From positions 1-64,000 of the forward strand of contig JAFXVJ010000015.1 in the NCBI GenBank assembly GCA_017524615.1: a stretch of 64,000 nt of DNA, read 5' to 3'. Of this stretch, positions 1 to 64,000 are shown in pieces (position 1 is the first letter of the stretch; the number at the start of each line of letters is the position of its first letter). Source of the stretch: Clostridia bacterium (lineage in GTDB: Bacteria; Bacillota; Clostridia; Christensenellales; Aristaeellaceae). Position numbers and translations under genes: made by a program. The notes under the pieces are model-generated. The model was not told the origin of the DNA, searched no databases, and saw nothing but the letters and a program-made list of their open reading frames with translations.

Positions 1-57
1 ATAGCGCCCTTTCTGGTTCTCTTTCGGGCTCCGAAAGAGAACACCCCGTCGTCCCTT

Positions 58-289
58 ATACTATTCTCAAATAAAATCTGCAAGGAAGATAGACGAAGTT
101 ACAATGTCATCCCGACCGAAGCGGAGCGAGAGCGAAGCGGAGTGGAGGGATCTGGAAACTGGGCAATATGCTGCTGGAAGGAATCTGTTTCTCAAAGATC
201 CCTCGACTTCGTTGCGCTCCCGCTCCACTCCGCTCGGGATGACAGGAGCGTTTAACTTTTTTCTTGCTATTTTAATTTGAGAATAGTAT
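58..289 (+). repeat. MITE-like dispersed repeat, copy 1
   Basis: This 232-bp non-coding element starts with ATACTATTCTCAAAT and ends with the inverted complement. The interior holds a second inverted motif, TCATCCCGACCGAAGCGGAG against CTCCGCTCGGGATGA. Related copies lie at 40793-41009 and, inverted, at 62605-62820. It has no coding potential. The terminal inverted repeats, small size and scattered copies fit a miniature inverted-repeat element moved by a transposase encoded elsewhere. Confidence 0.75.
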
Positions 290-290
290 A

Positions 291-338
291 AGATGACAGG
301 AAAGGCCGTTTCTTTCTCCCTGGCTTTCCGGGAAGAAT
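291..338 (-). repeat. Partial copy of an 87-bp palindromic repeat
   Basis: On the minus strand this reads GATTCTTCCCGGAAAGCCAG and then runs into the adjacent MITE copy. It matches the left half of the complete 87-bp repeat at 40616-40702 and the start of the interrupted copy at 62438. The other half is missing here, so the MITE probably truncated or inserted into it. Confidence 0.55.
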
Positions 339-340
339 CA

Positions 341-385
341 AAAATATGGCACGGGATTCCGCCCGGTCTGGCAGAATCCCGTGCC
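341..385 (-). terminator. Terminator of the leftward metal operon
   Basis: GGCACGGGATTC at 348-359 pairs perfectly with GAATCCCGTGCC at 374-385. On the minus strand the stem is followed by ATATTTTT. It lies 72 bp past the stop of the ZIP transporter gene, the last gene of the leftward operon. Confidence 0.75.
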
Positions 386-457
386 GTTTTCATTCGGAGA
401 AAAGCGTTTTCATGAGAACGCTGCTGCGGCGGTCAGCGCGCTGCGGGCCTCCGCGGC

Positions 458-1237
458 TTATCCCAGGGTCACATCCAGGATCATCATCACCACAAAGCCC
501 AGCGCAAAGGTGACGGTGCCCATATTGGAGTGCTTGCCCTCCGACATCTCGGGGATCAGTTCCTCCACCACCACATACATCATGGCCCCGGCGGCGAAAG
601 ACAGAAAATAGGGCATGACCGGCGTCACCAGCCCGGCGGCCAGGAGGGTTGCCAGGGCGGCGATGGGCTCCACCGCGCCGGACAGCACGCCCATCCAGAA
701 GGTCTTTGCTTTCGGCATGCCCTCCGCCAGCAGCGGCATGGAGACGATGGCTCCTTCCGGGAAGTTCTGGATGGCGATGCCCAGGGCCAGCGCCAGGGCC
801 CCGGCGGCGCTGATGCCGGTGTCTCCGGCGAGGAAGCCCGCGTACACCACTCCCACCGCCATGCCTTCCGGGATGTTATGCAGCGTGACTGCCAGGATCA
901 GCTTGGTGGTGCGCTTGAGCCTGCTCTGCGGGCCCTCATGCTGTTTGTCCATGTGCATGTGCGGGGTCAGCATGTCCAGCGCCAGCAGGAAGCCCATGCC
1001 GATCAGGAATCCGATGGCCGCGGGCAGGAAAGCCAGCGAACCCATATCCGCGCTGCTGTCCAGGGCGGGCTGCAGCAGGCTCCAGAAGGAAGCCGCCACC
1101 ATGACCCCCGCCGCAAAGCCGGTCAGCGCTTTCTGCACGACAATCGAAATCTGTTTTTTCAGAAAGAACACCATCGCCGCGCCCAGGCCGGTGCCCAGGA
1201 ACGGGATCAGGATGCCTTCCGCAATCTGAATGTTCAT
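458..1237 (-). CDS. ZIP-family divalent metal transporter
   Basis: The product is a 259-residue integral membrane protein of the ZIP family (ZupT/GufA-like), which normally brings Zn, Fe or Mn into the cytoplasm. The two metal-site helices are recognisable as HNIPEGMAVG and NFPEGAIVSMPL, and a His-rich loop HMHMDKQHEG precedes the first, as is usual for the family. The ATG at 1237 is preferred over the in-frame ATG at 1258 because AGTGAGG sits just upstream of it. The gene is last in a leftward operon with an ABC ATPase/permease and two regulators, opposite an iron-uptake operon. The metal carried cannot be read from sequence. Family assignment is firm. Confidence 0.9.
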   Translation of the reverse strand: MNIQIAEGILIPFLGTGLGAAMVFFLKKQISIVVQKALTGFAAGVMVAASFWSLLQPALDSSADMGSLAFLPAAIGFLIGMGFLLALDMLTPHMHMDKQHEGPQSRLKRTTKLILAVTLHNIPEGMAVGVVYAGFLAGDTGISAAGALALALGIAIQNFPEGAIVSMPLLAEGMPKAKTFWMGVLSGAVEPIAALATLLAAGLVTPVMPYFLSFAAGAMMYVVVEELIPEMSEGKHSNMGTVTFALGFVVMMILDVTLG

Positions 1238-1304
1238 CAGTGCCGCCTCACTTGACATCTGTCAGCAGGGATCCCGGCTGGTCCGGCTGGCAGGCTTTGA
1301 TCGG

Positions 1305-3599
1305 TCATTCCTCCGTTTTCAGCGCCGCCACCATGTTGATGTGCCGGTTTTTGCGGGCCACCATCAGGCCCACGACCAGGGAAACGCCGAAGGTCAGGAA
1401 AACGCTGATGAACCAGGTGGCCGGGCCCAGCACCAGTTTCAATTCATACTCAGAGGCCAGGGCGGTCAGCAGATATTGCAAAACGCCCACGCCCATGGGC
1501 ACGCCGATCAGGATGCCGATCACCGTCAGCCACAGGTTCTGGCTGATCAGCAGCCGCCCGATCTTTCCATCCTTGAAGCCCACCACCTTCAGGGTCGCCA
1601 TTTCCCGGTAGCGTTCGGTGTAGCTCATCACGCCCAGGTTGTACAGCACCACGATGCCTAAGATCACCGCCGCCAGCACCAGCAGCCAGATCATTTTGTT
1701 CATCAGGTCCATGAAGGTGTCGAAGGAATCCATGATGGATTGCTTGCTTTGCCTGTTCAGGATGCGGCTGTCCTCAGGGATGTCCGCTTCGTCGGTGAAC
1801 ACGGAGGAAACGGTGTAGGAGATGCCGGTCTGATCGGCGAAAGCTGCGGTCATGAACACGCCCTCGGTCATGGAATCCAGCACGCCCGCCACGGGAACGA
1901 CGTAGTGCTCGTCGCTGTCATAGGGGGAGAAGGACAGCGTATCCCCGGCTTTCAGATGATGATCCCGGGCGATCCGGCCGCAGATATATGCCCCCTCGTC
2001 CGTCAGGGGCACGATGCGCATGTCGGTGTCGGCAAAGCGCACCTTGTCCTGGGTGACGGAATAGATTTCCAGCGCGTAGCCTTTATCGCCGATCTGGATG
2101 GCGCGGGAGGCGGCCCAATCGCCGTTCAGCTTTTCCGCCATGGCTTTGCCTTCCTCCTGCGTCATATTGTCGCTGTCCAGGTTGACGCGCGTGGTATAGT
2201 TGATGGCCTTTTCATAGAACACGTCCAGGAAGGCGTTCATGGTGTCCTGCATGCCCAGGCCGCCCACCAGCAGCACCATGCAGCCCACAATGCCGAACAG
2301 CGTCATCAGGCTCCGCGCCTTGTGGCGCACGCAGTCCCGCAGATTCCATTTGGTGCCGAAGCCCAGGGCCTTGAACCGCTTGGTTTCTTCAAAGCGCAAA
2401 TGCTTCATGCGCCGGGGCGTATAGGGCCGCAGGGCGTCCGCCGCCGTGCCGGAGAGCATCTTGCGGACCGACAGGAAGCCGATCAGCGTCAGGAAAGCGT
2501 TGATCCCGATCAGCACGTACCAGGTGAACCGCGGCGCGTGCAGGGCCCAGGAGGGCATGTCGATGTACGTTGCCATGGCCCCGTTTGGGTTCATGATGAA
2601 CCAGCCCAGCCAAAAGCCGATGCCGATGCCCAGCACCGTGCCCATCAGGCCGATGATCAGGGCGTAGGCGGAATAATGGATCAGGATGCGCCGATCCTTG
2701 AAGCCCAGGGCCTTGAAGGTGCCGATCTGCGTTTTTTCGCTGGCGGTAATGCGGTGCATGGTGGTCACCATGGTCAATATGGCGATGGCCAGGAACAGCA
2801 CCGGCAGGATGGAGGCCATGGTTTTCCCCTCGTTGACTTCGCCCATCGCTTCCGACCAGGACACGGTTTCATCCTTGGAGAGGATCAGCCGGGTGCTGCC
2901 CAGGGCCTTGTCCGCCTGCTCCACGAAAGCGGCCTTGTCCAGGGCGGATTTTACGTTGATCTGATGGTACAGGGAGCCGGCCATCATTTTATACAGAGAA
3001 GGAATGGCCCGGTCCAGCATTGCCGGGGAGATGTACACATAGCCGTAGGAGGAATAGTCCGGCATCATCTGGGTGGTGTCCGGCAGGCAGATCAGGTATT
3101 CGCTGGATTTCACCAGGCCCTTGACCGTGCCCGTGACGGTGATCGTTTGATAGGTCAGCGTCAGTTCATCGCCCAGGGAAATCCCGTTGGCGTCCGCGTA
3201 GGAATCGGACAGCCAGAAGCCGTCCGGGGATGCTTCATCATACGGTTCACCCGCCATGAGCAGGATGCCCGATACGTTCATGTTCTCGCTGACGGTCAGG
3301 GCCAGGGTGTCGGATTCGTCCTTCACCGCCACGTTCAGCGACAGGAAGCGGGTGGCGTCCTCCACGCCGGGGATGGCCTTCACGGCCTCCAGGTCTTTTT
3401 CCGTAAAGCCTTTGTCGTTATAGATGCGGAAATCGGCAAAGCCGGTAGCGTCGTAAATCTCCCTGGTGTTGACCTCCAGGGAATACCATTCCACGTTGAA
3501 GCCCAGGAATACGCCGACGCCCAGGGCCACCATGATGACCATGGAAATGAACTGGGCTTTGTATTGCCACAGTGTCCGGAATAATTTCTTCAGCAGCAT
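1305..3599 (-). CDS. Large FtsX-type ABC permease (MacB-like)
   Basis: This 764-residue permease has an N-terminal membrane anchor (about residues 10-30), a large extracytoplasmic domain (about 30-250), a three-helix FtsX core (about 265-400), a second anchor and ectodomain, and a second FtsX core (about 640-760). It is therefore a tandem two-unit FtsX protein, as in many Firmicute lipoprotein or peptide exporters. The ATG overlaps the TGA of the ATPase gene as TGATG, so the two are translationally coupled and very likely form one transporter. Such transporters usually work by mechanotransmission rather than substrate channelling. The substrate is unknown, and the ZIP and DtxR-like neighbours suggest a link to metal or envelope stress. 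Confidence 0.88.
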   Translation of the reverse strand: MLLKKLFRTLWQYKAQFISMVIMVALGVGVFLGFNVEWYSLEVNTREIYDATGFADFRIYNDKGFTEKDLEAVKAIPGVEDATRFLSLNVAVKDESDTLALTVSENMNVSGILLMAGEPYDEASPDGFWLSDSYADANGISLGDELTLTYQTITVTGTVKGLVKSSEYLICLPDTTQMMPDYSSYGYVYISPAMLDRAIPSLYKMMAGSLYHQINVKSALDKAAFVEQADKALGSTRLILSKDETVSWSEAMGEVNEGKTMASILPVLFLAIAILTMVTTMHRITASEKTQIGTFKALGFKDRRILIHYSAYALIIGLMGTVLGIGIGFWLGWFIMNPNGAMATYIDMPSWALHAPRFTWYVLIGINAFLTLIGFLSVRKMLSGTAADALRPYTPRRMKHLRFEETKRFKALGFGTKWNLRDCVRHKARSLMTLFGIVGCMVLLVGGLGMQDTMNAFLDVFYEKAINYTTRVNLDSDNMTQEEGKAMAEKLNGDWAASRAIQIGDKGYALEIYSVTQDKVRFADTDMRIVPLTDEGAYICGRIARDHHLKAGDTLSFSPYDSDEHYVVPVAGVLDSMTEGVFMTAAFADQTGISYTVSSVFTDEADIPEDSRILNRQSKQSIMDSFDTFMDLMNKMIWLLVLAAVILGIVVLYNLGVMSYTERYREMATLKVVGFKDGKIGRLLISQNLWLTVIGILIGVPMGVGVLQYLLTALASEYELKLVLGPATWFISVFLTFGVSLVVGLMVARKNRHINMVAALKTEE

Positions 3600-4300
3600 C
3601 ACCAGTCCACCTCTTCCGCGGACAGGGGGTGATCCTGGTTTTCGCAGGACTTGATTTTTCCGTTCTTCACCCGGATCACGGTGTCCGCCATTTTTGCGAT
3701 ATTCTGGTTATGGGTCACAATGATGATGGTTTTGCCCATGTCCCGCGCCATGGACAGGAGGAGCTTGAGCACCATCACGCCGGTCTGGGAATCCAGCGCG
3801 CCGGTGGGCTCGTCGCACAGAAGGATATGCGGGTTTTTCGCAAGCGCCCGGGCGATGGACACCCGCTGCTGCTCGCCGCCGGAAAGCTCCGAGGGGAACT
3901 GGTGGATGTGATCGGAAAGCCCAACGGCTTTCAGCATGTCGTGGCTGCTGAGCGGGTTGGGCGCGATTTCTTTGACCAGCGCCACGTTTTCGATCACGGT
4001 CAGCGTGGGGATCAGGTTATAGCTCTGAAACACGAAGCCGACGGAGGCCGCCCGGTATTCCGCCAGCTCGTTGGGCGTCAGGGTGGAAATATCCTTTCTG
4101 TTCACCAGAATGGTGCCCTCCGTGGGGCTGTCCAGCCCGCCCAGCAGGTTCAGCAGCGTGCTTTTGCCCGCTCCGCTGGGGCCCAGCACCACAATGAACT
4201 TGCCTTCCTCCAGGCTCAGGTTCACATGATCCAACGCCCGCTGTTCGTGCTCGCCGTTCCGGTAAACCCTGGATACATCTTTGAATTCCACAATCGCCAT
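3599..4300 (-). CDS. ABC transporter ATP-binding protein (LolD/MacB type)
   Basis: This 233-residue ATPase shows Walker A GPSGAGKST, signature LSGGEQQRVSIARAL and Walker B ILLCDEPTGALD, the arrangement of the LolD/MacB/FtsE group that partners FtsX permeases. It would energise the downstream 764-residue permease, whose start codon overlaps this stop codon. The start is supported by AAAGGAGAG ahead of the ATG. The spacing of 74 bp from the DtxR-like gene suggests one leftward operon of regulators plus transporter. The substrate is not evident. Confidence 0.92.
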   Translation of the reverse strand: MAIVEFKDVSRVYRNGEHEQRALDHVNLSLEEGKFIVVLGPSGAGKSTLLNLLGGLDSPTEGTILVNRKDISTLTPNELAEYRAASVGFVFQSYNLIPTLTVIENVALVKEIAPNPLSSHDMLKAVGLSDHIHQFPSELSGGEQQRVSIARALAKNPHILLCDEPTGALDSQTGVMVLKLLLSMARDMGKTIIIVTHNQNIAKMADTVIRVKNGKIKSCENQDHPLSAEEVDW

Positions 4301-4374
4301 GATGCTTTCTCTCCTTTGCGTCGGTTGATTTTGCGCTTATATTAATGAAGGATATGAGACGGTTTCTCCGGAGA

Positions 4375-4731
4375 TCATCCCGTTCTCATAGCCCGGAATG
4401 CTTCAAAGGACGCTTCACTCATTTCCCAGCTGAAGGAAATGGCGTCCTGCAGGGCCTGGGAGGGGTCCACGCCGGCATCGGTAAGCAGCTGCTGAAAAAA
4501 GCAGACGCGGCTTCCGAGCAGGTCGGAGCGGTTTTTGCCAAGCTCCGTAAACTGCAGATTGCCGTCCGGCTCCGCTTCGATCAGCCCCCGCTCCTTCATC
4601 TGCCGTATGGCAATGCTGACGGACGCTTTGGAAAACCCGAGATAATGCGCCACATCGATCGCCCGGACGCACAGATACTTTTCTTTCAGCGTCCGGACGG
4701 CGTACAGGTACCGGTCCAGGGATTTGCTCAT
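4375..4731 (-). CDS. DtxR-fold regulator lacking canonical metal ligands
   Basis: This 118-residue protein has a winged helix of the DtxR/MntR type (about residues 8-65, including FSKASVSIAIRQMKERGLI) followed by a short dimerisation region. Compared with the canonical DtxR at 15262-15627, the C-x2-E-H metal motif is replaced: CKIEHDLSEE there aligns with ISFSWEMSEA here, and the helix His is Arg. It probably does not sense metal through the classical site. The ATG overlaps the TGA of the AraC-type gene (ATGA), and AGGAGA lies upstream. Its position opposite FTR1 suggests it still acts on the iron-linked promoter region. Confidence 0.75.
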   Translation of the reverse strand: MSKSLDRYLYAVRTLKEKYLCVRAIDVAHYLGFSKASVSIAIRQMKERGLIEAEPDGNLQFTELGKNRSDLLGSRVCFFQQLLTDAGVDPSQALQDAISFSWEMSEASFEAFRAMRTG

Positions 4732-5093
4732 TGCTCTGTCTCCTCATGCCCGTTGCGTTGATGCAGTATACGGTATTCACTGGGCGTACAGCCTTCTGTT
4801 TTCCTGAAAACATGAGAAAAGTGGGAAGAGGAAACAAACCCCACCGTTTCACCGACCTGAGAGATGCTCATGTCCGTTTGATTAAGCAGCTCTTTTGCTT
4901 TGTTGCATCTAACTAAATGATGATAACACAAGGGCGTCATGTTCATGAACCGTTTGAAGGTTCGCAGCAGATAGCTTCCGTTAACATAGAGCGCGCCGGC
5001 CATTTCATCCAATGAGAATTTGTCCTTGCTGTGGGTTTCTATATATTTTTGCGCTGCTTTGGCCAGAGATTCTCCGCTGGTTTGTTTTTTCAT
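4728..5093 (-). CDS. AraC-family regulator, DNA-binding domain only
   Basis: The 121-residue product consists almost entirely of the double helix-turn-helix of AraC/XylS proteins (about residues 15-115). Recognisable parts are the first helix-turn-helix around LDEMAGALYVNGSYLLRTFK and the second ending in VSSSHFSHVFRKTEGCTPSEYR. No ligand-binding domain is present, so it may be constitutive, partner-regulated or controlled by its own level. The ATG at 5093 follows an in-frame TTG at 5096. No strong ribosome binding site is visible, so the exact start is uncertain. It overlaps the next gene by ATGA, and its promoter must lie in the shared region with FTR1. Confidence 0.85.
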   Translation of the reverse strand: MKKQTSGESLAKAAQKYIETHSKDKFSLDEMAGALYVNGSYLLRTFKRFMNMTPLCYHHLVRCNKAKELLNQTDMSISQVGETVGFVSSSHFSHVFRKTEGCTPSEYRILHQRNGHEETEQ

Positions 5094-5134
5094 CAAGCCG
5101 GGTTCACTCCCTCCCGCATCACATTTCGTGGAAA

Positions 5135-5304
5135 TTAGCTATCGCTAACTCCGGGATAAATATTAGCATAAACTAACTGGTATGTCACGCATTTGTTTGA
5201 AAAAGTCAATATCAAGCAATTAGACAGGGCAAACTGGTCAATATCAGGATAGCAGACCCGGCATGGGTTGTGATATCATACCTTTTGCGTTAGAGTCATC
5301 TAAC
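5135..5304. promoter_or_regulatory. Three TTAG-N6-CTAA palindromes between divergent metal operons
   Basis: The region between the AraC-type gene and FTR1 holds three 14-bp sites of the form TTAG-N6-CTAA, at 5135-5148, 5163-5176 and 5290-5303. The third extends to the perfect palindrome GTTAGA-GTCA-TCTAAC (5289-5304). The spacing and half-sites resemble DtxR/IdeR-family iron boxes. Binding by the DtxR protein encoded at 15262-15627 is inferred, not shown. Confidence 0.6.
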
Positions 5305-5365
5305 ATTTCTCGCCTGTCTCACCGAGCGAAGGACGAAAGACAGCGCGGAAAGGAAGGACGTTGTC

Positions 5366-7108
5366 ATGCGGAAAGGGCTTTTCGCCGCAAGGCTGCTTTG
5401 CGGCTTGTTGATTCTCATGTTGCTGCTGCCCATGTGCGTATCGGCCGAGGAAGCGTCTTCCACCCGCTGGGCGGACGCGGCGGACGAAATCGACAAATTC
5501 CTGGACGCGGCCTTTGAAAGCTATCTGGACGGCGACGCGAAAGCCGCCTATGACAATGTAAGCAACGCCTATTTCCGGGTCTATGAAACCACGGGATTCG
5601 AACGGCAGACCATGAGCTACATTTCCGGCAATCGGAAAAACGCGGTGGAAATGCAGTTTTCCGCCTGCAAGGCGGCGGTGAAAAAGGAAAACACCGATCA
5701 GGAAACCATCGTGTCCGTTCGCAGCGCGCTGCAGAAGCTGAAAGCCATGATCCGCGAGGACGGCAACAAGCTGGCGGCCATGCAGGGCGGCGCGCAGAGC
5801 GAAACCAAGTATTACAAGCGCGGCGAACGGGTCTCCGTCGATCCTTACCCCGAATACTCCGCCGATCCCGGCGCGGCGCAGAAGTACGCCAGCTGGTACG
5901 AAGCGGCGACGCTGGTGAAGGAGCTGCTGGACACCGCCTATATGGGCTATCTGGACAAGGACTTTGAAGCCGCCCTGGATAACCTGAACACAGCGTACTA
6001 TTCCGTTTATGAGGAATCCGGCCTGAGCCATAAAATCTATACCGATCTGTCGCTGAAAGACCGCCAGAAAATGGACGGGTATTTTTCCGATCTGCGCGCC
6101 CTGATCGCTTCCGCGTCGGCGAAGTATCAGAAGAATAAATACCGCACCACCACCGACGGGGCCAAGAACCTGATCCTGAAGCAGGCCAAATCCCTGGACA
6201 CCCAGGCGGCGGAAGCGGCCGCGGCGCAGGAGACCGCCCCGGATGAAACGGAGACGCCGGCTGTCTCCAACGAGAGCGCACGGCGCAAAGCGGTTTTTTG
6301 GGGCTCGTTCGGCATCATCGTCCGGGAAGGGCTGGAGGCCATCCTGGTCATTGCCGCCATCATCGCCTATCTGAAAAAGAGCGGCAACGGCAAGAGCCTG
6401 AAAAACGTGTACATCGGCGCTTTGGCCGGTGTGGCGGCCAGCTTCGTTGCCGCCGCCGTGCTGGCCTGGGCGAAGCAGGCATTCGTCGGCGCGGGCATCG
6501 CACAGGAGGTCATCGAGGGCATCACCGCCCTGGTTGCCGTGTGCGTGCTGTTCTATGTGAGCAACTGGATGATCAGCAAGGCGGAAGCCGCTTCCTGGAG
6601 CCGCTACATCGACGGCAGGGTGCAGTCTTCTGTGGAGCAGGGCAGCGCCTTCGCCCTGGCGTTCACCGCCTTCCTGTCCGTATTCCGCGAAGGCGCGGAG
6701 GTCGTGCTGTTCTACCAGCCTTGGCTGGCGGAGGGCAATCCGGACATGGTGTGGGCGGGCTTCGGCGTGGGCTGCGTGCTGCTGGTGTTCGTGTATCTGG
6801 CCATTACGAAGCTGTCCATTAAGCTGCCGATCCGGGTATTCTTCACCGCCACGTCCATCCTGATGGCCGTGATGTGCGTTTCCTTCCTGGGCGGCGGTAT
6901 CAAGGAGCTGGCCGAGGGCAACGTATTCGACCTGGCCCTGCGCGTGCCCGGCGTGCCGGAAAACGACGTGATCCAGATCTTCGGCATTTATCCCTGGCTG
7001 GAAACGCTGCTGCCCCAGCTGATCCTGTCGGTCATCCTGCTGGTCACGTTCCTGATCGCCCATTACCGGGGAAAAATGGACGCTTTGAAAGCGCAGTATT
7101 CCAAATAA
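5366..7108 (+). CDS. FTR1-family high-affinity iron permease with duplicated ectodomain
   Basis: This 580-residue protein has a signal peptide (1-28), an extracytoplasmic helical region and a C-terminal FTR1 permease domain (about 308-572, seven predicted membrane helices). The two hallmark iron motifs are REGLE at 320-324 and REGAE at 441-445. The ectodomain holds two similar units of about 55 residues (38-91 and 179-233; compare AYFRVYETTG with AYYSVYEESG), recalling EfeO/imelysin-like helices. FTR1 proteins move iron coupled to oxidation or delivery by partner proteins. The P19-like protein and DUF2318 protein follow directly, matching the FTR1-P19 arrangement known from Campylobacter. The start has GGAAGGA upstream. 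Confidence 0.93.
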   Translation: MRKGLFAARLLCGLLILMLLLPMCVSAEEASSTRWADAADEIDKFLDAAFESYLDGDAKAAYDNVSNAYFRVYETTGFERQTMSYISGNRKNAVEMQFSACKAAVKKENTDQETIVSVRSALQKLKAMIREDGNKLAAMQGGAQSETKYYKRGERVSVDPYPEYSADPGAAQKYASWYEAATLVKELLDTAYMGYLDKDFEAALDNLNTAYYSVYEESGLSHKIYTDLSLKDRQKMDGYFSDLRALIASASAKYQKNKYRTTTDGAKNLILKQAKSLDTQAAEAAAAQETAPDETETPAVSNESARRKAVFWGSFGIIVREGLEAILVIAAIIAYLKKSGNGKSLKNVYIGALAGVAASFVAAAVLAWAKQAFVGAGIAQEVIEGITALVAVCVLFYVSNWMISKAEAASWSRYIDGRVQSSVEQGSAFALAFTAFLSVFREGAEVVLFYQPWLAEGNPDMVWAGFGVGCVLLVFVYLAITKLSIKLPIRVFFTATSILMAVMCVSFLGGGIKELAEGNVFDLALRVPGVPENDVIQIFGIYPWLETLLPQLILSVILLVTFLIAHYRGKMDALKAQYSK

Positions 7109-7181
7109 CAGCGGTACCCCCGCGGCGCTGCCCCGCGCAGCCCGCGCAGGATATACAATGAAAATGTAGGAGGATATCAAA

Positions 7182-7736
7182 ATGAAGAAGTTTATCGCTC
7201 TGCTGCTGGCCGCTATGATGCTGCTGTCCATGTCCGCCTTCGGTCTCGCCGAAGAAGAAGCGGGCTTCGATGAATACGAACTGGGCATCGAAGGGGAACA
7301 GGAAATCGGCTTCATGACCATGGCGATGGTTTACTTCCAGCCCGTGGACATGGCGCCCGCCGAGAACGCCACCCCCAAGGAAGGCTCCGACCTGCACATC
7401 GAAGTGGACCTCACCGCCAACGAGAACCCCTACGGCTTCCCCGTGGATGGCTGGGTGCCCTACCTGAGCATTGATTTCGTCATCAAGGATCTGGACGGCA
7501 AGGAAGTGTACTCCGGCTCCATGATGCCCATGGCCGCTTCCGACGGCCCCCACTACGGCAACAACATCCCCCTGCCCGAAGGCGAATACACCATCACCCT
7601 GTACATCAAGAGTCCCGCTGAAAACGGCTACCTGCTCCACGTGGACGCCGAAACCGGCGTGGAAGCCAAGGATGGTTTCTGGACCGAACCCCTGGTCGCC
7701 ACCTGGACCGGCTGGAAGTTCGTCAAGGAATGGTAA
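7182..7736 (+). CDS. P19-type extracytoplasmic iron-binding protein
   Basis: This 184-residue protein has an N-terminal signal peptide cleaved near residue 23 and one domain of the P19/Tp34/FtrA iron-transport family (Pfam Iron_transport). Conserved features include a Met-rich strand MTMAMVYFQPVDMAP, DLHIEVD with His72, and MMPMAASDGPHYGNN with Met and His124, which correspond to the copper/iron site of P19. It would bind iron outside the membrane and hand it to FTR1 just upstream. There is no lipobox cysteine after the signal peptide, unusual if the host is monoderm because the protein would not be lipid-anchored. AGGAGG precedes the ATG. Confidence 0.9.
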   Translation: MKKFIALLLAAMMLLSMSAFGLAEEEAGFDEYELGIEGEQEIGFMTMAMVYFQPVDMAPAENATPKEGSDLHIEVDLTANENPYGFPVDGWVPYLSIDFVIKDLDGKEVYSGSMMPMAASDGPHYGNNIPLPEGEYTITLYIKSPAENGYLLHVDAETGVEAKDGFWTEPLVATWTGWKFVKEW

Positions 7737-7751
7737 GGACGGGCGGGATTT

Positions 7752-7793
7752 CCGGGGGAACCGGTCTTTGAAACCAAAGAGCAGTTTCCCCGG
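7752..7793 (+). terminator. Intercistronic hairpin after the P19 gene
   Basis: A long imperfect stem pairs 7752-7770 with 7775-7793 around AAAC. No U-tract follows, so it may stabilise the upstream mRNA or lower read-through rather than end transcription. It closely resembles the hairpin at 12783-12821. Confidence 0.5.
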
Positions 7794-7854
7794 GCCCCTT
7801 CCTGGAAAGCTGTCATGGGGATGACCTTTAGCATATACCGTTAGGCAAAGCGAT

Positions 7855-7891
7855 TGCTGGCATGTCTTCCGCGGGGGAGGACATGTCAGCA
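7855..7891 (+). other. Intercistronic stem-loop before the DUF2318 gene
   Basis: TGCTGGCATGTC at 7855-7866 pairs with GACATGTCAGCA at 7880-7891, giving 12 pairs with one G-U around a 13-nt loop. It lies 41 bp before the GTG start of the DUF2318 gene. Its role is unknown. Confidence 0.4.
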
Positions 7892-7932
7892 TTGCGCACG
7901 TTTATGACAAATCATATTTCGGGGGTTTTACC

Positions 7933-9228
7933 GTGTTCAAGTATCTCTGGATGGTGACGCAGGACCTGTTCCTGACCATTACCCTGACCACCCTCATGCA
8001 TGTGATGCTGTCCCGGCTGCTTGGTAAAAAGGGACGGACGATCCACGGGATCGCTCTGGGCGTGGGCGTTGCGGCGTCCATTGCTTTGGCAGCCGTGAAA
8101 TTCAACACCAAGCTCATTATTTCCAGTCACTGGAATCATTACATATATGCGGTCATTCTGACGCTGACCCTCCTGATCCTGGTGCTGACGGTATTGTACG
8201 GCCGGAAGGAAAACGGCGGAACGAAGGCGGGGAGGCTGATCCTGGGCATCGCGGGTTCCCTGATGTCCGCCACACTGATTTTCTATTCCCTGCCCGGCGT
8301 GCTGCTGTATCCGTTCAGCTTCAATACCATGGGCCAGGGGTATTTCTCCTCGTATTATCTGGTGCGCATGGCCGGATGGCTGGGCGCGCTGGTGCTGCTG
8401 ATCGTTTATTCGCGCCTGCTTTCCCGATGCGCGCTGGATATAAAGCCCTACGTCCTTGTTCCCACGGCGCTGAATGCCGGGATCCTTACTTTTGCCGTAT
8501 ATTGCTTCGGCCGCTTTTTCGTGCCGTGGGTGAACCGGGCAAAATGGCTGAAATGGCCCGTGAAGTACACCGACGTGGCCTACGGCTGGATCGGCGACTG
8601 GATGATGTTCACCGCCAATTATTCCATGCTGTTCATCTGGATCATGGCGGGCATCGCCGCGCTGCTGGCCCTCCTCCTGTTCCGCCAGGGCACGGTCATC
8701 CGGGAGCCCTATGACAATCCCGCCCAGCTGCGCAAGCTGAAAGCCCGGAACCGGCACTGGCGGCGGGTGGCGGCCGGCGTTCTGGCATGCGTGGCGCTCT
8801 GCGCTGTGATTATGACCGTAGTCAAAACCGACGACACGAAGCAGGTGGAGCTGTCCGCGCCGGAGGCCTATACCGTGGATCAGGAAGCGGGCGTCATTCT
8901 CGTGCCGATGGAAAACGTCAGCGACGGGCACCTGCACCGCTTTGAATACAAAACCGAAAAGAACATCAACGTCCGCTGGATCGTGGTGAAAAAGCCCAAT
9001 TCCGCCGCCTTCGGCGTGGGGCTGGACGCCTGTGAGGTTTGCGGCAACGCGGGCTACTTCGAGCGCAGCGGGCAGATCATCTGCAGGCGCTGCGACGTGG
9101 TCATGAACATCAACACCATCGGCTTCAAGGGCGGCTGCAATCCCATTCCCATGCCCTATGAAGTAAAAGACGGAAACCTTGTTTTCAAACTGAGCGACAT
9201 CATCGCAGGCGAAAAAGAATTCCGATAA
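7933..9228 (+). CDS. DUF2318 Fe-S-containing membrane protein
   Basis: This 431-residue protein has seven or eight membrane helices (about 1-250), a further helix near 280-296 and a C-terminal extracytoplasmic DUF2318 domain (about 305-425). The domain carries CEVC (367-370), CRRC (384-387) and Cys402 in GFKGGCNP, the family's presumed metal or cluster ligands. In FTR1-P19 loci this family sits beside the permease and is thought to supply or accept electrons, as the FtrD-type ferredoxin does in FtrABCD systems. The start is GTG with GGGGG upstream; an in-frame ATG at 7951 is possible. Family assignment is firm and the redox role is inferred. Confidence 0.88.
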   Translation: MFKYLWMVTQDLFLTITLTTLMHVMLSRLLGKKGRTIHGIALGVGVAASIALAAVKFNTKLIISSHWNHYIYAVILTLTLLILVLTVLYGRKENGGTKAGRLILGIAGSLMSATLIFYSLPGVLLYPFSFNTMGQGYFSSYYLVRMAGWLGALVLLIVYSRLLSRCALDIKPYVLVPTALNAGILTFAVYCFGRFFVPWVNRAKWLKWPVKYTDVAYGWIGDWMMFTANYSMLFIWIMAGIAALLALLLFRQGTVIREPYDNPAQLRKLKARNRHWRRVAAGVLACVALCAVIMTVVKTDDTKQVELSAPEAYTVDQEAGVILVPMENVSDGHLHRFEYKTEKNINVRWIVVKKPNSAAFGVGLDACEVCGNAGYFERSGQIICRRCDVVMNINTIGFKGGCNPIPMPYEVKDGNLVFKLSDIIAGEKEFR

Positions 9229-9287
9229 ACAGGGAGAAACAAGCTGGTTTAGCCAAAGAATCAATTCCCCCAGAAAGGATATAAACC

Positions 9288-10583
9288 ATGTTATTCCGTA
9301 TGATCCGCGGCGTGCTCTTTCATCAGAAGGGCAAAATGCTATTGATCGCGCTGACCATCGCCCTGGGCGCGTCCCTGGCCACGGGGATGCTGAACGTGGT
9401 GCTGGGCGTGGAAGAAAAGGTCAATAAGGAACTGAAAAACTACGGGGCCAACATCACCGTAAAGCCCAAGGATTCCTCCCTGCTGTCCGACATTTACGAC
9501 GTGGGCGAAGGGGCGGAGCTGAACGCCGCCTACCTGCGGGAGGATGAGCTGGGCAGGCTGAAAACCATTTTCTGGGCCTTCAACATCGTGGACTTCACGC
9601 CCTTTTTAGACGCGCAGGTTACGCTGCCGGACGGAAGCCAGGCCAAAATGGTGGGCACCTGGTTCAACCACCATCTCGACCTGCCCACGGGCGAAAGCCT
9701 GGACGCGGGCGTGATTGGCATGCGTTCCTGGTGGGATGTGACGGAAGGCCGCTGGCTGGATGAAAAGGACGAAAACGCCGCTTCCGAAATCATGGTGGGC
9801 GCGCTGCTGGCGCAGAAAATGGGCTGGCACGCGGGCGATACCGTGCATATCGCGGCCTCCCAGGGCGAAAAAGACGTGACCATCGCGGGGATCTGCGACG
9901 CGGGCGGCGACGAGGATGAACAGATTTTTGCCATCCTGGATCTGGTGCAGGCCCTGACCGGCCGGGAAAACAAGGTGGCCTCCATCGAGGTATCCGCCCT
10001 GACCACCCCGGACAACGATCTGGCCCGCCGGGCGGCCCGCAATCCCGCCGCGCTGTCCAGCCGCGACTATGAAACCTGGTATTGCACGGCCTACGTCAGC
10101 GCCATCTGCTATCAGATCCAGGAGGTCATCACCGGCTCCGTCGCCAGCGCCGTGCGCAAGGTGGCCGAGAGCGAGGGCACGATCCTGGATAAAACCAAGC
10201 TGCTCATGATCCTGATCACGGCCCTGAGCCTGATCGGCTCGGCCCTGGGCATTTCCAACCTGGTCACCGCCTCCGTCATGGAGCGCAGCCAGGAAATCGG
10301 CCTGCTCAAGGCCATCGGCGCGCGGGATCATTCCATCACCGGCGTGGTGATGACGGAGATATTGATCACCGCGCTCCTGGGCTTCGGGGCCGGGTATTTC
10401 CTGGGCTTCGGCTTCGCGCAGCTCATCGGGCACAGCGTGTTCTCATCGGCCATCGACATGAATCCCAGGGTCGCGCCCATCGTGGCGGGGCTGATCGCCC
10501 TGGTCACCGTCGCGGGCAGCCTGCCCGCCATCCGGCAGATTTTGCGGCTGCGTCCCGCGGAAGTGCTGCACGGGGGAAGGTAA
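9288..10583 (+). CDS. FtsX-type ABC permease 1 of the iron locus
   Basis: This 431-residue permease has one N-terminal membrane anchor (about 12-34), an extracytoplasmic MacB-like domain (about 35-290) and a C-terminal three-helix FtsX core (about 305-425), including SVMERSQEIGLLKAIGARD, the typical conserved loop. It follows the DUF2318 gene and precedes a second FtsX permease and the ATPase at 12103. This order equals the two-permease/one-ATPase set next to FTR1-P19 in Campylobacter. It probably heterodimerises with the next permease. Its substrate or mechanical target is unknown. Confidence 0.9.
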   Translation: MLFRMIRGVLFHQKGKMLLIALTIALGASLATGMLNVVLGVEEKVNKELKNYGANITVKPKDSSLLSDIYDVGEGAELNAAYLREDELGRLKTIFWAFNIVDFTPFLDAQVTLPDGSQAKMVGTWFNHHLDLPTGESLDAGVIGMRSWWDVTEGRWLDEKDENAASEIMVGALLAQKMGWHAGDTVHIAASQGEKDVTIAGICDAGGDEDEQIFAILDLVQALTGRENKVASIEVSALTTPDNDLARRAARNPAALSSRDYETWYCTAYVSAICYQIQEVITGSVASAVRKVAESEGTILDKTKLLMILITALSLIGSALGISNLVTASVMERSQEIGLLKAIGARDHSITGVVMTEILITALLGFGAGYFLGFGFAQLIGHSVFSSAIDMNPRVAPIVAGLIALVTVAGSLPAIRQILRLRPAEVLHGGR

Positions 10584-10637
10584 GAGACGGGGTTCCCCCG
10601 GACCCCCTTCCAAGAAAGCCATAATGGAGGGCAATAT

Positions 10638-12098
10638 ATGACCAAACGAAGAATGTTTCTGCGCATGATTACGGCATCCTTGCTGCGCAGAAGATCGCGG
10701 ATGCTGATCGCGCTTTTGTCCATCGGCATCGGAGCCACGATTTTAGCGGGCCTGGTGACCATCTATGTGGACGTGCCCCGGCAGATGGGCGCGCAGTTCC
10801 GCTCCTACGGCGCGAATATGCTGCTGCTGCCCAAGGATGGGGAAGCGCTGAACAGCGAAAGCCTGGAGGACGCCCTCAAGGCCATCCCGAAGGATGCGCT
10901 GGTGGGCGCGGCCCCCTACCGCTACGTGCGGCTGGATATGACCACCCGGCAGCAGTCCTTTACCGCCGCGGGCACGGATTTTGCCGAAATCACCAAAACC
11001 AGCCCCTATTTCAGCGTGGAAGGCGCGTATCCCAGCAAAACCCGGCAGGTGCTGGCGGGCAAGGAAATCGCGGACACCATCGGCGTGAAGGTCGGCTCCA
11101 CCATGGAACTGACTTACCAGCCGACGAACAATGCAGCCAGCAAAACCCCGGAGGAAAGCCGCGTGCCCGGCGCAAGCCTGTCCGGCAAGGCGGAGGGCTT
11201 CGGCGGCGGGACCGTATATGTCAGCGCGGTGCTGGATGAGGAAAAGAAGATCGCGTCCCTTTCCGTGGACGCCTCCACCCAGACCCCGGAATACGGCGGG
11301 CGCGTCCCGGAGGATGAATCGTTTCTGAATCAGTTCATAGGAAAAACCCTGCCGCTGACCCTGGGCGACGGCGTGGACGCGTTTACCGGCGCGACGGTCA
11401 CGTCGAAAGCGGTGGTGGACGCGCTGAACCAAGCTACGGAAGCGGCGGTTTCCGTTCAGCCCAAGACCATGAATTTCACCGTGACCGGCATTCTGACCAC
11501 CGGCGGCGAGGAAGAAGGCTATGTGTTCCTCTCCCTTCAGGACATGGAAACCATGACCGGCGAGGACCGCCTGGACGTGGCGGAGCTTTCTGTCTCCGCG
11601 GGTGTGGACCAGCTGGAAGCCTACGCCGACACGATCACGGAAAACAGCGGCAGCGTCCAGGCCCGGCTGGTCAAGCGCGTGGCGCGCTCCGAGGCGTCGG
11701 TGCTGGAAAAGCTGACGGCGCTGGTGTTCCTGGTCACGCTGGTCGTGCTGCTCCTGACCATGATCTGCGTCAGCACCACCATGATGGCGGTGGTGTCCGA
11801 GCGCAGGCGGGAAATCGGCCTGCGCAAAGCCCTGGGCGCGTCGGACGGCTCCATCCGGGCGGAATTCCTGGGCGAAGGGCTGTTCCTGGGGCTGCTGGGC
11901 GGCGTGATGGGGGCCGTCCTGGGCTTTGCGTTCGCCCAGGTGGTGAGCGTCCATGTGTTCGGCTCCTCCATCACCTTCCAGCCCTTGCTGCTGCCCGCCG
12001 CCATCCTCGTGTCCATGGCAATCGCGGCGGCCTCCTGCCTGCTGCCCATCAAACGCGCCGTGGCGATTGATCCGGCCATCGTATTAAAAGGAGAGTAA
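10638..12098 (+). CDS. FtsX-type ABC permease 2 with inserted FMN_bind domain
   Basis: This 486-residue permease has an N-terminal anchor (about 20-44), a MacB-like ectodomain and a C-terminal FtsX core (about 355-480). Residues about 180-270 form an FMN_bind-type domain: GFGGGTVYVSAVLDEEKKI begins it, and it ends in DAFTGATVTS at 247-256. That matches the motif where ApbE attaches FMN to threonine in NqrC and RnfG, with Thr255 as the predicted acceptor. The ectodomain is therefore likely a covalent flavoprotein facing outside the membrane. No apbE gene is present in the window. Good ribosome binding sequence GGAGGG precedes the ATG, and the ATPase gene follows after 4 bp. Confidence 0.85.
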   Translation: MTKRRMFLRMITASLLRRRSRMLIALLSIGIGATILAGLVTIYVDVPRQMGAQFRSYGANMLLLPKDGEALNSESLEDALKAIPKDALVGAAPYRYVRLDMTTRQQSFTAAGTDFAEITKTSPYFSVEGAYPSKTRQVLAGKEIADTIGVKVGSTMELTYQPTNNAASKTPEESRVPGASLSGKAEGFGGGTVYVSAVLDEEKKIASLSVDASTQTPEYGGRVPEDESFLNQFIGKTLPLTLGDGVDAFTGATVTSKAVVDALNQATEAAVSVQPKTMNFTVTGILTTGGEEEGYVFLSLQDMETMTGEDRLDVAELSVSAGVDQLEAYADTITENSGSVQARLVKRVARSEASVLEKLTALVFLVTLVVLLLTMICVSTTMMAVVSERRREIGLRKALGASDGSIRAEFLGEGLFLGLLGGVMGAVLGFAFAQVVSVHVFGSSITFQPLLLPAAILVSMAIAAASCLLPIKRAVAIDPAIVLKGE

Positions 12099-12102
12099 AG
12101 CT

Positions 12103-12777
<675 letters not shown>

Positions 12778-12782
12778 CGGCA

Positions 12783-12821
12783 GGGGGAACCGTTCTTTGG
12801 AGGCCAAAGAACGGTTCCCCC
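12783..12821 (+). terminator. Perfect intercistronic hairpin
   Basis: GGGGGAACCGTTCTTTGG at 12783-12800 pairs perfectly with 12804-12821 around a 3-nt loop, an 18-bp stem. No U-tract follows. It may be a partial terminator or mRNA-stabilising element dividing the iron operon, and it resembles the element at 7752-7793. Confidence 0.6.
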
Positions 12822-12847
12822 CTTGGCCGCATCCTCAATCATCGCAA

Positions 12848-12925
12848 CTCCGCTTCATGCGGAGATCACTCGTTTCGGATGATCTCACCGCCGATGAGAT
12901 TCCCGCCACAGGCGGTCATCGGCGG
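12848..12925 (+). other. Two further stem-loops in the 12778-12966 gap
   Basis: CTCCGC (12848-12853) pairs with GCGGAG (12859-12864). CCGCCGATGA (12888-12897) pairs with TCATCGGCGG (12916-12925), enclosing a CCGCC-ACA-GGCGG hairpin. With the 12783 hairpin the gap is almost entirely structured. It matches no riboswitch class I recognise. Confidence 0.4.
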
Positions 12926-12966
12926 TTCGTCCCCTTCCAAGAAAGCCATCTGAGGAGGAAATTTTT

Positions 12967-13359
12967 ATGAAAAAACAGATGATTCCCGCAATCATCCTAT
13001 TGATTCTTTCAGTTGTCATTATCCTTGGCAGCCAAACCTTCCTGTCCCCCTGCGTCCATGAGGACGGCTCCTTCGGCCCCTGCCACTGGGCGAGGCAGAC
13101 GCTGCTGGGATCGGGCTGCGTTCTGGGCATCATGGCGGCCTTTGCCCTATGCGTGGAGCATGCTCGCCTGGGAATTTATCTTGGCGCTTTGCCTGTGTGC
13201 GCCTTGGGCATCCTGACCCCGGGCACGCTGATTGACCTGTGCCGCATGAGCACCATGCGCTGCCGGATGGTGATGCAGCCCGCCATGATCATCCTGTTTT
13301 CCGCGGCGCTGCTGTGCGCCCTGATCGGCGTGCTTTTGAACGCAAGAAAGAGATCATGA
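12967..13359 (+). CDS. DUF4418-family small membrane protein
   Basis: This 130-residue protein has four predicted membrane helices (about 5-25, 42-63, 65-85 and 101-124). It matches the DUF4418 family, with a conserved extracytoplasmic SPCVHEDGSFGPCHWA segment containing paired Cys and His and a later LCRMSTMRCR pair. Those residues could bind metal. DUF4418 genes recur beside FtsX permease/ATPase pairs in Clostridia. It has strong GAGGAGG before the ATG and overlaps the next permease by ATGA, so it is probably part of that transporter. The function is unknown. Confidence 0.8.
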   Translation: MKKQMIPAIILLILSVVIILGSQTFLSPCVHEDGSFGPCHWARQTLLGSGCVLGIMAAFALCVEHARLGIYLGALPVCALGILTPGTLIDLCRMSTMRCRMVMQPAMIILFSAALLCALIGVLLNARKRS

Positions 13360-14561
13360 CCATGAAGCATTTTTCTTTGTCGCTGAAAAACCTGATCCGC
13401 AAGCCCGGCCGCACCGGGACGCTGGCCCTGCTCACCGCTTTCCTGGCCCTGGCGGTGTTCGGCGGGTCGGTGGTGGTGCTGTCCCTGCGCAGCGGGCTGA
13501 ACAGCCTGGAAGCCCGTCTGGGCGCGGACATCATCCTGGTGCCCTCCGAGGCGCAGAGCAAGGTGAGCTTTCAGAACATGTTCCTGCAGGGCACCACCGG
13601 CGCGTTTTACATGGACGCCTCCGCCCTGGACAAAGCCCTGGAGGTGGAAGGCGTGGAAAAGGCCGCGCCGCAAACCTTCCTGGCCTCCCTGAAGGCCGAC
13701 TGCTGCTCCATCAAGATTCAGGTGATCGGCATCGACCCGGAACTGGATTTCACCGTCCAGCCCTGGATTGCCCGCAGCCTGACCCGGGAATTGGGCGATA
13801 TGGACGTGGCCGTGGGCTGCAAGGTGGAAGCGGACGTAGGCGAAATCATCCGCATCTATGAGCAGCGGTGCAAGGTGGTGGCCCGCCTGGAAGCCACCGG
13901 CACCGGCCTGGATACGGCGGTGTACTGCAACATGGATACCATGAACGCCCTGCTGGCAGCCGCCGAGGAAAAGGGCGTCAGCCATAAGATCGAAAGCGGC
14001 GATTCCGTCATTTCCGCCGTGTACGTGAAGGTGAAGGACGGCTGCGACATCGACGCCGTGAACAATCGGCTGAACGGCCACATCCGCAAAGTCACCGCCG
14101 TGCGCACCCGCAGCATGATCACCGGCGTATCCGACAGCCTGGCGGGCGTCAGCCGCACGGTGACGATCCTGATCGTATCGGTTTGGGCGCTGGCGTTCTT
14201 CATTCTGCTGCTGGCGTTTGTGCTCATTATCCGGGAGAGGGCAAGGGAATTTGCCGTGCTGCGCTTGGTGGGCGCGTCCCGGGGGATGCTGGGACGCATG
14301 GTGCTGCTGGAATCCGCGCTGTGCGGGCTGCTGGGCGGCCTGATGGGGGTGGGGCTGGCGGCGCTGCTGCTCTTTCCCTTCGCGCAGCTCATTGAAAGCG
14401 CTTTGAAGCTGCCCTATCTGATGCCGGATGCGGGCAGGGTGCTGCTGCTGGCCGCTGGAACCGTGCTGCTGGCCGTCACCGTGGCGGCGCTTTCCAGCGT
14501 GATCGCGGCGTATCGCCTGAGCCGGATTGATCCCGGCACGGCGCTGCGGGAGGGGAACTGA
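13356..14561 (+). CDS. FtsX-type ABC permease 3 of the iron locus
   Basis: This 401-residue permease has an N-terminal anchor (about 20-42), an extracytoplasmic domain (about 45-280) and a C-terminal FtsX core (about 285-395) with RERAREFAVLRLVGASRG. The ATG at 13356 is chosen because it overlaps the DUF4418 stop as ATGA; the open frame extends upstream to 13239 but that part would overlap the previous gene. An in-frame ATG at 13362 is also possible. The following ATPase starts 1 bp after its stop, so DUF4418, permease and ATPase form a compact coupled unit. The substrate is unknown. Confidence 0.88.
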   Translation: MTMKHFSLSLKNLIRKPGRTGTLALLTAFLALAVFGGSVVVLSLRSGLNSLEARLGADIILVPSEAQSKVSFQNMFLQGTTGAFYMDASALDKALEVEGVEKAAPQTFLASLKADCCSIKIQVIGIDPELDFTVQPWIARSLTRELGDMDVAVGCKVEADVGEIIRIYEQRCKVVARLEATGTGLDTAVYCNMDTMNALLAAAEEKGVSHKIESGDSVISAVYVKVKDGCDIDAVNNRLNGHIRKVTAVRTRSMITGVSDSLAGVSRTVTILIVSVWALAFFILLLAFVLIIRERAREFAVLRLVGASRGMLGRMVLLESALCGLLGGLMGVGLAALLLFPFAQLIESALKLPYLMPDAGRVLLLAAGTVLLAVTVAALSSVIAAYRLSRIDPGTALREGN

Positions 14562-14562
14562 C

Positions 14563-15249
14563 ATGGCCGTGAAAGCAGAAAACATCTCCAAACGGTATTT
14601 CCGTAAAACGGGCGGCGCCAATTATTTCTATGCGGTGAAGCCGATAACCCTTACGATTGAAGCCGGTGAAGTCGCCGTGCTCACGGGCCGCAGCGGCAGC
14701 GGCAAAACCACGCTGCTGAATATGCTCTCCGGGCTGCTGAAGCCCACCGAGGGCCGGGTTTGGATCGACGGTGCCGACCTGTACAGCCTGGACGACAGGG
14801 CCCTTTCCCGCCTGCGCGGCGAAAGGATCGGCGTAGTGCCCCAGGGCCGCAGCGCCATCGACACCCTGACCGTGCTGGAAAACATCCTGCTCCCGGCGAA
14901 GCTGTGCGGGAAGCCTCTCCCCATAGAAGCCGCTTCGCAATGGATGGAAAGGCTGGGCGTCGCGCCGCTCCGGGACGCCCGCCCCGCGGCGCTCTCCGGC
15001 GGGGAACTTCGCCGCATGGCCATCGTCCGCGCCCTGGCGCAAAGCCCGGATATCCTGTTTGCCGACGAGCCCACCGGCGACCTGGACGATGAAAACACAA
15101 ATCTGGTATTGTCCGCGTTTCGCGATTATGCCCACGAACAGAAAAAGGCCGTTTTCGTGGTGACCCACGAAAACAGCGCCTTGCAGTATGCCGATATGAT
15201 TTACAGGATGGACGGCGGCCAGATCATCTCATCCGCGGAACCGAAATAA
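14563..15249 (+). CDS. ABC transporter ATP-binding protein 2 of the iron locus
   Basis: This 228-residue ATPase has Walker A GRSGSGKTT, signature LSGGELRRMAIVRAL and Walker B ILFADEPTGDLDDEN. GGGAGGGG immediately precedes the ATG at 14563, which I preferred to the upstream in-frame ATG at 14527 inside the permease gene. It pairs with the permease ending 1 bp earlier. It is the last gene of the rightward iron operon, and the DtxR gene on the other strand ends 12 bp downstream. Confidence 0.92.
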   Translation: MAVKAENISKRYFRKTGGANYFYAVKPITLTIEAGEVAVLTGRSGSGKTTLLNMLSGLLKPTEGRVWIDGADLYSLDDRALSRLRGERIGVVPQGRSAIDTLTVLENILLPAKLCGKPLPIEAASQWMERLGVAPLRDARPAALSGGELRRMAIVRALAQSPDILFADEPTGDLDDENTNLVLSAFRDYAHEQKKAVFVVTHENSALQYADMIYRMDGGQIISSAEPK

Positions 15250-15261
15250 CAGCGGATGCGG

Positions 15262-15627
15262 TCAATCTTTCCTGATCTGGCCGCAAATGGCCGCATAGGA
15301 TTCCTCGGAAAGGTCGTGCTCGATCTTGCAGGCGTCCTCCCGGGCGATTTCTTCGGGGACGCCAAGCTGAACCAGGTACTTCGTCAGCGCTTTATGCCGG
15401 TCATAGATCCTTCTCGCGATGGCGTACCCTTTATCCGTTAGGGAAATCAGGCCGTCTTCCGCCATGGTGATGTATTTGTTTTCTCTCAGCTTTTTCATGG
15501 CGACGCTGACGGACGGCTTGGTCACGTTCAGCCCAATGGCGATGTCCGTTGATCTGGCGTAGCCTTTCTGTTCCAGCAGCATCAAAATCTGCTCCAGATA
15601 ATCTTCTGCCGACTCATGAATATTCAT
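15262..15627 (-). CDS. DtxR-family iron-dependent repressor
   Basis: This 121-residue protein has an N-terminal winged helix (about 5-65, with LNVTKPSVSVAMKKLRENKYI) and the DtxR dimerisation domain (about 66-121), without the SH3-like third domain. Metal ligands are visible: Glu12, His78, Cys100, Glu103 and His104. The Cys at the first position of the C-x2-E-H motif is as in DtxR/IdeR, while MntR has Glu, so iron is the likelier effector. AAGGGGAG precedes the ATG at 15627; the open frame runs further upstream without support. It converges on the iron operon and is the best candidate to bind the TTAG-N6-CTAA boxes at 5135-5304. Confidence 0.88.
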   Translation of the reverse strand: MNIHESAEDYLEQILMLLEQKGYARSTDIAIGLNVTKPSVSVAMKKLRENKYITMAEDGLISLTDKGYAIARRIYDRHKALTKYLVQLGVPEEIAREDACKIEHDLSEESYAAICGQIRKD

Positions 15628-15882
15628 CGTATACTCCCCTTTGGAATAAAAACCGGGCAGCAAGGCGCGGATGAACCGGTGATGGGATACAGCGCATCCA
15701 ATGGCTGTACGCATCCGGAAAACATACGCACAGGAAACGAGGGTATTATTCCCATCACGCTCGGCGCGCCCGTTCGGGGCCGCCGGGACGGCCAATCGCC
15801 CTTCGGACCGTCTGCTTCGTTATTATACCACATCCGAATGAAAAAATGAATACGTCTATGCAGAAAACCATCGGCAAAAAAG

Positions 15883-15913
15883 AAAAAAGCCTGCAAGAAT
15901 GATTCCGGCAGGC
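15883..15913 (-). terminator. Terminator after deoC
   Basis: GCCTGC (15889-15894) pairs with GCAGGC (15908-15913). On the minus strand the stem is followed by a run of six T. It lies 17 bp after the deoC stop. Confidence 0.65.
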
Positions 15914-15930
15914 CAATGAAAGCTCCTGGA

Positions 15931-16608
15931 TCAGTATGTTCCGGGCGCTATGTTTTCAGCTTTCAGAATCTTGATGATCCTGCTGGTTCCCAGCCGCGTT
16001 GCGCCCAATTCGACGAATCGTTCGGCATCCGCGAGGGTGCTGATCCCGCCCGCGGCCTTGATGCGCACATTCGGGCCGACATGCTTTGCGAACAGCGCAA
16101 TGTCCTCAAAGGTCGCCCCGCCCTTGGAGAAGCCGGTGGAGGTTTTGATGAAGTCCGCTCCCGCTTCGGTCACCAAACGGCACATGGTGATCTTTTCTTC
16201 TTCTGTCAGCAGGCAGGTTTCAATGATCACCTTCAGCACGCGCTCTCCGCAGACGGCCTTGAGCGCCTGGATCTCGCTGCGCACATAATCCGTGTCGCCC
16301 GCGCGCAGCATGCCCAGATTGATGACCATATCGATCTCGCTCGCGCCGTTTTCGATGGCTTCTTTGGCCTCAAAGACCTTGGAAGCCGTGGTGGTGTTTC
16401 CGTTGGGAAAGCCGATGACGGTGCAGATGGGCACCTTGCCCTGCACGTATTCCGCCGCCTGCTTCACGTAGCAGGGCGGGATGACCGCAGAGGCCGTTTT
16501 GTATGCGATGGCGTCATCGCAGAGCTGCCGGATATCAGCCCAGGTGGACGTTTGGGTCAGCAGGGTATGGTCTACCATAGAACAAAGCTTTTCTGTTGTC
16601 ATGTTCAT
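15931..16608 (-). CDS. deoC: Deoxyribose-phosphate aldolase
   Basis: This 225-residue cytoplasmic enzyme splits 2-deoxy-D-ribose 5-phosphate into glyceraldehyde 3-phosphate and acetaldehyde in deoxynucleoside catabolism. It has the DeoC TIM barrel with the Schiff-base lysine in FIKTSTGF, the aspartate of EIDMVINLG and the late lysine in RIKAAGGI. Length is typical. It starts 39 bp after copA on the same strand and may be read from the copper promoter or its own; no functional link to copper is apparent. The first of two close ATG codons was chosen, and the second is at 16602. Confidence 0.95.
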
Positions 16609-16647
16609 GATCTCGCCGCCTTTTCTTTTTCTGTGTCCCGGAATGGA

Positions 16648-16857
16648 TCATTCCACGCCGAGCACTTTGTAATCCTGGGCTTCCACCGCCGCGCGCAGCG
16701 CTTCATCCGCAACGGGAGCGGCAAGGGTCACGACCGCCGTGCCGGCGGCATGGTCCGCCACGGCGCTTTCCACGCCGGGCACCGCTTCCAGCGCCTTCTT
16801 GACGCGGGCTTCGCAGTGCATGCACATCATGCCTTCCACCTTCAGGGTCTTTTTCAT
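16648..16857 (-). CDS. Probable internal start yielding free CopZ-like copper chaperone
   Basis: Within copA and in the same frame, AAAGGAGG lies 8 nt before an ATG whose 69-codon product begins MKKTLKVEGMMCMHCEARVK, the normal size and sequence of a CopZ metallochaperone. The bases before it (encoding SIKEEKA) look like a former intergenic leader now read through. The cell may therefore make both the fused domain and a free chaperone. The alternative is that the signal is only a relic of a recent copA-copZ fusion. Confidence 0.5.
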   Translation of the reverse strand: MKKTLKVEGMMCMHCEARVKKALEAVPGVESAVADHAAGTAVVTLAAPVADEALRAAVEAQDYKVLGVE

Positions 16858-19179
16858 GGCTTTTTCCTCCTTTATTGATTCCGCGGCCACGATCTCCTCG
16901 AGCGCTTCCGCGGGAATGGTTTTTTCCTTCCGGTCATGCCGGGGGTCGTGCGGGTCCACAAGATTCAGCCTCAGCGCGTTCATGCACACGAAGAAGCTGG
17001 ACAGCGCCATGGCCGCCGCGCCGTACATGGGCTTCATTTCGACGCCGTACAGTCCCATTGCCAGTGGGATGCAGATGGCGTTGTAGAAGAACGCCCAGAA
17101 CAGATTCTGATGGATGTTCCGGATGGTCGCGCGGCTCAGCCGGATGGCCGCGGTCACGTCGGTCAGGCGGCTTTTCATCACCACGATGTCCGCCGCGTCG
17201 ATGGCCACGTCCGTCCCCGCGCCGACCGCGATGCCGCTGTCCGCCACCGTCAGCGCGGGGGCGTCGTTGATGCCGTCGCCCACCATGGCCACCTTCCCCA
17301 GCGGCTTCAGCTTCCGGATCACGTCCGCCTTGCCCTCCGGCAGAACGCCCGCGATTACCCGGTCCACCCCCGCCTGCGCGCTGATGGCCCTGGCCGTCCG
17401 TTCGTTATCGCCGGTCAGCATCACGGTCTGGATGCCCATGTCCCTGAGTTCGCGGATGGCCTGCGCGGAATCCTGCTTGATGGGATCGGCGACGGCGATC
17501 AGGCCGCGCAGCTTTCCGTCCAGCGCGAACAGAAGCGGCGTTTTGCCCTGTTCCGCCAGGGCGTTTGCCTGCGCTGAAACGCTTTCGCTGACCGGGCCCC
17601 TGGACGCGAGGTATTTCAGGCTCCCGCCCACCAGCTCTTTTCCGTCCAGCCGGGCGCGGAGGCCGTGGCCGGGCAGCGCTTCAAAATCGGTGACCTCCGA
17701 CAGCGCCAGGCCTTCCGCTTCGGCGGCGACGGCCTTGGCCAGCGGATGCTCGCTGTTTTTTTCCAGCGACGCGGCCAGGGACAGCAGCCCGTTTCTATCT
17801 GTATCCAGCGGGATCACGTCCGTAACGCGGGGCTGGCCCTCCGTCACGGTGCCGGTTTTATCCAATGTGATCATCTGCGTCCTGCCAGCGCCTTCCAGGG
17901 CGGCGGCGGTTTTATACAGCACGCCGGTTTTTGCGCCCACCCCGCTGCCGACCATGATGGCCACGGGCGTGGCAAGCCCCAGCGCGCAGGGGCAGCTGAT
18001 CACCAGCACGGAAATCCCCCGCGCGATGGCAAAGGAGAAGGGCTTCCCGGCGATCAGCCAGCCGATCAGCGTCAGAAAGGCCAGCCCGATGACGGCGGGC
18101 ACGAAGATGCCGGATACCCTGTCCGCGATCCGGGCCAGCGGCGCCTTGGTGGCCGCCGCGTCGGAAACGGTCCGGATGATCTGGGCCAGGGTGGTATCCT
18201 CGCCCACGCGGGTGGCGCGGCATTCGATATACCCCTGCTGGTTCATGGTCGCGGCGGATACGGCGTCGCCCTCCGCCTTGTCCACCGGGATGCTTTCCCC
18301 GGTCAGCGCGGATTCGTTGACCGCCGTGATCCCTTTCAGGATGACGCCGTCCACCGGGATCTGCTCGCCGGGGCGGACGGCAAACACATCGCCTGTCCGG
18401 ACTTCCTCAATGCCGACCACCGTTTCCGCGCCGTCCCTGAGCAGCACGGCGGTTTTGGGGGCCAGCCGCATCAGCCCTTTCAGCGCGTCCGTGGTGCGGC
18501 CCTTGGACATGGCTTCCAGCATTTTGCCGATCGTGATCAGCGTGGGAATCATGGCCGCGGATTCAAAGTACAGGTTCATGCCGTATTTCATCACCGTGGC
18601 GTGGTCGGCCGTTCCCTGGGCCAGGATCATCAAAAACAGCTCCGCCAGGGAATAGAGGAAGGACGCGCCGGACCCCAGCGCCACCAGCGTGTCCATGTTG
18701 GGCGCGCCGCGGAAGAGGGAGGAAAAGCCGGAGGTAAAGAATTTTCCGTTGACGATCATCACGGCCACGGCCAGCAGCAGCTCAAACAGCCCCAGGAACA
18801 CAAGATTGTCAAAGGCCGCGGGCGCGGGCCAGCCCCACATCCCGTGCCCCATGGAGAAATACATCAGGATCAGCAGGACCGGCACCGAAAACAGCAGCCG
18901 CTTTTTCAGCTTCGGCGTTTCATGGTCCTTCAGCGCTTCCGCGTCCGCCCAGGAGGGGGAAGCGCCGGCTTTTGCCGCCGCGCCCTTCAGGGAAGCGCCG
19001 TACCCCGCTTCCTCCACGGCGCGGATGATGTCGGCGGAGGCGGCCGTGCCCTCCACGCCCATGGAGTTCGTCAGCAGGCTCACGGAGCAGGCCGTCACGC
19101 CCGGCACGGCGGACACCGCTTTTTCAACCCGGCTGGAGCATGCGGCGCAGCTCATGCCGGTCACCTGGTATTGTTCCAT
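16648..19179 (-). CDS. copA: Copper-exporting P-type ATPase with C-terminal CopZ-like domain
   Basis: This 843-residue P1B-type ATPase expels Cu(I). In order it has an N-terminal heavy-metal domain with GMSCAAC, paired membrane helices, the actuator domain, CPC in SCPCALGLATP, the phosphorylation site DKTGT, TGDN and GDGINDAPAL. Unusually, a second heavy-metal domain with MCMHC forms the last 69 residues after the final membrane pair. Start ATG 19179 follows GAGGGAAGG; ATG 19200, which overlaps the csoR stop, would add seven residues. The csoR-copA order and CsoR boxes upstream indicate copper induction. See the internal start at 16857. Confidence 0.95.
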   Translation of the reverse strand: MEQYQVTGMSCAACSSRVEKAVSAVPGVTACSVSLLTNSMGVEGTAASADIIRAVEEAGYGASLKGAAAKAGASPSWADAEALKDHETPKLKKRLLFSVPVLLILMYFSMGHGMWGWPAPAAFDNLVFLGLFELLLAVAVMIVNGKFFTSGFSSLFRGAPNMDTLVALGSGASFLYSLAELFLMILAQGTADHATVMKYGMNLYFESAAMIPTLITIGKMLEAMSKGRTTDALKGLMRLAPKTAVLLRDGAETVVGIEEVRTGDVFAVRPGEQIPVDGVILKGITAVNESALTGESIPVDKAEGDAVSAATMNQQGYIECRATRVGEDTTLAQIIRTVSDAAATKAPLARIADRVSGIFVPAVIGLAFLTLIGWLIAGKPFSFAIARGISVLVISCPCALGLATPVAIMVGSGVGAKTGVLYKTAAALEGAGRTQMITLDKTGTVTEGQPRVTDVIPLDTDRNGLLSLAASLEKNSEHPLAKAVAAEAEGLALSEVTDFEALPGHGLRARLDGKELVGGSLKYLASRGPVSESVSAQANALAEQGKTPLLFALDGKLRGLIAVADPIKQDSAQAIRELRDMGIQTVMLTGDNERTARAISAQAGVDRVIAGVLPEGKADVIRKLKPLGKVAMVGDGINDAPALTVADSGIAVGAGTDVAIDAADIVVMKSRLTDVTAAIRLSRATIRNIHQNLFWAFFYNAICIPLAMGLYGVEMKPMYGAAAMALSSFFVCMNALRLNLVDPHDPRHDRKEKTIPAEALEEIVAAESIKEEKAMKKTLKVEGMMCMHCEARVKKALEAVPGVESAVADHAAGTAVVTLAAPVADEALRAAVEAQDYKVLGVE

Positions 19180-19196
19180 TGCCTTCCCTCTTTCGG

Positions 19197-19508
19197 TCAT
19201 TTCATCAGCTTCTGCAGCGTGTCCATCAGCTCGTCCACCGTTTCCTCGCGCCCGGATCGGATATCCCGGGCCACGCAGGTGCGGATATGATTGGCCAGCA
19301 GCACCCGGCAAAAGCTGTTCAGCGCGGAATGGACCGCCGACGCCTGGGTCAGGATATCCGGGCAATAGGCGTCCTCCTCCAGCATCCGCTGCAGGCCGCG
19401 CACCTGGCCCTCGATCCGCTTCAGGCGGTTCATCAGATCGTGACGTTCCTGTTCGTCCCGCACCTTTTTTCTTTCCGCGCAGCCGCAATCTCCCGCCATG
19501 CCCTCCAT
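19197..19508 (-). CDS. csoR: CsoR-family copper-sensing repressor
   Basis: This 103-residue all-helical repressor shows the Cu(I) ligands of CsoR as Cys49, His74 and Cys78 (AYCPDIL and HIRTC), together with the conserved RLKRIEGQVRGLQRML segment. An extra N-terminal CGC follows Met. GGAGG lies upstream of the ATG at 19508; an in-frame extension to 19586 would cross the operators and is rejected. The stop overlaps the upstream optional copA start as ATGA. It should derepress copA when copper is high, acting at the palindromes at 19525-19578. Confidence 0.93.
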   Translation of the reverse strand: MEGMAGDCGCAERKKVRDEQERHDLMNRLKRIEGQVRGLQRMLEEDAYCPDILTQASAVHSALNSFCRVLLANHIRTCVARDIRSGREETVDELMDTLQKLMK

Positions 19509-19524
19509 GACAGCGCCTCCTTCA

Positions 19525-19578
19525 ATACCCCATGGGGGTATCATTGCTCCGATGTTCATTATATACCCCCGCGGGGTA
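19525..19578. promoter_or_regulatory. Two CsoR-type operators
   Basis: ATACCCC-ATG-GGGGTAT (19525-19541) and TACCCC-CGC-GGGGTA (19564-19578) are perfect palindromes just upstream of csoR. G-tract palindromes of this form are the usual CsoR sites. Two copies suggest cooperative repression of csoR-copA. Confidence 0.7.
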
Positions 19579-19681
19579 ATCGTCAAGAGCGTTTCTCATT
19601 TTTTTCTTCGGAAGAACGCTCGCATGAACACAGCGGGCCGCTCTCAGCGATGGGAGCGGCCTTTTCGCGCGGCAGGCCCAT

Positions 19682-19709
19682 AAAAAAACGCGGGAGCAAA
19701 CTCCCGCGT
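19682..19709 (-). terminator. Terminator after the phosphoesterase gene
   Basis: ACGCGGGAG (19688-19696) pairs with CTCCCGCGT (19701-19709) around CAAA. On the minus strand seven T follow. It ends the amidotransferase-phosphoesterase operon. Confidence 0.85.
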
Positions 19710-19736
19710 ATCCGATGGTCGTTTTTGTTCAGCGGA

Positions 19737-20471
19737 TCACGGCTGTCCGCTTCGACCCGTGATCTGATGGCGGGCGTAGATCCCGGTCAGGATTTCGCGC
19801 TCGAACAGATCGGCATTCACCAGGCCCTTTTCACCCGCCGCCCGGGCATCGCGCACGGCCCGGTCCCGGTCGTAGGGCACGGTGACCAGGGTGATATCAA
19901 AGGGCGCGGGGTTCAGGCTGTCCCATTCCCCGCGCAGGATGGCATACTGGGCCATGGTGACGCCCATGCCGTTGCCCACGCTGCCGGTGTTGAACAGAAT
20001 CCCCCGCTGGCCCAGGAGGCGCATGCCCTGGCGATGCACATCCGCATAGCCCACCACGTCCCAGTCCGGATCAAAGTACGGATCAAAAAACATGTCCTCT
20101 GCCTGCACGTGAAAAGGCGCGGGCATGATGGGACGGCCGTGGAACAGACGCATTTTCCGGCCCGACACCGCGCAGGCGTGTTCCAGGGGGAATTCCAGCA
20201 GCATCCGCATGCGCTTTTCCCCGAGCTGGCGGTAATAAAACGCGTCCTTGGGGAACTGCCTGCTTCCGATGCCCTCATCCCAGTTGCCCCGGAGGATGAA
20301 TTCGCAGTTTTCCACGGCCCAATCCAGGGTTTCCGGCGAGGACGGCCCCTTGCCCACCACGTCTCCCAGGCACCAGATCCGCTCAATGCCCCTGGAGCGG
20401 ATATCGGCGTCCACCGCCTGGGTGGCGGGCCAATTCCCGTGCAGATCGGCCACCAACGCGATTTCCTTCAT
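19737..20471 (-). CDS. Calcineurin-like metallophosphoesterase
   Basis: This 244-residue protein of the YfcE/MJ0936-like metallophosphoesterase group contains DLHGN, GDVVGKGP, RGNWDE and FNTGSVGNGMG, the usual metal-binding loops. It probably hydrolyses a phosphomonoester or phosphodiester in the cytoplasm; the substrate is unknown. GGAGG precedes the ATG at 20471, which overlaps the stop of the upstream amidotransferase-like gene as ATGA. The open frame continues upstream to 20546 without a ribosome binding site. The adjacent terminator marks the operon end. Confidence 0.85.
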   Translation of the reverse strand: MKEIALVADLHGNWPATQAVDADIRSRGIERIWCLGDVVGKGPSSPETLDWAVENCEFILRGNWDEGIGSRQFPKDAFYYRQLGEKRMRMLLEFPLEHACAVSGRKMRLFHGRPIMPAPFHVQAEDMFFDPYFDPDWDVVGYADVHRQGMRLLGQRGILFNTGSVGNGMGVTMAQYAILRGEWDSLNPAPFDITLVTVPYDRDRAVRDARAAGEKGLVNADLFEREILTGIYARHQITGRSGQP

Positions 20472-21166
20472 CGGCAGGCCTCCACGAAGGCGTTGAAGAG
20501 GGCCTGGGCCTCCGGGCAATGAGCGCTCAAGGTTTCTGGGTGCCACTGCACGCCCAGCGCAAACCGCCTGTCGGGCCGTTCGATCCCTTCGATCAGGCCG
20601 TCCGTCGCCCGGGCGGACACCGTCAGCCCCTCGCCCAGGACCTTCACCGCCTGATGATGGCGGCTGTTGACCCGCAGGGTATCCATACCCGTGATGGCGT
20701 GAAGCCGGGAAGAGGGCTCCACCCTCACCGCGTGCACCTGATCCCCGGGGGTATCATAGCAGGGATGCTTCAGCGCGTCGCCGTACTGCGCGGCGATATC
20801 CTGATACAGCGTGCCGCCCAGGGCGCAGTTCAGCACCTCGTGCCCCCGGCAAATGCCCAGGATGGGCAGATCCCGTTCCAGCGCCAGGCGGCAGAGGGCA
20901 AATTCCATTTCGTCCCGGCGCGGCTCCGTATCGCCGCACAGGGGCAGCGTTTCTTCGCCGTATCGTTCGGGCGACACATCGGCGCCGCCGATGAGCAGCA
21001 ACCCGTCGATCCGGGCGATCAGCGTTTCCAGCACGTCCCTTTGCCCGGTCAGCGGCAGCAAAACAGGCGCTGCGCCTGCCCGCAGCAGGGCATTCATATA
21101 ATCGTGATGGATGGTGATAAATCCTGTGGTATCATTCAGCGTGGGCGTGACCCCGATCAAGCGCAT
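20468..21166 (-). CDS. Gamma-glutamyl-GABA hydrolase-like class I amidotransferase
   Basis: This 232-residue protein of peptidase family C26 resembles PuuD. The nucleophile elbow is GICRGHE (Cys in GICRG), and the His/Glu pair is in VQWHPET near the C-terminus. Such enzymes hydrolyse gamma-glutamyl amides such as gamma-glutamyl-GABA in polyamine breakdown, but the family also acts on other gamma-glutamyl compounds. AAGGAGGAAGG precedes the ATG. It is coupled to the phosphoesterase gene by a 4-bp overlap, and no other polyamine gene is nearby, so the substrate is unsettled. Confidence 0.87.
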   Translation of the reverse strand: MRLIGVTPTLNDTTGFITIHHDYMNALLRAGAAPVLLPLTGQRDVLETLIARIDGLLLIGGADVSPERYGEETLPLCGDTEPRRDEMEFALCRLALERDLPILGICRGHEVLNCALGGTLYQDIAAQYGDALKHPCYDTPGDQVHAVRVEPSSRLHAITGMDTLRVNSRHHQAVKVLGEGLTVSARATDGLIEGIERPDRRFALGVQWHPETLSAHCPEAQALFNAFVEACR

Positions 21167-21264
21167 GGTCCTTCCTCCTTTATCCGCGGTATCATGATAT
21201 AGCCCCGGCGGGCAAATGTCAAGACGGCGCGGATAAACGGGGGAAGATCAAGCCCTTACCTTGG

Positions 21265-22047
21265 TCATTGGCTGGATACGTATTTGCGCATATGCAGCAG
21301 CGCGTTTTTTTCCAGCCGGGACACCTGGGCCTGCGAAATGCCGATTTCCCCGGCCACCTCCATCTGGGTGCGCCCTTCAAAGAAGCGCAGACGCAGGATC
21401 TTTTTCTCCCGGTCGTTCAGCTTCCGCATGGCTTCCTTGATGGCGATCCGTTCCAGCCAGGCGTCATCCCCATACCGGTCATCCTTCACCTGATCCATGA
21501 TGTAAATGGCGTCCCCGCCGTCGTTGTACACCGGCTCAAACAGCGAGATCGGATCCTGGATCGCTTCCAGGGCAAACACCACGTCTTCCTGGGGCACGCC
21601 CACCTCCTTGGCCATTTCCTCCACCGTGGGCTCCCGATTCAGCTTCAGCACCAGCCGATCCCTGGCCTGCAGGGCTTTATAAGCCGTGTCCCGCAGCGAG
21701 CGGCTGACCCGGATGGGATTGTTGTCCCTGAGGTAGCGCCGAATCTCCCCGATGATCATGGGCACGGCATAAGTGGAAAAACGCACGTTCTGGCTCACGT
21801 CAAAATTATCCAGCGCCTTGATCAGGCCGATGCAGCCCACCTGGAACAGGTCATCCACGTTTTCGCCCCGGTTATTGAACCGCTGCACCACGCTGAGCAC
21901 CAGCCGCAGGTTGCCGCGGATAAATTCTTCTCTCGCCGCGCGGTCGCCGCTGTGCACCAGCGGGAATAATTCGCGCATGCGTTCATTGGTGAGTACGGGC
22001 AGCGTCGCGGTATCCACGCCGCAGATGTCCACTTTGCTTGTTGCCAT
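21265..22047 (-). CDS. sigG: Sporulation sigma factor G
   Basis: This 260-residue sigma-70 family protein matches forespore sigma-G. It begins MATSKVDICGVDTATLPVL and has region 2 (NLRLVLSVVQRFNNRGENVDDLFQ), region 3 and a region 4 helix-turn-helix ending EIGISQAQVSRLEKNAL. It directs late forespore transcription. GGAGG precedes the ATG at 22047, and the open frame to 22161 lacks support. The gene stands alone here rather than after spoIIGA-sigE. Its presence implies a sporulating or recently sporulating lineage. Confidence 0.93.
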   Translation of the reverse strand: MATSKVDICGVDTATLPVLTNERMRELFPLVHSGDRAAREEFIRGNLRLVLSVVQRFNNRGENVDDLFQVGCIGLIKALDNFDVSQNVRFSTYAVPMIIGEIRRYLRDNNPIRVSRSLRDTAYKALQARDRLVLKLNREPTVEEMAKEVGVPQEDVVFALEAIQDPISLFEPVYNDGGDAIYIMDQVKDDRYGDDAWLERIAIKEAMRKLNDREKKILRLRFFEGRTQMEVAGEIGISQAQVSRLEKNALLHMRKYVSSQ

Positions 22048-22191
22048 ACTGCCACCTCCGTCAAAAGCAGTATGGCACCGGAAAGAAAAGGTTATGCAGG
22101 CGGCCCGGCTGAAAATTCTTGAAACGGTATTGACGGAATACCAAATCTGTGTATGATACAAGCAGGGGAAAAAGAAAACAGGAGGTCACCC

Positions 22192-23163
22192 ATGACGCCG
22201 GACACGCAAGAAGCGTTTTTCAACGCTTATACCTTCGGCTTCTGTGAAAAATGCGGCTTCACCCGGGGACAAAGCTGGAAATGGTCCATGGAGGAAATGG
22301 CCCGCACCACGGGCTGCAACGCCATCATCCTGCCGGTGTGCGCCTGGCAGGATCACGCTTATTCCACACAGATCGATAGCGTATCCCCCGATGTGATGGA
22401 CGAAGCGGACGTGGCGGCGGTGTGCGCCCACGCCCGGCGGCTGGGCTTGCGCGTGATCCTGAAAGCCATGGTCAATTGCCGGGACGGCTACTGGCGGGCC
22501 TATATCCGCTTTTTCGATCACCCCGTCCCCACCGAGCCCGGCTGGGAGGATTGGTTCCCCTCCTGGACGGATCATGTGTGCCGCGTGGCGGAGATGGCAC
22601 AGGCCGCGCGGGCGGACATGCTGTGCATCGGCTGCGAAATGGTGGGCGCCGATCACAGGGACGGGAACTGGCGCCGGCTGATCCGACAAGTCCGCGCCCG
22701 CTATGACGGCCCCCTGACCTACAACTGCGACAAGTATCAGGAGGATCACCTCACCTGGTGGGACGCGCTGGATTTCATTTCTTCCTCCGGCTATTACCCT
22801 ATTGACGAAATCGAGGAAAATTTCGCGCGTATTCACCAGGTATCCGTCCGCGCCGGCAAGCCCTTCCTGTTCATGGAATGCGGCTGCCCCTCCCGGCAGC
22901 GAAGCCAGCACCGGCCCAACGACTGGCGCTTTGGCGGCGCCACCGATCTCCAGGCGCAAAAAGAATGGTACGAAGCGTTCACCCGGGCCATCCTGCGCCA
23001 TCCCTTCATCCGGGGCGCCGGCTGGTGGGATTGGCCCGCCACCCGGCTGTATCCGGAGGCCTGCGGGCCGGATAACAGCGGCTACTGCACCTACGGAAAG
23101 CCCGCCAGCGAAACGCTGCGACATTTTTCCGCGCAGCTTTCGGCTCCGGCTGACAAAGAATGA
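22192..23163 (+). CDS. GH113-like glycoside hydrolase
   Basis: This 323-residue TIM-barrel protein resembles GH113 beta-mannanases over its length. It has the early WKWSMEEMARTTGCNAIILP strand, LKAMVNCRDGYWR, the candidate acid in CIGCEMVG and the candidate nucleophile in FLFMECGCPSR. There is no signal peptide, so it is probably intracellular and acts on imported oligosaccharides. AGGAGGTCACCC precedes the ATG. The two following genes are close and co-oriented, suggesting a small glycan operon. The substrate is inferred from the family only. Confidence 0.7.
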   Translation: MTPDTQEAFFNAYTFGFCEKCGFTRGQSWKWSMEEMARTTGCNAIILPVCAWQDHAYSTQIDSVSPDVMDEADVAAVCAHARRLGLRVILKAMVNCRDGYWRAYIRFFDHPVPTEPGWEDWFPSWTDHVCRVAEMAQAARADMLCIGCEMVGADHRDGNWRRLIRQVRARYDGPLTYNCDKYQEDHLTWWDALDFISSSGYYPIDEIEENFARIHQVSVRAGKPFLFMECGCPSRQRSQHRPNDWRFGGATDLQAQKEWYEAFTRAILRHPFIRGAGWWDWPATRLYPEACGPDNSGYCTYGKPASETLRHFSAQLSAPADKE

Positions 23164-23190
23164 ATCACACGATAGAAAGGATGAGCGTCC

Positions 23191-24954
23191 ATGCGTCACT
23201 ATCGGAATTTCCTGCTGACCACTTATTTTGTTGCCCACGCCACGGCGCGGGTGACCCGCGAGGAACTGGAAAAACAACTGGCTTTTGTGGAAAAGCACCT
23301 GCGGCTGGACAAGGTGTATCTGGAGCCCTGGCGCGGCGAACTGGCCTCCCATGAGCAGATCGAAATGTGCCGGGAGGTGTTTCAGGCCCACGGCGTTCAG
23401 GTGGAGGGCGGGATCACCACGGTGATGCGCACCCCGGAGGGCGCAAAGCCGAAGGCCCGCCTGTTCGACACCCTGTGCTACAACGATCCCGTGATGCGGC
23501 AAAAGCTGAAGGAAGTGAGCGCCTATACCGCCCGGCACTTTGACGCCTTCATCATCGACGATTTTTTCTTTACCAATTGCATGTGTCCCGACTGTGTCCG
23601 GGAAAAGGAAGCCTATAACAGACAGCACGGCATCACCGATGGCAGCTGGCAGCAATACCGGCTGGATCTGATGCGCCGCGTGAGCGAAGAGGACATCATC
23701 GGCCCGGCCAAAGCGGCCAATCCCAACTGCAAAATCACCATCAAGTATCCCAACTGGGCGGAAAGCTTCCAGGAAACGGGCTACAACCCGGCCGAACAGC
23801 GGAAAATCTTCGACCGCATCTACACCGGCACCGAAACCCGGGATCCCGTCACCACTGACCAGCATCTGCCCCGGTATCTGAGCTATTCCCTGATGACCTA
23901 TTTTGAAAACATGTGGCCCGGCCACAACGGCGGCGGCTGGTTTGACAATTTCGACATGCACATCACCGAGCACTACCTGGAGCAGGCTTACCTGACGGCC
24001 TTTGCGAAGCCCCGGGAGCTGATGGTGTTCTGCTTCCAGTCCATGGCGGACAGCATGTATACGCCCGCGCTGGGCTATCAGCTGGACAAGCTGGACGCCG
24101 TGCTGGATCATGCGGGCTCGCCCCTGGGCATCGCCTGTTACCTGCCCGACAACAGCCAGGGAGAGGACTGCATCCAGGATTTCCTGGGCATGAACGGCCT
24201 GCCCATCCAGTGCACTCCCTATTTCCCGGAACAAGCGACCTGCATCCTGCTCACCCGCGCCTCCGCCCTGGATCCGAAGATCGTGAGCAAGCTGGAAAAA
24301 TACCTGCGGGAAACGGGCGGCGACGCCATTGTGACCACGGGCTTCATGGAGGCCGTGCAGGGCCAGGGCATGGAGGGGCTCACCTCTGTCCGCCTGCGGG
24401 GCCGGCGGGTGACTGCCGACGCCTACCGGGTGGAGGAAAAGAACCGGCACGGCTGCCTGTATCCCGCCGGTGTAAAGCCCATCACGCTGCCGGTGGCCGA
24501 ATTCCGCAACAACGCCACCTGGGCGGTGGTGAAAGCCGCGCACGACGAAGAAAGCTACGGCATCCTGCTAAGGGACGATTACTGCGACGGACATCTGTGG
24601 ACCCTGGCCGTGCCCGACGCCTATCCCGATCTGTACCGCCTGCCCGCCACGGTGTGGAGCCGCATCCGGCAGCAGTTCCCGGTGAACGGCGTTTGGCTGG
24701 AAGGGCCCGCCCGCATCAGCCTGTTCCCCTACGATAACGATACCTTCATCCTGTATCCCTATGTGATGGAAGGAGTGCAGCGCCAAACGGTGCGGCTGCA
24801 CGTGCGCGGCGCCAAAGCCCTGGCCCTGCCTGTGCGGGAGCATCCCATGCAGCAAAGCCGCCTCCTGCCCCTGTACACCCAAGGGGAGGAAGCGGTATTT
24901 GAGGTGCCTGCTATGCCCGGCCATTACGTCATTTACCGGATCGAACGGGACTGA
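23191..24954 (+). CDS. Unassigned large protein, possibly a TIM-barrel glycosidase
   Basis: I do not recognise the family of this 587-residue protein. It begins MRHYRNFLLTTYFVAHATAR and has a barrel-like first half with acidic strand ends (FDAFIIDDFFFTN; LEPWRGEL) and a CMCPDC pair near residue 130. A middle segment (about 300-420) has the look of a glutamine-amidotransferase-like or trimerisation domain, and a beta-rich end follows. That layout recalls beta-galactosidase-like multi-domain glycosidases. It has no signal peptide. It lies 27 bp after the GH113-like gene and 44 bp before a sugar isomerase-like gene, which supports a carbohydrate role. Confidence 0.5.
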   Translation: MRHYRNFLLTTYFVAHATARVTREELEKQLAFVEKHLRLDKVYLEPWRGELASHEQIEMCREVFQAHGVQVEGGITTVMRTPEGAKPKARLFDTLCYNDPVMRQKLKEVSAYTARHFDAFIIDDFFFTNCMCPDCVREKEAYNRQHGITDGSWQQYRLDLMRRVSEEDIIGPAKAANPNCKITIKYPNWAESFQETGYNPAEQRKIFDRIYTGTETRDPVTTDQHLPRYLSYSLMTYFENMWPGHNGGGWFDNFDMHITEHYLEQAYLTAFAKPRELMVFCFQSMADSMYTPALGYQLDKLDAVLDHAGSPLGIACYLPDNSQGEDCIQDFLGMNGLPIQCTPYFPEQATCILLTRASALDPKIVSKLEKYLRETGGDAIVTTGFMEAVQGQGMEGLTSVRLRGRRVTADAYRVEEKNRHGCLYPAGVKPITLPVAEFRNNATWAVVKAAHDEESYGILLRDDYCDGHLWTLAVPDAYPDLYRLPATVWSRIRQQFPVNGVWLEGPARISLFPYDNDTFILYPYVMEGVQRQTVRLHVRGAKALALPVREHPMQQSRLLPLYTQGEEAVFEVPAMPGHYVIYRIERD

Positions 24955-24998
24955 CCGTCCCCTTCGGCCCCGATTGAAAAGAAAGGAAGGGAACCACC

Positions 24999-25841
24999 AT
25001 GCTGCTGGGCGGAACCGTGGCCGGGGCATACCGGACCCCGGAGGAATGGGAACACCTGCTGATCGCCTCCCGATTCAAGGCCGTCACCGCGCCTTTTTCC
25101 TGCCGCACCGCGCCGTCGGATATCCGCGCCTACTGTGACGCGGCCAAACGCAACGGCGTAAAGATCGCGGAAATCGGCGTGTGGAAAAACCTGATGGACC
25201 CCGATCCCGCTGCCGCTTCGGAACACCTGGCTTTTGCCAAGGGGCAATTGGCCGCGGCGGAGGAATGGGGCATCCCCTGCTGTGTCAATATCGTGGGCAC
25301 CGCCGGCGGCGCCGGGTGGGACGCGGCGGACAGGAGCAATTTCACCCCGGAAACCTATGACAGGATCGTTCGCATGCTGCAGGAGATCCTGGATGATGTG
25401 CAGCCCACCCGGGCTTTCTACTGCATCGAGCCCATGCCCTGGATGGTGCCGGACGGTCCGGACGAATATCTGCAATTGATCCGGGATGTGAATCGGCCCC
25501 AGTTCGCCGCGCACATGGATTTCGTGAACATGATCAACTGTCCCCGCCGCTATCTGGCTGCGGAAGATTTCATCGCCGAATGCTTCCGCAAGCTGGCGCC
25601 TTCCATCAAAAGCACCCACCTGAAGGATACCCGCATGCATCCCACCCGCCTGACAACCACCCTGGAGGAATGCTCGCCGGGCGAGGGGACGCTGGATTTC
25701 AAGCGCATCCTGCAGGCTATCCATCAGTTCCTTCCCCCGGACGCGCCGGTGCTGCTGGAGCATATGTCCACCTTTCAGGAATACCAGACCGCCTACGATT
25801 TCGTGGCCACCCAGGCGCAATTGGCCGGCGTGCCGATTTAG
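24999..25841 (+). CDS. Xylose isomerase-like TIM-barrel protein
   Basis: This 280-residue protein belongs to the AP endonuclease 2/xylose isomerase-like superfamily of sugar isomerases and epimerases. Metal-site residues are visible in CIEPMPW, AAHMDFVNMI, IKSTHLKD and SPGEGTLDF. It probably interconverts a keto- or inosose-type sugar released by the neighbouring hydrolases. It is cytoplasmic. AAGGAAGGG precedes the ATG. It is third in the operon that begins at 22192. Confidence 0.78.
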   Translation: MLLGGTVAGAYRTPEEWEHLLIASRFKAVTAPFSCRTAPSDIRAYCDAAKRNGVKIAEIGVWKNLMDPDPAAASEHLAFAKGQLAAAEEWGIPCCVNIVGTAGGAGWDAADRSNFTPETYDRIVRMLQEILDDVQPTRAFYCIEPMPWMVPDGPDEYLQLIRDVNRPQFAAHMDFVNMINCPRRYLAAEDFIAECFRKLAPSIKSTHLKDTRMHPTRLTTTLEECSPGEGTLDFKRILQAIHQFLPPDAPVLLEHMSTFQEYQTAYDFVATQAQLAGVPI

Positions 25842-25909
25842 CACGGATGGCACGGCGCTGAAGCGCGCAAAACCCGCAGCATCCATAGGGCGCTGTCCCG
25901 ATAGGATAG

Positions 25910-25959
25910 GCTCCCTTCCTGGCGGCGGGCTTTTTTTGCTTGTCTGCCCGGAAGGGAGC
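25910..25959. other. Nested inverted repeat after the isomerase gene
   Basis: GCTCCCTTCC (25910-25919) pairs with GGAAGGGAGC (25950-25959), and CGGGC/GCCCG nests inside around a T7 run. It lies between convergent sequences and may terminate either direction. Confidence 0.4.
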
Positions 25960-25972
25960 ATGAACAGCAGCT

Positions 25973-26270
25973 TTATCCCGCAACCGCCAGCCGATCCGGA
26001 GAAAAACCGCGGGACAGGCAGTTCAGGTACATTTCCGTGCAATGCCTGCACCGCGCAAACTGGCGGATCGCTCCTTCCACATCGTCATAGAGCTTTCACA
26101 AGCCGCAAAGCTTGCATTCATCCTTCCGGCGCATGAACCCGTCCGCGTCCGCCGGAAGATAACCCAGGAACAGCCCGACCTCATGGGGGAAGCCCGCTTC
26201 CGTCCGCAGGCGGGACAGAACACAGTGAGCCCGGCTGCGACGGCCGCGCCGACAATCCGGACCGGCGGCG
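25973..26270 (-). pseudogene. DUF3793 pseudogene remnant
   Basis: One minus-strand frame reads a DUF3793-like C-terminal half: FPHEVGLFLGYLPADADGFM, then DECKLCGL, a TGA where tryptophan is expected, then KLYDDVEGAIRQFARC and a normal end. Cys and FPHE-GLFLGY are family hallmarks. The 5' half is absent or unrecognisable and another stop lies upstream near 26305. It is best read as a decayed gene. Confidence 0.65.
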
Positions 26271-26345
26271 ATCTCCAGCGATTCCTTGCCAGGAAATCAG
26301 TCAGCCATATCTCATAGGAGAAACGCCTGTCAGAAGGATTTTTGA

Positions 26346-26375
26346 TTGCGCGCGACGGCCTGCCTGTGGTATGAT
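26346..26375 (+). promoter_or_regulatory. Likely promoter of the esterase operon
   Basis: TTGCGC (26346-26351) and TATGAT (26370-26375) are 18 bp apart, 54 bp before the start of the first esterase gene. The fit to a housekeeping promoter is moderate. Confidence 0.5.
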
Positions 26376-26429
26376 GGGCTTGAGCGGATGAACGCACGAA
26401 AAAAACCGCAAGCCGGGAGGAAACGGGAT

Positions 26430-27074
26430 ATGACCATCTATGTCTGCGGGGATTCCACCGCGGCCAGCTACAGCCCTCGGGAGGCGCCCATCACCGGCTG
26501 GGGCCAGGTGCTGCCGGAATTGGTGGCGGAACGGGTGGACAACCGGGCGATGGCCGGGCGCAGCACCAAATCCTTTCTGTCGGAAGGCAGGCTGCAGGAT
26601 ATTGAAAAGAGCATCCGGCCGGGGGATCTGATGCTGATTCAGTTCGCGCACAATGACGAAAGCGACCTGGTGTGGCGGCATACCGATCCCTGGACGTCGT
26701 TTACTCACAATCTGGAAATCTTCGTGGATACCGCGCTGCTGTGTCAGGCGCAGCCGGTGCTGCTGACCCCCATCTGTGTGCGTTTCTGGCAGGACGGCCA
26801 ATTGCAGCATTCCCATGGGGAATACGTCGCAGCCATGACCATGCTGGCGCAGCAACGCAGCGTGCCCCTGATCGATCTTTATGGGCAAAGCCGGGAATTG
26901 GTGGCCGGGCTGGGGGACGAAGCGAGCAAGCCGCTGTATATGCATCTGAAAAAAGGCGCGTATCCCGCCTATCCTGAGGGCTGCGCGGACGACACCCATA
27001 CCCGGCGGGCTGGTGCTGAGGCCTATGCCCGCATGGCGGCGGACGGGCTGCGGCGGTTCAGGCTGATCCAGTAA
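26430..27074 (+). CDS. CE12-type rhamnogalacturonan acetylesterase
   Basis: This 214-residue SGNH hydrolase resembles carbohydrate esterase family 12. Catalytic Ser is in CGDSTAAS, the Gly block is near DNRAMAGRSTKSF, Asn is in FAHNDES, and the Asp/His pair is in DDTHTRRAGAE. It would remove acetyl groups from rhamnogalacturonan or other pectic oligosaccharides. It lacks a signal peptide, so it acts in the cytoplasm. GGGAGG precedes the ATG at 26430, and the upstream in-frame ATG codons have none. The CE8-CE12 fusion gene follows after 25 bp. Confidence 0.85.
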   Translation: MTIYVCGDSTAASYSPREAPITGWGQVLPELVAERVDNRAMAGRSTKSFLSEGRLQDIEKSIRPGDLMLIQFAHNDESDLVWRHTDPWTSFTHNLEIFVDTALLCQAQPVLLTPICVRFWQDGQLQHSHGEYVAAMTMLAQQRSVPLIDLYGQSRELVAGLGDEASKPLYMHLKKGAYPAYPEGCADDTHTRRAGAEAYARMAADGLRRFRLIQ

Positions 27075-27099
27075 CGGATGGGAGGAAGGCAACATCTGT

Positions 27100-28737
27100 A
27101 TGTACATCATTGCCAAGGACGGCAGCGGGGATTTTACCTCCATCCAGGCCGCCATTGACTGCGTTCCGGGCGGCGGCATCGCCCCCGCCATCCTGCTGGT
27201 GCGTATGGGGGATTACAGCGAGCGGGTGATCGTGAACAAGGATAACGTGCGCCTGATCGGCGAAGCCCGGGACCGCACCGTCATTGCGCATTCCGCCTGC
27301 GCCCGGGATAAAAACCCGGACGGCACGGAAAAGGGCACCTTTTTGTCTTTTACGATGCTGGTGACGGGGCACAACGTGGAAATCGAAAACCTGACCATCC
27401 GAAATGACGCGGGAGACGGGGAACAAGTGGGCCAGGCGGTGGCGCTGTACGCGGCGGGGGACCGGTGCGTGGTGCGCAATTGCCGCCTGATCGCGCATCA
27501 GGATACCCTGTTCTGCGGCCCGACGATGCCCAAAGTGGAGCGTGAGATCGCGCCCCGGAAGAGCACGGCGGAATGCGTGGACAGCGTGGGGGACAGCCCC
27601 CTGACTCACAGCCGCCTGTATTTTGAGGACTGCTTTATTCAGGGAGATGTGGATTTTGTATTCGGGCCGTACCGCAGCTGGTTTGAAAGGTGCACCCTGC
27701 ATATGCTTGCCAGAGGCGGCTATTATACCGCTGCCAACACGTCGGCGGAGCAGCCCTTTGGCCTGGTGTTTCATCGGTGCCGCCTGACCGGGGAATGCGG
27801 GGACGGGCAGGCGTATCTGGGCCGCCCCTGGCGGAAATTCGCCCGGACGCTGTTCCTGCATTGCTTCATGGACGCCTGCGTGGCCCCCCAGGGCTTTGCC
27901 GACTGGGACGCGGAGCGGGTGGTGACCGAGCGCTGCGGGGAATATGCCACAGAGGGCGCCCGGGCGGATCTGTCTTTCCGGCATCCCGGGGAAAAGCGTC
28001 TGACGGACTGGGAAGCCCGGTGCGTCACCCTGCCCCAGGTGATTGGCGGCTGGGATCACTGGCGGCCGGACAGGCGGGTGCCCACCTGGTTTTTGTGCGG
28101 GGATTCCACCATGGCCGATTATCCGGAAAAGGACGCGCCTATGACGGGCTGGGGTCAGCAGCTGCAGGCCCTGCTGGGGGAGGAGGCGTATGTGGAAAAC
28201 TGCGCCAGGTGCGGCCGGTCCAGCAAAAGCTTTGTGGCCGAAAAACGGCTCGCCTTCATTGAACTGTGTCTGCGAAAGGGGGACAGGCTGATCGTCTCCT
28301 TTGGCCACAACGATGAAAAGCCCGATCCGGAGCGGCATACCGATCCGCGGGTGACCTTCCCCGAATACCTGGGCATGTACATCGACGCGGCCCGGCGGCA
28401 GGGGGCGGAGCCTGTCCTGGCCACGCCCATCGCCCGGCGGCGGTTTGACGAAAACGGGCGGCTGATCCCCACCCACGGGGCGTATCCGGATGCCTTGCGC
28501 CAAACGGCAATATACCGGGGCGTGCGGCTGGTGGATCTGGAAAAGGCTACCATGGATGCCTTCCGGCAGGCGGGCGTGGAGGGAACAAAGAAAATCTTCT
28601 GCCATCTGCCCGCCGGCAGCGCGCATGCTCCCGCCGGGCTGGCGGATGACAGCCATTTGCAGCGGGACGGCGCCACGCTGGTGGCAGTCCTGTTCCTCAA
28701 AGCGCTGCGTGGCTTTGAAGCGGAGGAGGAAGCATGA
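27100..28737 (+). CDS. Pectin methylesterase (CE8)-CE12 esterase fusion
   Basis: This 545-residue protein joins two pectin esterases. Residues 1-315 are a pectin methylesterase parallel beta-helix with QDTLF (134-138), GDVDFVFG (182-189) and YLGRPW (239-244), which contain its catalytic Gln, Asp and Arg. Residues about 328-540 are a CE12 SGNH domain with GDSTMAD (Ser336), GHND (402-405) and DDSH (516-519). It could remove methyl and acetyl groups from the same oligosaccharide. No signal peptide is present. The GGAGG box is about 14 nt from the ATG, which is rather far. The stop overlaps the next gene as ATGA. Confidence 0.9.
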   Translation: MYIIAKDGSGDFTSIQAAIDCVPGGGIAPAILLVRMGDYSERVIVNKDNVRLIGEARDRTVIAHSACARDKNPDGTEKGTFLSFTMLVTGHNVEIENLTIRNDAGDGEQVGQAVALYAAGDRCVVRNCRLIAHQDTLFCGPTMPKVEREIAPRKSTAECVDSVGDSPLTHSRLYFEDCFIQGDVDFVFGPYRSWFERCTLHMLARGGYYTAANTSAEQPFGLVFHRCRLTGECGDGQAYLGRPWRKFARTLFLHCFMDACVAPQGFADWDAERVVTERCGEYATEGARADLSFRHPGEKRLTDWEARCVTLPQVIGGWDHWRPDRRVPTWFLCGDSTMADYPEKDAPMTGWGQQLQALLGEEAYVENCARCGRSSKSFVAEKRLAFIELCLRKGDRLIVSFGHNDEKPDPERHTDPRVTFPEYLGMYIDAARRQGAEPVLATPIARRRFDENGRLIPTHGAYPDALRQTAIYRGVRLVDLEKATMDAFRQAGVEGTKKIFCHLPAGSAHAPAGLADDSHLQRDGATLVAVLFLKALRGFEAEEEA

Positions 28738-29501
28738 AAAAAAAGAAATGCCTGCCTGCTGTGATGACCGTTTTGACGGCGGCGGCATGCGTCGCCCTGT
28801 GCGTATCGGTGCTTGTGCTGTATACCCAGGGCACGGCCCGGCGGGCGGCGGGCGCTGCCACCGAGCCCATTTTCACCCGGGAAGAGGTGGCGCGGCAGAT
28901 GATCTGGGTGGGCCCGATCCTGCTCGCGTGGCTGGCCGCGGCGGTCGGAGCGTGGGCGCTGGGGCGGACGGAGAGGGATCTGGGCCGGGCGGACCAGCCC
29001 CTGGAGCGCACCCTGGCCTTGCTGCGTGCCCGCGTCGGCCTTGTGCCGCCGGAGGCGGAAAAGGAGCGGACGCTGCGCAGACGGATCTGGATCGCGGGCG
29101 GCGCGGGAATGGGCCTGTGCGCCGGATGGGCGCTTTTGTGGCTGCTGAACAGGGAAAACTTTACCAGCTGGGAGCTGGAAAGGGTAATGGGCGAGATGCT
29201 GGCGCATATATTGCCGCCCCTGGCCCTGGGATTTACGGCGCTGTTTACGGTGATCTGCCTGTGCGACCGCAGCCGTGCCCGGGAAAAGGACGCGCTGCTG
29301 CGGGCGGCGCGGGGCCGGCATTTGCCGCATGCGGCGGCTCCGCTGAAAAGCGTTGCGGAAACAGGCCGACTCAGCCTGGTCCGGTGGATGCTGCTGGCGG
29401 CCGCCGCGGCGCTGATCGCGCTGGGCGTGATCAACGGCGGGCTCAACGATGTGTTTGTGAAAGCGATCAATATTTGTACGGAGTGTATTGGCCTTGGTTA
29501 A
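28734..29501 (+). CDS. Membrane protein with CD1871A-type CXXC tail
   Basis: This 255-residue protein has a membrane helix near the N-terminus (about 9-30), helices near 55-75, 120-140 and 158-180, and a final helix at about 216-237. It ends in AINICTECIGLG. This last segment of about 45 residues matches the small CD1871A-type CXXC proteins that occur beside NapH-like ferredoxins and TlpA thioredoxins in clostridia. Here it is attached to a longer, unrecognised membrane domain. It overlaps the esterase gene by ATGA and the ferredoxin gene by 14 bp. A membrane redox or assembly role is likely. Confidence 0.65.
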   Translation: MKKKKCLPAVMTVLTAAACVALCVSVLVLYTQGTARRAAGAATEPIFTREEVARQMIWVGPILLAWLAAAVGAWALGRTERDLGRADQPLERTLALLRARVGLVPPEAEKERTLRRRIWIAGGAGMGLCAGWALLWLLNRENFTSWELERVMGEMLAHILPPLALGFTALFTVICLCDRSRAREKDALLRAARGRHLPHAAAPLKSVAETGRLSLVRWMLLAAAAALIALGVINGGLNDVFVKAINICTECIGLG

Positions 29502-30405
29502 TGTGAAAGCATGGTGGCAGGCGCATCGCCCCACCACCCGCCGTTTGGTGCAGCTGTACGCAGCGCTGCTCCAAAACGCCCATTTGAAGGGCTTTGCGGA
29601 AGGAAAAATATATACCGGCCCCACCAAGGCGGTGTGCGTGCCGGGGCTGAACTGCTATTCCTGCCCCGGCGCGGTGGGCGCTTGTCCCTTGGGCGCGCTT
29701 CAGAACGCCATCGCCGCGTCCGCCAATCGCCCTGCCTTTTATGTGGTGGGCCTGCTGCTGCTCTTTGGCCTGACGCTGGGCCGGGTGATCTGCGGCTGGC
29801 TGTGCCCGGTGGGGATGATTCAGGAGCTGCTGCATAAGGTGCCTACGCCCAAGCTGAAAAAGAATCGGTATACCCGCGCGCTGTCGTGGCTCAAATACGT
29901 GATCCTGGCGGTGTTCGCGGTCATAATTCCCTTCTGGTACAGCCTGCAGCAGTATCCGCTGCCTGCGTTCTGCAAGTATATTTGTCCCGCGGGCACGCTG
30001 GAGGGAGCGGTGGGGCTTTTGTCCCATCCCGCCAACGCGGAAAAATTCAGCATGCTGGGCATCCTGTTCACCCGAAAACTGCTGATCCTGGCGGGGGTGC
30101 TCGCGGCCTGCGTGTTTATTTACCGGGCGTTCTGCCGGTTCCTGTGTCCCTTGGGCGCGCTGTACGGCCTGTTTGCCCGGATCGCCCTGCTGGGCGTGCG
30201 GGTGGACAAAAGCCAATGCAGCGGCTGCGGCGCGTGCCTGCGGGCCTGCCCCATGGATGTTGGCCGGGTGGGAGATCACGAATGCATCCACTGCGGGGAA
30301 TGCATCGGGGTGTGCCCTGAAAAGGCCATATCCCTGAAAGCGGGGAAAATCGTGCTGAAGGGGCCGGACTGCGCGCCCGCCGTTCAGAGGAGGAAAACGC
30401 AATGA
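29488..30405 (+). CDS. NapH-like membrane 4Fe-4S ferredoxin
   Basis: This 305-residue protein has about four or five membrane helices with cysteine motifs CPGAVGACPLGAL, CGWLCPVGMIQEL, CKYICPAGTLEGA and CRFLCPLGALYGL. Two 4Fe-4S cluster sites follow at the C-terminus: CSGCGACLRACPMDVG and CIHCGECIGVCPEKAI. It resembles NapH/NosR/FtrD-type polyferredoxins that pass electrons across or along the membrane. The start is TTG at 29488, shortly after GGAG; TTG at 29494 or GTG at 29503 are alternatives. It is coupled to its neighbours by overlaps on both sides. Confidence 0.9.
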   Translation: MALVNVKAWWQAHRPTTRRLVQLYAALLQNAHLKGFAEGKIYTGPTKAVCVPGLNCYSCPGAVGACPLGALQNAIAASANRPAFYVVGLLLLFGLTLGRVICGWLCPVGMIQELLHKVPTPKLKKNRYTRALSWLKYVILAVFAVIIPFWYSLQQYPLPAFCKYICPAGTLEGAVGLLSHPANAEKFSMLGILFTRKLLILAGVLAACVFIYRAFCRFLCPLGALYGLFARIALLGVRVDKSQCSGCGACLRACPMDVGRVGDHECIHCGECIGVCPEKAISLKAGKIVLKGPDCAPAVQRRKTQ

Positions 30406-30980
30406 AAAAACGGACGATGGCGTGGATGGCCGCCCTGGCGGTTTTGGCGTGCGCGCTGGTGTATTTCAATGTGCCCGCTCCGGCCGGTACAGGGGCGACG
30501 GAAGATACGCCGGAAGCCGGGATATCCGCGCAGTATGCAAGCGACGCGCCCGTGGGGTGGCATGTGGGCGAGCAATTGCCCGAATTCACCCTGACCACCA
30601 TGACGGGAGAGGAATTCGTGCTCAGCGCGCACCGGGGCCGGGTGACGGTCATCAATTTGTGGGCCACCTGGTGCACGCCCTGCGTGAACGAGCTGCCCTG
30701 CTTTGACCGGCTGCAGAACGAGCACCCGGAGGATGTGACCGTGCTGGCCATTCATTCCAACCTGATCACCGACGATGTGGCCAAGTACCTGTCCGGATTT
30801 GATTATGGCATCGCTTTTGCCGTGGATGAAACGGGGGACGTGATTTCCTCCGTGGGCGGCTCCACCATGCTGCCCCAGACGGTGGTGCTGAATCCGTGGG
30901 GAGAGGTGACCTACAATAAGGTGGGCTCCGTCACCTTCGAAATGCTGGAGGAATTGACGGAGGCGGCCCAAACACGGTAG
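30402..30980 (+). CDS. TlpA/ResA-like membrane-anchored thioredoxin
   Basis: This 192-residue protein has an uncleaved N-terminal anchor (about 6-24) and an extracytoplasmic redoxin domain with the active site WCTPC (Trp90 to Cys94). It is a thiol reductase of the TlpA/ResA type, which in haem-containing bacteria keeps apocytochrome cysteines reduced. It overlaps the ferredoxin gene by ATGA, so the ferredoxin probably supplies its electrons. The cytochrome genes 11 kb away make cytochrome maturation one possible target. The conserved cis-proline region STMLPQTVVLN is present. Confidence 0.88.
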   Translation: MKKRTMAWMAALAVLACALVYFNVPAPAGTGATEDTPEAGISAQYASDAPVGWHVGEQLPEFTLTTMTGEEFVLSAHRGRVTVINLWATWCTPCVNELPCFDRLQNEHPEDVTVLAIHSNLITDDVAKYLSGFDYGIAFAVDETGDVISSVGGSTMLPQTVVLNPWGEVTYNKVGSVTFEMLEELTEAAQTR

Positions 30981-31235
30981 GATCATTCCGTCACGCCGGA
31001 CCATGCGGCCCGCCGCGCAGGCCTTTCGCCGAAGCACGGAGGGATTCCGGAGGTATTTCCATCCTCCCCGATGGCCAGCCCGGAAGCTACTTGTCAATCT
31101 GAGTATATATTGTTGTTCCGATTCCTTCAATTCATCACTTTCCGTTTGACCAGACGCCCTTCCTGAATCGCCGCCGCTGTCGCAACCGCGCAAACAACTG
31201 CGGCGAATCGTCGAAACAGATCAACACGCAAATAA

Positions 31236-31763
31236 TCACAAGGCGATCCAGTATCGCTGAATGATCCCGCATTCACCCAAGCCGGCGTCATCTTCTATTT
31301 CATTCTCCAATTTGCCGCCGTTTTTCACGATTGTCCGTCTTGACGCATCATTGGTTTTATCACAGGTTATGAGAATTTTTTTCTCGCCGTATTCCCTGCA
31401 AACGTCCAGCATGAGTTTCAGCATTTCACTGGCATATCCTTTCCGACGCTCTGACGGCAATATACTGTAGCCAATGTTTCCGCCATATTGAAACAGAAAA
31501 GGTGATAGAGGGTGTCTGTAGTCAATGATACCCACAACCTTTTCGTCTGCAATCCGAACGCCCAGAAAAACCTCAGACGGAACATATCCTTCGCCGTATT
31601 TCCGTTTCAAACGGTTTTCAAAGTCGATCCACTCGGAAAAGGAGATGACTTCTTCAAGACCCGCACAGCCGTCAAAACTGTCATTATTTGCAAGCATATC
31701 TTCTTTGTATCGCATGACTTGCTCTGCATATTTGTTTGCAGGTCTTACCAATTTTAGAAACAT
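31236..31763 (-). CDS. GNAT acetyltransferase
   Basis: This 175-residue protein is a GNAT-fold acetyltransferase of the COG3981 type. The acetyl-CoA loop is GYSILPSERRKGYASEML, followed by CDKTNDASRRTIVKNGG, both typical. The acceptor is unknown. It is cytoplasmic. AAGGAAGGAAC precedes the ATG. It lies downstream of the RNA methyltransferase gene on the same strand with a 30-bp gap. Confidence 0.85.
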   Translation of the reverse strand: MFLKLVRPANKYAEQVMRYKEDMLANNDSFDGCAGLEEVISFSEWIDFENRLKRKYGEGYVPSEVFLGVRIADEKVVGIIDYRHPLSPFLFQYGGNIGYSILPSERRKGYASEMLKLMLDVCREYGEKKILITCDKTNDASRRTIVKNGGKLENEIEDDAGLGECGIIQRYWIAL

Positions 31764-31793
31764 ATGTTCCTTCCTTTTCAGAAAACGATGTGA

Positions 31794-33203
31794 TTATGAG
31801 TGTTGCTTGAGGTGTTCCGCATCCTTCGGTTCATACGGCACAGATATAAAGTCCTTCTTTTGTTGGTACAAGCAGCATACCGTCTCGACATGGCCGGTAT
31901 AGCAAAACATATCCACAGGCTGGCAGGCGTCAAGGCGGTAGCCGTGTGCGGACAGGAATTTCATGTCCCGGGCCTGGGTGGCGGGATCGCAGCTGACGTA
32001 AACGATGCGGCTGGGGGCGGCCTCTGCGATGGCGGCCAGCACCGCCGTCTCGCAGCCTTTCCGGGGCGGATCCAGCACCACCACATCGGGACGCAGCCCC
32101 TGAGCCACCAAAGCCGGCAGCAGCTGCTCTGCCGCCGCCGAATGGAAGGAAACGTTGCTGACGCCGTTGCGCCGGGCGTTTTCTTCGGCATCCCGGATGG
32201 CCTGGGGCACGATTTCAATGCCGATCACCCGGGCAGCCTGCCGGGCCAGCAGCAGGGAAATGGTGCCCGCGCCGCAGTATAAATCGCATACCAGTTCCGT
32301 TCCTTTCAAGCCGGCAAAGGACAGGGCCGTTTGGTACAGCACCTCCGTCTGAACGGGATTGATCTGGAAAAAGGATTGCGGCGACAGGGAAAAGCGCAGG
32401 CCACAGAGGGTGTCCTCCAGCCGTTCTTCGCCCCAGAGCAGGCGGCTTTCATTGCCTAATATGACGTTGTCGCCCCGACGGTTCACATTGAGATACAGGG
32501 AACACAGGGAGGGCACCCCCGCCCGCAGCATGGCGATCAATTCATGCGCATGGGGCAGGGTGGGAGCAGAAGCCACCACCACCGCCATCACCTGGCCCGG
32601 CCGGGATACCCGGCTCATCACGTGGCGGATCAGGCCGCGATGTGTGATTTCATCGTAGGGTTCGATGCCGAATTTTTCCATCCACCGACGCAGAACGGCG
32701 GTGACCCGGTCGCTTTCCTCCCGGGCGATCAGGCAGCCGTCCATGTCCACGATGCGGTGGCTGCGGGGCGCGAAATAGCCGATGCGCGGCGCGCCCGCCT
32801 CCCCGCCCACGGGCAGGGCGGTCTTGTTGCGGTAGTGCCAGGGATTCTCCATGCCGATCACCGGGGGCACATCCACCGTGAGGCCGCCGATGCGCTGCAG
32901 TGCGTCCTGAACACGCTGGCGCTTCATTTCCAGCGACAGGGCATAGGTCATGTGCTGGCATGCGCAGCCGCCGCACTTTTCATAATAGGGACAGGGCGGC
33001 TCCGCGCGGTCCGGAGAGGCGGAAAGGACCCGCAGCGTTTTCAGAAAGGCGTGGGTCTTTTCCACCTTTTGGGCGCGGGCAATCACCCGTTCCCCGGGCA
33101 AAGCGCCCTGCACGAACAGGGTCATCCCCTCCGTGTGGGCGATGCCCATTTCCCCGCCGAAGCGTTCGATTTCCACCGTGATTTCGTCATTTTTCCGCAG
33201 CAT
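31794..33203 (-). CDS. RlmD/RumA-like 23S rRNA m5U methyltransferase
   Basis: This 469-residue enzyme has an N-terminal TRAM domain, a 4Fe-4S site with Cys71, Cys77 and Cys80 (CPYYEKCGGC), a SAM-binding Rossmann domain (LVCDLYCGAGTISLLLA) and the catalytic cysteine in VYVSCDPATQARD. It methylates uridine at C5 in 23S rRNA, with Gram-positive relatives modifying two positions. Length is normal. AGGGGAG precedes the ATG. It appears to lead a short minus-strand group with the downstream acetyltransferase. Confidence 0.92.
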   Translation of the reverse strand: MLRKNDEITVEIERFGGEMGIAHTEGMTLFVQGALPGERVIARAQKVEKTHAFLKTLRVLSASPDRAEPPCPYYEKCGGCACQHMTYALSLEMKRQRVQDALQRIGGLTVDVPPVIGMENPWHYRNKTALPVGGEAGAPRIGYFAPRSHRIVDMDGCLIAREESDRVTAVLRRWMEKFGIEPYDEITHRGLIRHVMSRVSRPGQVMAVVVASAPTLPHAHELIAMLRAGVPSLCSLYLNVNRRGDNVILGNESRLLWGEERLEDTLCGLRFSLSPQSFFQINPVQTEVLYQTALSFAGLKGTELVCDLYCGAGTISLLLARQAARVIGIEIVPQAIRDAEENARRNGVSNVSFHSAAAEQLLPALVAQGLRPDVVVLDPPRKGCETAVLAAIAEAAPSRIVYVSCDPATQARDMKFLSAHGYRLDACQPVDMFCYTGHVETVCCLYQQKKDFISVPYEPKDAEHLKQHS

Positions 33204-33239
33204 GTTTTCTCCCCTGAGCGATAGACTGACCGGAAGCCG

Positions 33240-33656
33240 TCATTCAAAGGCAAGCAGATTTCCAAGCGGCACTGAGAACCCAAGCGACTGATACATTTTC
33301 ACGTCACAGTCCGCGCACCCGACCGTTAAAGAGGAGACGCCGCTTTCACGGTATGCGAACTGAGCCAGCCGACGGGCTATGCCCTGATGACGGTATTCAG
33401 GCCGGATATAGAAGTCCTCAAAGACGCCGCTTGGCATATAATCATAAGTCGAAAAACCGACGGTGACTGAGCAGCATCCTATCAGACTGTTTTCCTCCCA
33501 GACACCATAGAAAATGATCCTGTTCCCGTCTATGGCTTTTGCCAGACGAGCCTTTCCTTCGACGTCCGGTTCGTTTTCTCCGATTTCCGCTTTATACAGT
33601 TTTTGCAGCTCCCATAAAGCGTCAATCTGTGAACGACAGATGATTTGATAATTCAT
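33240..33656 (-). CDS. GNAT acetyltransferase
   Basis: This 138-residue GNAT-fold protein has the acetyl-CoA loop YIRPEYRHQGIARRLAQFA and a C-terminal region VGCADCDVKMYQSLGF. The substrate is unknown. Its ATG overlaps the stop of the DUF1015 gene as ATGA, so it is translationally coupled to it. It is unrelated in detail to the acetyltransferase at 31236, which is longer. Confidence 0.85.
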   Translation of the reverse strand: MNYQIICRSQIDALWELQKLYKAEIGENEPDVEGKARLAKAIDGNRIIFYGVWEENSLIGCCSVTVGFSTYDYMPSGVFEDFYIRPEYRHQGIARRLAQFAYRESGVSSLTVGCADCDVKMYQSLGFSVPLGNLLAFE

Positions 33657-34912
33657 GATCCCTCCGAAAGATCCGATGCGCGTTGGATCTTCCGCGCTTC
33701 CATATAATAGCGCTTCTCATTGGCCTCGCCCATGGAGAAGGTTTTGCGGGGCAGGGGGCCGTTTTTCGCTACGGCGGGGAAGAGCAGGGATTTATCCATG
33801 GGCGGCAGCAGGATGCCCACGGCGTTTTCTTTGGCCACGATCTGGCGCACGGCGTCCTCCCCGTGAACGTAATCCAATCGGAGGTCTGCTTGCCTGTCCA
33901 GCAGCTGCTGCACGGTGCCCACCGGCAGGGAATGAAGGGGATGGCCGATGCGGAAGGGCCTGTCTCCCGCTTGGGTGACCAGGGTCAGGTCGGGGGAGAC
34001 GCTGTCCGGAATCAGGTCGGCGTCCGCCAGTATGCGCAGGGCATCTTCACTGGTCACGCCAAACAGCACCCGATGAATGGGCTCGAAAATCAGGGCGTCG
34101 TCGTAGATGTTATTCAGCTCCACCATGGCGAAACGGGCGGGATGATTCGCTTGCTCTTCCGGCGTAAGCGCCGCTTTCACCTCCAGCCAGTGGGCCCGGG
34201 CGGTGGCCAGGGAGTGGTTCCCGTCCCCCGAAGCCAGCAGGATGCCGCCGGACGGCAAAGCGTTTTTCAAGCGGAGCAGGGCGTCGGCGATGGCGCACAG
34301 GTCGGCATCGTCCTCCACGGCCCAGCCCTTGATGTGGCCGCCGTCCAGCATGAGATCGGTGTCATACAAAGGCCGCAGGGAATCCCGCTTCGCGTACACA
34401 GGCTCGATGACCGTGCGTTTGGGATCGTCGCACAGCAAAAGCACGTGGGACAGCTCCAGCTTGGCTTGCCGGCGCACCTTCTGCCGCGGCGGGATGCGGG
34501 ACACGATGGTGCCCTCCGTGGGCCGGATCAGGGACGTGGAACCGGCGGAAAAATCGTAGGCCTCCAAATCTACTGTCATCACCAGCCCCAGCCGCCTGCC
34601 GGACTGGGTTTCCCGTTCCACCAGCACCATGCCGTTCACCGCCGGCCGCAACGCGCCCGTGTCCAGATACCGCGCCATTTCGGCCTGCACCTGAGGCACC
34701 CGCCGGTCACTGTCGTCCAGATACGCTTCCGGGATGATCAGCCGAAGCGCCGAGGGCGAATCGCCGACCGTCCGGTCCGCCTGCTCCCATTTTTCGGGCT
34801 GGGCGGTATATTGATCACAGGCCACGACGGCCCAGGCTTTCATATCCACCTGAGGCCCGGGCAGGTAAAAGGTGCCCGGCCGCACGCACAGCTTGTCAAA
34901 CGCATTCGTCAT
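33653..34912 (-). CDS. DUF1015-family protein
   Basis: This 419-residue protein belongs to DUF1015, whose members include the free-serine kinase SerK of archaea; in bacteria the role is mostly unknown. Recognisable family segments are VVACDQYTAQPEKWEQAD, GDGNHSLATARAHWLE and VHGEDAVRQIVAKENAVGI. The ATG at 34912 is chosen because GGAGG is 8 nt upstream; ATG 34918 is too close to it. It overlaps the acetyltransferase gene by 4 bp. A kinase-like or nucleotide-linked activity is possible but not shown. Confidence 0.85.
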   Translation of the reverse strand: MTNAFDKLCVRPGTFYLPGPQVDMKAWAVVACDQYTAQPEKWEQADRTVGDSPSALRLIIPEAYLDDSDRRVPQVQAEMARYLDTGALRPAVNGMVLVERETQSGRRLGLVMTVDLEAYDFSAGSTSLIRPTEGTIVSRIPPRQKVRRQAKLELSHVLLLCDDPKRTVIEPVYAKRDSLRPLYDTDLMLDGGHIKGWAVEDDADLCAIADALLRLKNALPSGGILLASGDGNHSLATARAHWLEVKAALTPEEQANHPARFAMVELNNIYDDALIFEPIHRVLFGVTSEDALRILADADLIPDSVSPDLTLVTQAGDRPFRIGHPLHSLPVGTVQQLLDRQADLRLDYVHGEDAVRQIVAKENAVGILLPPMDKSLLFPAVAKNGPLPRKTFSMGEANEKRYYMEARKIQRASDLSEGS

Positions 34913-35044
34913 TTCCATCGCCTCCTGCCTCCATGATACCAATTTGAGGGCTTTTCCGCAAGAGGAAACGGCAGATTTTGTGGGATGGAAGAGGCGCGGC
35001 GCGGCATACTATGCGAGCGGCGGTGAAAATCCCAAAAAAGACAC

Positions 35045-35072
35045 TTGACATGTTGTAAAAATGTGATAAAAT
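35045..35072 (+). promoter_or_regulatory. Strong sigma-A-type promoter upstream of the thioredoxin genes
   Basis: TTGACA (35045-35050) and TAAAAT (35067-35072) are 16 bp apart in an AT-rich stretch between divergent genes. It would drive the small ORF at 35133 and then trxB-trxA. The rest of the 34913-35132 gap shows nothing else I can name. Confidence 0.7.
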
Positions 35073-35132
35073 TATATTTGAAAAAATAAATCAACGGATC
35101 GGCAAACGCATCCGGCGTGAAGGAGGAAAGGC

Positions 35133-35252
35133 ATGAGCGGCTTCTATGATTACTCCGTTCCGAGGCCCCAAGGGGAAGAAGCGTCCATGAAGCGGCTTGA
35201 GCCCCCGGTGAAGATGGGAAAAGCGGCCGAATGCGTGGAAGGACTGCCGTAA
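35133..35252 (+). CDS. Small 39-residue ORF before the thioredoxin reductase gene
   Basis: AAGGAGGAAAGGC precedes an ATG opening a 39-codon frame beginning MSGFYDYSVPRPQGEE. Promoter and ribosome binding site are good, so translation is plausible. The first residues recall the N-terminus of bacterial glutathione peroxidases (FYDYS then GEE), but the homology stops there. It could be a leader peptide, a free small protein or a truncated peroxidase remnant. A 114-bp gap separates it from the reductase gene. Confidence 0.35.
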   Translation: MSGFYDYSVPRPQGEEASMKRLEPPVKMGKAAECVEGLP

Positions 35253-35366
35253 TGCGGGCAGGCGGTTTTTTTCCGGCCGCCGGTCAGCGGCCCGGGCATC
35301 CCGGGGCCCCGATGCCGCCTTCGTTTCGCCATCCCGGCAAGAATGCTTAAGGAGCGAGGAGTTTGT

Positions 35367-36284
35367 ATGCGCTACGATATCGCCGTCATCGGAACGGGCC
35401 CGGCGGGGCTGTCCGCCGCCGTCACCGCCACCGTCCGGAACAAGAAGGTGCTGCTGCTGGGCAGCGCGGACCTGAGCGGCAAGGTGCAAAAAGCCCATGA
35501 GATCCGGAACTATCTGGGTCTGCCCGCCGTTTCCGGCGCGGAGCTGGCCGCGGCCTTTCAGCGCCATCTGGACAGCATGGGCATCGTGATCACCGAAAAG
35601 CGGATCAACGCCGTATACAGCATGGGAGATTATTTCGTCCTGCAGTCCGGCGATGAGATGCTGGAAGCCGCCGCGGTGATCCTGGCTACCGGCGTGGTAC
35701 AGGAAAAGCCCCTGCCGGGCGAGGAGGAATTGCTGGGCCGGGGCGTCAGCTACTGCGCCACCTGCGACGCGCCGCTCTACCGGGGCAAGACGGCCGCGGT
35801 GATCGGCTACAGCCCCCGGGAGGAGGCGGAGGCCGCTTTTCTCAGCGAGGTCTGTGATACGGTGCTGTATTTCCCGGCGTATCCCGACGAAACGCATCTG
35901 CCGGACGGCGTGCGGGTGATCCGGGAGCGGGTGCTGTCCCTGGCCGACCGGGACGGAAAACGGCTTGTAAAAACCGCGGAGAATGCGTATACTGTAGACG
36001 GTGTATTCGTCCTGCGGGAGGCCGTGGCGCCGGGGCAGCTGGTGCCGGGCCTGGAAACGGACGGCAGCCACGTGGCGGTGAACCGCCGAATGGAGGCCAG
36101 CATTCCCGGCGTGTTCGCCTGCGGCGATATCGCCGGCCTTCCCTATCAGTACATCAAGGCCGCGGGGGAGGGCAATGTGGCCGCCCTCAGCGCGGTCAGC
36201 TATCTGGACAGAATCAAGCGCGATCAGGCGCAGAAAAAAGGAGATAACGATCATGGTCAAGAAAATCAACGCGCAACAGTTTGA
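35367..36284 (+). CDS. Thioredoxin reductase-like flavoprotein without canonical NADPH motif
   Basis: This 305-residue FAD protein has the dinucleotide fold GTGPAGLSAA, the redox pair CATC (130-133) and the C-terminal FAD motif VFACGDIAGLPYQYIKAAGEG. The second nucleotide domain reads AVIGYSPREEAEAAFL where NADPH-dependent enzymes have GGGxSAxEEA, and the usual HRR phosphate-binding motif is missing. It resembles clostridial ferredoxin-dependent flavin thioredoxin reductases. GAGGAG precedes the ATG at 35367. Its last 32 bp overlap the thioredoxin gene in another frame, an unusually long overlap. Confidence 0.85.
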   Translation: MRYDIAVIGTGPAGLSAAVTATVRNKKVLLLGSADLSGKVQKAHEIRNYLGLPAVSGAELAAAFQRHLDSMGIVITEKRINAVYSMGDYFVLQSGDEMLEAAAVILATGVVQEKPLPGEEELLGRGVSYCATCDAPLYRGKTAAVIGYSPREEAEAAFLSEVCDTVLYFPAYPDETHLPDGVRVIRERVLSLADRDGKRLVKTAENAYTVDGVFVLREAVAPGQLVPGLETDGSHVAVNRRMEASIPGVFACGDIAGLPYQYIKAAGEGNVAALSAVSYLDRIKRDQAQKKGDNDHGQENQRATV

Positions 36285-36567
36285 AACCGAAGCTAAAAAG
36301 AGCGCCGTGGCCGTGGTGGATTTTTCCGCCACCTGGTGCGGCCCCTGCCGTATGCTGGCCCCCGTGTTGGAGGCGGTGAGCGAAAAGCTGGCGGGCAAAG
36401 CGGACTTCTACAACGTGGACGTGGACGACGCCCCCGAGCTGGCGGGCGCCTACCGGGTGCAGTCCGTGCCTTGCCTGGTGATGATGAAAAACGGCAAATT
36501 TGTGGATCAGTCCATCGGCTTTAAGCCCGAAGCCATGATTACCGCCTGGATCGAATCCAACATGTGA
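36253..36567 (+). CDS. trxA: Thioredoxin
   Basis: This 104-residue thioredoxin has the active site WCGPC (28-32), VVDFSATWCGPC and cis-proline in VQSVPCLVMMKNG, where an extra Cys is present. It would be reduced by the flavoprotein encoded just upstream and overlapping by 32 bp. GGAG lies upstream of the ATG at 36253; the open frame to 36175 is inside the reductase gene and is rejected. It is cytoplasmic. Confidence 0.95.
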   Translation: MVKKINAQQFETEAKKSAVAVVDFSATWCGPCRMLAPVLEAVSEKLAGKADFYNVDVDDAPELAGAYRVQSVPCLVMMKNGKFVDQSIGFKPEAMITAWIESNM

Positions 36568-36649
36568 TCCCGGCCGGGGAGCGTCAGCCTGCCCGCCGGG
36601 GGGAGCTTCCGCACGGCGGGCCATTTCAAAACAGTGGGTGATGAGGATC

Positions 36650-37108
36650 ATGAGTGAACAATCCGCCGATCATCGGCCGCAGGAAGATTTTCCGCAGCTG
36701 AATCTGGATGGCCAGCTTTGCTTTCCCCTGTATGCCGCGGCCAGGAAGGTGGTCAACCATTATACGCCCTATCTGAAGCCCCTGGGCATTACCTATACCC
36801 AGTATATCGTGCTGCTGGCGCTGTGGGAAAGCGGCAGCGCCACGGTGGGCGACCTGTGCCGCCGGCTGTATCTGGACAACGGCACCATCACGCCGCTGCT
36901 GAAGAAGATGGAGGAAATGGGCATCGTCAGCCGCAGCCGCTCCCGCCAGGATGAGCGGGTGGTCACCGTGCAGATGACGGAACAGGGCTGGATCATGCGC
37001 CAGCAGGTGAAGGACATCCCCTTCCAGGTGGGCAGCTGCATCCCGCTGAGCCATGACGACGCCTTCGCTTTGTATCAATTGCTGCACAAATTGCTGGGTA
37101 CAGTCTGA
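36650..37108 (+). CDS. MarR/OhrR-family redox-sensing regulator
   Basis: This protein of about 152 residues has a winged helix (about 60-120, with LDNGTITPLLKKMEEMGIVSR). Its N-terminal helix LDGQLCFPLYAAARKV holds the cysteine that senses organic peroxide in OhrR. The downstream segment YLKPLGITYTQYIVLLALWE is also OhrR-like. It probably controls the adjacent thioredoxin genes or a peroxide defence gene elsewhere. Start choice among GTG 36638, ATG 36641 and ATG 36650 is uncertain. Confidence 0.85.
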   Translation: MSEQSADHRPQEDFPQLNLDGQLCFPLYAAARKVVNHYTPYLKPLGITYTQYIVLLALWESGSATVGDLCRRLYLDNGTITPLLKKMEEMGIVSRSRSRQDERVVTVQMTEQGWIMRQQVKDIPFQVGSCIPLSHDDAFALYQLLHKLLGTV

Positions 37109-37121
37109 AACTGTCCATCAT

Positions 37122-37155
37122 GAATGCCCATGCCGCACGTCAGGCATGGGCATTC
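37122..37155 (+). terminator. Perfect 13-bp hairpin after the regulator gene
   Basis: GAATGCCCATGCC (37122-37134) pairs with GGCATGGGCATTC (37143-37155). No U-run follows, so termination efficiency is unclear. It separates the regulator from the next gene. Confidence 0.55.
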
Positions 37156-37188
37156 GATTGACCGCTTGGAAATACGAGGTGACCTTTC

Positions 37189-38043
37189 ATGAAAAGAACA
37201 CTGTGGCTGCTGCTGCTTCTGTGCGTTTTGCCGCTGGGCGTCCGGGGGGAGGAGCCGGCCTATCGGTATACCGTCGTTTCAACGGCCGCTGAATATGACA
37301 GCGAAACCCTGCGCTATCAGATGCTCAGCTGCCGGATCAACGGCGTTCCGTGCTATGTGACCACCGTGTGGGTGGCGGATCCGGCGCGGCAAATCCGCAA
37401 GGCCATTTCGCCCTGGCATCAGGATCTGGCCAGCGCGGAGGGCCTGGCGGCAAAAATCGAGGGCGTTGCGCTGGCGATCAACGGCAGCGGCTACGTCAGC
37501 CCCCAGTATCCCGCCATTCCGGACAATTATCCGGGCAGCAGCGCGGATTATTATTACACGCCGCTGGGGTCGCTAACCGTGGTGGACGGCCAGGTGTACC
37601 GCAATCTGACCGGCGTGCCTTATTACGGCCTGACCCTGGAGCAGGATGGGCTGCACATGTACGTGGGGGAGGACAACGAGGCCGTCCTGGCCCAGCATCC
37701 GATCCAGACCTGGTCGTTTTACGAAGGCTGTCCCATGTCGCTGAACGGGGAGGACCTGCTGGACCATACATGGCGCTTCGCCGTGAACCCATACAAGCGC
37801 ACCATTCTGGCCAAGCTGCCCGCGGAAAACACATACCTGATCCTGACTGTGACGGCGGAGAGGGGGATCAGCCTGACGGACGCCAATACGTTCCTCAACG
37901 GGGAATTCCAGCCCGAATGGATTTATAATCTGGACGGCGGCCCTTCCTCCGCGCTGCTGCGCCGGCTGCATGGGAAAAAGCTGCTTCGGCTGATCTGCGG
38001 CGCCGATCAGCGGATTGTGGATGTGATGGGCTTTGTGGAGTGA
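37189..38043 (+). CDS. Secreted phosphodiester glycosidase (NAGPA/DUF2233 domain)
   Basis: This 284-residue protein has a signal peptide (about 1-20) and one NAGPA/DUF2233 domain, shown by ALAINGSGYVS and the C-terminal IYNLDGGPSSALL. In bacteria such domains release sugars from phosphodiester-linked glycoconjugates at the cell surface, and some act in exopolysaccharide or wall turnover. GAGGTGA precedes the ATG. The metalloprotein gene follows after 7 bp and may be cotranscribed. The substrate is unknown. Confidence 0.82.
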   Translation: MKRTLWLLLLLCVLPLGVRGEEPAYRYTVVSTAAEYDSETLRYQMLSCRINGVPCYVTTVWVADPARQIRKAISPWHQDLASAEGLAAKIEGVALAINGSGYVSPQYPAIPDNYPGSSADYYYTPLGSLTVVDGQVYRNLTGVPYYGLTLEQDGLHMYVGEDNEAVLAQHPIQTWSFYEGCPMSLNGEDLLDHTWRFAVNPYKRTILAKLPAENTYLILTVTAERGISLTDANTFLNGEFQPEWIYNLDGGPSSALLRRLHGKKLLRLICGADQRIVDVMGFVE

Positions 38044-38050
38044 CGGAAAA

Positions 38051-38623
38051 ATGCCGGAACAAGCCATCCCGTATACCCTGATCCGCTCCAAACGGAAAAC
38101 GTTGGCCATTCAGATCCGGCCGACCGGACAGGTTGAGGTGCGCGCGCCCGCGCGGATGCCGCAGGCGCAGATCGATGCCTTTGTGCGCCAGAAAACGCCC
38201 TGGATTCAACGGCATATGGAACGGATCGGTCAGGCTGCCCGGGACCGCGCCGCATCTGTTCCCTTTACCGACGCGGAGATCCGCGCCATGGCCCGGCACA
38301 CGGCGGAGATCCTGCCGCCCAGGGTGGCGCGCTTTTCCGCGCTGGCCGGGGTCTCCTGCGGGCGGATCACCGTTCGCAGCCAAAGGACCCGATGGGGCAG
38401 CTGCTCCGCGAAGGGAAATCTGAGTTTTAACTGCCTGCTGGCCCAATGCCCGGATTACGTGGTGGATTACGTGGCGGCGCACGAGGTGTGTCACCGGCTG
38501 GAGATGAATCACTCGCCCCGCTTCTGGGCCCAGGTGGAGCGTATCCTGCCGGATTGGCAGGCGGGACGGGCGTGGCTGAAGCAGCATGGACAGGCCCTGA
38601 TTGCCCGGCTGCCGGAGAAATGA
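38051..38623 (+). CDS. YgjP-like metalloprotein (WLM/DUF45)
   Basis: This 190-residue protein of the YgjP/DUF45 group has the zincin motif HEVCH in VAAHEVCHRLEMNHSPRFW and the conserved TRWGSCSAKGNLSFNCLL. Relatives were long thought to be peptidases; E. coli YgjP is described as a UTP pyrophosphatase, so the reaction here is open. ATG 38051 with GGAG upstream was chosen over 38033. It is cytoplasmic. Confidence 0.85.
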   Translation: MPEQAIPYTLIRSKRKTLAIQIRPTGQVEVRAPARMPQAQIDAFVRQKTPWIQRHMERIGQAARDRAASVPFTDAEIRAMARHTAEILPPRVARFSALAGVSCGRITVRSQRTRWGSCSAKGNLSFNCLLAQCPDYVVDYVAAHEVCHRLEMNHSPRFWAQVERILPDWQAGRAWLKQHGQALIARLPEK

Positions 38624-38805
38624 AAGCGGCGCTGTATCCGGGAAAGGCGCCTTATACGAAACTCTGATGAAAAGGAGCCATCAGCATCGCGGGCTTCATC
38701 ACCCATCTGTCGGAGCATCAATAAAAGAGGCCGATGTGCTGCCGGGGAAGAGAAAAGCAGAGCGAAACGCGCCTGCTTTTTCCATAACAGCGCGGCGTCT
38801 CTTTT

Positions 38806-39879
38806 TTATTTGTCGGCTTTTTTTCTGCGCTCCTGGCGGCGGATGCGGTTGATATGGCGCTCAAAATCGCCGTTATTAATGAGGTCGGCCAGCACATACT
38901 GCTCAAAGGCGGGCACAGTGCAGGAATAGAACCCCACCCGCATGTCGAACACAGGCAGCAGCCTGCGGGGCAGCACCATATAGCCTGCCCGGATAGAGGG
39001 GGACACGGTGCGGGAGAAGGTGTTGAGGTAGATCACGTTGGGATGGGGAGAGAGGGAAAACACCGTTTCCTCCGGCTTGCGCAGCAGGGAAAACTCCGAC
39101 TCGAAATCATCCTCCACAATATAGCGGTCGTTTTTCTCAGCCCAGCGGATGTATTCCCTGCGCTTGGAGGCGCTGGCGGTGACGCCGCTGGGGAAGCTGC
39201 GGTAGGGCGTGATATGCAGCACCGACGCGGCGGTGGCCATCAGGGCGTCCGTGCGGATGCCGTCGCTGTCCAGCGGCAAAAGATCGCAGGTGATGCCCTG
39301 GGCGCGGTAAACCTGCTCGATTTTTTCATAGGAAGGGCATTCGATGGCGTAGCCCCGCTTCCGCCCCAGCATTTCCACCACCAGGCCGTACAGGTATTCC
39401 GCCCCCGAGCCGATCACGATCTGCCCCGCCTCCACCCGCATACCCCGGTTGCGGGCCAGATAGCGGGCGATGGCCAGGCGCAGCTCATCCATGCCGGCAT
39501 TGGGGGATTTTTGCAGGATGCCTTCGCCGTATTCGCTCAGCACCCTTCGCATGGTGCGGGCCAGCACGGAAAAGGGGAAGGCGTTGGCCGTTTCGGCGCG
39601 CGCCGTGACCGGCGCCGGGGAACGAGGGAGCGAGGGAGCGGGAAGCAGACCGTCCGCCTCGCGGTACACCACGAAAAAGCCGCTGCGGGGCCGGGCTTCG
39701 GCATATCCCTCCTGGCACAGCAATTCATAGCTGTGCTCCACGGTCACCACGCTCACGCCCCGGTCCCGGGCCATCTGCCGCCGGGAGGGCAGCCGCGCCC
39801 CGCAGGACCATGCGCCTGCCACGATTTCTTCGCGCAGCGCTTCATACAATTGCAGATATGCCGGTTTTTCCTTGCTCAT
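38806..39879 (-). CDS. MocR/PdxR-like regulator, shortened and without the PLP lysine
   Basis: This 357-residue protein has a GntR winged helix (about 5-70, LPSRRQMARDRGVSVVTVEHSYELL) and an aminotransferase-like domain (about 100-345). MocR proteins are usually near 460 residues; about 100 C-terminal residues are missing. The PLP-binding lysine of the consensus TFSK is Arg290 in NTFSRTVSPSIRAGYMVLP. It may bind PLP non-covalently, bind another ligand or be decaying. It is divergent from an ECF S component gene, 107 bp apart, which it probably regulates. The ATG is supported by AAAGGAG slightly upstream. Confidence 0.8.
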   Translation of the reverse strand: MSKEKPAYLQLYEALREEIVAGAWSCGARLPSRRQMARDRGVSVVTVEHSYELLCQEGYAEARPRSGFFVVYREADGLLPAPSLPRSPAPVTARAETANAFPFSVLARTMRRVLSEYGEGILQKSPNAGMDELRLAIARYLARNRGMRVEAGQIVIGSGAEYLYGLVVEMLGRKRGYAIECPSYEKIEQVYRAQGITCDLLPLDSDGIRTDALMATAASVLHITPYRSFPSGVTASASKRREYIRWAEKNDRYIVEDDFESEFSLLRKPEETVFSLSPHPNVIYLNTFSRTVSPSIRAGYMVLPRRLLPVFDMRVGFYSCTVPAFEQYVLADLINNGDFERHINRIRRQERRKKADK

Positions 39880-39986
39880 CTGGCCTTATTATTTTCTCCT
39901 TTTCTGGCACTTTTCATAGGACCAAGATCAGTATATACTAAGTGCCGTTCCCTGGTCAAGAGGGAAACTGAAGGAGATGAAAGAAC

Positions 39987-40568
39987 ATGACGAACCGTGG
40001 AAAGGGCCGGGATCTGGAGACGTATGAAATTGTTTTTGTGGGCGTTATGGCCGCCATGGTGTATGTGGTGACGCTGTTCCGCTTCCCGCTGCTGGGCTCC
40101 AAGGTGCATTTTGCCAACGCGGTGTGCCTGCTGTGCGGCATGCTGCTGGGGCCGGTGCAGGGCGGCGTGGCGGCCGGGTTGGGTTCGGCGCTCTTTGATG
40201 CCACCGGCGGGGGCTACGATGTGATCCAGATCATGATCACTTTTGTGAGCAAGTTTGCCATGGCCTTTGTGTGCGGCATGATCATGCACCGGGGACAGAA
40301 AGGCCGGGCCCGCGCGGACCGCACCGTGGCGGCCAGCGTGGCCGGGGCCCTGACCTATGTGGCGCTCTATATGCTCAAAACATTCATCTATGATCGGTAT
40401 GTGTATGGCCATCCCATGCATGTGGCCTTCGCCACCATGGGATCCAAATTGCCCGCTTCCCTGATCAATGCGGCTGCCGCCGTGATCGCCGCGCCCATCT
40501 TTTATCATGCCGCGCTGCCCGCCCTGCGGGCCAGCGGCCTGGAGAAACGGCTGTACACCAAGGAATAA
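39987..40568 (+). CDS. ECF transporter S component
   Basis: This 193-residue membrane protein has six predicted helices and the pattern of energy-coupling-factor substrate-binding subunits: an early FVGVMAAMVYVVTLFRFP helix, then HFANAVCLLCGMLLGPVQGG, GSALFDATGG and FVSKFAMAFVCGMI. It captures a vitamin or micronutrient and works with a shared EcfAAT module elsewhere. The divergent MocR/PdxR-like gene suggests a vitamin B6-related substrate, but this is inference. GAAGGAGATG precedes the ATG. Confidence 0.82.
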   Translation: MTNRGKGRDLETYEIVFVGVMAAMVYVVTLFRFPLLGSKVHFANAVCLLCGMLLGPVQGGVAAGLGSALFDATGGGYDVIQIMITFVSKFAMAFVCGMIMHRGQKGRARADRTVAASVAGALTYVALYMLKTFIYDRYVYGHPMHVAFATMGSKLPASLINAAAAVIAAPIFYHAALPALRASGLEKRLYTKE

Positions 40569-40591
40569 ATTCGGCTCCGCTTCGGCAGAAA

Positions 40592-40614
40592 AGTCTCCTC
40601 ACGGAGGCTTTTTT
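40592..40614 (+). terminator. Terminator after the ECF S component gene
   Basis: AGTCTCC (40592-40598) pairs with GGAGGCT (40603-40609), with one G-U, followed by a run of six T. It is a classical short intrinsic terminator. Confidence 0.7.
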
Positions 40615-40615
40615 G

Positions 40616-40702
40616 GTTCTTCACGGATAATGAGGCAAACGAACCCCTCCGCTCAGGATGACCAAGAGGCCATTTCTTTCTCCCTGATTTCCGTGAAGAA
40701 TC
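40616..40702 (-). repeat. Complete 87-bp palindromic repeat
   Basis: Inverted ends GTTCTTCACGGA (40616-40627) and TCCGTGAAGAATC (40690-40702) bound a non-coding unit containing CATCCTGAGCGGAG in the minus-strand reading. Related partial or interrupted copies are at 291-338, 55492-55519 and 62438-62837. The interior motif is also shared with the larger MITE-like repeat. Confidence 0.6.
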
Positions 40703-40732
40703 ACTTTTTTTGATAAGCTGATATGTTTTTGT

Positions 40733-41120
40733 TCAAACGGGCACTGATTTGCGCACATGGCCCATCTCCCGCTCCACCCGCTGGATCTTTTCATACTATT
40801 CTCAAATAAAATCGGCAAGGAAGATAGACGAAGTTACAATGTCATCCCGACCGAAGCTGAGTGGAGGGATCTGGAAATTGGGCAATATGCTGCTGAAAGG
40901 AATTTGTTTCTCAAAGATCCCTCGACTTCGTTCCGCTCTCGCTCCACTCCGCTCGGGATGACAGAAGCGTTTTACTTTTTTACTTGTTATTATAATTTGA
41001 GTATAGCATCACAGGTTTCCCGACGGATGCATCCTTGTTTTTCAGCGCGTGGGACACGGTGTTCATCGCGTGGCCGGCGGCGATATCCGGCAGGGGGACG
41101 CGCCCTTTGCCATTCGGCAT
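40733..41120 (-). pseudogene. lacI-family remnant split by a MITE
   Basis: GGAGGAGGG precedes a minus-strand ATG at 41120 encoding a LacI-type helix-turn-helix, including LPDIAAGHAMNTVSHALKNK. The reading breaks at 41010 where the MITE begins. Past the MITE, from 40792, the reading continues EKIQRVEREMGHVRKSVPV and stops at 40733. Joining 41010 to 40792 restores the exact LacI spacing. The gene was probably already a fragment, since the ligand-binding domain is absent. Confidence 0.75.
40793..41009 (+). repeat. MITE-like dispersed repeat, copy 2
   Basis: This 217-bp copy is in the same orientation as copy 1, with slightly diverged terminal repeats (ATACTATTCTCAAAT at the left; the complement of ATGCTATACTCAAAT at the right). 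A short deletion removes part of the CGGAGCGAGAGCGAAG tract seen in copy 1. It interrupts the lacI remnant, which fixes the element's limits at 40793 and 41009. Confidence 0.8.
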
Positions 41121-41206
41121 GTTTCCCTCCTCCATGAACGTTCCGTTCTGCCACGGAAAAAACGCCCTTGCCGATGAAGGGGACACGGGCGGCCGCTGCG
41201 CCATGC

Positions 41207-41235
41207 TTGACGGGAACCGTTCTCTATGCTATAAT
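41207..41235 (+). promoter_or_regulatory. Promoter of the nrfA operon
   Basis: TTGACG (41207-41212) and TATAAT (41230-41235) are separated by 17 bp. The predicted start site near 41242 leaves an untranslated leader of about 150 nt before nrfA. Confidence 0.75.
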
Positions 41236-41261
41236 TTGCATACAGGATAAAAAGTGCACAG

Positions 41262-41307
41262 AATCGTGAACCCTGGCGTTGATCACCTGGCTCGCGATTT
41301 TCTTTTT
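41262..41307 (+). terminator. Terminator-like hairpin in the nrfA leader
   Basis: AATCGTGAACC (41262-41272) pairs with GGCTCGCGATT (41289-41299) with two mismatches, followed by TCTTTTT. It lies about 20 nt after the predicted transcription start and about 85 bp before nrfA, so it could act as an attenuator. Confidence 0.5.
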
Positions 41308-41390
41308 ATCGGCTGAAATACGGGTGGACTGCGGCATGGATGCGGCCTTCATCCATGGCCCGTCCGAATATAAGGAGGGGTAACAGTTCA

Positions 41391-42584
41391 ATGAAAAAGC
41401 TCGTCGTTGCGACGGTGCTGGCAGGGATTTTCCTGTGCGCGCTGGGCTGCGCCCTGGCGGATACGCCCGTCCAGGTGGCGCCGACCGGCACCGGGGTCAC
41501 TATGATCCCGGCGGATCAGTGGGAAAACACCTATCCAGACGTCTATGCCAGCTACATGGCGAACCAGGACAATGCCGAGATCGTGGATCACGTAAAGGAA
41601 TACCCCATGCTGGCCACGGTGTACGAGGGCAATGCCTTTGGCACCTACTACGGCAGCGCCCGGGGCCACTATTACTGTGTCCAGGATCTGCTGGCCACCG
41701 GCCGCCCCCACAAGCTGGCCAACTGCTTTACCTGCAAAACGGCGGATTTCACCTACATGACCCTGGAAATGGGTGACAGCGCGTACGCTCTTCCCTTTGA
41801 AGACGTGGCTGCCGACATGAAACAGGATGTGGGATGCTTTACCTGCCATGCCAATGACCCGGCCGCGGGATTGACCCTGACGCATCTGTACCTGGTGAAC
41901 GCCATGGGCGCGGATGCGGACAAAGTGGCGGCCATCAACGCCGTCTGCGGCCAATGCCACGTGGAATACTACTTCGATTCCGATTCCAAGGCTACCGTCC
42001 TGCCCTACACCGGCATGGGCGTGGCCAATCCCGATGACATGTACGCCTACTACCAGGCCCTGGACTTTGCGGATTACACCAATCCCCGCACCGGCGTCCG
42101 CCAGCTGAAGGCCCAGCATCCGGAGTTTGAAACCTATCTGGGCGTTGGCAGCGTGCACGCCGGCATGTTCACCTGCGCGGACTGTCACATGGAACGGGTG
42201 ACCAGGGAAGACGGGACCACCTACCGCAGCCATCTGCTGGTCAGCCCGCTGCAAAGCGAAGCCATCATGGCCACTTGCGCCGCCTGCCATGCCGATCTGC
42301 CCGGCTTTGTGCATGGGATCCAGGAGAAGATGGAAGCGCGGACCATCGCCATCGGCTATAAGCTGGAGGATCTGACCAACCGGCTGGCCGATGCCGTGGC
42401 CTCCGGCCAGTACAGCGAGGAGGAACTGAACGTCATCCGGGAGCTGAACCGCAAGGGACAGTGGTACTGGGACTTCGTGTTCGTGGAGAACAGCGAGGGC
42501 GCGCACAACTCCAGGCTGGACAACAGCTGCCTGGATAAGGCGGAAGCGCTGATCGACGAGGCGCTGGGCCTGCTGCGCCGCTGA
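41391..42584 (+). CDS. nrfA: Ammonia-forming cytochrome c nitrite reductase
   Basis: This 397-residue secreted pentahaem protein reduces nitrite to ammonium outside the membrane. Haem motifs are CFTCK (112-116, the lysine-ligated catalytic haem), CFTCH (149), CGQCH (186), CADCH (262) and CAACH (296). VEYYF after haem 3, KAQHPE and ENSEGAHN also match NrfA. The signal peptide ends LGCALAD; Cys20 could be a weak lipobox, which would anchor the protein. It is somewhat shorter than proteobacterial NrfA. No nrfH quinol dehydrogenase gene is adjacent. GGAGGGG precedes the ATG. resB and ccsA follow. Confidence 0.93.
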   Translation: MKKLVVATVLAGIFLCALGCALADTPVQVAPTGTGVTMIPADQWENTYPDVYASYMANQDNAEIVDHVKEYPMLATVYEGNAFGTYYGSARGHYYCVQDLLATGRPHKLANCFTCKTADFTYMTLEMGDSAYALPFEDVAADMKQDVGCFTCHANDPAAGLTLTHLYLVNAMGADADKVAAINAVCGQCHVEYYFDSDSKATVLPYTGMGVANPDDMYAYYQALDFADYTNPRTGVRQLKAQHPEFETYLGVGSVHAGMFTCADCHMERVTREDGTTYRSHLLVSPLQSEAIMATCAACHADLPGFVHGIQEKMEARTIAIGYKLEDLTNRLADAVASGQYSEEELNVIRELNRKGQWYWDFVFVENSEGAHNSRLDNSCLDKAEALIDEALGLLRR

Positions 42585-42593
42585 TCTTCCCGG

Positions 42594-42638
42594 GAGTGGG
42601 GCTGGCGGGAAACCGCAAGGCCCGGCCCCGCTCTTTTT
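42594..42638 (+). terminator. Terminator or attenuator after nrfA
   Basis: A GC-rich interrupted stem beginning GAGTGGGGC (42594-42602) pairs with GGCCCCGCTC (to 42633) and is followed by TTTTT. It may reduce read-through from nrfA into resB. Confidence 0.6.
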
Positions 42639-42690
42639 GGATCATGGCCGGACGCCTGGAATCATCGGCCATTGAAAGAGGGACAACGAT

Positions 42691-43938
42691 TTGAAAAAAA
42701 CGCTGCGGTTCATCCGCTCCATGAAATGTGGCATGATCCTGCTCGTCCTGGTGATGCTTTTGTCCCTGGCGGGCTCGCTGATCCCCCAGCAGGAAGCCAG
42801 CATGCGCTACGTGCGGGCGTATGGCGCCCAGACGGCGCAATTCCTGATCGCCGTGGGCGCCACGGATATTTTCCATACCTGGTATTTTTATGCGCTGGAA
42901 ATCCTTCTGTGCCTGAATCTGGTGCTTTGCTCCATCGTGCGTTTTCCCAGGACGCTTAAGGCCAACGGGGAATGGACGGACAGGGCGCGGCGCGCGGAGG
43001 GGGAGCATCCGCTGACGGGGGAAAAGCGCGAAAAGCTGTGCGGCTTTCTGACCGTCCGGCATTACCGCTTGGAGCAGGCGGCGGACGGCGCGGTGTACAG
43101 CAAAAACGCCGCGGGGTTTTACGGCTCGTTTCTCACCCACTTGTCCATCCTGCTGGTGCTGCTCTTTGGCTCCCTGGTGCTGATGACCCCGGATATTCAG
43201 GATCTGACCGTGCTGCCGGGCAGCGCCCTGACGCTGGCGGACGGCACGACGGTCACCTGCGATCAGTTTCATATCACGGATGAAACAGGCCGGCTGGATT
43301 ACGCCAGCGTGCTCACCGTGCGCAGCGCCGACGGCCAGCGGGAAAAACAGCAGGAGATCCGGGTGAACCAGCCCCTGCGCTTTGGGGAATATAAGATATA
43401 TCAGCAAACGTACGGCACCGCCGGCCGGGTGAGGATCACCAACCACACCAATGGCGCGGAGGAAGTGATGTTCCTTACCGATCCCTGCTTCCTGTCCATT
43501 GACGGACGCAACGGGGTGTATTATCAGGCGCTGTATCCCGGCTTCCTCCGCGATGCGGAGGGCAACTATACCTTGATCACCAGCACCTCTGTCAGCTACC
43601 AGGATCCCGTGTATGCCATCCAGACCGTTTCCGACGGGATGACCACCTCCGTGCTGGCTTTTCCGGAGGATGAACTGCGCCTGGGCGATATCAGCTTCAC
43701 CTTCCTGTCCCCGACGGAATACCCGGGCCTGCGGATCAAGCATGTATCCTCCTGGCTGTTCGGCGGGCTGTATTTCAGCTTTGGGCTGATGGTGGCCGCG
43801 CTGTACCTGTGCTTCTTTGCCGCGCCGGTTTACGTGCGGGTGCGGGAAGACAGCTATACCATATTGTCCCCCAAGAATCAGCAGGGACTGATCCTGGATT
43901 TGCGCGCGCTGATCGGGGAAAAGGAGACGGACCCGTGA
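42691..43938 (+). CDS. resB: ResB-like cytochrome c biogenesis protein
   Basis: This 415-residue membrane protein is one half of the System II haem lyase. It begins RFIRSMKCGMILLVLVMLLSLAGSLIPQ, has a second and third helix near 55-80 and 150-170, a large extracytoplasmic domain, and a last helix near 350-375. The start is TTG at 42691 with GAGGG upstream. It acts with CcsA to attach haem to CXXCH/K motifs, here presumably of NrfA. The stop overlaps the next start as GTGA. Confidence 0.9.
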   Translation: MKKTLRFIRSMKCGMILLVLVMLLSLAGSLIPQQEASMRYVRAYGAQTAQFLIAVGATDIFHTWYFYALEILLCLNLVLCSIVRFPRTLKANGEWTDRARRAEGEHPLTGEKREKLCGFLTVRHYRLEQAADGAVYSKNAAGFYGSFLTHLSILLVLLFGSLVLMTPDIQDLTVLPGSALTLADGTTVTCDQFHITDETGRLDYASVLTVRSADGQREKQQEIRVNQPLRFGEYKIYQQTYGTAGRVRITNHTNGAEEVMFLTDPCFLSIDGRNGVYYQALYPGFLRDAEGNYTLITSTSVSYQDPVYAIQTVSDGMTTSVLAFPEDELRLGDISFTFLSPTEYPGLRIKHVSSWLFGGLYFSFGLMVAALYLCFFAAPVYVRVREDSYTILSPKNQQGLILDLRALIGEKETDP

Positions 43939-44729
43939 ATGTTTTGTTTTTCGCTGCCCTGGTAGGATACTTTGCCGCCTCGGTTTTCCAGTTTGCCGGT
44001 GCCGCCATGAAAAAAGAAAAGCCGCGTATCGCTGCCCGCGTCTTGCTGTTGGTCAGCTTTGGGCTGCACGCGGCTTATATGACGTGGCGAGGCATCGCGG
44101 CAGGCAGGGTGCCGCTGGCCAATCAGTTTGAATTCGCTTCCGGCTTCGCCTGGGCGACCGCGGCGCTGGGGTTTGTGCTGTACGGGCGCATCCGGCAGGA
44201 ATGGGTCATGACCGCGGCGATGCCGGCGGCCTTCCTGGTGCTCAGCTACGCCGCTTTTCAGCCCAGGGAAATCAAGGATATCCTGCCGGCCCTGCGCTCC
44301 ACCTGGTTTGTTTTGCATATTGGATCGGCGGCCTTTTCCTATGCCGCTTTCGCCATTGCCGGGGGACTGGGGGTCAGCTATCTGATCCAATTGAAAAAAG
44401 GGAAGAATGAAGCTGATGTCCGCATGAAGCAGATGGACTATCTGGGCTATCGGCTGGTGTGCCTGGGCTTTCTGCTGCTCACTGTGGTCATTTTTTCCGG
44501 GGCCATCTGGGCGGAGCAGGCCTGGAGCAGCTGGTGGAGCTGGGATCCCAAGGAAACCTGGGCCTTGATCACCTGGATTTTTTATGCCATCTATCTGCAT
44601 CAGCGTCTGCGCCTGAAGTGGCAGGGCAAGCGGATGGCCTGGCTGGCCATCATCGCCGTGATCCTGGTGGTGTTTACCTTCGCCGGGGTGAACCTGCTGC
44701 TGCCCGGGCTGCATTCCTATGCCAGGTGA
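43935..44729 (+). CDS. ccsA: CcsA/ResC-like haem-handling protein
   Basis: This 264-residue membrane protein has about eight helices and the haem-handling WWD motif WSSWWSWDPKETWALITW. With ResB it forms the System II cytochrome c synthase that exports haem and joins it to apocytochrome. GTG 43935 is chosen because it overlaps the resB stop and has GGAG upstream; the open frame begins earlier within resB. The order nrfA-resB-ccsA indicates a dedicated unit for making one cytochrome. Confidence 0.93.
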   Translation: MNVLFFAALVGYFAASVFQFAGAAMKKEKPRIAARVLLLVSFGLHAAYMTWRGIAAGRVPLANQFEFASGFAWATAALGFVLYGRIRQEWVMTAAMPAAFLVLSYAAFQPREIKDILPALRSTWFVLHIGSAAFSYAAFAIAGGLGVSYLIQLKKGKNEADVRMKQMDYLGYRLVCLGFLLLTVVIFSGAIWAEQAWSSWWSWDPKETWALITWIFYAIYLHQRLRLKWQGKRMAWLAIIAVILVVFTFAGVNLLLPGLHSYAR

Positions 44730-44867
44730 GCGCGCATCAGCTGATACCGGGCTTCGTTCCCGCATCCCGGCGGTGTTTTCCCTTACCCGCGGTTTTTCGC
44801 CCGGGAGGCCAGAAGGACCGGGAAGAACATATTTAGAATTATAATCATGCAGAAGGGGGCGGCATCC

Positions 44868-45806
44868 GTGCTGACAGAGACGCAGCGAGCCAGGATGATG
44901 GAGTGTCCGAAGGGAAAGATCGATATGGTGCTGGACACGGACACATATAATGAAATCGATGATCAGTATGCCATTTCCTATGCCATTCACGCCCCGGAAA
45001 AGATCCGGGTGCAGGCGTTTTACGCGGCGCCGTTCACCAACCAGCGTTCTTCGGGCCCGGCAGACGGAATGGAGAAAAGCTATCATGAAATCAAAAAGGT
45101 GCTGAAACTGGCCGGAAAGGAAGGCTACCCCGTCTTCCGCGGCTCCGAAACTTATCTGCCGGACGAAAAAACCCCCGTTCCGTCCGACGCCATGCGGGAC
45201 CTGGCGGAGCGCGCCATGAAGTATTCGCCGGAGCATCCGCTGTATGTGGTTTCCATTGCGGCGATCACTAATATCGCCTCCGCGCTGCTTGCGAAGCCGG
45301 AAATCTCGGACAGAATCGTGGTCATCTGGGTGGGATGCCACGCGCCGCACTGGGAAGACAATTACGAATTCAACTGCCGCCAGGATGTGGCCGCCGCGCG
45401 GGTGGTGTTCGATTCCGGCGTGCCGCTGGTGATGCTGCCCGCCCAGGGCACAGTCAGCTGCTTTACCACCACCGGGCCGGAACTGGAGTACTGGCTGCGG
45501 GGAAAGAACCCCTTGTGTGAATACCTGCTGGACCGCACCCTGGAGGCCGGCAACGAAAACGGGAAGGGAAAGCCGTGGAGCCGGGTGATTTGGGACGTGA
45601 CCGGCGTGGGCTGGCTGATGAACGACGAAAACAAACAGCTGATGAGGGATCAAACGGTGCCCCGGCCGATTCCTGAATACAGCCATCACTTGTCCTGGGA
45701 CTTCCGGCGGACGCCCTGCAAACTGGTGTATCATATCAACCGCGACGGGCTGCTGAACGATCTGTTCCGCCATCTTGCGCCGAGCGAGACGGCGGATCCG
45801 GAATAA
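44868..45806 (+). CDS. Nucleoside hydrolase-family protein
   Basis: This protein of about 312 residues has the calcium-binding fingerprint of inosine-uridine nucleoside hydrolases as VLDTDTYNEIDDQYA, with further family segments VVSIAAITNIASALL and WDVTGVGWLM. It hydrolyses an N-glycosidic bond of a nucleoside or related compound in the cytoplasm. The GTG at 44868 follows AGAAGGGGG; an ATG at 44847 in frame is the alternative. A TATAAT at 44840-44845 lies just upstream but has no clear -35 partner. Confidence 0.82.
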   Translation: MLTETQRARMMECPKGKIDMVLDTDTYNEIDDQYAISYAIHAPEKIRVQAFYAAPFTNQRSSGPADGMEKSYHEIKKVLKLAGKEGYPVFRGSETYLPDEKTPVPSDAMRDLAERAMKYSPEHPLYVVSIAAITNIASALLAKPEISDRIVVIWVGCHAPHWEDNYEFNCRQDVAAARVVFDSGVPLVMLPAQGTVSCFTTTGPELEYWLRGKNPLCEYLLDRTLEAGNENGKGKPWSRVIWDVTGVGWLMNDENKQLMRDQTVPRPIPEYSHHLSWDFRRTPCKLVYHINRDGLLNDLFRHLAPSETADPE

Positions 45807-45844
45807 AACCCGCGCCTGCCCGGCCGCCTGCCCCGCGGATCCCG

Positions 45845-46270
45845 TCAGTCGTTCGCCGAAAGCCGGGAAAACAGCCTTTCCTTCAGGAGCTCATACCGCG
45901 CTTTCTTTTCCGCCTTGGCAAAATGGACGGCCCGCTCCTGCTCCGGGCAGTTTTCGTAATCCAGTTTCCTGCCCTCGAATTGTTCGCTGGTCAAATCGAA
46001 CACACAGCTGCCCACCGCGTTAAAGCAATGGAAGCTGCCATCGCCCAGCGGAACGCCGTATACTTTTCCTCCGTAAATATCCTGGAGGAGGAATGCGGTG
46101 ACGGAGCATTGCCCCAGGGTCTTGTTTTCGGGCGTCCAATCCTGGCGCATCCTGGGGGCGCAGGTGTCCGCACACCAGATGCCGGACAGCAGATCATAAT
46201 AATCACGGGGGGTCAGCCCCCTCTCATCGCGGATCCCCGCCGTTTCCCAGCCGTAAAACCGGTAGTCCAT
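45845..46270 (-). CDS. YunG-like protein
   Basis: This 141-residue protein matches the YunG family. The core is LGQCSVTAFLLQDIYGGKVYG, then GSFHCFNAVG and FDLTSEQF, so Cys, His and Asp are placed as in papain- or transglutaminase-like folds. The activity is unknown. AAGGAGG precedes the ATG at 46270; the longer frame to 46342 is unsupported. It lies 68 bp downstream of the rhamnose mutarotase gene on the same strand and converges on the nucleoside hydrolase gene. Confidence 0.78.
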   Translation of the reverse strand: MDYRFYGWETAGIRDERGLTPRDYYDLLSGIWCADTCAPRMRQDWTPENKTLGQCSVTAFLLQDIYGGKVYGVPLGDGSFHCFNAVGSCVFDLTSEQFEGRKLDYENCPEQERAVHFAKAEKKARYELLKERLFSRLSAND

Positions 46271-46338
46271 GCCTGTTCCTCCTTTTAACGGCGCCGTTAA
46301 AAAGCCCCGGGGATCCTGCGCTTTTCTGTTCCGGGGGC

Positions 46339-46656
46339 TCATTCCATTTTGAACATCATGCGCAGCTTGGGCTGGGCGCCGGTTTCCGGATCCATCACAA
46401 GGTCCAGCACATCCTGCATATAATCGTTCCAGCGGTCCACGATGGGGCTGTTCGCCTGGGTTTTTTCGGCGAACTCGATCCCCTGTTCACATTCGTAATA
46501 GCCAAACACGTCCCGTCCGTCGCTCCAGATGGTGTAGTTGCGGATGCCCGCGCTTTTCAGCAGCGCGATCATCTCCGGCCAGATCTGATCGTGACGGCGT
46601 TTGTATTCCTCCTGCATGCCGGGCTTGATGCGGCCTTTCCAGGCAAAGCGTTCCAT
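46339..46656 (-). CDS. rhaM: L-rhamnose mutarotase
   Basis: This 105-residue protein is of RhaM size and sequence: RFAWKGRIKPGMQEEYKRRH with the active-site His, NYTIWSDGRDVFGYYE and a C-terminal RMMFKME. It interconverts alpha- and beta-L-rhamnopyranose in the cytoplasm, which fits release of rhamnose from rhamnogalacturonan by the neighbouring GH105 locus. AAAGGAGG precedes the ATG. No rhaA, rhaB or rhaD is in the window. Confidence 0.93.
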   Translation of the reverse strand: MERFAWKGRIKPGMQEEYKRRHDQIWPEMIALLKSAGIRNYTIWSDGRDVFGYYECEQGIEFAEKTQANSPIVDRWNDYMQDVLDLVMDPETGAQPKLRMMFKME

Positions 46657-46674
46657 GGCGGATCCTCCTTTGAT

Positions 46675-46840
46675 TAGGGCGTATTCACACTACCGCTCAA
46701 TGGTGTATTCTGGCTGTTTTTCCGTCAAGCTTTGTTGCGTTTCCTTGAAATACGATCCAGTATTCCTGCGGAAACGCGCCTCGCCTGACGAAAAAACATC
46801 TCAAAATCCACGTCATTTCGGGTAGTGTGAACACACCCTA
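46675..46840. repeat. Second MITE type with TA ends
   Basis: The 166-bp element has 20-bp terminal inverted repeats (TAGGGCGTATTCACACTACC at the left; the right end differs at two positions), and its interior is also an imperfect palindrome (TTTTTCCGTCA facing TGACGAAAAAA). It ends in TA on both sides, which suggests Tc1/IS630-type target duplication. The stop codon of the adjacent lacI-family gene lies within its right end. Confidence 0.65.
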
Positions 46841-47890
46841 GTATCCTGCGGTGCGAAAAGCCGGTTCGCCGCTCTTGCAGGGCGCGCAGGAATCGCGCCT
46901 GACAAGCGTCCATGCCGCGTTTTCCCGGCGGGTTTCGCCGCTGAGCAGCAATTCCACCGCCTTTTGGCCCAGCAGCTGCTGGTGCGTATCAATGCTGGTG
47001 AGGGCGGGGATCAGATAGGGGGCGCAGAACAGATTGTCGCATCCCACGATGGACAGATCCTCCGGCAGGCGCAGCCCCCTCTTCCGGGCTGTGTCCTGGC
47101 AGCCCATGGCCACCAGATCGTTCAGCGCGATCACGGCCGTGGGCCAATGGGCGGGCAGCAGCGAGGAGAGCATCTGATCCAGCGCGGCTGCGCCCTCCTC
47201 GGCGGTGCCGCCGCAGTAGGCCCGATAGGAATCCACATAGGGAAGCTGCGCCTCTTCCAGCCCCTGACGGTAGCCAACGTCTCTTCTCAGGTCATCCCTG
47301 TCGGCCTCCACGCCGCCGATCAGGGCGATTTTGCTGTGCCCCAGCCCCACCAGGTATTCCACCGTACTGCGGGCGATATCCGCCATATTATAGGAAATGG
47401 TGGGGTATTCGAAGGCGGCGGGCACGCAGCCGATCAGCACGATGGGCATATACTGGCGCAGCTCCTGCAGGGACCGCATCAGCCGTTCGTTTTCCTCCGG
47501 CGGCAGGTATTCCAGGCAGATGATGACGCCATCCAGCCGGCGCTCCGCCAGCAGCAGGGCGGGGGTGCTCCTTTGATCGGTCAGGCTTTTCCACGGGAAC
47601 ATGTTCATGCTGTACCCGTGACGCCGCGCGCCGTCATAAGCGCCGGTAAAAATCATGGCGTAGTTGGGATTGAGCAGCTTGGGCAGCACAATGCCCAGGG
47701 AGTGGGTGGTTTTGCTGGTCATGCCGCGGGCGATGGAGCTGGGCCGGTAATTGCGCCGCGCGATGACGGCCTCCACCTTTTCCCGCGTGGCGGGGGATAC
47801 GCTGCGCTCTCCCCGCAGTACCCGGGAAACGGTGGCAATGGAAACGCCGGCCTCCGCGGCGATATCGTAGATCGTGCTGTTGACGGACAT
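46838..47890 (-). CDS. LacI-family transcriptional regulator
   Basis: This 350-residue repressor has a LacI helix-turn-helix (STIYDIAAEAGVSIATVSRVL), a hinge helix (RPSSIARGM) and a periplasmic-binding-protein-like sensor domain to about residue 330. It is divergent from the GH105/ABC/PL22 operon and so probably responds to a pectic or rhamnose-containing sugar. GGAGGGG precedes the ATG. The TAG stop falls in the terminal CCCTA of a MITE, so the last residues may be element-altered. Candidate operators are at 47969-47982 and 48080-48093. Confidence 0.92.
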   Translation of the reverse strand: MSVNSTIYDIAAEAGVSIATVSRVLRGERSVSPATREKVEAVIARRNYRPSSIARGMTSKTTHSLGIVLPKLLNPNYAMIFTGAYDGARRHGYSMNMFPWKSLTDQRSTPALLLAERRLDGVIICLEYLPPEENERLMRSLQELRQYMPIVLIGCVPAAFEYPTISYNMADIARSTVEYLVGLGHSKIALIGGVEADRDDLRRDVGYRQGLEEAQLPYVDSYRAYCGGTAEEGAAALDQMLSSLLPAHWPTAVIALNDLVAMGCQDTARKRGLRLPEDLSIVGCDNLFCAPYLIPALTSIDTHQQLLGQKAVELLLSGETRRENAAWTLVRRDSCAPCKSGEPAFRTAGY

Positions 47891-47968
47891 GCCTGCCCCT
47901 CCTTTTTTCCCGTTCTCGCATACCTGAACCGATTATAGCAGAAAAAAAGGAGAGGTTCAAGAGAAAAA

Positions 47969-47982
47969 TGTAAGCGTTTTCA
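47969..47982. promoter_or_regulatory. LacI/CcpA-type operator 1
   Basis: TGTAAGCGTTTTCA fits the LacI/CcpA operator pattern with a central CG. It lies 78 bp upstream of the regulator gene and could mediate autoregulation or catabolite control. Confidence 0.55.
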
Positions 47983-48051
47983 TATAATTCATAACTTTCT
48001 TTCATTTATATGTCAAAAATGAGAAAAATTCAAAGATTATTTGACAGGGTA

Positions 48052-48093
48052 TTGACAGAATAACCGCTGAATCGTATAATGTAATCGCTTACA
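48052..48093 (+). promoter_or_regulatory. Promoter and LacI-type operator of the pectin operon
   Basis: TTGACA (48052-48057) and TATAAT (48075-48080) are exactly 17 bp apart, an excellent housekeeping promoter. The palindromic TGTAATCGCTTACA (48080-48093) starts at the last base of the -10 box and covers the transcription start, the classic position for a repressor such as the divergent LacI protein. Confidence 0.8.
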
Positions 48094-48118
48094 TAGACAA
48101 ACGACGGACGGTGAAACC

Positions 48119-49162
48119 ATGGATTATCAGGCAATCGCGGATCGGGTGCTGGGCATGCTGCAGCGCGCCGACGGAAACGATCCCTCCCGGGGACATTTGA
48201 CGATGAATAATTGGGAATGGCCCACGGGCGTGGCGCTGTATGGGATCTATAAGACCTATCAGCAAAGCGGCGATGGGAAGATCCTGGATTATCTGGCCGG
48301 CTGGTATGACGATATGCTGTCCCGTCCGGAGAAGCCTCACCGCAATGTGAATACCGTGGCCCCCGTGCTGACGCTGACCTGCCTGTACCAGGAAACGGGC
48401 AAGGCGGAGTATCTGCCGGTGATTGAAAGCTGGATCGCGTGGGTCATGCGGGAAATGCCCCGCACGGAATACGACGGCCTGCAGCACTGCACCGTATGGA
48501 ACAGGCATTATCAGCAGCTGTGGTGCGATACGCTGTTCATGGTGTGCCTTTTCCTGGCGAAGGCCGGGGTGGTGCTGGAAAGGCCCGAACTGATTGAAGA
48601 AGCGGAATATCAGTTCCTGATGCACATCCGCTACCTGCAGAACAAGGTCAACGGCCTGTTTTATCACGGCTGGACCTTTGACCGCAGGCACAATTTCGCG
48701 AATGCCTTCTGGGCGCGCGGCAACGCCTGGTTCACCGTGGCGGCGATTGAATTGTACGATATCACCAAGCGGGAGAACGCCGCCATGCGCATGATCCACG
48801 CCGCCTGGCAGGATCAGGCCCTGGCGCTGTGGAAATATCAGCGTGTAAACGGCCTGTATACCACGCTGATCGATGTGGAGGAAACCTACTGCGAAACCAG
48901 CGCCACCGCCGCGATCGCTTACGGCATCCTCAAGGGCGTCCGGCTGGGCTGGCTGCCCCAGGAGCCCTACGGGGAAATGGGCATGGTCAGCGCCCGGGCT
49001 GTTCTGGATCAGATTGACGATACGGGGGCTGTGCAGGGCGTCAGCGGCGGGACGGGCATGGGCCACGACCTGCAGCATTACAAGGACATCATCGTCACGC
49101 CCACGGCCTACGGCCAGGGACTCACGTTCCTGATGCTGACGGAGCTGATGATCCGGGAATGA
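48119..49162 (+). CDS. GH105 unsaturated rhamnogalacturonyl/galacturonyl hydrolase
   Basis: This 347-residue (alpha/alpha)6-barrel enzyme resembles YteR/YesR of GH105. It removes the unsaturated uronic acid from the end of lyase products. Conserved segments are MNNWEWPTGVALYGIYKTYQ, WCDTLFMVCLFLAKAG, FWARGNAWFTVA and GTGMGHDLQHY. It has no signal peptide, so it acts on imported oligosaccharides. It is first in a seven-gene operon that also holds the importer and a PL22 lyase. Spacing to the promoter is short. Confidence 0.9.
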   Translation: MDYQAIADRVLGMLQRADGNDPSRGHLTMNNWEWPTGVALYGIYKTYQQSGDGKILDYLAGWYDDMLSRPEKPHRNVNTVAPVLTLTCLYQETGKAEYLPVIESWIAWVMREMPRTEYDGLQHCTVWNRHYQQLWCDTLFMVCLFLAKAGVVLERPELIEEAEYQFLMHIRYLQNKVNGLFYHGWTFDRRHNFANAFWARGNAWFTVAAIELYDITKRENAAMRMIHAAWQDQALALWKYQRVNGLYTTLIDVEETYCETSATAAIAYGILKGVRLGWLPQEPYGEMGMVSARAVLDQIDDTGAVQGVSGGTGMGHDLQHYKDIIVTPTAYGQGLTFLMLTELMIRE

Positions 49163-49249
49163 CCTTTCCGGCGGGTTCCGGGAGAAAGGGCCGCCGATAC
49201 CACCGCGAATGAACGACCTCACGTCTGTTAAGAAAAGGAAGGATGGCCT

Positions 49250-50206
49250 ATGAGCTCAAAGGCGGAGGACAGGCTGGCACTGCACGGGAGCGGAGCGGTG
49301 TACTGGCATAAGCTGGCCTCTGAAGTCAGGCGCGACAGGTGGCTGTATGTGCTGCTGGCGCCCGGAGTGATTTACTTTCTCGTGTTCAAATACCTGCCCA
49401 TGTTCGGCATCGTGATCGCCTTTGAGAATTATGTTCCCTTCACGGGCGTGCTGGGCAGCGAATGGGTGGGCACGAAATGGTTCAATTCATTTTTCGGCTT
49501 TCCGGCGTGGACGACGTATCTGGCCAATACCTTGATCCTGAGCGTGATGAACCTGGTGTTTTATTTCCCGGCGCCCATCATCCTGGCGCTGATGCTGAAT
49601 GAAATGCGGCTGCAGCGCTATAAGAGACTGCTGCAGACCATGCTGTATGTGCCCCATTTCATCTCCATCGTGATCGTGGTGTCCATCACGTTCGTCATGT
49701 TCGGCCCCTCGGGCATCGTGTACAAGGCCACGGAAAGCGTGCTGGGCTACCCCATCAAATACATGGGATCCCCCGACACCTTCCGCTGGATGATCATCGG
49801 CCAGACGATCTGGAAGGAAACCGGCTGGGGCACCATCATCTTCCTGGCCGCCCTCACCAACGTGGACACTCAGCTGTATGAGGCCGCCATGGTGGACGGC
49901 GCGGGCCGCATTCGCCGCCTGTGGCACATCACCCTGCCCGCCATCCGCTCCACCATCGTGCTGATGCTGATCCTGCGCATGGGCAGCATGCTGGATACCG
50001 GATACGACCACCTGATCCTGATGGCGAACGCGATGAACCGCAAGGCATCCCAGACGCTGGACGTGTTCGTATACCAGCAGGGCATACAGTCGGGCCAGTT
50101 CAGCTACGCTTCCGCTATCGGCCTGATGAAATCCATCGTCAGCGTGACCCTGGTGGTTTCCTCCAACAAAATCGCTCACCTGCTTGGCGAGCAGGGCCTG
50201 TACTGA
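49250..50206 (+). CDS. ABC sugar transporter permease (LplB type)
   Basis: This 318-residue permease has six predicted helices and the binding-protein-dependent EAA motif in YEAAMVDGAGRIRRLWHITLP. It belongs to the LplB/YtcP group of oligosaccharide importers, which in Firmicutes often serve pectin or rhamnogalacturonan fragments. It pairs with the permease that begins 17 bp downstream. AAAAGGAAGGA lies ahead of the ATG. No dedicated ATPase is encoded nearby, so a shared MsmX-type ATPase elsewhere is likely. Confidence 0.92.
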   Translation: MSSKAEDRLALHGSGAVYWHKLASEVRRDRWLYVLLAPGVIYFLVFKYLPMFGIVIAFENYVPFTGVLGSEWVGTKWFNSFFGFPAWTTYLANTLILSVMNLVFYFPAPIILALMLNEMRLQRYKRLLQTMLYVPHFISIVIVVSITFVMFGPSGIVYKATESVLGYPIKYMGSPDTFRWMIIGQTIWKETGWGTIIFLAALTNVDTQLYEAAMVDGAGRIRRLWHITLPAIRSTIVLMLILRMGSMLDTGYDHLILMANAMNRKASQTLDVFVYQQGIQSGQFSYASAIGLMKSIVSVTLVVSSNKIAHLLGEQGLY

Positions 50207-50223
50207 GAAAGGAGGAAGCGAAG

Positions 50224-51165
50224 ATGGATAACGCCGTTTCTCCCAAACAAAAGAAAATGATCGAATCCACCGGCCCGGTGGGGCAGAACGCTACCCTGGG
50301 CAGCCGTATTTTCGATGTTTTCAATTATCTTTTTGTCAGTCTGGTGGCCATCACCACCATTCTGCCCTTCGTGTACATTATCGGAGCGTCCTTCGCTACG
50401 GAATATGAAATTGCCACCCGGCCCATGTTCTTTATTCCCCAGGACGTATCCACCGCCGCATATCAGTTCATCTTCTCCTCCAACAAGATTCTCCGGGGCT
50501 TCCGCAACTCTATCCTGATCACGGTGTGCGGCACGGCCATCAACCTGTTCTTTACCGTCACCATGGCCTACGCCCTGAGCAAAACCCGGCTGCGGGGACG
50601 CAACTTTTTCCTGAACATGGTCATTATTTCCATGTTCTTCTCCGGCGGCATGATTCCGGGCTATATCGTGATTGCCAATATCCTGAACCTGAAAAACACC
50701 TACTGGTCTGTCCTGCTGCCCGGGGCCATCAGCGCCTACAACATGATGATCGTCAAAAACTTCTTCCAAAACATCCCGCAGGAGCTGGAGGAATCCGCCT
50801 CCATGGACGGATGCACGGATATCGGCGTGCTGGCGCGGATCGTGCTGCCCCTGTCGCTGCCGGTGCTGGCCACCTTCGGGCTGTTCTACGCCGTGGGCCA
50901 CTGGAACGCTTACTTCGGCGCCATGATCTATATGAAGACCGCCAAGGAAAAGTGGCCCCTGCAGGTGCTGCTGCGTGAACTGATCATCCTTTCCAACGGC
51001 ACGGCCGGCGACATGAACAACCTGGACCCCGAATTCGTGCAGCCCCCGGAGCAATCCGTGAAAATGGCGGTCATCGTGGTGTCCACGGTGCCCATCATGT
51101 GCGTGTACCCCTTCCTGCAGAAATACTTCGTGAAAGGTGTCATGGTCGGCGCCCTGAAGGGCTGA
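50224..51165 (+). CDS. ABC sugar transporter permease (LplC/YtcP type)
   Basis: This 313-residue permease has six helices and an EAA loop in LEESASMDGCTDIGVLARIVLP. It partners the permease at 49250. AAAGGAGG precedes the ATG at 50224; the open frame extends upstream into the previous gene but that part is not used. The end GVMVGALKG is typical of this subfamily. Together with the solute-binding protein it forms the importer of the pectin locus. Confidence 0.93.
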   Translation: MDNAVSPKQKKMIESTGPVGQNATLGSRIFDVFNYLFVSLVAITTILPFVYIIGASFATEYEIATRPMFFIPQDVSTAAYQFIFSSNKILRGFRNSILITVCGTAINLFFTVTMAYALSKTRLRGRNFFLNMVIISMFFSGGMIPGYIVIANILNLKNTYWSVLLPGAISAYNMMIVKNFFQNIPQELEESASMDGCTDIGVLARIVLPLSLPVLATFGLFYAVGHWNAYFGAMIYMKTAKEKWPLQVLLRELIILSNGTAGDMNNLDPEFVQPPEQSVKMAVIVVSTVPIMCVYPFLQKYFVKGVMVGALKG

Positions 51166-51227
51166 TCCCGTTTCCCTGTTCCTTATGAGGGCGACGCCCT
51201 CAAAAAAATAAAAGGAGGAAAACCCAC

Positions 51228-52739
51228 ATGAAGAAACTCGTTTCTCTCATCCTGGCCGCGATGATGCTCCTGTCCATGGCCGGCATCGCCGCTGCGGAAG
51301 AACCCTTCGAAATCACCGTCATGGTGCCCGAATTCACCCTGGACGTGGATTACGTGGAAGAGAACAACCCTGTGCTGCAGGCCATCGAGGAGGCCACCGG
51401 GGTGAAGCTGAAGATGCTGTTTATGTCCAATGAAGGTTACGGCGACAACGTGAACACCACCCTGACGGAAAACAATCCGCCCATGGTCATGGCGGTCACC
51501 GACGCCCGCGATCCCTCCATCATCAACTCCGCCCGGGCCGGCGCGTTCTGGGATCTGACCGACTTCATCGCCGACAAGGATAACTATCCTTACCTGGCTG
51601 CCGGCGCTCCCGCCGTGTACCAGAATATTGCCATCGACGGCCGCATCTACGGCATCTTCCGTTCCCGCGCGTTCCCCCGCGCCGGCATTTACTATCGCCT
51701 GGACATCGCCAAGGAAGTTGGCTTTGACCGCGAAGTGAAGACCATCGACGACCTGACCGAGCTGGCCGAAAAGCTGGCGGGCTACAGCAACGACACCTAT
51801 GCCCTGAATATGTGCTCCTACTATGCCGGCACCATCAATGTGATCACCGTGGCCATGGGCGCGCCCAACAACTGGGGCATTGATGAAAACGGCAACATCT
51901 ATCCCGCTCACAAGTCTCCCGCTTATCTGGAAGGCCTGAACTGGCTGCGCCACCTGTATGAAATCGGCGGCATCGACCCCAACTTCGCCACCATCCCCAC
52001 CAGCGAATGGGACAACATCGAACGCACCGGCAAAGCCTTCATGCGCTTCGACTGCCTGGACAATACCCACCGTCAGCAGGAATGGTTTGAAAACAACGCG
52101 GGCGTGACCGAGCAGGTGTTCCAGTCTGTCGGCCCCATCGCCAAGGCGGACGGCTCCATCACCGTGTGGCCTCAGAACAACGGCTTCGCGGGCGAGATCC
52201 TGATCAACAAAAAGGGCGTTTCTGAAGAAGATCTGCCCAAGGTTGTGAAATTCCTGGATTGGTGCAACGGCCCCGAAGGCCAGACCATCCTGAACGCCGG
52301 CCTGGAAGGCCTCACCTACTGGGTCAACGAAGACGGCTATCGCTATGTGCCTGAAGACAAGATTGATGAAGCCGGCATGAACTCCAAGATGTATGTGCAC
52401 GACATGAACCAGCTGGGCATGGGCGTTCCCGGCAACCTGGAGAATCCTCCGGCCAGCGTGAACCGCGGCGTGACCGCTCTGCGTGAGCGCTACAATCAGC
52501 TGAACATCGAACTGGCTCCCTACGCGGTGGCCGACCCCTGCTTCCCCCTGATCAGCCAGACCGCTGTGGACTACGGCGCTCAGCTGAGCCCCATCCTCAC
52601 CGACGCTGCCGCCCAGTACATCTCCGGCATCATCAGCGAAGATGAACTGCGGGGTGAATGGGAGCGCTGGGGCGAAACCGGCGGCGACAAGATGACCGCT
52701 GAATACAACGAAGCCTATCATGCTTCCATCGCCCAGTAA
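51228..52739 (+). CDS. Extracellular solute-binding protein of the pectin importer
   Basis: This 503-residue family 1 solute-binding protein (LplA/YtcQ-like) has a signal peptide ending about AGIAAAEE and the usual two-lobed body, with segments such as YRLDIAKEVGFDREVKTIDD and VWPQNNGFAGEILINKKGV. There is no lipobox cysteine. Gram-positive binding proteins are normally lipid-anchored, so retention at the cell must be by another route. AAAGGAGG precedes the ATG. It would deliver oligosaccharides to the two permeases upstream. Confidence 0.9.
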   Translation: MKKLVSLILAAMMLLSMAGIAAAEEPFEITVMVPEFTLDVDYVEENNPVLQAIEEATGVKLKMLFMSNEGYGDNVNTTLTENNPPMVMAVTDARDPSIINSARAGAFWDLTDFIADKDNYPYLAAGAPAVYQNIAIDGRIYGIFRSRAFPRAGIYYRLDIAKEVGFDREVKTIDDLTELAEKLAGYSNDTYALNMCSYYAGTINVITVAMGAPNNWGIDENGNIYPAHKSPAYLEGLNWLRHLYEIGGIDPNFATIPTSEWDNIERTGKAFMRFDCLDNTHRQQEWFENNAGVTEQVFQSVGPIAKADGSITVWPQNNGFAGEILINKKGVSEEDLPKVVKFLDWCNGPEGQTILNAGLEGLTYWVNEDGYRYVPEDKIDEAGMNSKMYVHDMNQLGMGVPGNLENPPASVNRGVTALRERYNQLNIELAPYAVADPCFPLISQTAVDYGAQLSPILTDAAAQYISGIISEDELRGEWERWGETGGDKMTAEYNEAYHASIAQ

Positions 52740-52760
52740 TCTTCAACCCAATCACCTTGA

Positions 52761-52791
52761 GGGGCTGCCGCACACGATCTGCGGCAGCCCC
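52761..52791 (+). other. Intercistronic hairpin after the binding-protein gene
   Basis: GGGGCTGCCGC (52761-52771) pairs perfectly with GCGGCAGCCCC (52781-52791) around a 9-nt loop, with no U-tract. Such stems commonly protect binding-protein mRNA and lower expression of downstream genes. Confidence 0.6.
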
Positions 52792-52809
52792 ATCCTATGA
52801 GGAAACAAG

Positions 52810-53610
52810 ATGAACAGAGTATATTGCTGCTTTCCCGGGGGAAAGCATAAGGCGCTGACCATGAGCTACGACGACGGCCGCACGCAGGACCGCCGCCTGG
52901 TGGAAATCTTCAACCAAAACGGCATCAAGGGCACCTTTCATTTGAACAGCGGCCTCTTCGAGCGGGGCGACCGGGTGCTGCCCGAGGAGATCCCGTCGCT
53001 GTACGCAGGCCACGAGGTGGCTTGCCACACCGTCACCCATCCCACCATCGCCCGCTGCCCCCTGCCGGAAGTGGCGCAGGAAGTGCTGGAGGACCGAAAA
53101 TTCCTGGAGGCCCGCACGGGTTATCCCGTTCGGGGGCTGAGCTATCCCAACGGTTCCCTGAGCCGGGACATCGAAAAGCTGCTGCCCGCGCTGGGCATCC
53201 GCTATTCCCGGGTGGTGGGCTCCTCGGACAGCTTCGCTCTGCCCGAAAACCCCTATCGCTGGCAGGCGACCTGTCACCACAATCATCGGCTGCTGGAATT
53301 GGGGGAGCAGTTTTTGGGCCTGTATAAGCGGCAGTATCTGTACCTCATGTATGTATGGGGCCACAGCTATGAATTTGATGACAAGAACAACTGGGACCTG
53401 ATGGAGCAGTTCTGCCGCATGATGGGCGGTAAGGAGGACATCTGGTACTGCACCAACATCGAATTCCTGGACTGCATGGATGATTTTTCCCGCCTGCGGT
53501 TTGCGGCGGACAACCGTTTCGTGTATAATCCCAATGCGCGGGATTGCTATATATCCGTGAATGACCAGCCGGCGGTGCGCATTCCCGGTGGGGAAACCGT
53601 GCGGCTGTGA
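52810..53610 (+). CDS. Polysaccharide deacetylase-family protein
   Basis: This 266-residue NodB-like (CE4-type) protein has the metal/acid motif MSYDDGRTQDRR, then HEVACHTVTHPTIARC with the zinc histidines, and LSYPNGSLSRD. It would remove acetyl or related groups from an imported oligosaccharide; no signal peptide is present. Standard CE4 enzymes are extracytoplasmic, so a cytoplasmic sugar substrate is unusual. GAGG precedes the ATG. The PL22 gene follows after 20 bp. Confidence 0.82.
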   Translation: MNRVYCCFPGGKHKALTMSYDDGRTQDRRLVEIFNQNGIKGTFHLNSGLFERGDRVLPEEIPSLYAGHEVACHTVTHPTIARCPLPEVAQEVLEDRKFLEARTGYPVRGLSYPNGSLSRDIEKLLPALGIRYSRVVGSSDSFALPENPYRWQATCHHNHRLLELGEQFLGLYKRQYLYLMYVWGHSYEFDDKNNWDLMEQFCRMMGGKEDIWYCTNIEFLDCMDDFSRLRFAADNRFVYNPNARDCYISVNDQPAVRIPGGETVRL

Positions 53611-53630
53611 CAACAAAGGAGGAAAACGCC

Positions 53631-54692
53631 ATGATCGAATACCGCGACCCGGTGACCGGCTATCAGGTGCGCCGCTATACGGAAGGACCGGAACGCAACG
53701 CCAAGCTGTACTTCACGTGTGAGAATTTTTCCACGGATGACCGATACTTCTTCTTCATGAAGCAGCAGCTGGAGGGGAAAACGGACGGCGGCTGCTACCG
53801 GGCCGACGTGGCAACGGGCGAGATCGAACGGATCACCGATTATTCCTTCCGGGGCTTTGCCACCGACCGGGAAAAGAACATCGGCTACACCTGCAAAAAT
53901 GAAACCGAAGTGTACGCCGTGGATTTGAACACCAAGGCCATGACAAGGATCGGCGATCTGCCCAAGGGTGGCCAGATCACCGGCCACCTGACCGCGGCCG
54001 ACACCGGGCGCATCGCGTGCAGCTATCACCTGGCCAACAAGTATTACGGCCTGGTGATCCTGGACCCCGGCAAGGAAGCGGAAGTGGTGTACCAGAGCGA
54101 TTATCGCCTGGGGCACGCGCAGATCTGCCCCACGGATGAAAACCTGATTTTCTACATCCACGAAACGGAGGGCGACGCCTTCCAGCGCACCTGGATGTTC
54201 GACGTGAAGGAACGCTATGTGCGGCCCTATTATGTGGAGCACCCCAGCGAGTGGATCACCCACGAGGTGTGGGCGGCGGACGGCACGGAAATGGCCATGA
54301 TGAAGCTGGATCCCGCGGGCTTTGTGGACGGGGAAAAAGGCGAGACCCACACCGGCAATATCATCATCGGCGACAAGGACGGCCGACATTTCGACGTGGC
54401 CGCCACCAGCCTGCAACTGCTGCATCCCTGCATCAGCCGGGATCACAAATGGCTTTGCGCCGACCGGATCAGCTATCTGGGCACCCAGGTGCAGGAGGGC
54501 GTGGTGCTGATCGAGCGGGCGACAAAGAAGGCCAAGCTCATTGCCGCCACCGGCTCATGCAAAACCGGCGCCGACCATCAGCACCCTTCCTTCAACCGCA
54601 AGGGCGACCAGATCCTGTTCTCCAATCCCGATGCAAACGGCGTGGGCCAGGTGTGCGTGATCGACCTTCATCAGGTGTGGAAGGATTGGTGA
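53631..54692 (+). CDS. ogl: Oligogalacturonate lyase (PL22)
   Basis: This 353-residue beta-propeller protein resembles oligogalacturonide lyases of PL22, which cleave short oligogalacturonates in the cytoplasm. Family-like segments are YRDPVTGYQVRRYTEGPERN, LGHAQICPTDENLIFYIHE, SEWITHEVW and GADHQHPSFN, which include the catalytic and Mn-binding histidines. AAAGGAGG precedes ATG 53631; the ATG at 53607 overlaps the deacetylase gene and lacks a site. It confirms that the operon handles polygalacturonate products. Confidence 0.87.
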   Translation: MIEYRDPVTGYQVRRYTEGPERNAKLYFTCENFSTDDRYFFFMKQQLEGKTDGGCYRADVATGEIERITDYSFRGFATDREKNIGYTCKNETEVYAVDLNTKAMTRIGDLPKGGQITGHLTAADTGRIACSYHLANKYYGLVILDPGKEAEVVYQSDYRLGHAQICPTDENLIFYIHETEGDAFQRTWMFDVKERYVRPYYVEHPSEWITHEVWAADGTEMAMMKLDPAGFVDGEKGETHTGNIIIGDKDGRHFDVAATSLQLLHPCISRDHKWLCADRISYLGTQVQEGVVLIERATKKAKLIAATGSCKTGADHQHPSFNRKGDQILFSNPDANGVGQVCVIDLHQVWKDW

Positions 54693-54695
54693 AGG

Positions 54696-55367
54696 ATGCC
54701 AACGATCTGGATCATCGGCGATTCCACGGTAGAAGACAACAGGCCCCCCTTCCGCGGCTGGGGATGGGCGCTGCCGCAGTTTGTGCGGCCGGGCGTGACC
54801 GTGCGGAACATCGCCCTCAGCGGGCGCAGCAGCCGCAGCTTTCGGGAAGAAGGGCTGTTTGCCCCGGCGGAAAAGGAAATGGCGGCGGGGGACCTGCTGC
54901 TCATCCAATTCGGCCATAACGATGAAAAAGACGACGAGCGGCATACGGACCCGGATACCACCTTCAAAGAAGAGCTTTGGCGTTATTGCCGGTTTGCGCT
55001 GGATCGGGGCGCGCAACCGGTGCTGCTGACGCCAGTATCCCGCCGGTTCTTTGTGGGCGGCGGCAGCCTGCTCTACACCCACGGAGAGTATCCCCGGGCC
55101 ATTCGGGAACTGGCGGCGGAAAAGCATGTGCCGCTGTGCGACCTGAAGAAGGACAGCCGGGAACTGTATCTTGCTCTGGGAGAAGAAAAGACCGCGGCGC
55201 TGTTTGTGCGCCTATCTCCCGGGGAAAACCCGGATTTTCCCGACGGGCACGACGATAAAACCCACTTCAACGCCTACGGGGCCCGGCAGATCTGCGGGCT
55301 TGTGGTGCGTGAAATGCGGCGGATCCCCGCATGCGCCGCCTGTCTCAAGACGGAAGACGCGGAATGA
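54696..55367 (+). CDS. CE12-type pectin/rhamnogalacturonan acetylesterase
   Basis: This 223-residue SGNH hydrolase has Ser in IIGDSTVEDN, the Gly block GRSSRSFREEG, Asn in FGHNDEK and Asp/His in DDKTHFNAYGA. It is related to the enzymes at 26430 and the C-terminal half of the fusion at 27100, giving three CE12 domains in the window. It is cytoplasmic. It starts 3 bp after the PL22 stop and is the last gene of the operon, followed by a terminator. Confidence 0.86.
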   Translation: MPTIWIIGDSTVEDNRPPFRGWGWALPQFVRPGVTVRNIALSGRSSRSFREEGLFAPAEKEMAAGDLLLIQFGHNDEKDDERHTDPDTTFKEELWRYCRFALDRGAQPVLLTPVSRRFFVGGGSLLYTHGEYPRAIRELAAEKHVPLCDLKKDSRELYLALGEEKTAALFVRLSPGENPDFPDGHDDKTHFNAYGARQICGLVVREMRRIPACAACLKTEDAE

Positions 55368-55454
55368 ATTTGGACCAGGGCCGACGCTTCCATCCGTCGG
55401 ACGCCCTGTCCAGCCGGGGAACAGAGACAAGCTGCGAAAGACCATGCCAATGTG

Positions 55455-55488
55455 AAAGGCCATGTCCGTGTGTGCGGCATGGCCTTTT
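55455..55488. terminator. Bidirectional terminator between convergent genes
   Basis: AAAGGCCATG (55455-55464) pairs with CATGGCCTTTT (to 55488). It lies between the rightward pectin operon and the leftward isomerase gene and has suitable T-runs on each strand. Confidence 0.75.
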
Positions 55489-55491
55489 ATT

Positions 55492-55519
55492 GATTCTTCT
55501 CTGACAATCCGTGAAGAAC
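55492..55519 (+). repeat. Internally deleted remnant of the 87-bp repeat
   Basis: GATTCTTC is followed after 8 bp by TCCGTGAAGAAC, the two ends of the repeat at 40616-40702 without the middle. It looks like a decayed copy. Confidence 0.4.
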
Positions 55520-55543
55520 TCTTTTATTGCATTTGCGTGGGCG

Positions 55544-56482
55544 TTACCCGGATGATCCGCCGTACTGCGCCACAAACCGATCCGTTCCCGTCAGGATCTC
55601 GTGGGCGGAAAGCCGGCCGGACAGCTCCAGCACCCGGATGGGGGAGGCCTGAATGCAATCCCTGAACTTCTCCAGTACGTTGCCGGGCAGGGTGCAGGGG
55701 GCGTAATGGTCCACCCCGTCGGCAGCGTCGTGGATGTGCATGCCCACAATGTTCCGCCGCACCCGATCGCTCAGGGGCAGGCATTGCAGGCCCATTTCCA
55801 TCATCATGATGGCGTGGCCGGTATCCAGCCAAATGCCTGCCGGGCTGCCCTCAAACCGCTCCGCCAGGATTTCAAATTCGCTGAAAATGGGAATCTGATG
55901 GCACATGGCCCGGTTTTCCATGCCCAGCTTCACAGGCAGGCATTTTTTCACCACATAATCACACAGTTCTTCCACGCTTTTCAGGACTCTGCACAGATAA
56001 GGCGCCGATTGGCGCATGCGCAGCATTTCCTGACGCAGGGACTGATATGCTTCCGTGTCCGTTTGATGGGCGGCAATCATTCTTTTCAGCGGAATGTCGT
56101 ACTGCTCCGGCGGCAGGGGCACCTCGGCAGGGTGGAATACGACCGCCTTCGCGCCCAGGCGGCAGGCATGATCGATGGAGCGCTTGCCCAGCTCCACCGC
56201 CTGGCAGCGCAGCGCTTCATCCGCATAGCCCAGCAGCACGGAATCGGTGCCGAAGCGTGGATCCGTGGTCTCCGGGAACACATTGTGCACGCTGACAGCC
56301 TGGATGAGCCCTTCGCCGATGTACCGCTGAATGGCGGGCAGCCACGCGGGCTTCACCCGGTAATTCAATTCCGTTTTCACGAACCCCAGCGCCAGCAGCT
56401 GATCCATCAGTTCCTCGCCGGAGGATGCCTTCCCATAGTTCCACATGGTGGACAGGGCCAGATCCTGCTTGCAAAATGCCAT
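55544..56482 (-). CDS. Xylose isomerase-like TIM-barrel protein
   Basis: This 312-residue protein belongs to the AP endonuclease 2/xylose isomerase-like superfamily. Candidate metal ligands are in AVVFHPAEVPLP, KLGMENRAM, GIWLDTGHAIMM and GMHIHDAADGVDHY. It is likely a sugar or sugar-acid isomerase or epimerase serving the pectin locus. GGAGG precedes the ATG, 10 nt away. It is downstream of the 550-residue gene on the same strand and convergent with the CE12 gene. The substrate is unknown. Confidence 0.75.
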   Translation of the reverse strand: MAFCKQDLALSTMWNYGKASSGEELMDQLLALGFVKTELNYRVKPAWLPAIQRYIGEGLIQAVSVHNVFPETTDPRFGTDSVLLGYADEALRCQAVELGKRSIDHACRLGAKAVVFHPAEVPLPPEQYDIPLKRMIAAHQTDTEAYQSLRQEMLRMRQSAPYLCRVLKSVEELCDYVVKKCLPVKLGMENRAMCHQIPIFSEFEILAERFEGSPAGIWLDTGHAIMMMEMGLQCLPLSDRVRRNIVGMHIHDAADGVDHYAPCTLPGNVLEKFRDCIQASPIRVLELSGRLSAHEILTGTDRFVAQYGGSSG

Positions 56483-56612
56483 CGGCTTTCTTCCTCCTGA
56501 AGCAGTTCTTCCGGCTGGCGGGCCGCGCGTTCCGATGAAGCAGCGGCCGGCGCTCCTTTCGACCTCCTGGGATCACGGTTGTATCACTGACTGTCCGGCA
56601 TCCGGCGGACGC

Positions 56613-58265
56613 TCACGGATGACGGTCCAGCCGGATGGCCCGGATGGAAATTTTTTTGTCCACGGGGGTATAGGCGGTGAACAGCACGGTGTAATGATTT
56701 TCGCTCAGGGGATAGGCGCCGCCCATCCGATCCCGGAAATCGTGGGCGCCAAAGGCGCTGTCCAGCACGATGGTCTCTCCTCCGGGCCCGGCAGCCTCCA
56801 CCGTTCCATCCAGCACGTTGATGCTTTCTCCCGGGCGGGTGCGCTGGATGAAGTGCCGGGTGCGCACATAGCCCCCGGGCAGGAAGGAAAATTCACACCG
56901 CAGCGGCAATTGGTCGATACCGTCAGTGCGGAGATACAGGTCTACGCCGTCGGGCAGCCTGACGATCTCCAGCGTGGTATCCAAGGGCAGTCCCTCCGCC
57001 TTGCGCCGGGCGTGAGGATTGTCCATGGCCCACCAATCGCTGGTGGTGGGTTTTTCATCAAAGGGCAGGTAATACCAGCCGGCGGCGTGGGAGGTCATCC
57101 TGTAGCCCCTGTCCGTTTTTTCCAGCGTATCCGCCAGGAAATTCCGCCGGTCGCAGAGGTTGGCATAAATGGTCATGTACAGGCTGAAGGCGCCATGCTG
57201 GAAATAGAGGCAGTTGGCCTTGCCCTGAAGCAGGGTGCAGCTCCAGTTTCCTTCCCGCATCCGGGCGATATGGCTGGCTTGAAACAGACGGTCGATGTGG
57301 GAGATGGGCGGCTCAAAATCCGCCTGTTCGCCATAGCCGTCCATGTCCGGGAACAAAAGCACCCATTCCACGCCGGGGGGCACCGTGCCCCGCCGCCGGC
57401 AATCCTGCCAGATGAAGCCCGCGGCGCGGCCCAGATCCTCCCGGCCCAGCAGATAGCCGGTCAGCAGGTACAGGATGTAGTAGGTGTCTGCGTATACCTT
57501 TTTTCCCATGTCCTGGCGCGTGGAATTGTTGGTGAACAGCGACTCATCGGGGTCAAAATAGCAATACATCATTTCCAGGTTCCGGGCAGCGGCCTCCAGG
57601 AAGGTTTTATCTCCGGTGGCCAGATACAGGCGGATCATCTGATCGTCGTTGACCTGGTTGTAGTTGCCGGCGCTGCGCTCGGCAAATTCGCCGTCCTCGT
57701 TTATGTCCAGCCCCTCTTGCAGGTATTGTCTGGCGCGGCGGCCCAAGGCGGCGTTGCCGGTGATCTTTTCGCAATTCAGCAGGCAGGCAGCGATAGCCCA
57801 GCGGTGATTGGGCGTGTGGAAGCCCCCCGCCGCAATGCCCCGGGACGCGCTGTCGATGAGGGCGTACATGCGCCGCCGGATATCCTCCGGGCTGCCTTCC
57901 GGGCTTTTATCCAGCAGCCACCAGCCGTTCAGCATGGCGTTGACCATGAAGGCCGTATCGGGGGGCGAAGCAAAATTGCAGGAACTCAGGTCAAAGCAGC
58001 CGTCAGGGCGCTGATGCCGCTCCATGTAGGTCAGATCCCGCAGGATGGCCGCACGCAGGGCGTCATCCCGATGCCAGCGGCTGTCCTGCGTCACATAGGC
58101 CGCCACCATGTCCCCCAGAAAAAAGCCGCTCTGCCGGGGCTCCACATGAAAATCCTCCGTCCAGAATCCGCCGAAGCGGGCATCCCCGGCATCGGTGATT
58201 TGCCGGGGCAGCAGCCGCGCGACGCGCTCATCCAGATCTTGCAGCATTTCTTTGCGATGTGTCAT
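56613..58265 (-). CDS. Unassigned 550-residue protein, possibly an alpha/alpha-barrel glycan enzyme
   Basis: I do not recognise the family. The first two thirds look like an (alpha/alpha) barrel, with repeated aromatic helices (NYNQVNDDQMIRLYLATGDK; KVYADTYYILYLLTGYLLG) as in GH88/GH105 or lyase proteins. The last third is beta-rich. It contains GFWTEDFHVEPRQSGFFLGD early, a segment with many acids and aromatics that could be an active site. No signal peptide is seen. GGCGGAG precedes the ATG at 58265. Its place next to the pectin operon suggests a carbohydrate-active enzyme. Confidence 0.5.
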   Translation of the reverse strand: MTHRKEMLQDLDERVARLLPRQITDAGDARFGGFWTEDFHVEPRQSGFFLGDMVAAYVTQDSRWHRDDALRAAILRDLTYMERHQRPDGCFDLSSCNFASPPDTAFMVNAMLNGWWLLDKSPEGSPEDIRRRMYALIDSASRGIAAGGFHTPNHRWAIAACLLNCEKITGNAALGRRARQYLQEGLDINEDGEFAERSAGNYNQVNDDQMIRLYLATGDKTFLEAAARNLEMMYCYFDPDESLFTNNSTRQDMGKKVYADTYYILYLLTGYLLGREDLGRAAGFIWQDCRRRGTVPPGVEWVLLFPDMDGYGEQADFEPPISHIDRLFQASHIARMREGNWSCTLLQGKANCLYFQHGAFSLYMTIYANLCDRRNFLADTLEKTDRGYRMTSHAAGWYYLPFDEKPTTSDWWAMDNPHARRKAEGLPLDTTLEIVRLPDGVDLYLRTDGIDQLPLRCEFSFLPGGYVRTRHFIQRTRPGESINVLDGTVEAAGPGGETIVLDSAFGAHDFRDRMGGAYPLSENHYTVLFTAYTPVDKKISIRAIRLDRHP

Positions 58266-58434
58266 ATTTTTCTCCGCCTTTATCCGTCCCGAATCTTTTG
58301 ATGTTTTTCTGTGAATGACAGTATAACCTGGTTTCTCTTCGATTGGCATTCATCTGCTTCCTTCCCGCAGGATAGTATATCACATACCGGCTGCGTTTGG
58401 CTATCCTCATCTGTAATCGGGAGGATAGGGCGCT

Positions 58435-58818
58435 TCAGCCTGACAAAAAGCAAAGAACCCGCATTCCTGTAACAGCCTTCATGAAAGCCGGTATCCTTGC
58501 CGGGAAACAGACGGCGGAACAAATTCGTCCCAAAAAAGAAACCGGGTCTCGGGATTCTTCCCGCGACCCGAAGGTGACGCTGATGGGTTTGCTCACCAGG
58601 ATTTCCTCCATGCTCACTTCCAGCAGGCGGCTAAGGGCGAGGAGGTTATCCACGGTGGGGAGGCTCTGTCCGCTCTGCCATTTGTAGATGGCACGGGGCT
58701 CCTCAAAGCGGAAATAGCCTTGCATGTCCCGGACGGTCAGGCCCTTCGCCTGGCGTAAGCGCAGGATGTTCTTGCCGGTGGCCTCCAGGTCGATTACAGG
58801 AAACGGTTGTTCATGCAT
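58435..58818 (-). CDS. XRE-family helix-turn-helix regulator
   Basis: This 127-residue protein has an XRE helix-turn-helix at about residues 14-75 (NILRLRQAKGLTVRDMQGYF, then AIYKWQSGQSLPTVDNLLAL). The C-terminal 40 residues match nothing and are less protein-like, so the natural end could be shorter. AAAGGAGG precedes the ATG. It is upstream of, and on the same strand as, the 550-residue gene, 170 bp away. The target is unknown; AT-rich DNA in front of it may hold its own operator. Confidence 0.82.
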   Translation of the reverse strand: MHEQPFPVIDLEATGKNILRLRQAKGLTVRDMQGYFRFEEPRAIYKWQSGQSLPTVDNLLALSRLLEVSMEEILVSKPISVTFGSREESRDPVSFLGRICSAVCFPARIPAFMKAVTGMRVLCFLSG

Positions 58819-58984
58819 ACAAATCGCCTCCTTTATTCAATTCCTGGCGTATTATATCACACTTTTTCAAAAATGCAAGAAAAAAACAATCAAAAGTTTT
58901 CTGTCATCATGGGAGGAGCGTTTTGGCCTTTCAGCAGAAAAGGACCGGAATCGGCCGAAAGGACCCCGCGTTCGTAGAAAAACG

Positions 58985-59038
58985 AAAAAACCGGCTGCTG
59001 GAATGCATTGCCGCATATCCACAGCCGGCATGCTTTGT
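58985..59038 (-). terminator. Terminator after the DUF2828 gene
   Basis: CCGGCTG (58991-58997) pairs with CAGCCGG (59032-59038), followed by six T on the minus strand. It lies just after the DUF2828 stop. Confidence 0.65.
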
Positions 59039-59043
59039 GCGGC

Positions 59044-60513
59044 TCACGCGCAGATCTTTGCATAGCGTTCGCTGTTCAGCACGGAAAGCATCAGGGATTC
59101 AGGCGTCACATCCTGGCTGATAACCATACGGAATACGTTGGGGCTGCAGCCGCTGACCAGCACGGTGCCATGCTCGTCCCTGGTGACGGGGAACTGCTCA
59201 TGGCGGCTTTCCACGTTCCAGTAGACCAAGGTGGGAAGGCGGTACCCATGCTGATGATACAGGGCTTTGATTTCCTCAAAAAGCGTCCTGTCGCGGTCGA
59301 CGCCCTGATCAAACTCCATATCAGAGATGATGTACAGCGTTTCCGGCAATTCTTCCTGTGGCAGATGATGCTTTACCGTCGTTTCCAACAGCAGCTCAAA
59401 GGTTGCCCGCAGGTTGGTATTGGAACATTCGTTGAAGCTGGCGCAATACGCCGCCCGGTCTGCAATGCTGTTTCCTTCCAGCTTGATCAGGCGCGGGGAG
59501 CGGGAAAACGTGATGAAGTGATCCTTGAAATATCCCGTGTTTCGCTCGGCGAAATAGATGCCCAGCGACATGGCGACATCGGCAGGACGTAGATTGCTGC
59601 GCCAATACATGGAAGCGGAACCGTCAATGACAGCGAGTGCGTTTTTCTGATCTCCGTAATCCGGAAGGCTCTTCCAGCTGGCATCCAGGGATTGGATCAT
59701 ATCAGCGGTCAAGGCAGATGGCGTTTTATATCCCTCAATGCACTTTTCGAGGATCTGATAGGGATACAAGGTTCCGGCGTGCATGGTTTTTTCTCCGGAC
59801 AGCACAGCGCTCAGGAACGCTTTATACCGATCTTTGTCATTCCGCAAGAATGCCTGCCGGTATTTGTGCATCGCTCCGGAGGGCTGTTTGCCGTAGTCAA
59901 ACGAATAATCCTTTTTGCATAAGCGCTTTTCCAGAACATCCAGATGGGCACGAAGCCCGGACAGCGTTTGCCGGTATTCTTTTTCGGTCATTTTGAGGCG
60001 CCTGCACAAAACCCTGGCCTGCTCCTTCGTTTCCGCCGATGAAGCGTTGATGGAAGGCAGCCATTTGGCCAGCAGGGAAACGGGAGCCCCCTGTTCGAGC
60101 GCCGCCAAATCCTGCCGAAGCTGATGCCGGATCACCTGCGTGGCTGCTTCTTTGCAAGGCGAGCCCAGCAAGGGAAGCAGGTCATCCCAACGGCCGTATT
60201 CCGCGATCAGCGGGATGTTTTTGACGACGGAATGCGGCCGGCTGAAGGCCAGCCAGGACAGGATATTCCGAAACAGTTCCCGTTCTCCCAATCCTTCCCG
60301 AATGTCCCGGGCGTAAAACAGCGTCCGCAGTGCCAAATCCATATTTTCAGCGTAGGCACGCACAAACAGCCGGCGCTGCACGTCTTCATCTGCGCCGCGC
60401 AGCGCCCCGCAGACGGCAAAGAAGTTCAGGCAATGGCTGCCGGTTGAACGATTGGACAGGGCGCCGTTTTCCGTGAGGGTCCTATTGGATTCTTTTTTCA
60501 AAGCCGACAGCAT
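59044..60513 (-). CDS. DUF2828 TROVE/vWA-like protein
   Basis: This 489-residue protein matches DUF2828, related in plan to Ro60/Rsr: a helical-repeat N-terminal half (about 25-280) and a von Willebrand A-type C-terminal half. The metal-ion-dependent adhesion site is DGSAS (297-301) in ALAVIDGSASMYW, with IISDMEFDQG later. Ro60-like proteins bind small structured RNAs and take part in RNA quality control; the role of DUF2828 is unproven. AAAGGAGG precedes ATG 60513. The frame extends to 60612 without support. The leader contains a structured candidate RNA. Confidence 0.82.
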   Translation of the reverse strand: MLSALKKESNRTLTENGALSNRSTGSHCLNFFAVCGALRGADEDVQRRLFVRAYAENMDLALRTLFYARDIREGLGERELFRNILSWLAFSRPHSVVKNIPLIAEYGRWDDLLPLLGSPCKEAATQVIRHQLRQDLAALEQGAPVSLLAKWLPSINASSAETKEQARVLCRRLKMTEKEYRQTLSGLRAHLDVLEKRLCKKDYSFDYGKQPSGAMHKYRQAFLRNDKDRYKAFLSAVLSGEKTMHAGTLYPYQILEKCIEGYKTPSALTADMIQSLDASWKSLPDYGDQKNALAVIDGSASMYWRSNLRPADVAMSLGIYFAERNTGYFKDHFITFSRSPRLIKLEGNSIADRAAYCASFNECSNTNLRATFELLLETTVKHHLPQEELPETLYIISDMEFDQGVDRDRTLFEEIKALYHQHGYRLPTLVYWNVESRHEQFPVTRDEHGTVLVSGCSPNVFRMVISQDVTPESLMLSVLNSERYAKICA

Positions 60514-60578
60514 TCCGATTCCTCCTTTGTTTTTGGGAAAGTAATATGATTCTTTGATACCACGATGCTCTGTTCGTT

Positions 60579-60656
60579 GGCAGACGAACCTCATACCGGC
60601 GGGTATATCCATACTGCTGCTGACACAGACCTGAAAAGTCTTATGACCGGCCTGCC
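60579..60656 (-). ncRNA. Weak candidate for a tRNA-like small RNA upstream of the DUF2828 gene
   Basis: On the minus strand GGCAGGC (60656-60650) can pair with GTCTGCC (60585-60579), seven pairs with one G-U, closing a 78-nt segment with internal hairpins AGAC-TTTTCAG-GTCT and ATACC-CGCC-GGTAT. It lacks the D- and T-loop consensus, so it is not a normal tRNA. The position next to a Ro60-like gene is the main reason to list it. Confidence 0.2.
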
Positions 60657-61095
60657 TTTGTCGCAGCGCATCGCCTCTGGCAATGCACTTTCATACCCAG
60701 GGATTCCAAATCATAAATAAATGTGTTGCTGGAAGCATCGTTCTGTATCTCCGACCATCCCTGGATCCCTCCAGGGAAAGCAAAAAAACCGAAGGGCTTT
60801 CGTGTTTTCCGCGCCTGCCGCGCTTTTCCCATCTCCGGCTGCGCAGCGCAGGATGTTTTTACTTGTCAAGATTCGCTGGGCGTCCTCGCCCGGAACGAAA
60901 GGAATTATACTGCGTTTTTCTCTGCCCATCAATGAACCGGCAGTTCAATGAAGCGTCGGTTCCGCGCATCGCTGCCGCCATGCGCCGGGGCATGGACGCG
61001 ATAAAGAAAAGTTTTCATAAACCGTATTTTTCAGGAAGAAAACGCAGCGCCGATTCGTCCTATGGGTGAAAGACAGATGGGGGAGGTCAACATCC
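60657..61095. other. Gap before the SH3-repeat gene
   Basis: Open frames here have no ribosome binding site or recognisable homology. A short stem TCCCTGGA-TCC-CTCCAGGGA is visible near 60757-60776 (imperfect) and a few AT-rich stretches could serve as promoters. Nothing else is supported. Confidence 0.4.
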
Positions 61096-62334
61096 ATGAA
61101 AACGATGAAACTGCGCAGAGCGGCGGCGCTGACGGTTGCCCTGGCGCTGCTGCTGGGAGCATATCCCGTCCATGCGGCCGGGCTGCTGAATCAAATGGGC
61201 ATTTATGATTACGCCGTGGTGACCGGAACGGAAGCGCTGAATCTCCGTTCGGGCCCGGGCGTGGAATATGATTGGCTGGACCGTGCCCCGGAGGGCGATT
61301 GGATCGGCATTCGGGGGGAATCGGGCAACTGGTATGCCGTGTATGTGCTGTCCAGCGGAAAAACCGGCTACATGAGCAAGAATTTCCTCACGCGCACGGG
61401 CAACGGCAATTCTCCCTCCCCTGCCGCGCCGGCGGCTGCCACGGGCGTGGTTCAGAATCCCCGGCCCACGTCCTTCCTCAATCTGCGCCAGTATCCCAGT
61501 CTGGCCGCGCCGGTGCTGGGTATTTTCTATAATGGCACAGTGTTCAACGTGCTTTCCTCCACGGCGGATGGCTGGTATCAGGTGCAGATTAACGGCCTGA
61601 CGGGTTATTTCCGGCAGGAGTTCGTGCGCATTCAGTCCCCGGCGGCAGGCGGCAGCCAGCTGATGTATGTCAGCGCGCCCAACGGCGGGAAGGTGAACCT
61701 GCGGGACGCGCCAACCTATCTGGGCTCCGCCATCCTTTCCCAGCATCCCACCGGCACCGCGGTCAGCCTGATCCTGGGCACGCGGCGCGGCACCTTCTGG
61801 AAGGTCAGCGCCGGCGGCCAGGTGGGCTATATGGATTCCGCGTTTCTGAGCGCCACCCCGGTGACGCCTGCGCAGCCCGCTCCCGGCGCGGGGAATCCGC
61901 ATACGCCCGCGGCGCGCCCCGTGACCCACGGCACCGCGGTGGTGCATAATCCTCAGGCCCGCCAGCTGCTGAATCTGCGGGCGCAGCCCACCACCACCGC
62001 CCGGGTGATCGCCCAGTACGGAAACGGCGTCCGTTTCGAGGTGATCGAGCCCGGCGAAACCTGGACCAAGGTGTATGGCGCCGCCACCGGCAACATCGGC
62101 TATTTCATGACCCGGTATCTGACCCTTGCCGATGTGCCCGCCTCACCCACCAAGCAGGTGCAGAATAACGGCAGCTACGTGAATCTGCGCTCCGCCCCGA
62201 ACACCCAGAACAGCACGGTGTACGCGCAGGTGCCCTCCGGCGCCGCCGTTACCGTGCTCACACCCGGCGATGCCTGGACCCAGGTGCGCTACAACGGCAC
62301 CGAGGGATACATGATGACGGCGTTCCTGCGGTGA
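61096..62334 (+). CDS. Secreted protein with multiple bacterial SH3 domains
   Basis: This 412-residue protein has a signal peptide (about 1-28) and about five SH3b repeats, each starting with a LNLRSGPGVEYD-type motif: EALNLRSGP, FLNLRQYPS, VNLRDAPT, LLNLRAQPT and VNLRSAPN. Linkers rich in Ala and Pro join them. SH3b domains usually bind peptidoglycan, so it is probably wall-associated; no catalytic domain is present. GGGAGGTC precedes ATG 61096, preferred to the upstream ATG at 61066. Confidence 0.88.
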   Translation: MKTMKLRRAAALTVALALLLGAYPVHAAGLLNQMGIYDYAVVTGTEALNLRSGPGVEYDWLDRAPEGDWIGIRGESGNWYAVYVLSSGKTGYMSKNFLTRTGNGNSPSPAAPAAATGVVQNPRPTSFLNLRQYPSLAAPVLGIFYNGTVFNVLSSTADGWYQVQINGLTGYFRQEFVRIQSPAAGGSQLMYVSAPNGGKVNLRDAPTYLGSAILSQHPTGTAVSLILGTRRGTFWKVSAGGQVGYMDSAFLSATPVTPAQPAPGAGNPHTPAARPVTHGTAVVHNPQARQLLNLRAQPTTTARVIAQYGNGVRFEVIEPGETWTKVYGAATGNIGYFMTRYLTLADVPASPTKQVQNNGSYVNLRSAPNTQNSTVYAQVPSGAAVTVLTPGDAWTQVRYNGTEGYMMTAFLR

Positions 62335-62437
62335 GGGGGAGAGGAAACGCATGGCCAAAATGCAGGAAACAGGCCGCAGCTTATGCATCGGGATGGATTT
62401 GATACGGCCTGTTTGATCCGATCCTCAGATAAAAAAT

Positions 62438-62837
62438 GATTCTTCACGGAAAGCCAGGGAATAAAGAAACGGCTTTTCCTGTCATCCTGAGCGGAGGGGA
62501 GCCGAAAGATCTGTTTGCCGGATACTCGCATGGATCCCTCGATTGCGCTTTGCCTCCCGGCTACGCTTCACGCGGGATGACACCGAAGGGTTTCCGTTTT
62601 CCTCATACTATACTCAAATTAAAATAGTAAGTAAAAAGTAAAACGCTCCTGTCATCCCGAGCGGAGTGGAGCGAGAGCGGAACGAAGTCGAGGGATCTTT
62701 GAGAAACAGATTACTCCCAGCAGCATATTGCCCAGTTTCCAGATCCCTCCGCTCCGCTTCGGTCGGGATGACATTGTAACTTCGTCTATCTTCCTTGCCG
62801 ATTTTATTTGAGAATAGTATCACAATCCGTGAAGAAC
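62438..62837 (+). repeat. Palindromic repeat interrupted by a nested MITE
   Basis: GATTCTTCACGGA (62438-62450) and TCCGTGAAGAAC (62826-62837) are the ends of the 87-bp repeat family, here about 400 bp apart. The MITE copy at 62605-62820 sits inside. The left part contains CATCCTGAGCGGAGGGGAGC and a later CGCGGGATGACA, a second palindrome-like pair. Confidence 0.5.
62605..62820 (-). repeat. MITE-like dispersed repeat, copy 3 (inverted)
   Basis: This 216-bp copy is in the opposite orientation to copies 1 and 2. Its minus-strand reading starts ATACTATTCTCAAAT and ends with the inverted complement at 62605. The interior TCATCCCGAGCGGAG and ACTTCGTCTATCTTCC tracts match the others closely. Confidence 0.8.
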
Positions 62838-62845
62838 AATAAAAT

Positions 62846-62923
62846 TCGGGATGGATTTTTCTGTCTGGGTACGCTGCCCGCCATGCGGGTCAGCCAGAGA
62901 GAAAAATCCATCCCGATTTTTTT
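62846..62923. terminator. Large terminator hairpin between convergent genes
   Basis: TCGGGATGGATTTTTC (62846-62861) pairs perfectly with GAAAAATCCATCCCGA (62901-62916), and the loop has further pairing. Seven T follow on the plus strand. It separates the SH3-repeat gene from the ABC exporter gene. Confidence 0.8.
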
Positions 62924-62974
62924 CATCCGGTTTTATTATTTTTGGAAGGGACGAAGGAACGCCGTCCCCGCGCA

Positions 62975-64000
62975 TCAGGACAATTCAAACATGCCGGTAT
63001 ACAGCTGATAATACTTGCCCTTCTGCTCCAGCAGGGATGCGTGGTCGCCCCGTTCGATGATCACGCCGTTTTCCAGCACCATGATGGCCTGGGAGTTGCG
63101 CACGGTGGACAGGCGGTGGGCGATGACGAACACGGTGCGGCCCTTCATCAGCCCGTCCATGCCCTTTTCGATGAGGGCTTCGGTGCGGGTATCGATGGAG
63201 GAGGTGGCTTCGTCCAGGATCAGCACCGGCGGGTCCGCCACGGCGGCCCGGGCGATGGCCAGCAGCTGACGCTGCCCCTGGCTCAGGTTGGCGCCGTCGC
63301 CGGTGAGCATGGTGTCGTATCCGTCGGGCAGGTGGCGGATAAAGAAATCGGCGTTGGCGATCCTGGCGGCGCGCACGATCTCCTCGTCGGTGGCGTCCAG
63401 CTTGCCATAGCGGATGTTTTCCTTCACCGTGCCGGTGAACAGGTGGGTGTCCTGCAGCACCATGCCCAAGGATCGGCGCAGATCGTCTTTTTTGATTTTT
63501 TCAATGTTGATGCCGTCGTAGCGGATCTTGCCGCCCTGGATATCGTAGAAGCGGTTGATGAGGTTGGTGATGGTGGTTTTGCCCGCGCCGGTGGAGCCCA
63601 CGAAGGCGATCTTCTGGCCGGGCTTGGCGTAGAGGGAGATATCGTGAAGCACCGTTTTTTCGGGCACATAGCCGAAGGTGACGTGCTCAAACACCACGTC
63701 GCCCCGGAGCTCGGTGTAGGTGACGGTGCCGTCCGCCTTATGGGGATGCTTCCAGGCCCACATGCCGGTGCGTTCGGGGGTTTCGATGATGTTGCCGTGT
63801 TCATCCTTCTTGGCGCGTACCAGCTTTACGTATCCGTCATCCGTCTCCACCGGTTCATCCAGCAATTCGAAGATACGCTCCGACCCGGCCAGGGCCAGCA
63901 TCACCACGTTGAACTGCTGGGCCAGATTGGAAATGGGCTGACTGAACTGGTGCGTCAGCGGCAGGAAGGCGATCAGCGCGGCCAGCGCCCCCTTGGTGTC
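62975..64000 (-). CDS. ABC exporter (membrane-ATPase fusion), 3' part
   Basis: The visible 341 codons are the C-terminal part of a fused exporter half-transporter of the MsbA/LmrA/multidrug type; the gene continues beyond the window edge. The last transmembrane part (LAALIAFLPLTHQFSQPISN) is followed by the ATPase domain with Walker A GSTGAGKTT, signature LSQGQRQLLAIARA, Walker B PVLILDEATSSID and the H-loop VIAHRLSTV. Such proteins usually act as heterodimers, often encoded in pairs. The substrate is unknown. An insert between membrane and ATPase domains (VKLVRAKKDEHGNIIETPER) is a little longer than usual. Confidence 0.92.
   Translation of the reverse strand, partial: DTKGALAALIAFLPLTHQFSQPISNLAQQFNVVMLALAGSERIFELLDEPVETDDGYVKLVRAKKDEHGNIIETPERTGMWAWKHPHKADGTVTYTELRGDVVFEHVTFGYVPEKTVLHDISLYAKPGQKIAFVGSTGAGKTTITNLINRFYDIQGGKIRYDGINIEKIKKDDLRRSLGMVLQDTHLFTGTVKENIRYGKLDATDEEIVRAARIANADFFIRHLPDGYDTMLTGDGANLSQGQRQLLAIARAAVADPPVLILDEATSSIDTRTEALIEKGMDGLMKGRTVFVIAHRLSTVRNSQAIMVLENGVIIERGDHASLLEQKGKYYQLYTGMFELS

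What the first reader, a model, noticed from the sequence alone, without database searches (positions are those of the whole stretch)
11175..11447. Flavinylation-type FMN_bind domain inside an FtsX-type ABC permease
The ectodomain of the permease encoded at 10638-12098 contains a segment of about 90 residues ending in DAFTGATVTS, which fits the motif flavinylated on threonine by ApbE in NqrC/RnfG-type proteins. This would place a covalent flavin on a mechanotransmission ABC transporter inside an FTR1-P19 iron locus, next to a DUF2318 Fe-S protein. It suggests the ABC unit takes part in electron transfer, for example iron reduction at the membrane. I know of no established description of this exact combination.
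Basis: partly seen in the sequence, partly recalled or inferred. Interest (0 to 1): 0.85.

Follow-up and report, generated by a model that had tools for sequence, protein, structure and literature searches.

The report
Flavin domain built into iron-uptake transporter
In a group of gut Clostridia, a flavin-carrying electron-transfer domain that related bacteria make as a separate protein beside an iron-uptake system has been built into the outside part of that system's ABC transporter, which suggests that the unexplained transporter takes part in iron reduction.

Summary
Residues 190-267 of the 486-aa permease at 10638-12098 are an FMN_bind domain (PF04205, 43.1 bits, cut-off 22) between MacB_PCD and FtsX, with ApbE motif DAFTGAT at 247-253. 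The acceptor is therefore Thr253, not Thr255. An ApbE and an rnf operon whose RnfG has five FMN_bind stretches lie elsewhere in the genome.

The association is partly known. FTR1-P19 clusters usually carry a redox protein as "seventh gene" after the ATPase: thioredoxin in most Proteobacteria, an FMN-binding protein in Firmicutes and others (Liu 2018; Meheust 2021). New here is that in this family the flavin domain sits inside the permease and the separate gene is gone. None of 79 fused loci (76 distinct) has a stand-alone FMN_bind gene after the ATPase; all 9 unfused loci found in the same class do. The fused permeases form one clade (100/100). The inserted domain resembles those of multi-flavinylated proteins (median 57% identity) rather than the displaced protein (38%); that origin is favoured, not proven (AU p 0.25).

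Best reading: an ApbE-flavinylated electron carrier fixed to the type-VII ABC unit, serving iron reduction at P19/FTR1. Flavinylation, electron donor and iron reduction are inferred. No structure model could be obtained.

The parts
5366..7108 (+). FTR1 iron permease, 580 aa
   Evidence: PF03239, E 1.3e-39; two REXXE motifs (REGLE, REGAE) read in the translation
7182..7736 (+). P19 (Iron_transport), 184 aa
   Evidence: PF10634, E 3.1e-46
7933..9228 (+). FtrD-like membrane protein, 431 aa
   Evidence: PF10080 at residues 329-430, E 1.5e-28; CxxC...CxxC read
9288..10583 (+). permease A (FtsX/MacB type), 431 aa, no FMN_bind
   Evidence: PF02687 and PF12704 only
10638..12098 (+). permease B with FMN_bind inserted in its ectodomain, 486 aa
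   Evidence: PF12704, PF04205, PF02687; hydrophobic segments at about 20-47, 352-388 and 410-475, so the insert lies between TM1 and TM2
11124..11471 (+). insert relative to unfused permeases (about residues 163-278; edges approximate), in the loop between VGSTMELTYQP and MNFTVTGIL
   Evidence: alignment with unfused homologues; gapped matches
11205..11438 (+). FMN_bind domain proper, residues 190-267
11376..11396 (+). ApbE flavinylation motif D247-A-F-T-G-A-T253 (Thr253 = predicted FMN acceptor)
   Evidence: D247, G251, A252 and T253 invariant in 26 of 26 aligned; motif in 99 of 101 distinct fused permeases
12103..12777 (+). ATPase, 224 aa
   Evidence: PF00005; best NCBIfam matches MacB, FtsE, a bacteriocin-export ATPase family and LolD, all below cut-off
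12967..13359 (+). DUF4418 membrane protein, 130 aa; follows the ATPase, where unfused relatives have the FMN_bind gene
   Evidence: PF14387, E 6e-17; gene orders
13356..14561 (+). permease C (FtsX/MacB type); start inferred by eye
   Evidence: PF02687 and PF12704 on 13353-14561
14563..15249 (+). second ATPase; start inferred by eye
   Evidence: PF00005 on 14527-15249
15262..15795 (-). iron-dependent repressor (DtxR family), convergent with the cluster; true start may be further in
   Evidence: PF01325 and PF02742

Best explanation
This is the FTR1-P19 iron-assimilation cluster in a variant where the redox subunit is not a separate protein but a flavin domain inserted in the ectodomain of permease B. 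Proposed working: the permease is inserted with its ectodomain outside; ApbE attaches FMN to Thr253; the flavin, held at the outer face of the permease A/B-ATPase complex, takes electrons from an outer flavin carrier (most plausibly the multi-flavin RnfG of the Rnf complex or another multi-flavinylated protein) and passes them to iron held by P19 or the FtrD-like protein, so that iron can be released and enter by FTR1; ATP-driven mechanotransmission in the MacB-type unit cycles access. Shown by sequence: domain, motif, insertion site, locus, single clade of fused permeases, and absence of the separate FMN_bind gene where the domain is inserted. Inferred: flavinylation (about 0.9), functional replacement of the seventh gene (about 0.8), iron reduction (about 0.55), Rnf or multi-flavin protein as donor (about 0.35).
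For: Domain and motif. Solved relatives: hmmsearch with the fused alignment A1 finds RnfG, NqrC and an FMN4 domain at positions about 172-270, and YtrF, MacB and LolE for the permease part; phmmer with the segment alone gives 3 weak hits of the same kind, E 0.0003-0.01. Replacement: 79 of 79 fused loci with at least 800 bases after the ATPase (76 distinct permeases) lack a stand-alone FMN_bind gene on that strand within 1.5 kb; 9 of 9 unfused loci of the same class (2 in the family, 1 in the order, 6 elsewhere in the class) have one directly after the ATPase, as do 5 of 14 phylum loci. Single clade: with the insert region removed from all rows, 33 fused and 22 unfused permeases separate on one branch, 100/100 (16 of the 80 named loci were used, chosen by hand, and L089 was left out). 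Iron context: FTR1, P19, FtrD-like and permease A all upstream in 53 of 53 named and 15 of 15 family loci with room; a DtxR-family repressor adjoins the window's cluster; deletion of the homologous genes 1651-1656 in C. jejuni is iron-sensitive (PMC6083913, abstract and passages). Flavin chemistry: ApbE and, after one unassigned ORF, rnfGCDEAB, with RnfG of 1097 aa carrying five FMN_bind stretches. The seventh slot elsewhere holds other redox carriers: thioredoxin or FMN protein (PMC6083913 section 10), and a small lipoprotein with two CxxCH in L085 and L087, whose genomes gave no FMN_bind match.
Against: No biochemistry. No structure model: the predictor was busy at all 28 attempts. ApbE and RnfD are so common in the family (136 and 133 of 150) that co-occurrence says little; 2 of 47 fused genomes have no ApbE match (G079, 72% complete; G142, 59%) and 4 of 47 no RnfD match (G076, 91% complete; G103, G141, G142). 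L035 and L119 depart from the motif. No gene recognised in the locus supplies electrons across the membrane. Seven of 14 phylum loci show no redox gene that I recognised after the ATPase, so the redox subunit may not be strictly needed. In Fusobacterium vincentii the FtrD-like/permease/ATPase/FMN_bind genes lie together, but no FTR1 or P19 was recognised in the 3.4 kb before them, so the flavin-ABC unit may not be tied to FTR1-P19 everywhere. The substrate of the ABC unit is unknown (PMC6083913, passages).
Confidence: 0.7

Rival explanations
1. The flavin serves a chemistry other than iron reduction: the ABC unit moves or processes a substrate (chelator, siderophore, thiol, heme or lipid) and the flavin reduces that substrate or keeps the FtrD-like cysteines reduced.
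For: The substrate of the two permeases is unknown (PMC6083913, passages). The Proteobacterial counterpart is a thioredoxin, and the FtrD-like protein carries CxxC pairs. A second permease-ATPase unit is conserved downstream (full downstream set in 51 of 55 named loci with room). In Fusobacterium vincentii no FTR1 or P19 was recognised in the 3.4 kb before the FtrD-like gene.
Against: In the fused loci the content is iron-specific (FTR1, P19, FtrD-like in 53 of 53 and 15 of 15; DtxR-type neighbour in the window). Mutants of the homologous gene sets are affected under iron limitation (PMC6083913, abstract and passages; PMC5449479, passages).
Confidence: 0.25
2. The domain is a structural or regulatory module that no longer carries flavin, or carries it only as a redox sensor that gates the ABC unit.
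For: FMN_bind folds can persist without function. L119 has lost the motif by an in-frame deletion and L035 has A in place of S/T before GAT. The window's domain has TPEYGG where solved RnfG relatives have TPGLG (alignments).
Against: D, G, A and T of the motif are invariant in 26 of 26, where permease identity to the window falls to 60%, and the motif is intact in 99 of 101 distinct sequences.
Confidence: 0.1
3. The insert descends from the cluster's own seventh-gene FMN protein, by fusion of neighbours, rather than from a multi-flavinylated protein.
For: It fills the same role in the same operon. An AU test does not reject fused plus stand-alone domains as one clade (p 0.25, log-likelihood 11.2 lower). 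The domain tree has only 94 columns for 83 rows, its free search was beaten by two of the constrained trees, and in it the fused domains are not one group (3 changes), although one clade is not rejected either (p 0.58).
Against: Best-hit identity 57% median (48-64) to multi-flavin domains against 38% (28-57) to the seventh-gene protein, alignment score 212 against 64 (20 fused domains). Stand-alone domains form one clade of their own (13 domains from 12 loci, 99/84). Profile match 100% over 88 columns against 96.5% over 75 columns. The insertion is inside permease B, upstream of the ATPase, not an end-to-end fusion of neighbours.
Confidence: 0.1

Closest known systems
FTR1-P19 iron-assimilation cluster (C. 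jejuni 81-176 genes 1649-1656 and homologues) with an FMN-binding seventh gene (PMC6083913 section 10; PMC8238504 section 15)
   Same: Same first six genes in the same order (FTR1, P19, FtrD-like, two permeases, ATPase); flavin domain linked to the system; iron reduction proposed there.
   Different: There the FMN-binding protein is described as the seventh gene, after the ATPase; here the domain lies inside permease B, the separate gene is absent and the domain appears to be of another lineage.
Bifidobacterium breve BfeUO-SifABCDE (PMC5449479, passages)
   Same: Two FtsX-type permeases, ATPase, FMN-binding protein SifE; mutants affected by iron chelators.
   Different: SifE is a separate protein, predicted to be membrane-associated.
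Multi-flavinylated proteins and RnfG/NqrC
   Same: Inserted domain is homologous (57% median best identity to multi-flavin domains) and shares the ApbE motif.
   Different: Those are stand-alone carriers or Rnf/Nqr subunits, not parts of an ABC permease.
MacB/LolCE/YtrF type-VII ABC permeases
   Same: MacB_PCD and FtsX domains and sequence matches to solved MacB, LolE and YtrF, with an ATPase beside it.
   Different: None of the 25 solved sequences matched spans both the permease part and an FMN_bind part.

Membership tests
FTR1-P19 iron-assimilation cluster | FTR1, P19, FtrD-like, two permeases, ATPase in this order | tested here: met
   53 of 53 named and 15 of 15 family loci with room have the four upstream genes
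FTR1-P19 iron-assimilation cluster | seventh gene: separate thioredoxin or FMN-binding protein | tested here: not met
   No stand-alone FMN_bind gene in 79 of 79 fused loci; in the window DUF4418 follows the ATPase. Thioredoxin was not searched for by profile outside the window. The domain is in permease B instead, so it is filed as a variant; 7 of 14 unfused phylum loci also lack a recognised redox gene there, so the feature is not strict
FTR1-P19 iron-assimilation cluster | role in iron acquisition | not testable with these tools
   needs mutants
ApbE substrate (FMN_bind protein) | FMN_bind domain over curated cut-off | tested here: met
   43.1 bits against 22
ApbE substrate (FMN_bind protein) | D-x-x-[S/T]-G-A-[S/T] motif in a segment predicted to lie outside the membrane | tested here: met
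   D247-T253; insert between TM1 and TM2; orientation rests on the family's known topology (recalled) and the K/R-rich N-terminus
ApbE substrate (FMN_bind protein) | extracytoplasmic ApbE in the same genome | tested here: met
   lipoprotein-like start read by eye
ApbE substrate (FMN_bind protein) | covalent FMN on the protein | not testable with these tools
   needs expression and mass spectrometry
RnfG / NqrC subunit | score over the RnfG family cut-off, or place in an rnf/nqr operon | tested here: not met
   43.6 bits against cut-off 102; neighbours are not rnf genes. Homologous domain, not an RnfG
Type-VII (MacB/LolCE) ABC permease | MacB_PCD plus FtsX domains and a MacB/LolD/FtsE-like ATPase beside it | tested here: met
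Type-VII (MacB/LolCE) ABC permease | mechanotransmission by ATP hydrolysis | not testable with these tools
   needs biochemistry

The most novel reading that the evidence does not exclude
An ABC transporter that is itself a redox machine: ATP hydrolysis in the MacB-type unit moves a covalently bound flavin between an electron donor at the membrane (multi-flavin RnfG or other) and P19/FtrD-bound ferric iron, so that the 'transporter' carries electrons outside the cell rather than a solute; by homology the same would hold, with a docked thioredoxin or FMN protein, for FTR1-P19 systems in general.
Probability: 0.15. Interest if true: 0.92.

Novelty: new variant of a known kind. Interest (0 to 1): 0.62.

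Why it matters
The substrate and role of the ABC transporter in FTR1-P19 iron systems, which occur in several bacterial phyla, are unknown (PMC6083913). A natural fusion of the redox subunit into one permease, with absence of the separate redox gene, is the classical sign that the two work together: it places the electron carrier on the ABC unit and makes its role directly testable. It would also put a covalent flavin on an ABC permease, a host for this modification that I did not find described in the searches named in the report.

Tried and rejected
Chance match: rejected by Pfam score, conservation and profile comparison with a failing control. Assembly chimera: rejected, because the fusion recurs in 47 of the 49 family genomes with a classifiable permease B (my reading; of its 53 matching genomes, one more is a fragment and three match only by FMN_bind domains of other proteins) and in 80 of 80 named loci (that query was itself fused, so the 80 are selected for fusion). 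Permease A: no FMN_bind. ApbE or Rnf co-occurrence as evidence: dropped because base rates are 136 and 133 of 150. Fur box upstream of FTR1: best 13 of 19 matches to a consensus recalled from memory, no better than five other places in the window. Fusion outside the family: none among the 6 class matches besides the window (391 genomes), the 1 order match outside the family (297 genomes) or 14 phylum loci with a readable permease B (398 genomes); two further phylum loci (L078, L093) gave none. Other phyla were not surveyed except one Fusobacterium record.

Rows dropped before the 79-of-79 count: 9 fused loci with under 800 bases after the ATPase, 8 fused loci without a recognised ATPase, 2 phylum loci without permease B; L010-L039 were not mapped. 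Three pairs in the 79 are the same contig. Trees: searches used 20 fused domains and 13 stand-alone domains (L198 and L199 not put in); searches used 16 of the 80 named loci, chosen by hand; one search kept columns filled in 60% of rows, flagged long branches, and gave its nearest-relative grouping only 95/72.

Full report
WHAT IS THERE. The ORF at 10638-12098 (+) encodes 486 aa. Pfam finds MacB_PCD (23-159), FMN_bind (190-267, E 6.8e-11, 43.1 bits, cut-off 22) and FtsX (365-479). The hydrophobic segments place the insert between TM1 (about 20-47) and the remaining TM segments (352 onward), that is, in the outer domain (orientation from the family's recalled topology). The motif DAFTGAT runs from 247 to 253.

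SURROUNDINGS. The order is FTR1, P19, FtrD-like, permease A, permease B with FMN_bind, ATPase, DUF4418, permease C, second ATPase, with a convergent DtxR-family repressor. The genome (2.55 Mb, 59 contigs, 81.6% complete) gave one ApbE match, and downstream of it, after one unassigned ORF, rnfGCDEAB. The RnfG is a 1097-aa protein with five FMN_bind stretches, over the rnfG cut-off (162.8 bits against 102). Two further proteins combine FMN_bind with FAD_binding_2.

HOW COMMON. In 150 genomes of the family, the window's own included, 53 match permease B. By my reading of that table 47 are fused, 2 are unfused (G061, G121), 1 is a fragment, and 3 match only through FMN_bind domains of other proteins. 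A scan of genome contigs kept the best 80 of 263 relatives; all 80 are fused, and their titles name uncultured Clostridia, many from ruminant gut samples. That query was fused, so this says nothing about the unfused share. Outside the family, the 6 class matches and the 1 order match are unfused, as are 14 of 14 phylum P19 loci with a readable permease B, out of 16.

THE KEY COMPARISON. In the unfused loci of the same class a small FMN_bind gene follows the ATPase directly: 9 of 9 (L040, L041, L193-L199). L040 and L041 begin with lipoprotein-like signals and carry DAITGAT and DAISGAT. In fused loci no FMN_bind gene lies on that strand within 1.5 kb of the ATPase in 79 of 79 with at least 800 bases of room (76 distinct). 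There the ATPase is followed by DUF4418, permease C and a second ATPase (complete in 51 of 55 named and 12 of 15 family loci with room). L194-L199 have the FMN_bind gene in place and permease C nearby. A Fusobacterium vincentii record in another phylum has FtrD-like, permease A, unfused permease B (400 aa), ATPase, FMN_bind protein with a lipoprotein-like start (DAVSGAT), permease C, second ATPase; no FTR1 or P19 was recognised in the 3.4 kb before it. So the flavin domain is found either as the gene after the ATPase or inside permease B, never in both places in the loci read.

ORIGIN. With the insert region taken out of all rows, 33 fused and 22 unfused permeases fall on two sides of one branch with support 100/100. 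In the earlier tree, in which columns filled in at least 60% of rows were kept, the nearest unfused rows are L041, L040 and L193 of the same family and order, grouped at 95/72. The insertion lies in a loop between two conserved strands; the unfused loops shown are much shorter. The inserted domain is closer to the domains of multi-flavinylated proteins of the same family than to the seventh-gene protein: median best identity 57% (48-64) against 38% (28-57), score 212 against 64. Profile probabilities are 100.0 (multi-flavin set), 99.7 (L200 and L212 set), 99.5 (single-domain set) and 96.5 (seventh gene); controls 0.2. The 13 stand-alone domains form one clade (99/84). NCBIfam matches also differ: RnfG models for the fused domain, PplA for the two stand-alone proteins scanned, all below cut-off. 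Against this, an AU test does not reject fused plus stand-alone as one clade (p 0.25); the tree has 94 columns for 83 rows, needs 3 changes for the fused label, and its search was beaten by two constrained trees. Of the proteins in the group labelled multiRnfG, only L200 was seen in an rnf operon; L203, L204, L205, L207 and L212 sit beside an ApbE, and L206 beside neither in the stretch read; of the singleRnfG group L209, L210, L214 and L217 lie among rnf genes and L211 was not seen to.

MOTIF. D247, G251, A252 and T253 are invariant in 26 of 26 aligned sequences. Over 101 distinct fused permeases (126 loci), 99 have D-x-x-[S/T]-G-A-T; L033 has a second, earlier chance match to the wider pattern; L035 reads DTIAGAT; L119 has an in-frame deletion through the motif.

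MECHANISM. I propose that ApbE flavinylates Thr253 outside the cell, that the flavin takes electrons from an outer flavin carrier and passes them to iron on P19 or the FtrD-like protein, and that the ABC unit cycles access. Only domain, motif, site, locus, single clade and the missing separate gene are shown. The seventh slot is a redox slot elsewhere: thioredoxin or FMN protein (PMC6083913 section 10, read in full), and in two Firmicutes loci (L085, L087) a lipoprotein-like protein with two CxxCH motifs (weak Cytochrome_C7 matches, below cut-off) in genomes that gave no FMN_bind match (one of them 83% complete). Seven phylum loci show no redox gene there that I recognised.

WHAT WAS KNOWN. 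Liu et al. 2018 (PMC6083913; abstract, section 10 and passages) report the FMN-binding seventh gene in Actinobacteria, Firmicutes, Spirochaetes and Synergistetes, suggest reduction of ferric iron, show that deletion of 1651-1656 is iron-sensitive, and say that the permeases' substrates are unknown. Meheust et al. 2021 (PMC8238504, abstract and passages) report 260 P19 clusters with an FMN-binding gene; the words 'permease', 'ABC transporter', 'fused' and 'fusion' do not occur in its main text. SifE of B. breve is a separate protein (PMC5449479, passages). Of PMC11334425 I read passages; 'P19' and 'permease' do not occur in its main text. Searches for the fusion showed no title or abstract start describing it; the listed papers were not all opened, and subscription journals and supplements were not covered.

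VERDICT. The fusion is a new variant of a known system, with value as a natural experiment that ties the redox subunit to the ABC permease.

Noticed in passing
L085:8728-9003 and L087:6683-6919: Small lipoprotein-like proteins with two CxxCH motifs directly after the ATPase of FTR1-P19 clusters, in genomes with no FMN_bind match: perhaps a heme version of the seventh gene.
   Followed up: partly
L231:3422-10933 (Fusobacterium vincentii): FtrD-like, two permeases, ATPase, FMN_bind protein, permease C and second ATPase stand together without a recognised FTR1 or P19 in the 3.4 kb before them.
   Followed up: partly
window 12967-15249: DUF4418 plus a second FtsX-type permease and ATPase are conserved after the cluster; permease C and a second ATPase also occur in unfused class loci and in Fusobacterium. 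Role unknown.
   Followed up: partly
L200:9314-12607 (G000:C52): RnfG of 1097 aa with five FMN_bind stretches in an rnf operon next to apbE.
   Followed up: partly
L203, L204, L205, L206, L207: Proteins of about 500-1200 aa with 3 to 9 FMN_bind domains (L204 is cut by the contig end), four of five next to an ApbE and none next to rnf genes in the stretch read.
   Followed up: partly
L119:7072-8535: Fused permease with an in-frame deletion through the flavinylation motif (metagenome-assembled genome).
   Followed up: no
window 458-1258 and 1305-3602 (-): ZIP-type metal transporter and a 765-aa FtsX-type permease upstream of the iron cluster, opposite strand.
   Followed up: partly
L140, L146, L152, L153 (L095, L047, L096 are copies of three of these): An 837-854 aa protein with two FMN_bind domains is encoded on the opposite strand just beyond the second ATPase.
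   Followed up: no
NZ_CP084075.1: A 2.1-Mb Fusobacterium vincentii record labelled plasmid in the plasmid collection; by its size it looks like a mislabelled chromosome.
   Followed up: no
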